Shown here in pieces: positions 1 to 31,292 of a stretch of DNA of 31,292 bases. The position numbers and the translations under genes are program-made. A model generated the notes under the pieces. The model was not told where the DNA came from and did not search any database. It saw nothing but the letters and a program-made list of their open reading frames with translations. Numbering within the stretch: the first letter of the stretch is position 1; every line of letters begins with the position of its first letter. This DNA comes from a virus, in IMG/VR virus record IMGVR_UViG_3300033143_002264, positions 1-31,292 of that record; one strand, given 5' to 3'.

Positions 1-192
1 CTTCTCTTCCAGCTCCCCAAGATCAAAGATAATACTCTCTTCATCCTTAAAGACAAAGCGAATTTCATCACTTGAAGGAAAATCACAGCTCACATTTCTC
101 TTCTCACTCGGGAGTAAAACACTCTTCTCTTCCGCGGACAATTCACTCAGGTTCACAACCTCAAAACCTTTAATCTCTTTACTCTCTTCCAT
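1..192 (-). CDS. Small acidic phage protein, partial at window edge
   Basis: This leftward gene runs off the left edge; 64 codons are visible. The ATG at 192 is preceded by AAGGAG at ideal spacing, which fixes the start. The product begins MEESKEIKGFEVVNLSEL and is rich in Glu, Ser and Lys, with a later segment of the type FVFKDEESIIFDLGELEEK. No catalytic motif, signal peptide or membrane segment is visible. It probably lies in the same leftward transcript as the zinc-ribbon gene at 292-459, downstream of the promoter at 647-674. I do not recognise the family and assign no function. Confidence 0.75.
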   Translation of the reverse strand, partial: MEESKEIKGFEVVNLSELSAEEKSVLLPSEKRNVSCDFPSSDEIRFVFKDEESIIFDLGELEEK

Positions 193-291
193 GATAATCT
201 CCTTTTGGGAATATATAACCCTTTGAAAAAAGGAGAGAATCCTAATTGAGAATCGGACCTGTTCAAGGGCATAATCCGCCGGGCATGTTAA

Positions 292-459
292 TTACTTAAT
301 AGTTTTCCAACGCTTTTTAGCCTTTTCTAAACACTTACTACAAAGATACTCGCACTCCCAAGTCATATACATTTCATAGTTCATATATTCTTGCCTACAT
401 TCATCGCACTCGCATTGTGATGCTACGATGGATGGTAGACTTCTATATAGTTTGCCCAT
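292..459 (-). CDS. Small zinc-ribbon-like protein
   Basis: A 55-residue product starts MGKLYRSLPSIVASQCE. It has two Cys pairs, CECDEC near residues 16-21 and CSKC near residue 41, separated by a Tyr/Met-rich stretch, and a basic tail ending KKRWKTIK. The paired cysteines suggest a single zinc knuckle of the sort common in small phage regulators or host-takeover proteins. The open frame extends upstream to 576, but that extension looks non-coding. The ATG at 459 has GGAAG just upstream. It is leftward, behind the promoter at 647-674. The function is unknown; zinc binding is inferred only from the cysteine spacing. Confidence 0.55.
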   Translation of the reverse strand: MGKLYRSLPSIVASQCECDECRQEYMNYEMYMTWECEYLCSKCLEKAKKRWKTIK

Positions 460-646
460 AATCTTCCAGCCTTTCTCGCCCGGTCGATTATACCCTTGAA
501 CATGCGGTATCCACCCGCTGCGCTTTCCTCCCGGCAAGCCTCTCAAAGAGACGAAGGAAGAAAGAAAGATTATCAAAGATCAAAAGTTAACGTTCGCATA
601 AAAGGCACATCGCCATGTCGGTGCTGCCGCTCTCCAACATGTAAAA

Positions 647-674
647 AGTATACCAAACCCTGGAAGGAAGTCAA
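647..674 (-). promoter_or_regulatory. Leftward sigma70-like promoter
   Basis: Read on the minus strand, TTGACT (669-674) is followed after 16 bp by TATACT (647-652). Each box matches five of six consensus bases. It points toward the two small leftward genes. No terminator lies between the promoter and 459. Confidence 0.6.
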
Positions 675-738
675 ATCCACACCTTTCCCTGGTCCACCCA
701 CCAGCTAGAGGAGAAGAATACCCTAGGGGGTACCAGCC

Positions 739-828
739 CCAACCCCACCCCCTGAGAAAGATAGATGGCCTCCTTCTTTACTACCAACCCCACCCCCTGA
801 GAAAGATAGATGGCCTCCTTCTTTACTA
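739..828. repeat. 45-bp tandem direct repeat, two copies
   Basis: Two adjacent identical 45-base units start at 739 and 784. Each begins CCAACCCCACCCCCTGAG and ends CTTTACTA. The repeat is in non-coding DNA of the divergent region. It could be a duplicated binding site or a recent slippage product. Confidence 0.9.
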
Positions 829-1048
829 AACTAGATTTTTCAAAACGAGATAGCTGGGAGGGCGCCAAATGGTCCTGCGCCCAAAGAAGCTGAGTGGGAG
901 GAAGATTAATTCTCCACCACATTACCATGTTTATAGTAGGATGAAGGAAGTATCTCTCTCTCTCTTCCTAATGCTATCACCATCACAGAGATTGGGAGGA
1001 AGGGAGGAAGGTTTCTTCTCCACTACAATCACCCTTCCAGGGAAGAGG

Positions 1049-1068
1049 ATCAATTTCTAATGTTTCTG
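1049..1068 (-). repeat. Dispersed 20-bp element, copy 1
   Basis: Read on the minus strand this is CAGAAACATTAGAAATTGAT, three mismatches from the commonest form. It lies in the non-coding divergent region. It is one of the weaker copies and lacks the trailing CAG. Confidence 0.6.
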
Positions 1069-1187
1069 GAAGGATGATAAAAAGGATTACTAGTTTCTGT
1101 AGAAAGAACCTTCATCCCACCCTTTCAGCTTAAATTCGGCGGAGGGTTCCTTTCTCATAAGAAAATTCATCGCTATCCAGAAACTCC

Positions 1188-1216
1188 TTGACTGCTGATA
1201 GCTCCTATGCGATTAT
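1188..1216 (+). promoter_or_regulatory. Candidate rightward promoter with extended -10
   Basis: TTGACT (1188-1193) is followed after 17 bp by GATTAT (1211-1216), with a TGC extended -10 just before it. It sits about 45 bp upstream of the first rightward gene and is the best promoter candidate I see for the long virion operon. The -10 box is imperfect (four of six). Confidence 0.4.
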
Positions 1217-1259
1217 ACACTATAACACATCAATCACTAAGGACCTGAGAGGACTGAAA

Positions 1260-1421
1260 ATGTCTGGCGGAAACTGTAATATCTGCTCAAACCTACAAAG
1301 AGATAGAAAGACTCGAATCCTTTCCTGCTCTTTGCACGCACAGATTAATACCAGTAACCCCGCTAGAATCAGACCAGAAACCTCTTGCCCAAAGGGAGAC
1401 TACAGTGCTTCACGAAGTTGA
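1260..1421 (+). CDS. Small Cys-rich protein
   Basis: A 53-residue product starts MSGGNCNICSNLQRDRK. Cysteines occur at about residues 6, 9, 22 and 43, followed by the phrase CPKGDY. The pattern (C-x2-C, then C-x-L-H, then a late C) suggests a small metal-binding fold. The ATG at 1260 is preceded by GAGAGG at seven bases; the frame is open back to 1188 but without a better start. Its end overlaps the GTG start of the next gene by 17 bases, consistent with translational coupling. I do not recognise the family. Confidence 0.5.
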   Translation: MSGGNCNICSNLQRDRKTRILSCSLHAQINTSNPARIRPETSCPKGDYSASRS

Positions 1422-1860
1422 CGATGTTGCACTCACATCAGACGATAGGGAACTCAATCTTTCAGTCGACCCTATCATTGAACTTGCTGAGCAAGGCTAC
1501 TCCACAAAGGAAATAGCCGCAATTGTCAATGATGCACCTGAAACTATCCGCAAGCAGATAAAGGAAATCCAATCTAAACAAGGAGTTCTCCTGGACTACC
1601 GATCAGTCCAAGGACTCCAACTCACAGACATTCAACGCAAACTTCTCGCTGCAATGACTGATGAAAAAATAGCCGAAGCTCCATTAAAGGACTTGGTTAA
1701 CTGCTTTAAGACTCTCAAAGACAAAGAACTCGTCATGGATGGTAAACCTACTGAAATCCAAGGACTCGTAGGTTACCTAGTCCAACTTGAAAGAGAAGAA
1801 CGTGGTGAGATAGACGTCACCCCACTTCCTGAACCTGAAGAGGAGTTGCCAGACTTATGA
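1405..1860 (+). CDS. HTH protein, putative small terminase subunit
   Basis: The 151-residue product starts at GTG 1405 behind GGGAG. After a short acidic leader, residues 25-55 (LAEQGYSTKEIAAIVND, then ETIRKQIKEIQ) form a helix-turn-helix typical of phage DNA-recognition proteins. The middle is helical, with a segment LKDLVNCFKTLKDKELV resembling the oligomerisation helices of small terminase subunits, and the tail is acidic (PEPEEELPDL). The stop overlaps the next ATG (ATGA). Small terminases bind the packaging site and recruit TerL, but here terL lies 4.7 kb downstream, so a transcription regulator is also possible. The HTH is supported by sequence; the terminase role is inferred. Confidence 0.45.
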   Translation: MLHEVDDVALTSDDRELNLSVDPIIELAEQGYSTKEIAAIVNDAPETIRKQIKEIQSKQGVLLDYRSVQGLQLTDIQRKLLAAMTDEKIAEAPLKDLVNCFKTLKDKELVMDGKPTEIQGLVGYLVQLEREERGEIDVTPLPEPEEELPDL

Positions 1861-2216
1861 GCCTATCCAACGAACAGCACGAGTTCGCTAAAGATGTCTC
1901 CAGTCTTCTCCACTTCATCCACCTTCTTGGTATCAAACACACCCTTGGGGAAGTCTTCAGAACCCCTGAACAGCAAGCCATTTACTTTGCTGCCGGAAAG
2001 AGTTGGAAGAAATTCTCAGGCCATCAAAACAAACTTGCTATCGATATCAACTTCTTTCCTAATGGTAAATACATAGGCACATTCTCACCAGAAACTGGTA
2101 AAGCTCTTCTTACTGATATAGGAGGATATTGGTGTAGTCTCCATCCAAAGAACCGCTGGGGAGGAAACTACTCTTTAAAATATCTTGACTTGCCACACTT
2201 TGAAAGATTGAGGTAA
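1857..2216 (+). CDS. M15-family peptidoglycan peptidase (endolysin)
   Basis: This 119-residue protein has the M15 zinc-peptidase signature. SGHQNKLAIDIN (residues 54-65) supplies His56 and Asp63, and DLPHFE (residues 111-116) supplies the third zinc ligand, His114. Enzymes of this family (VanY/Ply500 type) cut the L-Ala-D-Glu or D-Ala-D-Ala bond of the peptidoglycan stem peptide. The length fits a minimal single-domain endolysin. No signal peptide or wall-binding domain is seen, so release would need a holin. It overlaps the upstream gene by ATGA and is followed directly by a PLA2-like gene and a small peptide gene, which together look like a lysis cassette. Confidence 0.85.
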   Translation: MSLSNEQHEFAKDVSSLLHFIHLLGIKHTLGEVFRTPEQQAIYFAAGKSWKKFSGHQNKLAIDINFFPNGKYIGTFSPETGKALLTDIGGYWCSLHPKNRWGGNYSLKYLDLPHFERLR

Positions 2217-2219
2217 CTT

Positions 2220-2609
2220 ATGCAAGTAAATAACTATCTCAGCCTGTATCAGTTCAATAAATCAATGCTGATTGCACCAACGAGATATATTCTCGCTACC
2301 ACTGAAGTCAGGGATGCTGCAACAAACGGCTGCGGAACTGCAGGTTGGAAGGGAAAACTCGTCCCTGATACACTTTACTTCCTCAGCATCCTCGAAGCCT
2401 GTCGTATTCATGACTGGATGTATGCTGAAGGAGAAACTGAGATTGACAAAAAGAGAGCTGATGATATTTTCCTAAGTAACATGGAAGAATTAATATCTAA
2501 CGCTTTCTGGTTCCTACGTTTCCTCAGACGACGTCGCGCTCTGAAATACTTCCTCGCAGTTGCTATCGCAGGAGACGCCGCTTTTTGGGCTGATAAGGAG
2601 AAACCATAA
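2220..2609 (+). CDS. Phospholipase-A2-like phage protein
   Basis: The 129-residue product contains NGCGTAGW (residues 36-43) and ACRIHDWMY (60-68), then KKRADD (77-82). This order resembles secreted and viral phospholipase A2: a glycine-rich calcium loop, the Cys-x-x-His-Asp active-site helix with a downstream Tyr, and a later Asp. His64 and Asp65 would be the catalytic pair. The C-terminal part (94-123) has aromatic, basic and hydrophobic stretches that could contact membrane. It sits between the endolysin and a 43-residue peptide, with TAATG overlap to the latter. A membrane-damaging role in lysis or entry is inferred. Too few disulfide cysteines exist for a classical PLA2, so the fold must be checked. 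Confidence 0.55.
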   Translation: MQVNNYLSLYQFNKSMLIAPTRYILATTEVRDAATNGCGTAGWKGKLVPDTLYFLSILEACRIHDWMYAEGETEIDKKRADDIFLSNMEELISNAFWFLRFLRRRRALKYFLAVAIAGDAAFWADKEKP

Positions 2610-2740
2610 TGTGGAAAGCAATTTGCCTTAAAAAGATTACCTCTGCGACTGTAGCAACAGTGAAATTCCTTTGGCCAATCCTTAAACCTATTCTTACTGA
2701 AGCTGCTAAGCAGAAGTTAGAGAAAAAGTTACTTAAATAA
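2609..2740 (+). CDS. 43-residue basic amphipathic peptide
   Basis: The short gene begins within the stop of the PLA2-like gene (TAATG) and has AAGGAG eight bases upstream. The peptide starts MWKAICLKKITSATVATVKF, continues with a hydrophobic Pro-containing stretch (LWPILKPILTE) and ends in a Lys-rich amphipathic helix (KQKLEKKLLK). A single short hydrophobic segment plus a basic tail resembles small lysis peptides or pinholin-like proteins, but no family is recognisable. Translational coupling and position after the endolysin support a real gene with a possible role in lysis. It could instead be a small structural or regulatory peptide. Confidence 0.6.
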   Translation: MWKAICLKKITSATVATVKFLWPILKPILTEAAKQKLEKKLLK

Positions 2741-2746
2741 TTCAAC

Positions 2747-2766
2747 CAGAAATATCAAAAATTGAC
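2747..2766 (+). repeat. Dispersed 20-bp element, copy 2
   Basis: CAGAAATATCAAAAATTGAC, one base from the commonest form. It is intergenic, directly before the ribosome binding site (GGAGG) of the gene at 2787. Confidence 0.85.
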
Positions 2767-2786
2767 ATACTCCACTGGAGGATCAA

Positions 2787-3080
2787 ATGAAAAGACAAAC
2801 TATCATAAGTGCTGATACAGCCGGCCTGACAACTGCCCTATTCCACGTTAATGAGAACTCCAGCGTAACTATGGCAGCAAGAGGACTTGCCGATGACGAG
2901 ACTGTAACTCTCCAGATCTACGTCAATGATGACTGGACTGATGTATACCAGGAAGATTCTGTAGTCGCAATGACTGCAACAAACAACCTCCTTTATGCTG
3001 TTCCTGTTGGTATCTACCGCCTAGTTAAATCTGCAACTGCAGGTGCGACTTCCGTAGACATGTATAACATTGGTGGCTAA
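2787..3080 (+). CDS. Small beta-rich virion protein, hypothetical
   Basis: The 97-residue product begins MKRQTIISADTAG behind a good GGAGG site. It is predicted mostly beta: alternating hydrophobic residues in ETVTLQIYVNDDW and LLYAVPVGIYRLVKSA, no long helices, no cysteines and no membrane segment. Small single-domain beta proteins like this are common next to tail-fibre and capsid genes of podoviruses, where they act as decoration or adaptor subunits. Copy 2 of the dispersed element lies just upstream. A structural role is inferred from fold type and position only. Confidence 0.65.
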   Translation: MKRQTIISADTAGLTTALFHVNENSSVTMAARGLADDETVTLQIYVNDDWTDVYQEDSVVAMTATNNLLYAVPVGIYRLVKSATAGATSVDMYNIGG

Positions 3081-3082
3081 TT

Positions 3083-3220
3083 ATGAGAGATTTTCGTGGT
3101 TTCTTATATAATGCATTTAGACCTCAGTGGGGATTACTAAAAGCAGTTAGTGATGTTACTCAATACTTGCTAACTCTTCCTCTTAGTGACTTTACATTCT
3201 CCCGTGGCGTGGCGTGCTGA
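3083..3220 (+). pseudogene. N-terminal fragment of the tail-fibre gene
   Basis: A 45-codon frame starts two bases after the previous stop and reads MRDFRGFLYNAFRPQWGLLK, then ends DFTFSRGVAC and a stop. The phrase DFTFSRG is the usual N-terminal signature of phage LamG or tail-fibre proteins, normally followed within 10-20 residues by a segment like VPAWEGARL. That segment occurs just downstream in another frame (3214 onward). Removing one copy of the GTGGC duplication at 3204-3213 joins both frames into SRGVLITVPDGVPAWEG. This is therefore most likely the broken start of the next gene rather than a separate protein. Confidence 0.65.
3204..3213. repeat. 5-bp tandem duplication breaking the fibre frame
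   Basis: GTGGC at 3204-3208 is repeated at 3209-3213, followed by GTG. Deleting five bases restores a continuous frame from 3083 to 5130. Confidence 0.8.
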
Positions 3221-5130
3221 TTACTGTGCCTGATGGTGTGCCTGCCTGGGAGGGGGCTAGGCTGGCTACTGAGGTGGCTGATGGAGCAGCAACAGATGAA
3301 AAATTCACAGGATTCACCAGTCTTGGGGAGTGGGTGGATCTAGGCAACAACAGATATCAGATTATTAATTCAATTGCCGCCTCCAATACTGAATTGGATA
3401 TCCCATCCATTGTAAACAAACTATCACATGCAAAGGTGGTAGTAGAAAGCACCGATGGGGCCATTCGTGTGTGGCTTGAAGGAACTGCTAATGCATCACA
3501 GACAACTTCGGCCCCGGCAACCATGGAGTTAGAGGGGACATGGGGTGCTGGACCAGTCTTCAGGGTTGCGGCTAATGGGATAGGTATTAGCGCCATTATT
3601 GAAGTGGTAACTGTAGAGGAAGTCATCCCCACCAACCTAGCCACCACCGACGATGGCCTTCCGCTGGTCCTCGCAGCCGACTACCCCCTGCCTCGCGAAG
3701 ATAGTGAGGAGATGTCTGAGGGGGATAAGAGGTATGTGGATGGGCGGATCTTGGGGGCTGATAGATTTGCAGAGTTTGGAACGCTGGGCACAGGGTGGAC
3801 GGAGGTGGCCGGTGTCTATATACACGAAGGATCAAGTGGTGATCTTTATACTACTCAAATTATAACCTCTGGCGAATCTATCCTGATCACATTTGAGATT
3901 ACCGACTATACCAGTGGCAGTTTAGTCATTTCTGGCGGGGCATTCTCATCTGGGATAACGAGAACCGCTAACGGCACGTATACCGAACTTTTGACTGCAA
4001 CAAGTACAGGAGCATTCCGGCTGTATTGTGGAGGGTCCGGTGGTTTGTCTGTGCCTAAAAGTTCAATTAAAGTTCAACCTGCATACCAACGCCCCATAGC
4101 CCTCGAATGCACCACAGGCGGCACCACCGCAGCAACACCCCCCGAACTCGGCCCAGATGATATCGGGGTTGAGTATACCGATGGCACCGCTGTGATTAAG
4201 CCTGTCGGATACTCCACGCTCGAGGGGTATAGTAATGATGGACAGGGTACAAATTTAATAACCTACTCAGAAGAATTTGATGACGATGATTGGACAAAAA
4301 CAGCATGTACAATTACACCGGATGCTATCGTAGCCCCTGACGGAACTTCAGCAGCAGATAAAGCGATTGAGGATGAGACAGATTCTCAGCGGTCTATTAA
4401 TAGAGGCTCTAATCAACTAGCAGTAACATTAGGAGTTACCTATACGTACAGCATTTGGTTAAAGGCAGCGGAAGTTTCTACCGTTGTGATATTCCTAACT
4501 ACAACAGATAGTGGGTTTATCGAGTTTGATTTATCTACGGGGACAGCAGGCGCAGGCGGTAATATTGAGCAATACAATGACGACTGGTATCGGTGCTCAC
4601 TTAGCGGCGAGGCAAGTGCTACAGGTACAAGCAGCCCACTTATTTACTTTGAAGGTACAGCTCCATACCTTGGAGATGGTGTAAGTGGTTTCTTTTTATG
4701 GGGTGCTCAGTTTGAGACTGGTTCTGCGCCTACCCCCTACATCCCCACCACCACAACCTCTGCAACTCGGGCGGCAGACGAGGGTGTTAAGTACCTCTCC
4801 GCTGGTAAACTCAAAGCCAACAACATTATCATCGATATCCGATGTAACCTCCGCTCAATCTCCGATAGTTGGCTCTGTGAGCTAGTCTTCACTGGCGGAG
4901 GTGAGTCCGTAACTACCGTGGCGTCAGGGCTGGCAATCAACACCGACACTATAATCCAGATTATCCTGTCCAGCGACGACGGCAAAGAGATCAAAGTCGA
5001 TGGCGTATCCAAGATCCTCGACGGGGCAAAAGTAGCTGATACATCCTGGGCAACTTATTTCTGGATTGGCCAGAAGGGTGACGATTCTGCCTACGTAGCT
5101 GGTGAACTCAGCCAATTTGGTGTGAGTTAG
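3214..5130 (+). CDS. Tail fibre / receptor-binding protein with lectin-like domains
   Basis: As read from GTG 3214 this is 638 residues. It opens with VPDGVPAWEGAR, a phrase typical of phage fibre proteins. Around residues 200-290 lies a carbohydrate-binding-module-like stretch (GESILITFEITDYTSGSLVISGG). Around 345-520 is a phage adhesin module: NLITYSEEFDDDDWTK, APDGTSAADK, YTYSIWLKA, WYRCSLSG, FFLWGAQFETGSAPTPYIPT. A LamG/concanavalin-like end follows (NNIIIDIRCN, IIQIILSSDDGKEIKVDG). Such proteins bind host surface glycans. The true gene probably begins at 3083 and is split by the duplication at 3204. GC-rich and AT-rich blocks alternate along it, suggesting mosaic assembly from modules. 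Confidence 0.75.
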   Translation: MLITVPDGVPAWEGARLATEVADGAATDEKFTGFTSLGEWVDLGNNRYQIINSIAASNTELDIPSIVNKLSHAKVVVESTDGAIRVWLEGTANASQTTSAPATMELEGTWGAGPVFRVAANGIGISAIIEVVTVEEVIPTNLATTDDGLPLVLAADYPLPREDSEEMSEGDKRYVDGRILGADRFAEFGTLGTGWTEVAGVYIHEGSSGDLYTTQIITSGESILITFEITDYTSGSLVISGGAFSSGITRTANGTYTELLTATSTGAFRLYCGGSGGLSVPKSSIKVQPAYQRPIALECTTGGTTAATPPELGPDDIGVEYTDGTAVIKPVGYSTLEGYSNDGQGTNLITYSEEFDDDDWTKTACTITPDAIVAPDGTSAADKAIEDETDSQRSINRGSNQLAVTLGVTYTYSIWLKAAEVSTVVIFLTTTDSGFIEFDLSTGTAGAGGNIEQYNDDWYRCSLSGEASATGTSSPLIYFEGTAPYLGDGVSGFFLWGAQFETGSAPTPYIPTTTTSATRAADEGVKYLSAGKLKANNIIIDIRCNLRSISDSWLCELVFTGGGESVTTVASGLAINTDTIIQIILSSDDGKEIKVDGVSKILDGAKVADTSWATYFWIGQKGDDSAYVAGELSQFGVS

Positions 5131-5138
5131 GAGAAGAT

Positions 5139-5642
5139 ATGCCATACGTTGATGTAGTCCTAAGATCAACCGACCTCGCCGCCACCATCGAGCACATGGC
5201 TGCTATGCGAATTGTTGTAGAACGCACCAGCGAGCGCACCATCAAACTCATCTGGGACGACGGTGACAAAGTAGTAATCGCAGAAACGCCTTTGCTGATT
5301 TGTGTTGACCTTGACACTCTTGAACCCACCGGGGCGCTGGTTTTCATGGTGAGGCTGACTAAGTTCTATGCCAGCAACCTGCTCGATTACTTACTCACTG
5401 ACACCACCATCTGCGACTGGAGAGAAGACGTGTGGGTGGACACTGGCGAGGTTGACGAAGAAGAGGAGCCGATCATGGCCCTTGAACCCATTCCCGAATA
5501 CCCGATTGTTAGCGTAGAGGTTGACGAAGAAGAGGAGCCGATCATGGCCCTTGAACCCATTCCCGAATACCCGATTGTTAGCGTAGACGCAGAAGGCCAA
5601 CCAGTGCTAAAGATGCAGCAACCTGGAGTGATAGTAAGATGA
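5139..5642 (+). CDS. Hypothetical protein with a 23-residue tandem repeat
   Basis: The 167-residue protein starts MPYVDVVLRSTDLAATIEHM behind AGGAG. The N-terminal half (1-100) is a compact mixed domain with no known motif. The C-terminal half contains two identical acidic and Pro-rich units of 23 residues, each including EVDEEEEPIMALEPIPEYP, then a short end QPGVIVR. The repeat is encoded by a perfect 69-bp tandem duplication. It lies between the fibre gene and a tail-associated cluster and overlaps the next gene by ATGA, so it is probably a fibre accessory or attachment protein. The function is not known. Confidence 0.7.
   Translation: MPYVDVVLRSTDLAATIEHMAAMRIVVERTSERTIKLIWDDGDKVVIAETPLLICVDLDTLEPTGALVFMVRLTKFYASNLLDYLLTDTTICDWREDVWVDTGEVDEEEEPIMALEPIPEYPIVSVEVDEEEEPIMALEPIPEYPIVSVDAEGQPVLKMQQPGVIVR
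5448..5585 (+). repeat. 69-bp in-frame tandem repeat
   Basis: Two adjacent identical copies start at 5448 and 5517. The period is 69 bases, so the reading frame is kept and the protein gains 23 residues. The perfect identity suggests a recent duplication or an assembly artefact. Confidence 0.9.
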
Positions 5643-5908
5643 TTACTTTAAAGCGTGGTGATACTTTTAAACTAGATGCAGTAGTCCTTGGGGATGGTGT
5701 GGTCATCCCTGGCGGAATCGGTGGTTGGACTATAACAAGTCAGATCCGTACTACCAGAGGCGTATTAATAGATACCTTAGTAGTAACTGTTGCACTTATA
5801 CACTTGAGGAATCAGATGCTGGAGTTACTGAAGACTGGCCTATTGGTCACCACGAAATGGATATTGAATACGTTATTAACGACGCTGTCATCAGCACCAA
5901 AACAATAA
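5639..5908 (+). CDS. Small phage tail-region protein, 5' frame of a frameshifted gene
   Basis: The frame starts MITLKRGDTFKLDAVVLGDG and contains GGWTITSQIRTTRGVLIDTL. This is the first half of a common phage family that reads 'L-K-x-G-D-T-F ... GWTI-S-Q-x-R'. Members normally continue with a segment ending YTL...WP.G...MDIEY...V-RD-TR. Here that second half is in another frame (5725-5940), so the reading after about residue 50 (VALIHLRNQMLELLK) is probably out of frame. The start overlaps the upstream stop (ATGA). It is likely a small structural or baseplate-type protein; its function in the family is not established. Confidence 0.55.
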   Translation: MITLKRGDTFKLDAVVLGDGVVIPGGIGGWTITSQIRTTRGVLIDTLVVTVALIHLRNQMLELLKTGLLVTTKWILNTLLTTLSSAPKQ

Positions 5909-5940
5909 CAGTTAAAGTTGAAAGGGATATTACTAGATGA
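5725..5940 (+). pseudogene. 3' frame of the frameshifted gene 5639-5940
   Basis: In this frame the meaningful part starts near 5793 and reads YTLEESDAGVTEDWPIGHHE, then MDIEYVIND and VKVERDITR. That is the usual C-terminal half of the family whose N-terminal half lies at 5639. The stop at 5938-5940 overlaps the ATG of the next gene, as expected for the natural gene end. The two halves differ by one frame, and some residues seem missing at the junction near 5785-5795, so a short deletion is more likely than a simple slip. Confidence 0.55.
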
Positions 5941-6365
5941 ATATCACTACTACTTTAACTGCCGGGAACTCAGCATTAACGATATCTGATTCTGTGTTAT
6001 CCCTCGTAACACTGTTATCCCAACCAGGATCTCCTGGCGTCGGCAGTGGTGATATGACTGTAGCTACTTACGATCCGCAAGCAATAGAAGATGACGCATT
6101 TGCTCGTGCTAATCATACAGGTGAACAAGCTATTGCTACAATAACTGGACTGCAAGTCGCACTTTATAAAGCCTATAGTGAGATCTACCTTGATCAGGAT
6201 TCCACAACAACACGTAGTATCCCATCAGAAGATATAAATACTGATCTGGATTTTGTTTTAACATATATCTCAGATTTTGCTAGCGATTTTAGTTACAATG
6301 ATACTACCAAAGAACTTACATATATAGGTTCTATCTCTATTATAGTTCAATACCAAAATCAATAG
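5937..6365 (+). CDS. Fibre- or baseplate-associated protein, C-terminus disrupted
   Basis: The 142-residue frame starts MNITTTLTAGNSALTISDSV, with a collagen-like hint (QPGSPGVGSGDM) and HTGEQAIATITGLQVAL, a phrase frequent in phage fibre proteins near trimerisation points. The C-terminal part (FSYNDTTKELTYIG) looks like the start of a beta-sandwich tip domain. The frame stops after IIVQYQNQ, but a coding-like continuation lies in another frame just downstream (6302-6529). The start overlaps the upstream stop (ATGA). This is probably a fibre or tip protein cut short by a small deletion or frameshift. Confidence 0.6.
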   Translation: MNITTTLTAGNSALTISDSVLSLVTLLSQPGSPGVGSGDMTVATYDPQAIEDDAFARANHTGEQAIATITGLQVALYKAYSEIYLDQDSTTTRSIPSEDINTDLDFVLTYISDFASDFSYNDTTKELTYIGSISIIVQYQNQ

Positions 6366-6529
6366 CCGTTCGGTCCTACAGTAATGCTGATATTGGGACA
6401 GCTAGCAATTCATTTTTACTTAGTATTGATACTGGTGATAAACTTAAAATGGGACTTCGGGCAAATGCTGCTATTGCTCTTGATTACCGAAATATAACTA
6501 TAGTTATAACAGCTGAAGGTATAGTTTAA
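6302..6529 (+). pseudogene. C-terminal remnant of the gene at 5937
   Basis: A frame without its own start reads SIPKSIAVRSYSNADIGTAS, then FLLSIDTGDKLKMGLRANA and NITIVITAEGIV before a stop at 6527-6529. This resembles the conserved end of phage fibre-tip beta domains. It follows directly after the premature stop of 5937-6365 in a different frame. Part of the domain between the two frames seems missing, which suggests a deletion near 6320-6360. Confidence 0.6.
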
Positions 6530-6561
6530 CAAATTACTGTTGAAATTAATTAACTGGGCAC

Positions 6562-6581
6562 ATCAAAAAGTGATATTTTTG
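6562..6581 (-). repeat. Dispersed 20-bp element, copy 3 (abuts terL start)
   Basis: On the minus strand it reads CAAAAATATCACTTTTTGAT, four mismatches from the closest full copy, but it keeps CAG five bases further on. It occupies the position where a ribosome binding site for terL would be expected, ending two bases before its ATG. Confidence 0.6.
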
Positions 6582-6583
6582 CC

Positions 6584-8041
6584 ATGAGTTTAGATCCAGC
6601 AATTCTCCATAGAATCAGAACTTGGCGAAACGATCCAGTAGCATTCGTAAAGGACTGCATTCAGGTTACACCATCAGACCAGCAAGCAGAAGGTCTACGA
6701 GCAATTGCTAAATCAAAGAGAATCAGTATTCGCTCTGGACACGGAACTGGTAAAGATGCTTTTGCAAGTTGGGTAATTCTCTGGTTCATGGTAACAAGGG
6801 TAGATGCTAAGGTAATCTGTACAGCACCAACAGCCCGGCAACTTGATAACATTCTCTGGAGTGAAATTTCCAAATGGTTGAACCGCTCAGTAGTAAAGGA
6901 TGAATTCGTTTACCAGAAACAACGAATTTTCCACAAGAGCAATCCTAACGAATGGTGGTGTACAAAGGTTTCTCCTGCAGTAAAGGCTTCCAAAGAAGAT
7001 CAGGCTGAGACACTCGCTGGCTTCCATGGCGATCATATGTTAATAGTTTGTGACGAAGCTTCTGGTATCCCTGATCCAGTCTTTATCCCTCTTGAAGGCG
7101 CAATGACGCAGGAGGATAACCGTTGCTTAATGATAAGCAATCCAACCAGGAGTGGAGGGTACTTCTGGGATAGCCACAATAACCCTGATCTCAAGAAAGA
7201 CTGGGCTAGACTTCATTGGGATTCCAGCAAAAGTTCCAATGTCCAGGAATCTTATGTAGACTACATGCGTAGGAAATACGGAGTAACTTCAAATGTTTAC
7301 GCTATTCGTGTTCTTGGTGATTTTCCCTCAGAGAATGAGAAGACTCTGATCCCACTTGAATGGGCGCAGCAATGTGTTGGCAATGAACTCCCCAGGGTTG
7401 AGGAAGACACTAAGTACATCGGCGTTGACGTAGCAAGATTCGGCGATGACTTCTCTATCATTCTCCCAAGACAGGGTCTTATCATAGATCCTTGGGAAAG
7501 TTTCCAAGGTATGAATACAATATCCCTTGCTGGCTTCTGCTCCCAGCATTATCAGGAAATGGAAGCTGATGGGATGACTATAGACGAGATTGGAGTTGGT
7601 GCTGGTGTCGTTGACTGGCTGATGAAGCACAATCTCCCAGGTATCTTTGGTGTTAATGTTGCTTGGGCATCCAGCGATATAGCCAAATATGACAGACTCA
7701 GGGATGAACTTTGGTGCAGAGTCAGAGAAAAGTGTATGAAGGGGTTGTATTCTTTCCCAATTGACTTAAACGTCGATGGTATCCCGATGGGAAATGAGTT
7801 AGCGAATGAGTTAGCTTCCCCATTATATGACTTCAATAACCAAGGTGGGATCAAGGTTGAGGCTAAAAAGGATATGAAACGTAGGGGTATTGAAAGTCCT
7901 AATATAGCAGATGCCCTTTGTCTGACTGAATACTTCTACACCGTGGCGCATAAAGTCTGGGAGAATAAAGGCAGGAAGAAAAAGAATCGCAGAGATCGTA
8001 ACGGGTCTACAAACTCTCGTAATGGATATCAGGTGTGCTAA
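6584..8041 (+). CDS. terL: Terminase large subunit
   Basis: The 485-residue protein is the DNA-packaging motor. Walker A is SGHGTGKD (residues 51-58), Walker B is LIVCDEA (153-159), and SNPTRSGG (185-192) is the coupling segment. The C-terminal RNase-H-like nuclease shows YIGVDVARFGDD (278-289, Asp282), then EIGVGAG and a late NIADAL acidic site. TerL cuts the replicated concatemer and pumps it through the portal. The length is typical. The ATG at 6584 has no Shine-Dalgarno sequence; the space is filled by a copy of the 20-bp element. It overlaps the portal gene by one base. Confidence 0.93.
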   Translation: MSLDPAILHRIRTWRNDPVAFVKDCIQVTPSDQQAEGLRAIAKSKRISIRSGHGTGKDAFASWVILWFMVTRVDAKVICTAPTARQLDNILWSEISKWLNRSVVKDEFVYQKQRIFHKSNPNEWWCTKVSPAVKASKEDQAETLAGFHGDHMLIVCDEASGIPDPVFIPLEGAMTQEDNRCLMISNPTRSGGYFWDSHNNPDLKKDWARLHWDSSKSSNVQESYVDYMRRKYGVTSNVYAIRVLGDFPSENEKTLIPLEWAQQCVGNELPRVEEDTKYIGVDVARFGDDFSIILPRQGLIIDPWESFQGMNTISLAGFCSQHYQEMEADGMTIDEIGVGAGVVDWLMKHNLPGIFGVNVAWASSDIAKYDRLRDELWCRVREKCMKGLYSFPIDLNVDGIPMGNELANELASPLYDFNNQGGIKVEAKKDMKRRGIESPNIADALCLTEYFYTVAHKVWENKGRKKKNRRDRNGSTNSRNGYQVC

Positions 8042-9897
8042 TGACTAAAAAAGCTAAACAAGAAACATTAAGTGAACTAGCTATTACATTAAATACTTGG
8101 TTAAGTAAATGCGAAACTTCAATTCCTGAAGAAACTTGGCGCAAAGTTTCAGCAGAGGATTATCGCTTTTACTCCGGTGAGCAGGACGAACAAACTGTTC
8201 TTGATAAACTAATAGCCACAAAGCGTCCTTGTACAGTATTCAATCAAGTTAAACCAAAGATTGATATGCTGATTGGGACTGGTGCTCAAATGCGTGACAT
8301 GCCAGCATTCGCACCTGTTGGTACTGAGGATGCTCCACTTGCTGAACTTGTCAATGGAGCTGTTAAGCACTTCCGTAAACAACTTAGTTTAGATGATAAA
8401 GAGTCTGATTGCTTTGGGCATACTGTTAAAAGCGGCCGCTCTTTCCTGCACTTTTATATTGACAATGAGAACCCTTTCCAGCCTAAGATTGCAGCTAAGA
8501 GAATTGCGGGTAAAGACATCAGAGTTGATCCAAATTCTCTCGAGTATGATCTCTCTGATGCTCGGTACATCTTCATCGATAAATGGTTTGGTGCTGAAGA
8601 GATCAAGGCATATTGGCCAGGTCTCGATCCTACAATGCTGGAGACAACCAGTGGAGCTACTGACCAACCAACATATTACTCCAGTGTTGAAGATCTTTAC
8701 AGAGTTGTTGAATGCTGGTATAGAAAGGTTGAGGCTGTAGTTTGGTTTATCAATCCCATGACAGGAAAACAAGAATGGCTTCTTCCTAGGGAATTTAATG
8801 ACTTTGAAAAGGCTATGACTGAGGGGATTATAACTCCGGAAGGGTTCTTTCAGATTGAGCAACCGCTTCAGTCAATGAAGGCATTTAAAAAGACTATCCA
8901 CTTTGCAATCTTCTCTGGTACAGAGATCCTGGAGCATGGGCCATCGCCTTATACCCATAATGAATTTCCTTATATCCAGTTCGGCGCCTACAAAGATGAT
9001 GACAAGAATCGTTGGTTTGGTGCCATTACTATGATGAAAGATCCGCAGATAGGTCTGAACACCATCCGTCGGCAGCTCACGCATCTCCTGCAAGTAGCGC
9101 CCCGTGGCATCTTAATGCACGAAACAGGTGCTATCGCCAACATCGAAGATTACGAAGAGCGTGGAGCTGATCCTACATACCACATGGAAGTTCTGCCGAC
9201 TAAACTGGATAAAGTCAAATTCTCTCAGCAGCCACAGATCAGTCCTATTTATCAATATCTTGATGCAATGAATGATCAGGCCATGAAAGATGCCTCTGGG
9301 GTTCAGGATGAAATGATGGGAATTCAACAGTCCTCTCGTGAACCTGGCGTTACTGTCCAAGCAAGATATGAGACTGGCATGGCTGTCCTATATATCCTCT
9401 TTCAGAATTATCGCAAAAGCAGGAAACAGGGCATGACGCAATTACTCTCTATGATCCAGCAATACGTTACTGATGAAACACTAATCCGTATCGAAGGTAC
9501 TAATGGTATGGAACTTATGCAGGTTAATAGTCAACTTAATCCACAAAACGAAGGTTGGAATGATATAACAGCTGGTAAATTTGACCTTGATTATGAGGAG
9601 TCCTCAATTGGTGCCATGACCCGACAGGGAATTGCTAAAGTCCTTGGCGACTTTGCGCAGACAAACCCTGGTACCATTCCACCTGAGGTAATCCTTGAAC
9701 ACTCGAATGTTCCGTACAGCACGAGGACACGAGTACAACAGGCTAGCGCACAAGCACAGCGGAGTGAAATCGAAAGTGAAGAACGTAAATCAGCAATGGA
9801 GGAGCGTGAAATTGCAGTAAAAGAATTTGACGCAGAAACTAAAAGACTGGCACTTAGTAACCAATCAACAACCTCTAACAATGGAGACAGCGAATGA
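8041..9897 (+). CDS. Portal protein, P22 type
   Basis: The 618-residue protein starts at ATG 8041 (TAATG overlap with terL; AGGTG upstream); a GTG two codons earlier is also possible. Early residues include DYRFYSGEQDE and RPCTVFNQVKPKIDMLIGT, both typical of P22-like portals. The middle has GRSFLHFYIDNENPFQPKI and IRVDPNS, and the wing and stem end with GVTVQARYETGM. The C-terminus is a long charged helix (SEIESEERKSAMEEREIAVK) followed by a Ser/Asn tail, corresponding to the barrel region. Portals form a dodecamer at one capsid vertex through which TerL pumps DNA. The stop overlaps the scaffold ATG (ATGA). Confidence 0.9.
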   Translation: MTKKAKQETLSELAITLNTWLSKCETSIPEETWRKVSAEDYRFYSGEQDEQTVLDKLIATKRPCTVFNQVKPKIDMLIGTGAQMRDMPAFAPVGTEDAPLAELVNGAVKHFRKQLSLDDKESDCFGHTVKSGRSFLHFYIDNENPFQPKIAAKRIAGKDIRVDPNSLEYDLSDARYIFIDKWFGAEEIKAYWPGLDPTMLETTSGATDQPTYYSSVEDLYRVVECWYRKVEAVVWFINPMTGKQEWLLPREFNDFEKAMTEGIITPEGFFQIEQPLQSMKAFKKTIHFAIFSGTEILEHGPSPYTHNEFPYIQFGAYKDDDKNRWFGAITMMKDPQIGLNTIRRQLTHLLQVAPRGILMHETGAIANIEDYEERGADPTYHMEVLPTKLDKVKFSQQPQISPIYQYLDAMNDQAMKDASGVQDEMMGIQQSSREPGVTVQARYETGMAVLYILFQNYRKSRKQGMTQLLSMIQQYVTDETLIRIEGTNGMELMQVNSQLNPQNEGWNDITAGKFDLDYEESSIGAMTRQGIAKVLGDFAQTNPGTIPPEVILEHSNVPYSTRTRVQQASAQAQRSEIESEERKSAMEEREIAVKEFDAETKRLALSNQSTTSNNGDSE

Positions 9898-10043
9898 CGG
9901 AGCAAGGTAGTGTAGAAGCGCAAGAGACTGGTGACCTGACGAAGATGCAAATGATCAGGGCGCCGATAAAGAGCTGGACGAGTCAAAAATTGATGTTTCT
10001 GTCGACCCGAAAGACGCAGAAATTGCAAGTCTCAGAAGCATGA
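9894..10043 (+). pseudogene. N-terminal frame of the scaffold gene, frameshifted
   Basis: An ATG overlapping the portal stop opens a frame reading MTEQGSVEAQETGDLTKMQM, which soon becomes unlike protein and stops at 10041. From about 9935 the next frame reads PDEDANDQGADKELDESKID and continues without break into the scaffold protein at 10040. A single-base change near 9934-9940 would join them into one acidic N-terminus, as expected for a scaffold. It is therefore a broken start, caused by a one-base deletion or a sequencing error. Confidence 0.65.
9982..10001 (-). repeat. Dispersed 20-bp element, copy 4
   Basis: On the minus strand it reads CAGAAACATCAATTTTTGAC, identical to copy 5, with CAG five bases further on. 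It lies in the N-terminal coding part of the scaffold gene, where the plus strand encodes SKIDVS. Confidence 0.9.
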
Positions 10044-10603
10044 ATCGCAGTATGAAGCGTTCACTTGATGAAGTTCGTGCGAAACAAGCTACGCACGATA
10101 AGGCATTGCAGGATAACGACCTGCTTACTGCTGAAGAAGGGGATGCCAAGGATGATGGTGCTGCAAATACGCAATACCTTGGTAACCTCCTGGCTGTAAT
10201 GGAAATGAATCCTAAGTACGAAGACGTGAATGCGGTTGTTACCCAGGATAATGTTGATAAACTCCTGGCCGGCCTCGCATCAGCACATATCGCTGAACAC
10301 GGCGGAGAACTCGTGGATGTTATTACTGAACTGGAAGAATACGTCTGGTCCCAGAGTAACCCGTACAAACTTCTTTATGACAAAATCAGGCCAGCACTTG
10401 CTCCCGCACCAAAGTCTGCTGAAGAAAAGGAACAACGCACACCCGCAGCATCTGCACCGTCACTGGCAAGCCTTCCTGCTGGTGCGCCGGCTAACGCAGG
10501 TGGTTGGTCAATGACCAAAATCGATGGCATGAGCGAAGAGCAACTTACTAAAGTACCGACTGATGTATACAACAAATACATGGCCGGTCAGTTGCCGGAA
10601 TAA
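10040..10603 (+). CDS. Capsid scaffolding protein
   Basis: The clean frame from ATG 10040 gives 187 residues, but the coding sequence extends upstream in the same frame to about 9935, and the natural start is probably 9894. The protein is acidic and helical: RSMKRSLDEVRAKQATHDKA forms a coiled coil. An Ala/Pro-rich linker (about residues 118-150) follows, and the end WSMTKIDGMSEEQLTKVPTD resembles the capsid-contacting C-terminus of phage scaffolds. It lies between portal and major capsid genes, the canonical position. It would act inside the prohead and leave before or during packaging. The assignment rests on position and composition. Confidence 0.75.
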   Translation: MNRSMKRSLDEVRAKQATHDKALQDNDLLTAEEGDAKDDGAANTQYLGNLLAVMEMNPKYEDVNAVVTQDNVDKLLAGLASAHIAEHGGELVDVITELEEYVWSQSNPYKLLYDKIRPALAPAPKSAEEKEQRTPAASAPSLASLPAGAPANAGGWSMTKIDGMSEEQLTKVPTDVYNKYMAGQLPE

Positions 10604-10628
10604 CTCCCACTTAAGAAAGGATTAACCT

Positions 10629-11672
10629 ATGGACCCCAAGACTCAGTTACTCACAAATGATCCCTTGACTCGGAAACGCTGGGCAAGAGACCTGTACAAG
10701 ATTCTCCCCCAGGCAATCGAATTCAACGAACTGATTGGTAGTGACAAAACTGCCGTCGTTCAGCAGTCTCTCGATCTCGGCAAGGGCGAAGGCGACCAGA
10801 TGACCTTTGGTATTCGTCTGCCGCTCACCGGTGAAGGTGTTGTCGGTGATGATACCCTGGAAGGCAACGAAGAAAAGATGTCCTTCCGGAACTTCAAGGC
10901 TGGTATCGAAGAGCTGAATCACGCTGTCGATACTGGTGGCAAGATGGAAGAGCAGCGCATTCCTTACGACCTGATGATGGAAGCCAAAGATGGCCTGCAA
11001 GAATGGTGGGGCAACAAACTCAGCGATTATATGTTCGCTGTTCTCTGCGGCGATACCAGTTTCAAGATCAATGGCAAGACCTTTGCCGATGCACCGACCG
11101 CAGCATCCACCAATCGCGTCCTGCGTGTGAACGATGTTGCTGATGACGCCTCCATGACCAGTGCCGATGTCATCGATCTCGGGTTCCTGGATCGGATGAA
11201 GCAGAAGGCAGAGCTCCCAGTTGGCACTGCCAAATATCGCATCCGGCCTATCATGATCGGCGGTAAGAAGTATTACCGCATCATCCTGCATAACTATTGC
11301 TTCGACCAGCTTCGGACCAATATGAATGCTGGCCAACTCGGTGATATCCTGCGGAATGCTCAGAAGCTTAACATCGCCAATGTCGAGTACGAATATAACG
11401 GACTGTTGATCTCCAAGTCCGAGCGTGTTCGCAAGTCCCTGACCGGTACCAATATCTATAACAATCTCCTGCTCGGTTCGCAGGCCGCTGTTTGTGGCTG
11501 GGGCGGAGCCGGCGATTCCAAGTCTACCGCGATGGTCTTCAAGCCTTATACCAGGGATGCTGAACGTTACGTCATGGTTAGAGGTGGTGGTATCCTCGGC
11601 ATCAAGAAAGTCATCTTCGACGATGTTGACTACGGCGTCATGGTCGGTGCTGGTTACGGTGTTGCTCTTTAA
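10629..11672 (+). CDS. Major capsid protein, N4-gp56-like
   Basis: The 347-residue protein starts MDPKTQLLTNDPLTRKRWAR behind AAAGGA. The order of features fits the N4-gp56/DUF4043 major capsid family, which adopts the HK97 fold: an N-terminal arm, GEGDQMTFGIRLPLTGEGV, LEGNEEKM, a long helix, IRPIMIGGKKYYRIILHN (P-domain strand) and the C-terminal IKKVIFDDVDYGVMVG. It would form the icosahedral shell together with the scaffold just upstream. Third codon positions are visibly richer in C and G than in neighbouring genes, as often seen for the most highly expressed phage gene. Confidence 0.88.
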   Translation: MDPKTQLLTNDPLTRKRWARDLYKILPQAIEFNELIGSDKTAVVQQSLDLGKGEGDQMTFGIRLPLTGEGVVGDDTLEGNEEKMSFRNFKAGIEELNHAVDTGGKMEEQRIPYDLMMEAKDGLQEWWGNKLSDYMFAVLCGDTSFKINGKTFADAPTAASTNRVLRVNDVADDASMTSADVIDLGFLDRMKQKAELPVGTAKYRIRPIMIGGKKYYRIILHNYCFDQLRTNMNAGQLGDILRNAQKLNIANVEYEYNGLLISKSERVRKSLTGTNIYNNLLLGSQAAVCGWGGAGDSKSTAMVFKPYTRDAERYVMVRGGGILGIKKVIFDDVDYGVMVGAGYGVAL

Positions 11673-11696
11673 CTTTAACCCTTGAAGGAGGCGTAC

Positions 11697-12101
11697 ATGG
11701 CTGATCGTTTTTCACAGCGAATCTCCGACATTAATTGGACGGCAAAAGCTGTACTCGTCGAGCCAGTTGATGATACTTATAACCTTATCCGTATCCCAGC
11801 CAAGTCTTTGGTGAAGAAAATCTGGGTACGTATTTCGACAGCAGCAACTGCATCGAGTACCGCAACTGTTACCATCGGACATACTGGTGGTGGGTTGACA
11901 GCAGATGCTGATGCGTTCATTGATACCACTTTGGGTGCACTTAACCTTGCTGCAATGCTTGCATCTACACAAGATGCTCAGCCAGCTTCCGAAGGTATTT
12001 ACTTCGAGAAGTCCGCAGTTATCACAGCGACTACTCTGATTGGTAATGCTGATGATCAGGCTACTTTCGAGGTCTATGTCGAATACGCGCAAATCTCGTA
12101 A
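11697..12101 (+). CDS. Head decoration or minor virion protein, paralogue 1
   Basis: The 134-residue protein starts MADRFSQRISDINWTAKAVL; the ATG at 11697 has AAGGAGG six bases upstream, better than the earlier in-frame TTG. It is beta-rich, with IPAKSLVKKIWVRIST and ATVTIGHTGGG, then DADAFIDTT and a C-terminal strand FEVYVEYA. Its position directly after the capsid gene and its beta structure suggest a decoration or head-stabilising protein. It shares the phrase DADAFIDTT and the general strand order with the next gene (DADAYIDTT), so the two are probably ancient tandem duplicates. Confidence 0.65.
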   Translation: MADRFSQRISDINWTAKAVLVEPVDDTYNLIRIPAKSLVKKIWVRISTAATASSTATVTIGHTGGGLTADADAFIDTTLGALNLAAMLASTQDAQPASEGIYFEKSAVITATTLIGNADDQATFEVYVEYAQIS

Positions 12102-12126
12102 CTATTAACTGAAAGGAGGCCATATA

Positions 12127-12741
12127 ATGGCTACTGAAACTATTCTCGACCAGCGACGTGCTGACCAGCGTGGACAGACACTGGAAAACCCCTTCTGGCT
12201 TACTAGTGCAGAAATCACCAAGGATGCTGATGATCTTGGTGCAGTTCTTTTTTCCTTCCCGAAAGTTGGCCACGACTACGTTGTAAAGGATATCATCGTC
12301 GAAATTGTGGAGGCTTTTGCTGGGGGTACGATTACCCTGGACATTGGCTCTGGGACCTTGGCTACTGATCTGATTACCACTGATGGTGATGTTACCATCG
12401 TTGATGCAGATGCGTATATTGATACTACTGACATCACCAACGGCACCATTGGTCTGTATTCTGGGCGGGCAACAACTGCTCTTACTGATGGCACCCTCGG
12501 CACGGCATCCGACTCTCTTGCCGAGATTACTGATACCTACGTAGAGGCTACAATTGCCAACGCTCTTGCTTCTCTCGCCGCTAAGGTAAACGCTCTTATC
12601 AATGCTCAACGGATTCTTCCTCGCTCTATCATCGAAGGTGCGACTACTACTGTTCCATGTATTTATGCCACCCTGGTCAGTGATGATGTTATCACCGCCG
12701 GGCGAGCCAGGGTACATATCCTAGTGGCCAAAGTCCCGTAA
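12127..12741 (+). CDS. Virion protein, paralogue 2 with helical extension
   Basis: The 204-residue protein starts MATETILDQRRADQRGQTLE behind a strong AAAGGAGG. The first 120 residues form a beta domain (YVVKDIIVEIVEAF, TITLDIGSGTL, VTIVDADAYIDTT) that parallels the neighbour at 11697. It continues with a helix (IANALASLAAKVNALINAQR) and a final beta part ending VHILVAKVP. The helix could be a short trimerising coiled coil, making this a candidate head fibre or spike. No enzymatic motif is present. Its place between capsid and neck genes supports a structural role. Confidence 0.65.
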   Translation: MATETILDQRRADQRGQTLENPFWLTSAEITKDADDLGAVLFSFPKVGHDYVVKDIIVEIVEAFAGGTITLDIGSGTLATDLITTDGDVTIVDADAYIDTTDITNGTIGLYSGRATTALTDGTLGTASDSLAEITDTYVEATIANALASLAAKVNALINAQRILPRSIIEGATTTVPCIYATLVSDDVITAGRARVHILVAKVP

Positions 12742-12742
12742 C

Positions 12743-12762
12743 CAGAAACATCAATTTTTGAC
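12743..12762 (+). repeat. Dispersed 20-bp element, copy 5
   Basis: CAGAAACATCAATTTTTGAC, identical to copy 4 on the other strand, with CAG five bases further on. It is intergenic, starting two bases after a stop codon and just upstream of the AGGAG of the adaptor gene. Confidence 0.92.
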
Positions 12763-12782
12763 CCGCTCAGGAGATAGATGCC

Positions 12783-13415
12783 ATGACGATAGCTGAAATT
12801 ATCACTGAAATTGAAATTGCAATACAGGATACTAGTGCTGAACTGAATGACCCGATTGTGGGTTATATCAACGAAGCTCTGGCAGCTATTTCGGAGGAAG
12901 CATCTATCCCTGAGCTCAAAACCCTGGGGACAGTTGATACTGTCGTTGACCAGGCTTGGGCGAATATGCCGACTGGATTTAATGGGAAACTCCTATTCGT
13001 CACCAACGATAAAGGGAGAATACCTGTTAACCAAGCTGGTTTGGAAGGTCTTCTGGACCGCGACCCAAGCTTGGCTGAGGTGGGGGAGGTAGAGGAGGTT
13101 GCCTTGGATGGGGGACTTCTGTGGTATAGGAAAATTCCTGAAGAGGTAACCTCCCTTACTGTTGTGTACCAGAAGTGGCCAGATACAATTACTGCTGATG
13201 ATGATGTACCTGTTTATCTCCCGCCGCATCTGCAAAGGCGATTGCTCCTGCATATGACTGCCATGATTATCTTTGATAAGATTGAAGATGGTATGGATGG
13301 GGATAAGGTAAATACTCTGGTTCACGCCGGAATGTTTGAAAAAGCTCGCAAAGAGTTTACTGCTTTCATCGGGAGACGTAGAATTTCTAATATGACAAGC
13401 AAGTGGGGAGTGTAA
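12783..13415 (+). CDS. Head-to-tail adaptor (neck) protein, SU10 type
   Basis: The 210-residue protein starts MTIAEIITEIEIAIQDTSAE behind AGGAG. The early helical part (EIITEIE ... IVGYINEALAAI) is typical of podoviral adaptor proteins, in which a helical core docks under the portal. The middle carries a beta insertion (LLWYRKIPEEVTSLTVVYQK). The second helical part (VYLPPHLQRRLLLHMTAMII, then FEKARKEFTAFIGRR) matches the usual end. It would form a ring joining portal and tail nozzle. The order portal-scaffold-capsid-adaptor-tail supports this. Family assignment is from pattern recognition only. Confidence 0.6.
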   Translation: MTIAEIITEIEIAIQDTSAELNDPIVGYINEALAAISEEASIPELKTLGTVDTVVDQAWANMPTGFNGKLLFVTNDKGRIPVNQAGLEGLLDRDPSLAEVGEVEEVALDGGLLWYRKIPEEVTSLTVVYQKWPDTITADDDVPVYLPPHLQRRLLLHMTAMIIFDKIEDGMDGDKVNTLVHAGMFEKARKEFTAFIGRRRISNMTSKWGV

Positions 13416-13416
13416 T

Positions 13417-14346
13417 ATGAGCGTTAAGCCTGTTACTATTCTCGGGAAGAAATGTTTAGGTTTGCATGTTGGTGCTGATGCTGGTGCTATTGACGGAGCA
13501 GATGTTACGTTTCTATCAGCATGTAAGAACATTATTATAACAACTGGGTATAAGATTCAGAGAAGAATGGGGTATACTAGTAAAGTTGCTCTAGCAGTTA
13601 CTTCCTTTCATGGGAGCGGACTGGATTCGTTATTTACAACTGAAGATGCTTTATACAGGTTGAATTCGGATTATACGTATACTATTTTACGGAATGGTAT
13701 GAATAATCAAGAAATGTTTTACACGGATGGACCTGATGGAATATATTACAATAACGGAATTGAGCGTGGATTAGTTAGGTATGGGAGTGCATCAGAGGTT
13801 TGGAAAAAAGGAACGTATTATGGGCCTCCGACTACTAAACAGTTTAGTGGTCCGCCAGCAGGAAAGTTTATCTTATGGTATCTTGGTAGGATGTATGTAG
13901 CTGATGGTAAGGTTCTTTGGTATTCTGAATATATGAGTACGAACTTGTTTGATCAGGAGAAGGGATTATTCATGCTAGACTCTGAGTGCATTGGGGTAGT
14001 CGGAGTTGGTGCTGTACTTTATGTCTTTACAAGGAAGCAAGTTTATACCTTTACTGGTGGGGTTATGGTAGAAAAGAGTGAGGCTGTAGTTTCCAGGATT
14101 CCGCCAATCAAAGGAACTATGCAGTTACTTAGTGGTCCTGGTGCTTTTGCTGAATATGTAGTATGGGCTACAAAGGAAGGACTTTTCGTTGGTGCCTCAG
14201 ATGGATCTATAAAAAATATAACTGAGGACAGGATTAAGCTTCCAGATATTTCTGACGGATGTGGATTCTCCTATAATGGTAAGTATTACTTAACTCCAGT
14301 GGTGTTGCTGGTGGATCAGTGCAGGATCAACTGGATGGTGGTGTAA
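13417..14346 (+). CDS. Tail nozzle/hub-like beta-propeller protein, C-terminus truncated
   Basis: The 309-residue frame starts MSVKPVTILGKKCLGLHVGA with GGGGAG upstream. It is full of short beta repeats (GLDSLFTTEDALYRLNSDYT, GRMYVADGKVLWYSEY, VGAVLYVFTRKQVYTFTGG, VWATKEGLFVGASDGSIKNI), as in the beta-propeller nozzle and stabilisation proteins of podoviral tails. The sensible sequence ends at SYNGKYYLT near 14290; the last residues (VVLLVDQCRINWMVV) come from reading the next gene in the wrong frame. A deletion or frameshift has probably fused the end of this gene to the beginning of the next. Only some 10-20 residues seem lost. Confidence 0.65.
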   Translation: MSVKPVTILGKKCLGLHVGADAGAIDGADVTFLSACKNIIITTGYKIQRRMGYTSKVALAVTSFHGSGLDSLFTTEDALYRLNSDYTYTILRNGMNNQEMFYTDGPDGIYYNNGIERGLVRYGSASEVWKKGTYYGPPTTKQFSGPPAGKFILWYLGRMYVADGKVLWYSEYMSTNLFDQEKGLFMLDSECIGVVGVGAVLYVFTRKQVYTFTGGVMVEKSEAVVSRIPPIKGTMQLLSGPGAFAEYVVWATKEGLFVGASDGSIKNITEDRIKLPDISDGCGFSYNGKYYLTPVVLLVDQCRINWMVV

Positions 14347-14726
14347 TTGGGCTGTATAATGGCACTCCGCCAGCAGATGGTGACGCTGCTGAAACCGGGA
14401 CTTTGCTGGCATTGATCACCTTGGGTGCCGCGGCTTTTACGAAGGATACAGGATCTGGTTCAACGAATGGTCTTACGTTTGCAGATGCAGTTGCTGGTGT
14501 CCTTGTAAAGACTGTAGCTGAGGAATGGAAGGGTGTAGGATTGGTTGAGGGGTATATCACTTATGCCAGGCATTATGCAGCTGACTATGTGACCGGCGTA
14601 AGTACAACTGGTAAGCGTGTTGACTTTACGACTGGCACTATCGGGACAGAGGTTATTCTTAATAATACAAAGGTAACTGTTGGCGTCCCTGTTACTGTCC
14701 TTACTTCACAGATCAGTTTCAAATAA
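14319..14726 (+). CDS. Phage virion protein, start missing
   Basis: The frame can start at GTG 14319 but has no ribosome binding site, and family-like sequence is already present before it: NSSGVAGGSVQDQLDGGVIG (from about 14292). It continues LYNGTPPADGDAAETGTLLA, EEWKGVGLVEGYITYARHYA and ends VTVGVPVTVLTSQISF. This belongs to a family of small beta-sandwich virion proteins frequent in metagenomic phages and related to the neighbour at 14740. The normal N-terminus (about 20 residues with its start codon) is absent, so the gene was cut at the junction with the upstream gene. Confidence 0.6.
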   Translation: MQDQLDGGVIGLYNGTPPADGDAAETGTLLALITLGAAAFTKDTGSGSTNGLTFADAVAGVLVKTVAEEWKGVGLVEGYITYARHYAADYVTGVSTTGKRVDFTTGTIGTEVILNNTKVTVGVPVTVLTSQISFK

Positions 14727-14739
14727 AGGAGATTAGGTC

Positions 14740-15150
14740 ATGGCAGTAGGATATTCAACAACTGTAAGGAATGCACGAATGACTGCTATACTTACTGCCC
14801 TTGATCTTGGGGCAGCAGGTGGTAAGCTTTTATTTTATACTGCAACTCGACCAGCTACAGGTGTGGCGATTAGTACACAGACGTTACTTGGGACGTTGAC
14901 GTTATCGGATCCAGCAGGTACTGTAGCAACTGGTGCATTGACACTAAGTGCTGTTACTCCGGATACAGATGCTGATGCAAGTGGAGATATTAGTTGGGCA
15001 AGGTTAACTGATAGTGATGACGTCTTTGTAGCTGACCTTTCTGTTACTGCTACAGGAGGTGGTGGGGATATTACAGTAGATAATATCACTGTTGTAGCAG
15101 CTTCGACAATTTCTGTGACAAGTGGTGTACTTACTGAAGGTAACCCCTAA
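14740..15150 (+). CDS. Small beta-sandwich virion protein
   Basis: The 136-residue protein starts MAVGYSTTVRNARMTAILTA with AAAGGAG upstream. It continues with AAGGKLLFYTATRPATGVAI and LLGTLTLSDPAG, then ISWARLTDSDDVFVADLSVT and a final strand pair. This is a frequent phage family that is all-beta after one N-terminal helix. It is distantly like the upstream gene at 14319 (helix, LY-x-G-T-x-P, LL-x-x-L-x-L, W-x-R). It probably is a tail or head accessory subunit. No enzyme motif is visible. Confidence 0.65.
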   Translation: MAVGYSTTVRNARMTAILTALDLGAAGGKLLFYTATRPATGVAISTQTLLGTLTLSDPAGTVATGALTLSAVTPDTDADASGDISWARLTDSDDVFVADLSVTATGGGGDITVDNITVVAASTISVTSGVLTEGNP

Positions 15151-15162
15151 AGGAGGTAACTG

Positions 15163-15819
15163 ATGGCCACAGCTGTAATAGCAGCAGTCGAGGGAGGTGA
15201 TACTGCAGAAGTTGTGGCTACAGTTCTGCCTCCTGCGACGCAGGTTGTATTAGCAGCAACTGAAAACAGTGATACGGTGGCAATTATAGCTACTGAATCT
15301 CAATCAGCAACTGTAGTAGTTGAACTAGAGTTAGATGTTAACATGCTCGGTTTAGAAACTATAATTGCTGAATCTGCCATTGAATTAGAATTAGCAGTTG
15401 AGTATACTGCCACTGTTCAGAACATTGCTGATATCTTATACGAAATTGAACTTGATTTTGCAATATCAACAGTTGGTACGATCTCTACTAGTATTGAGTT
15501 AGAATTAGTAGGTTCGTATACTGCAGTAAATGAGATTGTCATTAACTCTCTGATGGAGTTAATTTTTGATGTTTCTGGTACGGCGTATAATGAGTTAGTA
15601 GCAGATGCATCTGTTAGTTTAGAACTTGCATTTGCTGCTACTTTGCGAGATAGTAATTCAGCAGTTATAGCATATGATCTTCCAGCTTTTGAGTTTAGTA
15701 GTACAGCAGTAATTGAGAATGAATGTGCTATAACTATTGAACTTGATCTAGTCTGCGTTTCGGTAATAAAGGTAACTCCAATTAGTGTAGAACTTCTAAG
15801 GTATTCAAGATATGAATAA
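15163..15819 (+). CDS. Repetitive beta protein with IELEL repeats
   Basis: The 218-residue protein starts MATAVIAAVEGGDTAEVVAT behind a strong AAAGGAGG. From about residue 50 on it is built from degenerate units of roughly 25-35 residues, each centred on an acidic strand: VVVELELDV, AIELELAVEY, YEIELDFAI, SIELELVGSY, LMELIFDVSG, VSLELAFAAT, ITIELDL. The pattern suggests stacked beta repeats, as in a fibre shaft. It has few basic residues and is strongly acidic. Copy 6 of the dispersed element lies within one repeat. It overlaps the next gene by eight bases. I do not recognise a named family. Confidence 0.6.
   Translation: MATAVIAAVEGGDTAEVVATVLPPATQVVLAATENSDTVAIIATESQSATVVVELELDVNMLGLETIIAESAIELELAVEYTATVQNIADILYEIELDFAISTVGTISTSIELELVGSYTAVNEIVINSLMELIFDVSGTAYNELVADASVSLELAFAATLRDSNSAVIAYDLPAFEFSSTAVIENECAITIELDLVCVSVIKVTPISVELLRYSRYE
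15558..15577 (-). repeat. Dispersed 20-bp element, copy 6
   Basis: On the minus strand it reads CAGAAACATCAAAAATTAAC, one mismatch from the commonest form, with CAG five bases further on. It lies inside the coding sequence, where the plus strand encodes LIFDVS. Confidence 0.88.
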
Positions 15820-16297
15820 ACTTGTGTTGTTTGTTAATACTGAACTAGGAGAGTTTCCTACTACTGAGTTTACTGAATTTAACTTTACAGGATTTGGATT
15901 GCATGGTAGGAATGTTGTTGCATTCAGTCAAGATGGTATTGTTGAACTTGGTGGGGATACTGATTTGCTGGCAGGGATAGAAGGAATGGTTGAGTTTCCT
16001 TCATCTGACTTTGGTTCCATGCAGCAAAAAAGAGCTCGTGCTATATTCATTGCAGGAAGAACTACTGAAGACTTAACTGTTTCTATGTCAGCTGATAACG
16101 GTACCTGGAAATCTTATTTAGTAAAGACTTATGGGAACTGGAAGAAGGGACTGTTTAAGAAGACTATTAACCGTGAGCAGAAGGGTGGGAGTTTAGGCTT
16201 TAAGATTGAGAATATCGATGGTGGGGATTTTCACCTTGATAATGTCACTGTGACTATTCTTGAACTTCATAATAAACCTAGCGAAATTGGACTTTAA
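15812..16297 (+). CDS. Hypothetical tail-region protein
   Basis: The 161-residue protein starts MNKLVLFVNTELGEFPTTEF. It is mostly beta, with an acidic middle (GIVELGGDTDLLAGIEGMVE), a basic stretch (YGNWKKGLFKKTINREQKGG) and a final beta hairpin (FHLDNVTVTILELH). The shape, a strand-rich body of about 150 residues with acidic and basic patches, fits a small tail-tip or hub subunit. It is overlapped at its start by the repeat protein and followed one base later by the 877-residue tail protein, so the three are probably translated together. The family is unknown to me. Confidence 0.6.
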   Translation: MNKLVLFVNTELGEFPTTEFTEFNFTGFGLHGRNVVAFSQDGIVELGGDTDLLAGIEGMVEFPSSDFGSMQQKRARAIFIAGRTTEDLTVSMSADNGTWKSYLVKTYGNWKKGLFKKTINREQKGGSLGFKIENIDGGDFHLDNVTVTILELHNKPSEIGL

Positions 16298-16298
16298 G

Positions 16299-18932
16299 AT
16301 GAGTACATTTTCTTTTAAATATACTGGCGATGAAGAGATTGCAAGGTCTCTCATGCGCTTTGCTATGAAGCAGGCCGGTATATTGAAAGAGCATTGTGCC
16401 GTGAATAATCTGCTGACTAGTCGTCGTTTGCTTAAGGATAAATCAGGGCAGATTATTGAAATCATTAAATCCAATGATCACTTTCACTGTGTTATTTATG
16501 TACCTAAAGTAACTGCCGCAAAAGTAATAAAAGAGATTGAGATACCTAGCCGCTTGTCTAATATAATGTTAGCAGGTGAGAGGTTTTATGGGTATAACTA
16601 TATAACTGATGCTCTTACAGCATTTGGTGAGACTAATCAGAAGACTGATCTTACTCCTGGGTATAATGGAGTTAGTAATGTTCTTCCTTATTTAAGCATT
16701 AGTAGTACTGGTAATGTAATAGTCTGGGAAACAGATATATCAGATGTATCATACCTCTTTGGTATTAATGCTTACGAGTTGACTGTTTTCTCAGATGGGG
16801 TTAATATTTATGGACTGCATGGGACTGATCTTGGAAGGATTGGGACTATTCAGGCACCGGATATATTACTTCCTGAATTATGTAACATGCAAGGTTCCTT
16901 AGGTGGACTGACTGTCTATAAATCATCAGATGCTTGGAATCTTTATAGAGGAGTTATTCTTTATACACTCAACCCAGTAAATCAGATTTTGTTAGATTCA
17001 TGGTATTGGGTTCCCTCCTTTTTCACCGCACAACCAGCAGACGCCTTTGGTCTTCCTCCGGGTTTTTACTATGGCAAGTATCCATATTCTAATTATGGCA
17101 TTGAGACAGCGTTAGAAAGCCTCAAGGTATCATTCAGAACATTAATGAATACGCGTTACACCAGCGAGACCGGCGCATATCAATATGGATGGATTGAGCA
17201 GGTTACCGAGGTGAATGGTGAGGCGGTTTCTGACTTGCATATCTATTTGCAGCAAACGCCTTTAACTGTCCCAGGTCACAGCAATTTTGGCTACTTGAGG
17301 ATTGCCGGCACCACGGCTGACCAGTTTATAACTGTCGGCTCCGATCTACCTGGATTCGAGGCTGCGCTAGTCCTGACTGTAAATGGGACGCCTGAGGTGG
17401 ATCTTTGGAATTTTAAGATCTGGACTACCCCAGATGCTTTGCTACCGACTCAGGATAGTGGAGTCGGGATCGCAGTTATAGACGGCCCAAACGCCACGTT
17501 CCGTAGATTTACTGGTGCAACTGCTACTGTGTTGGAGACAGCGATCTACCATTCTCATAGCGTTAGTCAGGATGGTACAATGCTGGCAGTGTTTGAGTCT
17601 GATGATGGTGTGCTAATCTCAGGGGTAAGAGTATTTGATCTCTTTGGTGTGCGGACAGATGTAAAGAAAGCTGAGTATAGCAGTGGAGGATTTACTGAAT
17701 TACGCATTAGCTTTGTTGTTGCTGCAACATCAGCTGTAGCTGGTTGTCTGATTCCTTATCGGACTGAAGATTTCGAACCGCTGACTTTGCCTTACGACCT
17801 GGCAACTAGTGCACCAGTAGTTCCAGACATTACAGATTATATTCTACCATTCTCATCACTCTCTATGATGTATTTCCCCAAGAATGCTGAGAGTGCCCCA
17901 CGTTTCACAAAGGTTATCTGCACAAATGGGGTTGACGCTGACCTTATTGTGTCAGAAGATGAATGTTTTGACAGTACAATTACTATAGAGCCAATAGGCG
18001 AAGGTATTACTGAAGAGAAGTTGGTTGGTTCGTGGGATGCTGGCGGAATTTTAAACGGAGTGGTACGTGGAGACTACAGCCAGAATGGTAGCACTATTCG
18101 TTTCGTAGGTGTTGATACCGATGGGGCTGAGACTGTTACCAAGGGAGACATGACTCTTGAGGAGGATATATTTGGAGACGTGACTCAGCAAGGGGGGCTC
18201 GGATCGATTACGATTATTGGACCAGAAGATACTCCTGATCAAGATTGCGATGAACAGATTTATACTAAATATTCAGCCGTCTCCTCGTGCGGGCAAATGG
18301 CTATATTGGAAGAGACAGTTCCAGGAATAGTAGCTTCTCCTGAAATTACTGAGCCGGCATCAGGAGACCTAGTTGACGTGGGTACTAATATTCATATTAC
18401 TGGGGGTAAGCCTCCATATTCTGTCGTAGCATACAATATGACAGTTACCAAGATTGATGAAAATAATTGGGAAATAGCCACTGTTCCAACATGTATAGGG
18501 GATGAGTCTGCTACAGCGACTATAACAGTTACGGACGACTGTGGAAGACAGGATGTTGCTGAAGTACGCCTTGATATTACCTATGCTAGATGGTGTTGCG
18601 ATAATCCGAATAGCCCACCTTTATACTGTACTACCTCAGTAGGAAGTATTCGGTGGAACTGTACTTCTGATGATACTCCTTCGGTAATAGGTGACGCTTG
18701 TCTTGATGGAGGATCATCAGTAAATGTTGACGGGTATGCGAATCTTATAGGCGCAGTGTATTTTATCGAGAACATAAACTGCAAAAAGAATAATGCTAAT
18801 TTGATAGCTTGTACCGCTCCTGCAGATGGAGGCAATCCGTGTTATCCTCTTGCTGGTGATTGCCAGGCTGGTGGAATAGCTAAATCGTGCGTGCAGCATC
18901 GCTGGTATGGCTACTGGCGGTGTCCTTTATAG
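16299..18932 (+). CDS. Large tail protein with Ig-like and Cys-rich end
   Basis: The start is ATG 16299, one base after the previous stop; an in-frame TTG at 16260 is less likely. The 877-residue protein opens with a helical segment (ARSLMRFAMKQAGILKEH), then a long beta region. Residues about 710-765 look Ig-like (TEPASGDLVDVGTNIHITGG, PPYSVVAY, ATITVTDDCG). The last 110 residues hold many cysteines (ARWCCDNPN, YCTTSVGS, CKKNNANLIAC, CQAGGIAKSC, WRCPL), suggesting a disulfide- or metal-stabilised tip. A part near 17010-17500 uses more C- and G-ending codons than its flanks, hinting at module exchange. It is probably a tail appendage or spike. Confidence 0.65.
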   Translation: MSTFSFKYTGDEEIARSLMRFAMKQAGILKEHCAVNNLLTSRRLLKDKSGQIIEIIKSNDHFHCVIYVPKVTAAKVIKEIEIPSRLSNIMLAGERFYGYNYITDALTAFGETNQKTDLTPGYNGVSNVLPYLSISSTGNVIVWETDISDVSYLFGINAYELTVFSDGVNIYGLHGTDLGRIGTIQAPDILLPELCNMQGSLGGLTVYKSSDAWNLYRGVILYTLNPVNQILLDSWYWVPSFFTAQPADAFGLPPGFYYGKYPYSNYGIETALESLKVSFRTLMNTRYTSETGAYQYGWIEQVTEVNGEAVSDLHIYLQQTPLTVPGHSNFGYLRIAGTTADQFITVGSDLPGFEAALVLTVNGTPEVDLWNFKIWTTPDALLPTQDSGVGIAVIDGPNATFRRFTGATATVLETAIYHSHSVSQDGTMLAVFESDDGVLISGVRVFDLFGVRTDVKKAEYSSGGFTELRISFVVAATSAVAGCLIPYRTEDFEPLTLPYDLATSAPVVPDITDYILPFSSLSMMYFPKNAESAPRFTKVICTNGVDADLIVSEDECFDSTITIEPIGEGITEEKLVGSWDAGGILNGVVRGDYSQNGSTIRFVGVDTDGAETVTKGDMTLEEDIFGDVTQQGGLGSITIIGPEDTPDQDCDEQIYTKYSAVSSCGQMAILEETVPGIVASPEITEPASGDLVDVGTNIHITGGKPPYSVVAYNMTVTKIDENNWEIATVPTCIGDESATATITVTDDCGRQDVAEVRLDITYARWCCDNPNSPPLYCTTSVGSIRWNCTSDDTPSVIGDACLDGGSSVNVDGYANLIGAVYFIENINCKKNNANLIACTAPADGGNPCYPLAGDCQAGGIAKSCVQHRWYGYWRCPL

Positions 18933-18941
18933 GAGCAGTAT

Positions 18942-19406
18942 ATGCGTAATATTGGAATACTTGATATCTATAAACTGCTGCTTAATAATCCAGCAGATAT
19001 TGTTGCCTACTATATTCGTGACAATGCAGAGAATGTAGTTGGAAGCCTGCTGCTACTCGATGAAGTGGTGCATATAAAAGGCTTGTATAGCGAGGAACTG
19101 GCTACAGGAAAGCCATTTACATTATTATTTGCCACTCACTATGACACATTGCAGCGGAAATCTAATGGGCACACTATCCCAGAACTACCAACTAGAGTTA
19201 AGAATTTCTCTAAGGCCATTTTCAAGTTCGTAGTTTCAGGGTTCCCTGTAGCAACCAAAGCAGAGGCACAACGAAAACTTGAAATCTGCGAAACAAACGA
19301 ATGCGGGTATTTCGATGGGTCTATCTGTCGTCACACTAAATGTGGTTGTTTCAGTAAAATAAAAACATTTTTTGAGACTGAGAATTGCCCGATTGGTAAG
19401 TGGTAA
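18942..19406 (+). CDS. Phage protein with C-terminal Cys cluster
   Basis: The 154-residue protein starts MRNIGILDIYKLLLNNPADI behind AGGAG. The first 100 residues are helical and strand-mixed without a known motif. The C-terminal 45 residues carry six cysteines in the order C116, C121, C129, C134, C136 and C149: LEICETNECG, ICRHTKCGCFSK, ENCPIGKW. The CGC and CP-x-GKW elements are common in small phage proteins with a metal-binding ribbon, often found near tail genes. It follows the Cys-rich tail protein by nine bases, so a chaperone or tail-tip partner is possible. The molecular function is unknown. Confidence 0.6.
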   Translation: MRNIGILDIYKLLLNNPADIVAYYIRDNAENVVGSLLLLDEVVHIKGLYSEELATGKPFTLLFATHYDTLQRKSNGHTIPELPTRVKNFSKAIFKFVVSGFPVATKAEAQRKLEICETNECGYFDGSICRHTKCGCFSKIKTFFETENCPIGKW

Positions 19407-19426
19407 TAATATTATAAGGAGGATTT

Positions 19427-20755
19427 ATGGCAGTTGAACCTGATGGGATAGACGTTGCAGGAGTAGTGGCGAATCAATATGAATCTACCCATACTTACGC
19501 AGCAGAGGTATTTGAATCTTTGCAGGAGGTTATTGAATCACTAGTAGAACTGGATACAGATCCTCCTTGGTCTAAAGGTCTTGGTGGACTTAGTGCAGTA
19601 GGTGATCTTGAAAGACCTGCATTTCCTGAGATGCCAGTAATGCCGACGCTGGAGTTTACTGCTCCTGTAAAGCCTGATAAACCTGCTTTTCAAGAACTTG
19701 TTCTTCCCACTATGCCGGATGTGCCAGATGTTGAATTGCCTGAGTTTACTGGAACATTTGATTACCAGCAGAATTATTATGATACTGCTGATTTAGTAGT
19801 TTTCCGAAGTAGGCTTGAGGATTTTATCTTTAATGGTGGGACTGGATTGAGTACGGCCGTTGAAGCTGCTATTTATGAAAGGGATAGAATTCGACGGCAG
19901 GATGCTGATGAGCGACAACTTGTTGATGTGCAGAATCATTTTGAAGGGAGGGGGATTAGTCTGCCCCATGGTGAGATGAGTGCAGCTGTTAATAAAACTT
20001 TTGCGGATAGAGTGCTTGCGGATCAGTTGCTGAGCAAGGATATAATGATTAAGGCTGCCGAACTTGAACAGGAGAATATGCGCATTGCTCAGGAGACTTT
20101 GACAAAGGTTGATATTATCCTTGCTGATATTCATGACCGGGAAGAGAATCGGGAACTTTTGTCAGAAACATCAAAAATTGACGCACTCAGTAAAGTCTTT
20201 GAATCTGTAGTTAGCGCGGCGTTGAGTAAGTTGGAAGTGCATAAGCTTACTGTAGAATCGATGGTTGCTTATATTGAAGCTAATGCTAAGATCCTGTCTG
20301 CTACTGTTAGTACGTATACTGCTGAGGTTAGTGCGTACGGAACGGAGGTAAGTGCTGAGGCCTCAAGGGTTGGAGCGACTGCTGAGATTTATGGTAAACA
20401 TGTGAGTGGAGTAGCCGCGGCTATTGATGCACTCTCTAAGATTTCTTCTCTTGATATAGAGCAAATGAAACTTGTATCAACGCAAGAAGTTGCTGGAGCA
20501 GAGTTGGAACTTAGGGAGATGGATATGAACCTTGATCTTCTCACTAAGAATCTGCAGATTAAAGTGGAAGGGTTGAGGGCAGCAGCTACTGTATCTGCGC
20601 AAGTAGTTGCAAGTGCATTAACGTCTGTGAATACTAGTGCTAGTCTTGGGCATAGTGTTAGTCAGGCGTTTAGTCATAGCAATGATGAGACAAAGGGTTT
20701 GGCTACAGGATTGCAGACTATTGAGTATCATACAGTTGAAGGTCCGGTATCATAA
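19427..20755 (+). CDS. Long helical virion (ejection or tail-needle) protein
   Basis: The 442-residue protein starts MAVEPDGIDVAGVVANQYES with AAGGAGG upstream. Residues about 60-110 are Pro-rich (FPEMPVMPTLEF, LPTMPDVPDVELPEF). A conserved middle follows: GGTGLSTAVEAAIYERDRIR and FEGRGISLPHGEM, a signature seen in podoviral virion proteins of unknown exact role. The rest is almost entirely helical and Ala-rich (ILSATVSTYTAEVSAYGTEV, LDIEQMKLVSTQEVAGAELE), predicting a long coiled coil. It is followed by two other helical proteins, which together look like a DNA-ejection set. Copy 7 of the dispersed element is inside. Confidence 0.65.
   Translation: MAVEPDGIDVAGVVANQYESTHTYAAEVFESLQEVIESLVELDTDPPWSKGLGGLSAVGDLERPAFPEMPVMPTLEFTAPVKPDKPAFQELVLPTMPDVPDVELPEFTGTFDYQQNYYDTADLVVFRSRLEDFIFNGGTGLSTAVEAAIYERDRIRRQDADERQLVDVQNHFEGRGISLPHGEMSAAVNKTFADRVLADQLLSKDIMIKAAELEQENMRIAQETLTKVDIILADIHDREENRELLSETSKIDALSKVFESVVSAALSKLEVHKLTVESMVAYIEANAKILSATVSTYTAEVSAYGTEVSAEASRVGATAEIYGKHVSGVAAAIDALSKISSLDIEQMKLVSTQEVAGAELELREMDMNLDLLTKNLQIKVEGLRAAATVSAQVVASALTSVNTSASLGHSVSQAFSHSNDETKGLATGLQTIEYHTVEGPVS
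20163..20182 (+). repeat. Dispersed 20-bp element, copy 7
   Basis: CAGAAACATCAAAAATTGAC, the commonest form, with CAG five bases further on. It is identical to copy 10 on the opposite strand. It is inside a coding sequence and encodes ETSKID. Confidence 0.92.
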
Positions 20756-20770
20756 TAAGGGGATAAAATT

Positions 20771-21523
20771 ATGGCTATTGATGAGAGAAAAAAGAAGAAA
20801 CTAATTGGACAGAGAGTTGGAGAGACCTTGCGTGAGGGACTGGTTACTGGCGCAAGAAGGACTAAGGAAGGTCTTGCCGCTGCGACTAGGGTTATAGGTG
20901 AACCTCAGGAGCAAGTTGAGCAGTTCTACAAAGCGGCTTTTGGTAGTCCTGATTATCAGACTACAAGAGAGTTTGAAGAAGGGTTGAAACCTCTTGGAGA
21001 TACAGGTAGACCAGCAAGTCTTCTGGAGATTCCTGCTGAAAGACCTGCTATAATGAAGCCTGCTATATCGGCGGTGGCGAGACCTGTTACCGCACCGACT
21101 GCGCCTACTGTTGAAGGATATGCTCCTAAGGATCGGCGGATTGATGAACGAATGCTTCGGGATTTAATGGCCTTAAATGAGGAGGCCGCTCAATGGTCTG
21201 GTAATATTGGTGATCCAGGAGAGGCAGCATATCGTAATCCTAATCGGCAATTGATGAAACAGTTGCTTAGTAATCAGCAAAAAGAAAGAATGAGAGGAAC
21301 TTTTGGTGATGTGGCTAGGAAGGAATCAGCTTTTGGAATACAGCAAAGACAGCAGCAACTTGCATCAGCCGGACTTTCTCAGGCACAAAGGGATGCTGTA
21401 GCTCAAGAATCCAAGAGCCAAGCCGAGTTTGAAAGAATGTTTATGGGAGGCACAGCGGCGACTAAGAAGAAGAAAGCAGCACTTGAGGAACGGCGCAGAG
21501 AAGCAGCATTTACTATCATGTAA
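20771..21523 (+). CDS. Internal virion protein, small
   Basis: The 250-residue protein starts MAIDERKKKKLIGQRVGETL with a GGGG-type site upstream. It is basic at the N-terminus, Pro-rich in the centre (KPAISAVARPVTAPTAPTVE), and ends in a Gln/Lys-rich helix (GIQQRQQQLASAGLSQAQRD, KKKKAALEERRREAAF). The A-S-A-G-L-S-Q-A-Q-R-D phrase is typical of small ejection proteins of P22/T7-like podoviruses. It stands directly before the 1695-residue internal protein, matching the usual small-medium-large order of ejected proteins. The role is inferred from composition and order. Confidence 0.6.
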   Translation: MAIDERKKKKLIGQRVGETLREGLVTGARRTKEGLAAATRVIGEPQEQVEQFYKAAFGSPDYQTTREFEEGLKPLGDTGRPASLLEIPAERPAIMKPAISAVARPVTAPTAPTVEGYAPKDRRIDERMLRDLMALNEEAAQWSGNIGDPGEAAYRNPNRQLMKQLLSNQQKERMRGTFGDVARKESAFGIQQRQQQLASAGLSQAQRDAVAQESKSQAEFERMFMGGTAATKKKKAALEERRREAAFTIM

Positions 21524-21538
21524 GTAAGGAGATAAAGA

Positions 21539-24500
21539 ATGGCTATTGACTTTAGAAGATTAGTAATGGAAGAGGCAGCGGCTAGTCAGAAAGAAGAGAC
21601 TAAGATCGCACAATCCAGGCAAAAGGCCTTGGCAGACCCGTCCATAGCGGATAAAAGAATTGCATCTTATTTAAAGGAGCAGATTCCCGCTGGGGCTAAG
21701 GTCAAAAAGGCCAGGTATGCCAATGAGACTGATGCTGTAAGTTCGTTCTTTCAGGAAGATGATCCTAGGAGAGATCTTGGCGATCGGATTAAAAAGAGTT
21801 ATAATAAACTGCTTACTGATCCTAATTTTGCTGATCTTGATCCTGATGAAGGTTTGAATATTGCTACTAGGGTAGAACAGGAGAGGCATAAGACTGCTAC
21901 GTTTGAGCATATTAGAAGAGCGAATGCCCCCTTTCTTGGGTTCTCTGCTGGAGTAGGTGAGGCTCCTGGGTATCAGGAATGGAAAGAAGGGAAGAGAGCT
22001 GAAGAGGATATTACTGCGAGTGAGAGAGAAGCAGCTGGGTTTATCGCTGGTGCGCCTGAGCGTGCGACTATTGGTGCGGCCTTTGCTGGAGCAGGACTTG
22101 CGGTTTCTAATACAGCAAGAGGAAGGGCAGTTGCACAGAGTGCGGCTAAGGGAGCGGATTATTTAGCTAAGAAGGTTGGTTCTAAAATCTTTTCTAAAGT
22201 TGCAGCACGTGGATTGATGGCTGCTCCGCATCCTCTAGCAAAGATAGCTGGTGCTGCGTTATTCGCAACAGCAGATCTTTTTGTTATGGATAAAGCGCTG
22301 GAACTTGTTGATGATACTGAGTGGGGTCGAGCGAATGTAGGGACTAAGAAGAAACTTGCGGCTGATCTTGTCCTTGGACTTGCATCTGGTGTAGCGACAC
22401 ATAAGGCTGTTACTGGTATAGCTAAGAAAAGCATGGTTGCAGCTATGGAGAAGGGGATGCTTTCTAAGCAGGCTACGCAAATGCTTGGGAAATTGCCGAC
22501 TGGTGAGAATGCTATTAATGCGTTTAAGGCTCAAAGGGCTAGTAGGGTAGCTACTGCTAGGTCTAAAGGATTGAATGCTGGGAAAGGGATTAAAGAGGCT
22601 GTTGAAGAAGAACATAGAACAATGCTTGCGCAGTCTTTGAAGGAAGCTGAAGAGAGAGGGATTGTTGAGGATATTGCTGCTGCAGATGTAGCTACTGCCA
22701 GAAGGCTTGCACCAAAAGATACTGTAGAAGGAAAAAGAGCGGCTAGATTAGCCGGCGAACTTATTGATGAGGCTGAGGTTGGCCAAGTTGCTAGAGATCG
22801 GATTCGTATTGAGCAGCAAAGAACTCTCGCAGCTAAGAAGGTAAAAGACCTTTCGGATGATGAGGTTGGTCAGCAAGTTGCTTGGATGAAAGAGGAGTTG
22901 GAAAGAGCTGGTGGGATTAAGGAAAAGAAACTTACAGTTGCTGGGATTCAGAAGAGGCTTACTGCGTTGCAGAAGGAAGGTGAGACTCGACTGGCTAAAC
23001 ATCTTAAGGCTATTGATGAAGAGAATATTCCTGTTGTGCAGGATAAGATAGCTAAAGGAAAGAGTGCTTCAGTAGCTGCAAAAGAAGTGGCTGATGAAGA
23101 GAAGTTAATTGTAAAGGTTGCTAAGGAGACTCCTGCCGCGGCTATTGCTAAGAAGAAAGTGGAGAAGAAGTTAAGTCCAGTAGCCCAAAAGAAATTGACT
23201 GAACAAAAACTTAAGTGGGCGGCTCAGACTAAGAAAGAGATTACTGCTGTTGAGGCAAAGGTTGCTGCTGAAAAGATAACAACTAAGACTATTGAGCAGA
23301 GTAAGCATGAGATTGCTGTTAACCTTCGTAACCAAGCAAGGCGCGAAGGTATTGCTACTGGGGCTGAAAGGGCAGAGACTACTGTAGTCTTTGGGAAGGA
23401 TAATCCTCCGCCGATTATAGCTTTTAGAAAAAGCAAGCAGACCGCTGAGGATCTGGCTACTTATCAAGCAGCTGTTGAGAGACCTGGAGTACAAGCTGCT
23501 CAAAGTGATGTAGTTCGTGGGCTGAATAGTGAGGAATGGACAGCCTTTGAGAAGAGGGCGAATACTTTGGTGGCTGAGGGTAAGGCTAAGCAAGGGCTAG
23601 CTGAAGGGACTCTTACTGAGAAGGAAACGGTCTTTGCAGAAACATCAAAAGTTGATGAGGATGCTGGCAATACGATCACATTGTACAGGGGTACAAGCAG
23701 TGGCGGTCTGGAGCCGCGTGAAGGTTATGCTACGTTCGCTTCCAGCAGTAAAGAGGTTGCAGCGAGTTATGGTGATACCATACCTTTTGAGGTGAACACT
23801 AAAAATGTGATCGAGTTCCCAGTTACAAAATCAAAACGAAGCAAAGGGAATGAGTTTGACAAGTTTGCATTTGACGAGGCTGCTACTAAACTTAAATCTG
23901 GTCAGGTATTAGTAGCTAGGAATGTTTACGACCCTGGCCCATTAGCAGATGATATAGCTGATCCTGATAGATTGTACTCATATGCATCTGATATATATGC
24001 TTTCCCTAAAGGTGCTGATCTTAAGCCGAAGGTCTTTACTAAGGGCGGAAAGAAATTAGCTGAGATGTCCGATGATGAAGTGGAAGCTGTTATCGCTAAA
24101 GAACTTGAGGGAAAAGTTCCTGGTGTTAGTGAAGTAAGCGATGTTACTGAGGGGGTTGTCGCTGGAGCTACTGAAGTGGTTTCTACGAAAACTGGTAAAA
24201 GGGTAATTAAAAGGAAGAGTTCTAAGACCGCTTCTATTGCTGCACTTGCGGGAGCAGGAACTCTCTCTATGCTTTTAGCTGAAGGGATTGCGCCTCAGGA
24301 GGCTGAAGCTGGAGTGGTTGGATCGCTTGCAGGGTTCTTGGCAAAGCAAACTGAGAATATACTGAAGGCTGAAGGGAAGCAGGTTACTAGGGCTGCGATG
24401 TCAAAGAAGGCAGTCGAAGAAGGGTTTGTGCATGGGGTTGAAAAGAGTCCCTTTGAACTTCTTCCTAAATTGAAGACTCTTTCTATTGCCCCTGCAGAAG

Positions 24501-26626
24501 CGAGTATTAAAAGTACTGATAGAATGGCTTTAGGATTAGATCACTTGCTATCACCTAAGTCCGTTGAGGGGCATCATTATGTAGATGGGCATGGACCTGT
24601 TATAGAGTTAGTGTCGAGGACTACAGCGTCTTTTAATGATGCTGCTCATGGTATGACAAGGGTTAATAATATACTGGATGAGGTTCCTGGGGCAGTTGGT
24701 GCTGAGGCTAAAGCAGCAGCTAAGGATATCGCTAAGGTTATGAAACCAGTTGATGACGCAATGATGCCGCTGGTAAATGAGAGGGGATATTTTACCGCGG
24801 AGATTAATAGAGCAACTAAGGATATGAAGAAGTATCTTAAAAAGGCAAAGGCAGGTGATGCTGAAGCAGTTGTTAATGTAGAGCTTTTTGAGACTCAGAT
24901 AACAAAGGCAAAGGCAGCGCTTACTGGTACTGATGATGCGTTTGCAGCGGCGCAAGGTCAGTGGGAAAGCACTGTTAAAGGATTGGCAGAAAAATACCCT
25001 ACTACAAGGATTGCCTTGGCTGTCGAGGATACTGCTGAGTTTGAGGCGTACCCTTGGCTGAGAGGGAAGTTGAGTCATCAGGAGAACGTCGCGGTTGCTA
25101 GGTTGAAAGAGATTAATAGGGAGTATGCTAGCAGGATTGAAGAAGTTGGTATGAAAGCTATTACTGAAAAGGACTTTATCCATCATGCTCAGCACCCAAT
25201 GCGCGATCAAGATGCTATTGGAAAGACATTTGATAAGCTTGGGGTGAGCAGAGATGCCGCAGCGAGTATGTCTAATTTACATCATAGGTCTGTTGGATCA
25301 AAGTTGATGATGCCTGACGTAGAGTATGTGTTTGCTAGGTACCTTCCTGATGTAAATAAACGGATTCAGTTTCATGATTTCTGGGAGAACTCTGGTTGGC
25401 GTAAGCATATGGAAGAGAGTGCTATGGTTAAGTCTTCTCAAGGGCTTACTGACTTCTGGATTAAGTTAAAAAGAAGCTTTGATATGCCGAGTAATAGTAA
25501 GACTGACCAATGGGCGAATCGATATAACTCTATTGAAGTCTTTAGACTTCTTGCGTTGAGTCCATCAGTAGCTTTTAAACATGCGATTAAGGTTACGGCT
25601 ACTTTAGCTAGTCATGATATTGGCGTAGCAACTAGAGCGATTCCAACAGCTTTAAGATACTCCATGAAGAATGCACTGAAGGAGCATGGGCCGAAGAATT
25701 TGGCTAAGAAGATTACATTTACTGAGGAAGAGCAGGCTATTAAAGCGTTTACTAGGCAATCCTCGTACTTAGAAACGGTTGCTGATCTTGAGCTGAATCG
25801 TGTTCCTACTCAAGCATTTGACAAGCTCCTGAGTACTATGAACCAAAAGGCTTCAGTCTTTATTGATACTGTTGAGCAGTTTGACAGGGGCGTTTCTTAT
25901 TTGGCTAGTATGGAGATGGCTGGGAAGCGTGGGATGACTGTTGAACAAGCAACCTATGGAGTGTTTGATACTATCCTGAAGAATAACTTTCTTGGCGGGC
26001 AGCAAAACCCAGCGTGGATGCGGAATCCTAAGGTCAGGAGTTTCTTCATGTTTCAGAGTACACCATTTAAAATTTGGGAGAGAAGGTTGAATCAGATTAT
26101 GCGATCTGGGAAAGCTCTTTCCAGGGCGCAACAGGAAGTCTGGACTCAGATGAAGGATATTAAAAAGAACATGAAAGAAGGGGAGCAACTTTTTAAGGCT
26201 GGGTTGATTAAGGCAGCATTGGAGAGTGAGAAGGATCATTTTGGGACGCCGGTTACTAAGCAATTGATGAAAGAGATGTTAATTCTTGGAGCACTTGTTA
26301 CGGGGGCAAATAAGTTAGGTGATGTTGATCTGACTAGTCATGCTTTCCACCTTCCCTTCTTGAAGATGAATACTGCGGAGCCTGGGCTAGTTATGAACCC
26401 AGCATTAAGTGCGACGTATAAAACCTGGCAGGATAAAGATGTGGAAGAGGATGAGTTCTTTTTTAATCGACTAATGCGGAATTGGAGTAGAGATTCTGGC
26501 TTACCATCTACTGTTGTTAAGGGTATGAGGTTAAGTAGAGGTGATATTCCAGAGCGTTATTTGGATACAAAGAATCCAGCTCTTGCTTATATGTTTGGTG
26601 CCCCAGCTGTCGGTTCCGGCCACTAA
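21539..26626 (+). CDS. Giant internal virion/ejection protein with ART-like domain
   Basis: The 1695-residue protein starts behind AAGGAGATAAAGA. Residues about 170-290 are Gly/Ala-rich and partly hydrophobic (ATIGAAFAGAGLAVSN, AGAALFATADLFVMD), possibly membrane-inserting. Residues about 330-690 are a long Lys/Glu coiled coil. Residues about 712-830 resemble an ADP-ribosyltransferase or polyvalent-protein domain: LYRGTSSGG, YATFASSSKEVAASYG, a later EFDKFAFDEA and YSYASDIYAFPKG. A hydrophobic stretch (IAALAGAGTLSMLLAE, about 902) follows. The last 600 residues contain the internal-virion phrase RSFFMFQSTPFKIWERRLNQ. It would be packed in the capsid and ejected with DNA. Which parts are enzymatic is not proven. 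Confidence 0.75.
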   Translation: MAIDFRRLVMEEAAASQKEETKIAQSRQKALADPSIADKRIASYLKEQIPAGAKVKKARYANETDAVSSFFQEDDPRRDLGDRIKKSYNKLLTDPNFADLDPDEGLNIATRVEQERHKTATFEHIRRANAPFLGFSAGVGEAPGYQEWKEGKRAEEDITASEREAAGFIAGAPERATIGAAFAGAGLAVSNTARGRAVAQSAAKGADYLAKKVGSKIFSKVAARGLMAAPHPLAKIAGAALFATADLFVMDKALELVDDTEWGRANVGTKKKLAADLVLGLASGVATHKAVTGIAKKSMVAAMEKGMLSKQATQMLGKLPTGENAINAFKAQRASRVATARSKGLNAGKGIKEAVEEEHRTMLAQSLKEAEERGIVEDIAAADVATARRLAPKDTVEGKRAARLAGELIDEAEVGQVARDRIRIEQQRTLAAKKVKDLSDDEVGQQVAWMKEELERAGGIKEKKLTVAGIQKRLTALQKEGETRLAKHLKAIDEENIPVVQDKIAKGKSASVAAKEVADEEKLIVKVAKETPAAAIAKKKVEKKLSPVAQKKLTEQKLKWAAQTKKEITAVEAKVAAEKITTKTIEQSKHEIAVNLRNQARREGIATGAERAETTVVFGKDNPPPIIAFRKSKQTAEDLATYQAAVERPGVQAAQSDVVRGLNSEEWTAFEKRANTLVAEGKAKQGLAEGTLTEKETVFAETSKVDEDAGNTITLYRGTSSGGLEPREGYATFASSSKEVAASYGDTIPFEVNTKNVIEFPVTKSKRSKGNEFDKFAFDEAATKLKSGQVLVARNVYDPGPLADDIADPDRLYSYASDIYAFPKGADLKPKVFTKGGKKLAEMSDDEVEAVIAKELEGKVPGVSEVSDVTEGVVAGATEVVSTKTGKRVIKRKSSKTASIAALAGAGTLSMLLAEGIAPQEAEAGVVGSLAGFLAKQTENILKAEGKQVTRAAMSKKAVEEGFVHGVEKSPFELLPKLKTLSIAPAEASIKSTDRMALGLDHLLSPKSVEGHHYVDGHGPVIELVSRTTASFNDAAHGMTRVNNILDEVPGAVGAEAKAAAKDIAKVMKPVDDAMMPLVNERGYFTAEINRATKDMKKYLKKAKAGDAEAVVNVELFETQITKAKAALTGTDDAFAAAQGQWESTVKGLAEKYPTTRIALAVEDTAEFEAYPWLRGKLSHQENVAVARLKEINREYASRIEEVGMKAITEKDFIHHAQHPMRDQDAIGKTFDKLGVSRDAAASMSNLHHRSVGSKLMMPDVEYVFARYLPDVNKRIQFHDFWENSGWRKHMEESAMVKSSQGLTDFWIKLKRSFDMPSNSKTDQWANRYNSIEVFRLLALSPSVAFKHAIKVTATLASHDIGVATRAIPTALRYSMKNALKEHGPKNLAKKITFTEEEQAIKAFTRQSSYLETVADLELNRVPTQAFDKLLSTMNQKASVFIDTVEQFDRGVSYLASMEMAGKRGMTVEQATYGVFDTILKNNFLGGQQNPAWMRNPKVRSFFMFQSTPFKIWERRLNQIMRSGKALSRAQQEVWTQMKDIKKNMKEGEQLFKAGLIKAALESEKDHFGTPVTKQLMKEMLILGALVTGANKLGDVDLTSHAFHLPFLKMNTAEPGLVMNPALSATYKTWQDKDVEEDEFFFNRLMRNWSRDSGLPSTVVKGMRLSRGDIPERYLDTKNPALAYMFGAPAVGSGH
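23637..23656 (+). repeat. Dispersed 20-bp element, copy 8
   Basis: CAGAAACATCAAAAGTTGAT, two mismatches from the commonest form, with a perfect ATCAA/TTGAT inverted repeat. It is inside the giant internal protein gene, encoding ETSKVD, about ten codons before the ART-like domain. Confidence 0.85.
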
Positions 26627-26630
26627 CCGT

Positions 26631-26650
26631 GTTAAAAATTGATATTTCTG
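26631..26650 (-). repeat. Dispersed 20-bp element, copy 9
   Basis: On the minus strand it reads CAGAAATATCAATTTTTAAC, two mismatches from copies 4 and 5. It is intergenic, immediately before the AAAGGAG of the small membrane protein gene. Confidence 0.85.
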
Positions 26651-26662
26651 AAAGGAGATTGA

Positions 26663-26947
26663 ATGGCTAGTGAGACAGTTATATTAGCAGTCACACCGGA
26701 GTTTGTTTTTTACTGTAAAATTGTTGCTATTATTCTTTCAATTGCAGTAGCTCTTATCACAGGATCAGCCGCAATTATTGGTTGGTTCTTGAAGGAGACA
26801 ATAAAACAGATTAGAGAAACCGATGCTAAACAATGGTCAGCTATTGCAGTTATCCAACAAGAACTTCAGCACACAAAAGGAGAATGCGAGGTAAGAGGTA
26901 TGGTTTGCCCGCACCTTACACGTCGAGTAACTGATGAGTATTGGTAA
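26663..26947 (+). CDS. Small membrane protein, possible holin
   Basis: The 94-residue protein starts behind AAAGGAG. One strong membrane segment spans residues about 15-43 (IVAIILSIAVALITGSAAII, then GWFL), after a short N-terminus. The rest is a charged helix (KETIKQIRETDAKQWSAIAV, VIQQELQHTKG) with two cysteines near the end (GECEVRGMVCP). One N-terminal membrane helix with a cytoplasmic coiled coil is seen in some phage holins and accessory lysis proteins. It is the last gene of the rightward block, immediately before the terminator. A holin role would complement the endolysin at 1857 but is inferred only. Confidence 0.55.
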   Translation: MASETVILAVTPEFVFYCKIVAIILSIAVALITGSAAIIGWFLKETIKQIRETDAKQWSAIAVIQQELQHTKGECEVRGMVCPHLTRRVTDEYW

Positions 26948-26951
26948 AAAG

Positions 26952-26986
26952 AAAAAGGCTAGGAGTTTAATTCTCCTAGCCTTTTT
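26952..26986. terminator. Bidirectional rho-independent terminator
   Basis: A perfect 14-bp stem (AAAAAGGCTAGGAG with CTCCTAGCCTTTTT) encloses a 7-base loop. A-tract and T-tract flanks make it work in both directions. It sits between the convergent ends of the rightward virion block and the leftward replication block. Confidence 0.92.
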
Positions 26987-27021
26987 ATTAGTGTTTCTAG
27001 TGTACCTTCCTTCATCCCAAC

Positions 27022-28230
27022 CTATGAAGCTGAATACCAAATTCCCTTATAGGTTTTTCCTTCTTTCTTAGTAATAAAGTCACGTTGAACTCTGCCAGTA
27101 GCAAGGGCTGTATTAATTACGTTATCGAATTTCATCTTGTCGATGTCACGCCAGACCATAGACATGAGAACTTGCTCTGATATGGTTCCGCGTTCTCTGA
27201 TAATTTCCATTACCATATCAACGTCAGCTGTGATTGAACTTCTACCTACGGCCCGGAAGACTCTAGCCATGTGACCTTCAATGCTTTCTATATCCTTGAC
27301 AGCAATAGTAATGTGTCTTTTTTGTATGAATAGGTCATCACTTTCAGATGCCGCGAGAATCATGGAGAGTTTCTGGATGTATAGTGGCTTGCGTGAGTAC
27401 CATCCATCGAATGCTTTGTCCTGAGCGATTCGCCTGGGGTCATGCTCTTCATAAGTCATGTACCAATCAATCCAGTATTGTTCGGCTTCTGGTGTGAATT
27501 CGTATACTCCACTGATTTTAGAGATTCTGAAAAGGTCCTTCTTCAGCTTTTCACAGAGCGCTGCTGTTTCTTCGTTGTAAGTTGGGACAGGGATCTTCTT
27601 GTCTTTCTTTCCTGCCCAGACAAATAGGATGCGGGAGGTCAGGCCACCGCCAATTGCGCTTGGTGGTAAACATGAAGCAAGACTTTCCGGCGTAGTAGCG
27701 CCTAATAAGTTTACAAAAACGCTTGGGATTATGTTCGTTCCGCTGCCTTTCGTTCGGTAACTCCATGGTTTCTCCGAGCAGTCAAAGAGGTCAGTTAAAA
27801 GGACGAGCATTTTAGTATTCTCAGTCTTCTGACCTAGGAAAGACTCGAATTCTCCTGAGATGATTGACATTGAGCTATGGCGGAAAGTGCTGCCATCTCT
27901 CATGACCTCTTCACAGGCACTTTTCTCTAAGTCTTCGAGGAGTGCTTCTCGCGTGATCGAATCCGCACTGGTGTAGATATCAGGAATGTCTTCAAGTAAC
28001 TCCTTTCCGAAGTCAATGGCTGTTGTCTTTCTGGCAGTACCAGGCTCAGCTACCAGGACAATATACATATTAGGGAAAATTTTCATTCTGCCAAGGACGA
28101 GTTTAGCTTTCTTTCGCATGACTGCAGCGATAAGTGAAATCCCTACCCACTTGTGAAAGACAGCGGCAGACTCTGTATCCTTGTTGTATTCAAGGTAGGA
28201 GTCTAACCAGCTAGAAAGAATACGGCTCAT
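27022..28230 (-). CDS. DUF3987/RepA-like replication ATPase (helicase-like)
   Basis: The 402-residue protein starts MSRILSSWLDSYLEYNKDTE and overlaps the polymerase gene by ATGA. AEPGTARKTT (residues 61-70) is a Walker-A-like loop with atypical residues. MSIISGEFESFLG (121-133) gives Walker B with Glu127. FVNLLGATTPESL (172-184) is the sensor strand, and GGLTSRILFVWAG (195-207) provides the arginine finger. This order fits DUF3987-type P-loop ATPases, which act as primase-associated or replicative helicases in many phages. The C-terminal 100 residues form a winged-helix-like part. Its pairing with a DNA polymerase supports a role at the replication fork. No primase domain is present in this protein. 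Confidence 0.65.
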   Translation of the reverse strand: MSRILSSWLDSYLEYNKDTESAAVFHKWVGISLIAAVMRKKAKLVLGRMKIFPNMYIVLVAEPGTARKTTAIDFGKELLEDIPDIYTSADSITREALLEDLEKSACEEVMRDGSTFRHSSMSIISGEFESFLGQKTENTKMLVLLTDLFDCSEKPWSYRTKGSGTNIIPSVFVNLLGATTPESLASCLPPSAIGGGLTSRILFVWAGKKDKKIPVPTYNEETAALCEKLKKDLFRISKISGVYEFTPEAEQYWIDWYMTYEEHDPRRIAQDKAFDGWYSRKPLYIQKLSMILAASESDDLFIQKRHITIAVKDIESIEGHMARVFRAVGRSSITADVDMVMEIIRERGTISEQVLMSMVWRDIDKMKFDNVINTALATGRVQRDFITKKEGKTYKGIWYSAS

Positions 28231-30629
28231 ACTAAGTCCTCATGGTATGGCACCCAGGTTTTTACCCCGTCTACCTTGATTTGAATTTCTACGATCTGTG
28301 CCTCAGGATGTATCCTTGCCTTAGTCTGGTGCCCCCAATCTCTGCCAATTGAATAGTCAGATTTGACGACCATAGTATCACCGTTGAGATGGACTTCTTT
28401 GTACATGGAGGTAGCCATAGCTGTCATAGCGTAAAGGACAGATTTGTGATCTTCTTCTGTGTCTACGTAAATGGCGTCATGAAGCTGAAGGAGAACGTCA
28501 AGGTGATCTCCGTAGTCATTGTAGAAGTCAGTGAGTGACATGTTCATTAAGTCACCGATATCACTCTGTGGCATGAAGGCGTAGGCTGAGCGGAACATCT
28601 GATCATCAAGACGTCCCATGAACTTACGCCTCCTACCGAATGCGTTAATTAAAGTACGATCAATATGGAGTTGTTTTACTACCTCACTTTGCCAGTGAAC
28701 AAGCTTGGGATTGACTGAGATGTAAATATTCAGAAGTTTCTTAGCATGAGCGAGGGCACATCCGAGTTTTACTTGGACTACCTTCGGACCAGCAGAATAG
28801 TTCGTCGCGTGACGAAGAGTCTTGCCTACCTTTCTTTCATCACCATCAGGATCTATTTCAGTCCAGGGCTTTCCAAACATCTCGCCAGCAGTGTGTGCAT
28901 GGAGGTCTTCATTCCTGTCAAAGATTCCTTTTAGCTTTTGGTCATTTGTTCTAAATGCAACATCAACTGCTTCAGCTTGGATATAGTCCGCTTGGATGAT
29001 GACGCGCCTTTGAACTGGGGATTCGTACATCTGGCGTACATAGTAAGTAATGTTTTGAAGATTCCCCGAGCCGTAAGGAAATATGATCGACTCACTTGAA
29101 CTCCATCTTCCTGTGTCAGTTTTACAAATATTATAACAGGTATGATGGTGACCTTCTTCACTGGTTTTCGCATTGATTACTCCTAGGAGTTTGTGGGATT
29201 TCCTGCACTCGAGGATTAGTTTGAGGACTGGGTTATTTACCAAGGTTGCAAGGTGGTTAAGGGCATCTTCTTCAGTAGTCATCTTGCGCGGATCAGATGC
29301 TCTTACTCGGCGCTTATATTGAGCAGGAAGCCCAAGATCTACATAAAGGAGTTGGATTAACTGTTTCGGAGAGTTATAGTTAACCTCCCTGCCACAAAGA
29401 GTAGAGAGTGCTTTTTTAGCAAGGGCAAGGCGTTCCTCTTGTTCCTTGACCATTCTCTCTCTAGTCTCAGAGTTAACCTTAATACCACGCATTTGCAGCA
29501 TCATAGCGACGGGATATTGGGCTATCTCCATGTCATAGGTTGCTCTGACACCGAGAGTCTCCATTTCCTGTTCCATGACTAACCAAATGCCAAGGGTATT
29601 CATAGAGTCTTGGGCATTGTATGCGCCGTGGTAGTCTTTATTGTCTTGCTTCCAAGCAAGGACGTCAAGACAAAGGGAAGTTAGAAAGCCTAGTCCTCGT
29701 TCAAGTTCTGGCCAGCAAACATGTGCTGCGACGAGAGTGTCTGCAATAGTGGCGTTGACATTGTTAGGATCAAACCCAAGAATTCCGTTGTTTTTCCAGA
29801 GGACAAGAAGGTCATAAGTTCCGTTCTGCCATATAATGAGCTTACCGCATGTGAGCACCTGTGACAAGAGGTCCCAGATTTCTGCTTCCTGAGTACCTGG
29901 ATGCACAGGCATGTGGCCGGATAGGATTGGAATGGACATACCAAAATCTGGGTCATGGCTGAAAGATATCCTTGATATGTGGGAATTCGGAGGTGTAGTT
30001 TCGATGTCGCAAGCGAATTGCGTTATAGTAGGATCGTTGATAAGTACATGAGCGTAGTTTTTGAATTGAGCAAGTGTTGCATCGGCAATTATTACTCTGT
30101 TATCTGGGGGCATTCCAGCCGAGTTTTGGTGGCGTTTAAGCTTACGCATGTCCATTACTACAGGAAATGCCCACTCCATTTTAGCGTTGACAGAGCTAGG
30201 ACTAAAAGTAGGAATTACTTTTGTTCCTGGATGGAGGGTAGATTCCAAAAGGCTGCCGCGGAAGTTTTTAAGATTACGAGTGCCGCAAACAGCCCAGAGT
30301 GCAGTATGGCCCAGAGTGAGGATAACGTTAGGTTTATAATCTTCAATCTCTTTTTTAAGTTGCTCAAGGTATTCCTCCATTAATGGCTTGGGATGAGTGC
30401 AGGTTTTGTTTGTAAAGAAGAAGGATGCGTTACCTCCTGGGGGGCGTTCTTTGCAGGCAAAGGTAATGGCACATTCGTAGCGAGAGATACCAGCCTGGGA
30501 AAGGAGCTGAGATAGGAGTTGCCCTGGTTGCCCCGCGTATGCCTTTCCGACTGATGCATCGATTTTCCCTGGCAGGGAACCGACGATCATTATCTTGGCG
30601 TCCTTAGGACCCTGGATTAAGAGTTCCAT
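28227..30629 (-). CDS. UDG-like / family A DNA polymerase fusion
   Basis: The 800-residue protein has three parts. Residues 10-165 resemble family 4/5 uracil-DNA glycosylases (VGSLPGKIDASVGKAYAGQP, FACKERPPGGN, PNVILTLGHTA), but the usual HPS motif reads FSPSS (142-146). Residues 200-350 are a 3'-5' exonuclease (ACDIET, Asp208/Glu210; WQNGTYD; YNAQD 337-341). Residues 375-800 are a PolA polymerase: motif A ADYIQAE (Asp548), motif B ERKVGKTLRHATNY with His607 where Phe/Tyr/Leu is usual, and motif C LQLHDAIY, in which the canonical HDE is HDA. It replicates the phage genome. The fusion is known in some phages; the motif changes are noteworthy. Confidence 0.88.
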   Translation of the reverse strand: MELLIQGPKDAKIMIVGSLPGKIDASVGKAYAGQPGQLLSQLLSQAGISRYECAITFACKERPPGGNASFFFTNKTCTHPKPLMEEYLEQLKKEIEDYKPNVILTLGHTALWAVCGTRNLKNFRGSLLESTLHPGTKVIPTFSPSSVNAKMEWAFPVVMDMRKLKRHQNSAGMPPDNRVIIADATLAQFKNYAHVLINDPTITQFACDIETTPPNSHISRISFSHDPDFGMSIPILSGHMPVHPGTQEAEIWDLLSQVLTCGKLIIWQNGTYDLLVLWKNNGILGFDPNNVNATIADTLVAAHVCWPELERGLGFLTSLCLDVLAWKQDNKDYHGAYNAQDSMNTLGIWLVMEQEMETLGVRATYDMEIAQYPVAMMLQMRGIKVNSETRERMVKEQEERLALAKKALSTLCGREVNYNSPKQLIQLLYVDLGLPAQYKRRVRASDPRKMTTEEDALNHLATLVNNPVLKLILECRKSHKLLGVINAKTSEEGHHHTCYNICKTDTGRWSSSESIIFPYGSGNLQNITYYVRQMYESPVQRRVIIQADYIQAEAVDVAFRTNDQKLKGIFDRNEDLHAHTAGEMFGKPWTEIDPDGDERKVGKTLRHATNYSAGPKVVQVKLGCALAHAKKLLNIYISVNPKLVHWQSEVVKQLHIDRTLINAFGRRRKFMGRLDDQMFRSAYAFMPQSDIGDLMNMSLTDFYNDYGDHLDVLLQLHDAIYVDTEEDHKSVLYAMTAMATSMYKEVHLNGDTMVVKSDYSIGRDWGHQTKARIHPEAQIVEIQIKVDGVKTWVPYHEDLV

Positions 30630-30632
30630 TCT

Positions 30633-30992
30633 TTAGCCTTTCTTCTTTTCAGCTGGGGTAGTCAATTTTTGATGTTTCTGAATGACACGTTTGAGGATCA
30701 GGTAACCGAGAAGATCTTGTTCTGCGTCCTCTGTGTCATCAGGTTGAGAGGAGATTAACCGACTGATTTTATCATCAAGCCGAACGTTGATCTGTTCCAG
30801 AGGTGAGGCTTTGGAAAAGATGCGTTGTGGGTAAATAGCTGAGTTCCCATACTTCCTATTCTTATTAATGAGGAAGTCAGCAAGATCATCACAAACATTC
30901 TTGATAAAGATATGAGTATCTGTCAGATCATGTGGAGGGAATGAGCTTCCGTCGTACGATCTGACGGCTATATCTACTATACCATCTTTCAT
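30633..30992 (-). CDS. DUF1599-like (nucleotide-modification-associated) protein
   Basis: From the ATG at 30992, which has AGAGG upstream, this is 119 residues; the frame is open to 31112. The core DLTDTHIFIKNVCDDLADFL, KNRKYGNSAIYPQRIFSK and ERINVRLDDK-type segment (here EQINVRLDDKISRLIS), then EDAEQDLLGYLILKRV, matches a small helical phage family with a K-x-YG-NS motif and an R-x-DDK-x-x-RL helix (DUF1599, also called Nmad1). It is associated with nucleotide or DNA metabolism, but its reaction is unknown. It lies three bases before the polymerase gene. The ancestral start was probably further upstream at 31173, lost through a 34-bp duplication. Confidence 0.6.
   Translation of the reverse strand: MKDGIVDIAVRSYDGSSFPPHDLTDTHIFIKNVCDDLADFLINKNRKYGNSAIYPQRIFSKASPLEQINVRLDDKISRLISSQPDDTEDAEQDLLGYLILKRVIQKHQKLTTPAEKKKG
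30661..30680 (-). repeat. Dispersed 20-bp element, copy 10
   Basis: On the minus strand it reads CAGAAACATCAAAAATTGAC, identical to copy 7, with CAG five bases further on. It is near the 3' end of the DUF1599-like gene and encodes QKHQKL, a different frame from copies 7 and 8. Confidence 0.92.
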
Positions 30993-31048
30993 CCCATCCT
31001 CTTTTGGTAGGCAATCCTCTGCTTTAGATACGCAATCTTCAGGCATAA

Positions 31049-31116
31049 CCATGCCGACTTTAAAGCAAGTGGAGGCATGTTGCCATGCCGACTTTAAAGC
31101 AAGTGGAGGCATGTTG
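31049..31116. repeat. 34-bp tandem duplication
   Basis: Two identical 34-base units start at 31049 and 31083 (CCATGCCGACTTTAAAGCAA and following). The length is not a multiple of three and it breaks a leftward frame; removing one unit joins the frame from 31173 to 30633. Confidence 0.92.
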
Positions 31117-31173
31117 TTGTCCTATGTAGTGAAGACAGATGTAGCATTTTTCTTTCTCTTTTATTTTTTCCAT
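31060..31173 (-). pseudogene. N-terminal Cys-rich fragment of the DUF1599-like gene
   Basis: ATG 31173 lies one base after the upstream gene's stop and has GAGGAG ten bases before it. The frame gives MEKIKEKEKCYICLHYIGQQ and ends after 37 residues inside the second repeat unit. Without the 34-bp duplication it would continue HASTCFKVGMVMPEDCVSKA, EDCLPKEDG and into the protein at 30633-30992. The C-x2-C and later cysteines suggest a zinc-binding N-terminal domain. The intact product would be about 179 residues. Confidence 0.6.
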
Positions 31174-31174
31174 G

Positions 31175-31292
31175 TTAGAAATACTCCTCATCGTCTTGAG
31201 TTATTTGGTTGGTAGCAGGGCCCTTTATCAAGCCTTTTAATATTTTTTCCAAATTCTTGTTAATAGGACAAGAAGTGCAAGCAGGTTTCTTT
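31175..31292 (-). CDS. Phage protein C-terminus, partial at window edge
   Basis: The last 38 residues of a leftward gene are visible: KKPACTSCPINKNLEKILKG, then LIKGPATNQ and an acidic end QDDEEYF before the stop at 31175-31177. A Cys-x-x-Cys-Pro motif suggests a metal site near the C-terminus. It ends one base before the ATG at 31173 and so belongs to the same leftward replication operon. Too little is visible to name it. Confidence 0.65.
   Translation of the reverse strand, partial: KKPACTSCPINKNLEKILKGLIKGPATNQITQDDEEYF

Follow-up and report, generated by a model that had tools for sequence, protein, structure and literature searches.

The question raised by this locus is what kind of replicase is encoded by a DNA polymerase gene that combines unusual residues at two conserved polymerase positions with a uracil-DNA glycosylase (UDG)-like domain. 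The preliminary description had read three features of the gene, i.e. HDA in motif C, a histidine at the position of Phe762 of E. coli Pol I, and the missing HPS motif of the glycosylase-like domain, as one combination that suggests a biochemically unusual replicase. The gene is located in a window of 31,292 nucleotides, which is the whole stretch of DNA that was analysed (IMG/VR record IMGVR_UViG_3300033143_002264, positions 1 to 31,292), and its features are the following:

28227..30629, minus strand: UDG-like / 3'-5' exonuclease / family A DNA polymerase gene, 800 aa (PF03167 and PF00476 above cut-off; phrog_17)
30120..30629, minus strand: N-terminal family-4-like UDG fold, residues 1-170 (AF2 domain model, VIA-align, alignment with 1ui0/1vk2, codons)
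30576-30578, minus strand: codon of S18, UDG motif I position (read from the DNA)
30459-30461, minus strand: codon of F57, UDG motif II position (read from the DNA)
30201-30203, minus strand: codon AGT of S143, position of the UDG motif III His (read from the DNA)
29550..30095, minus strand: 3'-5' exonuclease domain, about residues 179-360, borders approximate (E. coli alignment)
28320..29549, minus strand: family A polymerase domain, about residues 361-770, borders approximate (alignment, codons, fold)
28809..28811, minus strand: codon CAC of His607, E. coli Phe762 position (read from the DNA)
28473..28475, minus strand: codon GCC of Ala719, E. coli Glu883 position, HDA (read from the DNA)
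27022..28230, minus strand: downstream DUF3987 / phage primase-like gene (PF13148; phrog_14296, DNA primase)

The 800-aa product matches both DNA_pol_A (147.5 bits against a Pfam cut-off of 34.3, E 6.5e-43) and the UDG superfamily (75.9 bits against a cut-off of 24.3, E 4.2e-21), while phrog_17 (DNA polymerase) spans its residues 6-774; the full-length AF2 model has a pLDDT of 94.3 and a pTM of 0.91. The primase-like gene overlaps the polymerase stop by 4 bases, and a DUF3987 or primase-like gene comes after the polymerase at 83 of 104 loci. The gene product is best read as a family A DNA polymerase that replicates the genome of an uncultivated tailed phage and is composed of a UDG-like fold, an exonuclease and a polymerase.

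The relatives have been collected through alignment scans, which found many in viral_contigs and three in genome_contigs; single-protein scans of viral_contigs and, with relative L171, of genome_contigs found none. A UDG-motif pattern scan, whose pattern favours motif-bearing members, kept 80 of 305 relatives, and a scan by exonuclease patterns alone kept 80 of 126, the two scans sharing contigs. The resulting 188 ORFs occur in 177 loci; 41 are partial or split, and removal of redundancy at 90% identity left 104 of the 147 full-length ORFs. The tree was built by a quick method; it has several long branches, two of which, L016 and L090, are joined.

The exonuclease and core polymerase catalytic residues are intact in the query protein. 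The DEDDy set of the exonuclease is formed by D208, E210, D273, Y337 and D341 (E. coli D355, E357, D424, Y497 and D501), all five of which are kept in the query and in 104/104 relatives, as are the residues R668, D705, K758 and Y766 (E. coli numbering) of the polymerase. The key residues of the polymerase domain are R508, D548, E553, R599, K603, H607, Y611, H717, D718 and A719, with the catalytic Asp pair (E. coli D705, D882) present as D548 and D718, motif B Arg/Lys/Tyr (E. coli R754, K758, Y766) as R599, K603 and Y611, and the steric-gate Glu710 as E553. Residues 179-770 of the AF2 model align with the PolA fold of 6vdd at a VIA-align Z of 35.1 (544 aligned, rmsd 3.0). Such a polymerase would be expected to copy and proofread DNA normally.

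Against this background, the two polymerase substitutions of the preliminary description are indeed present: H607 pairs with E. coli F762, and A719, within H717-D718-A719, pairs with E883. In the alignment with 105 phage rows, neither the HDE nor the HPS position is filled by another residue from nearby in the query, so the refuting outcome named in the preliminary description did not occur. What changes is the meaning of the two residues, which the query has inherited as a member of one large clade of phage PolAs. Histidine occurs at position 762 in 99 of the 104 non-redundant full-length relatives, the 99 rows and the query form one clade (98% SH-aLRT), and residue 762 has changed twice on the tree. 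At position 883, the same relatives have Ser in 91 cases, Ala in nine and Glu in one; in the query's subclade, the two residues always occur together, His762 and Ala883 both being present in 29/29 rows, query included. Ala883 thus marks the subclade and His762 the clade, and residues that look odd in a single polymerase are typical of a large group of phage polymerases that has been little studied, so that the label of an unusual replicase needs revision.

It could still be argued that His607 and HDA together give the polymerase a markedly different chemistry, in metal use or in the incorporation of ribonucleotides or dideoxynucleotides, since substitutions at 762 alter the speed and accuracy of known enzymes (PMC9069017, accessible text) and since histidine is absent from the virome classes Phe, Tyr and Leu that are described, and used to suggest phage lifestyle from metagenomes, in the accessible parts of PMC6302109 and PMC9069017. 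We regard this as unlikely: E553 keeps the steric gate, HDA or HDS also occurs in predicted PolAs of Gordonia, Streptomyces, Klebsiella, Bacillus and Staphylococcus phages, and, in the accessible text of PMC8599892, the HD dyad of motif C is called universal while Ser takes the place of Glu883 in the studied polymerase DpoZ and in that of phage T5, which also argues against HDA as a defect of the metal site. A milder effect is possible, as His762 differs from the described classes; His607 would replace Phe762 in the nucleotide site, perhaps with some change in nucleotide selectivity, and the clade is a source of enzymes whose nucleotide handling may differ. One survey retained only F, L and Y at 762 (PMC9069017, accessible text), therefore excluding His762 enzymes, and the removal of so large a clade would bias virome work based on this position. 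Neither "histidine" nor "his762" is mentioned in the accessible parts of PMC6302109, PMC9069017 and PMC13228545, and a literature search for a phage PolA with histidine at 762 found none, most subscription papers being outside its coverage.

The second part of our analysis is concerned with the N-terminal domain. In family 4 UDGs, the functional residues are the motif I acid, the motif II Asn, which reads uracil, and the motif III His, while four cysteines hold a [4Fe-4S] cluster. As polymerases filled the Foldseek and VIA match lists of the whole model, the domain was folded and searched separately; its AF2 model (pLDDT 96.9) aligns with T. thermophilus UDG 1ui1 at a VIA-align Z of 23.1 (159 aligned, rmsd 1.6), and it resembles the family 4 enzymes T. 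thermophilus UDGa (1ui0/1ui1) and T. maritima TM0511 (1vk2) over the whole domain (Z about 23, 31-33% identity). The motif residues of the site are lost. S143, as the preliminary description had noticed from the missing HPS, pairs with the motif III His of 1ui0, 1vk2 and phage relatives; S18 replaces the motif I Glu (GSLPG against GEAPG) and F57 the motif II Asn, so that all three motif residues of 1ui0 and 1vk2 are replaced. The N-terminal CxxC of family 4 UDGs is also missing from the translation, Glu61 stands at the position of the KC cysteine, and C77 pairs with a Cys of 1ui0; neither CxxC nor the KC cysteine is seen in any of the 99 His762 relatives (0/99), and both are present in the 5/5 others of the 104-row set. 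The domain is thus predicted to keep the family 4 fold but not the glycosylase motif residues, nor most of the cluster cysteines, including the N-terminal ones. Accordingly low profile scores are seen, with 66.8 bits for family 4 UDG (TIGR00758, cut-off 125.3) and 57.5 bits for UdgX (TIGR03914, cut-off 189.95), whose motif, the KRRIH loop, is absent from the translation. The query also departs from its relatives at two otherwise conserved, non-catalytic residues (W123F and R154A). The replacements S18 and F57 and the absent CxxC had escaped the preliminary description.

With three motif residues gone, the loss of uracil excision, already proposed from the missing HPS, is likely as far as the sequence can tell. 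The alternative that uracil or another base is still excised through different residues would be compatible with the intact fold of the model, and other enzymes of the UDG superfamily do use different catalytic residues; we consider it highly improbable, since all three motif positions are replaced, Ser18 is seen in none of the 104 relatives (Glu in 94, Asp in 10), and the three members of the query's loss lineage have S, S and A at the His position instead of one conserved new residue.

The loss of the site is an event separate from the polymerase changes, because, among the 28 subclade rows that have data, 23 carry the motif III His alongside Ala883 and His762; the three features are therefore not one functional combination. 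Across the 104 relatives, the motif III His is missing in 34; on a tree from which the UDG domain was left out, the presence or absence of this His has switched at least 17 times, an approximate count. The motif II Asn tends to be lost with it: it is lacking in 23/34 His-less and in 5/70 His-bearing relatives (Fisher p 2e-10, kinship ignored), and in 12 kin-independent pairs it differs in the same direction in 5.8 pairs on average, in the opposite direction in 0 and not at all in 6.2 (median p 0.03, range 0.008-0.5).

Other residues of the domain behave differently. Within the His762 clade, where 33 His-less members can be compared with 66 His-bearing ones, W123, R124, S126, R154, D160 and R163 are kept at 94-100% in the His-less members; N57, by contrast, is present in 95% of the His-bearing but 33% of the His-less members, and R149 in 91% and 30%, respectively. 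The exonuclease-pattern scan places the domain in the polymerase ORF in 67 of 69 ORFs with an uncut N-terminus and in a separate upstream ORF in the other 2; over all loci, it is in the same ORF in 158/164, the 6 exceptions being pieces of split genes.

We therefore favour, at odds of roughly two to one, the reading that the query is a working phage PolA in which the glycosylase fold serves as a non-catalytic part, the exonuclease and polymerase being intact and His607 and HD(S/A) inherited. The N-terminal domain would no longer excise uracil and would instead help the polymerase structurally or in holding DNA, perhaps through a surface that includes F123, R124, S126 and D160. Several observations weigh against this reading: G125 of the RGS motif, found in 100% of the His-bearing members of the same comparison, is present in 64% of the His-less ones; the query itself departs from the kept residues at W123F and R154A; at 55-65% polymerase identity, UDG identity is 44.5% in His-less pairs against 57.4% in His-bearing pairs, which indicates relaxed constraint on His-less domains; and the PaP2-like polymerases described below retain no more than a shrunken stretch at the N-terminus, so that the domain is not indispensable.

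A decaying, functionless remnant, kept only through its fusion to an essential enzyme, would suit the faster divergence of His-less lineages, the near-disappearance of the domain in PaP2-like polymerases and its shortened form in Gordonia phage Nibbles. This alternative, in our view, is rather unlikely. Conservation of the non-catalytic residue set is no lower in His-less than in His-bearing members, the domain is well ordered in the AF2 model, and where the gene is split, the domain persists, either as a separate ORF or joined to the exonuclease. The UDG domain has a dN/dS of 0.17 in L025/L036, the sole scorable pair in which both are His-less, and 0.045 in L209/L210, a 94% identical pair in which L210 lacks the motif I Glu and the motif III His that L209 has. 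The medians, where many dS values are high, are weak either way (UDG 0.42 against 0.36 for exonuclease plus polymerase in 16 mixed pairs; 0.36 against 0.49 in 17 His/His pairs); as dN/dS is saturated in most pairs, the evidence on selection is thin.

A uracil-sensing domain had also been suggested; it would bind uracil without cutting, and the polymerase would thereby pause or choose templates. The modelled fold is intact, the aromatic Y31 remains at the position of the uracil-stacking Phe, and UdgX active-site mutants (the H109 series) were crystallised with uracil, according to the structure titles, so a disabled site may still bind. A sensing role is weakened, because the Asn that reads uracil is replaced too, by Phe57 in the query and in its nearest relatives L189 and L190. 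A dUTPase is found in 2/49 records, both His-bearing, and no uracil-linked gene context was seen in these possibly fragmentary records; we find this role improbable. The takeover of the activity by a separate gene was not seen either: no second UDG-superfamily gene was found in the 49 records, many of which may be fragments: exactly one match was seen in 48, always within an open frame of 789-912 aa, and none in the remaining one (G011, holding L141).

Extending the non-catalytic reading to the whole clade, we propose tentatively, at somewhat below even odds, that these are His762 replicases with a UDG fold that has no cluster cysteines and is a non-catalytic part of the polymerase in most members; glycosylase activity would be dispensable and lost on many occasions, with W123, R124, S126, R154, D160 and R163 kept. 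His762 would then define a fourth natural viral PolA class with its own nucleotide selectivity, missed by at least one survey because its filter admitted Phe, Tyr and Leu only. A glycosylase fold that is fused to a replicase, and whose active site has changed repeatedly while other residues are kept, offers a comparative system for the role of a repair-enzyme fold in such an enzyme, with L209/L210 as a close natural pair of which L209 has the motif I Glu and motif III His and L210 does not.

Lastly, we compare the query with known systems. Its domain order is shared by the phrog_17-type polymerases of Microcystis phage Mel-JY34, Caulobacter phage Kuura, Vibrio phage VS-ABTNL-3 and Desulfofustis phage LS06-2018-MD01 (about 25-29% identity), all four of which have His762 and HDS. 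Motif III reads HPA in Mel-JY34, HPS in Kuura, SPA in the Vibrio phage and NPN in the Desulfofustis phage; the Kuura and Vibrio phage genes are split, unlike the single ORF of the query. A DUF3987 or primase gene is annotated next downstream in Mel-JY34, as in the query; in the Desulfofustis phage, a single short ORF separates it from the polymerase. DpoZ of phage phiVC8 and the T5 polymerase have Ser after the HD dyad where the query has Ala (PMC8599892, accessible text), and the query scores 52.3 bits against the 500 required by the DpoZ profile NF038380, with residues 330-580 as its best stretch.

The PaP2-like polymerases comprise those of Pseudomonas phages PaP2, 119X, PaMx41 and Ph_15, Polaromonas phage Tiera, EBPR podovirus 3 and Aeromonas phage P5; those of Ph_15, Tiera, EBPR podovirus 3 and P5 are placed inside the His762 clade with the query, and identity to Ph_15 is 99% or higher in 16 Pseudomonas records, which include duplicate entries. 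Their motif C is HDS (HDE in P5), in place of HDA, and their N-terminal stretch has shrunk beyond recognition except for an RGS-like motif (AGS in P5), the link to UDG being weak (hhalign 41%).

Aravind and Koonin reportedly described a link between the SPO1 polymerase and UDG in 2000. A literature search for a phage DNA polymerase fused to a uracil-DNA glycosylase domain found none, most subscription papers being outside its coverage, and the accessible part of PMC11348598 mentions neither uracil nor glycosylase. A search by the entry code 9qhs returned no related paper; this PDB entry (released 2026-03-25) is the phiLo family A DNA polymerase with a modified template, and its N-terminus resembles the UDG-like domain of the query (clade profile E 2.8e-11; fold Z 15.8, 157 aligned), in a protein of 1142 aa that is larger and more distant.

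The polymerase gene is located on the minus strand of the window (31,292 bases, the entire IMG/VR virus record), and the plus strand carries phage head, tail and packaging genes:

28227..30629, minus strand: polymerase ORF of 800 aa (the query), with UDG superfamily and family A polymerase domains, both above the Pfam cut-offs

The query is matched by phrog_17 across residues 6-774. Among the structural genes, two large ORFs (21539-26626, 1695 aa; 16260-18932, 890 aa) have no PHROG match at E 0.001.

Scans of viral contigs have given at least 167 polymerase loci (designated L), some of them on shared contigs; a set of 177 loci has yielded 147 full-length ORFs and, after reduction at 90% identity, a set of 104 relatives. 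A further scan has provided the 29 rows, including the query, of the query's own subclade, with two near-duplicates taken out. The quick tree is based on the exonuclease and polymerase columns, trait columns excluded. Downstream of the query polymerase, with a 4-base overlap, lies a DUF3987/primase-like gene, which is also present in 83 of the 104 relatives; in the other 21 loci, the contig is too short (5), the match overlaps the polymerase end beyond the limit (2), or the available stretch holds no match (14). Ten relatives without the glycosylase motif III histidine (L103, L104, L105, L106, L108, L109, L118, L123, L146 and L165) have no DUF3987 gene in the available downstream stretch.

The three residues highlighted in the preliminary description, His607, A719 and S143, are all encoded in the DNA and align to F762 and E883 of E. 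coli Pol I, whose positions have been verified on the K-12 gene sequence, and to the histidine of UDG motif III. Across the 104 relatives, D355, E357, D424, Y497, D501, R668, D705, K758 and Y766 (E. coli numbering) are invariant, while position 762 is His in 99, Phe in 4 and Tyr in 1, and position 883 is Ser in 91, Ala in 9, Gln in 2, Glu in 1 and a gap in 1. The 99 His762 relatives and the query form one clade (98% SH-aLRT), which includes the following phages with their named hosts: Kuura (Caulobacter), VS-ABTNL-3 (Vibrio), Mel-JY34 (Microcystis), Tiera (Polaromonas), P5 (Aeromonas) and Ph_15 (Pseudomonas), the last with at least 99% identity to 16 Pseudomonas records (some duplicate entries, one partial match).

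Within the subclade, His762 and Ala883 are combined in 29 of 29 rows, and Yersinia and Serratia phage polymerases combine HDA with Phe762. Polymerases of Gordonia phages, Streptomyces phages and one Klebsiella phage have HDA too; in the DpoZ paper, the HD dyad is described as universal and the third motif C residue of DpoZ as Ser, the same as in phage T5 (PMC8599892). Since such variants occur in these other phage PolAs, HDA alone is no sign of a damaged metal site. At position 762, an earlier survey distinguishes Leu, Tyr and Phe groups (PMC6302109) and a phage PolA survey has retained F, L or Y only (PMC9069017); our literature search has found nothing on histidine at this position of phage PolA. 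Judged by its sequence, the query is a phage replicase with ordinary-looking chemistry residues, from a His762 clade that lies outside the filter of one survey.

Several further variations occur in the polymerase domain. Of the 104 relatives, 85 have Asp and 19 have Glu at position 710; the query has Glu, and the two states are separated by one change on the tree. Among the 85 Asp710 rows, 84 have Ser883, one has a gap and none has Ala883. Glu710 of E. coli is the ribonucleotide steric gate. In motif B, Arg754, a triphosphate contact, occurs in 89 rows and Tyr754 in 15, including L017, L046 and L133. Intein-like in-frame inserts interrupt motif B in two distant subclades (L156; L209 and L210), between the His-Gly or His-Ala and the Asn-Tyr of the motif, and L155 and L157-L159 are similar in length to L156. 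In L203 (6025-8316), motif C reads LDA instead of HDA, the His881 position being lost. The polymerase gene is split in L006, L140, L142, L143, L161, L163 and L169, in L005, L031 and L174, and in L102 and L135. The breaks recur at roughly three places, namely ahead of motif A, where the exonuclease meets the polymerase, and behind the UDG domain; in some cases other sequence lies between the pieces.

The UDG-like domain, modelled alone, has a pLDDT of 96.9 and a Z of 23.1 to T. thermophilus UDGa, and falls below the curated cut-offs for family 4 UDG and UdgX; a UDG-like domain of the same kind is found in a polymerase of solved structure, PDB 9qhs. All 99 His762 members of the 104-row set lack the N-terminal CxxC and the KC cysteine, and all five other rows have them; because His762 arose once on the tree, this counts as one event and not 99. 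Among later loci, CxxC occurs in no His762 row (a few of which are truncated N-terminally) and the KC cysteine in three of four Phe762 rows; C77 of the query aligns with a cysteine of 1ui0. N-terminal UDG-profile matches also occur in the SPO1-like Bacillus phage Goe24, Staphylococcus phage PSU4, Streptomyces phage KimJongPhill and Gordonia phage Nibbles, with hmmsearch E values of 1e-8 to 5e-11 in an 11-protein set and hhalign probabilities of 94-97%; none of the four has the aligned motif III histidine, the Streptomyces protein having a His one residue later.

The glycosylase fold of the query has lost motif residues: in addition to S143, the motif I Glu is replaced by S18 and the motif II Asn by F57. 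The motif III histidine is present in 70 of the 104 relatives, with at least 17 changes of state on the tree, counted without direction; in the subclade it is kept in 23 of 28 rows with data and absent in the query, L189, L190, L198 and L210, with three changes on the subclade tree. The query, L189 and L190 form one lineage (95%), all with Phe for Asn57. The motif II Asn is absent in 23 of 34 His-less rows versus 5 of 70 others, and over 12 kin-independent pairs the Asn varies together with the histidine in about half and in none runs opposite to it. L210 lacks both the motif I Glu and the histidine, which its 94%-identical sister L209 retains; their UDG-domain dN/dS is 0.045 versus 0.037 for residues 200-1100 (including the intein-like insert), but since L209 is motif-intact, the comparison is by itself no proof of constraint after the loss. 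In the His-less pair L025/L036, dN/dS is 0.17 for the UDG domain versus 0.12 for the exonuclease and polymerase; the corresponding medians, with many pairs near saturation, are 0.42 versus 0.36 in 16 mixed pairs and 0.36 versus 0.49 in 17 His/His pairs.

Among the 33 members of the His762 clade without the motif III histidine, L91, G107, R124 and D160 are retained in 100%, W123 and S126 in 97%, and R154 and R163 in 94%, while N57, G21, N66 and R149 are less conserved and G125 is down to 64%; the query retains R124, S126 and D160 and differs at F123, A154 and K163. Where genes are split, the UDG-like domain persists on a separate upstream ORF or joined to the exonuclease. From these patterns we infer the present role of the domain: the query is best explained, with a probability of about two in three, as a working phage PolA that carries the UDG-like fold as a non-catalytic part. 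A strict need for the domain is opposed by the PaP2-like polymerases, whose N-terminus is reduced to scarcely more than an RGS-like motif, and by the faster divergence of His-less UDG-like domains; that the domain is a functionless, decaying remnant nevertheless appears improbable to us, given the residues that His-less members retain.

Two relatives are linked to sulfate reducers, L227 (a Desulfobacterales MAG) and L003 (a Desulfofustis phage), a weak hint at which hosts that part of the clade infects.
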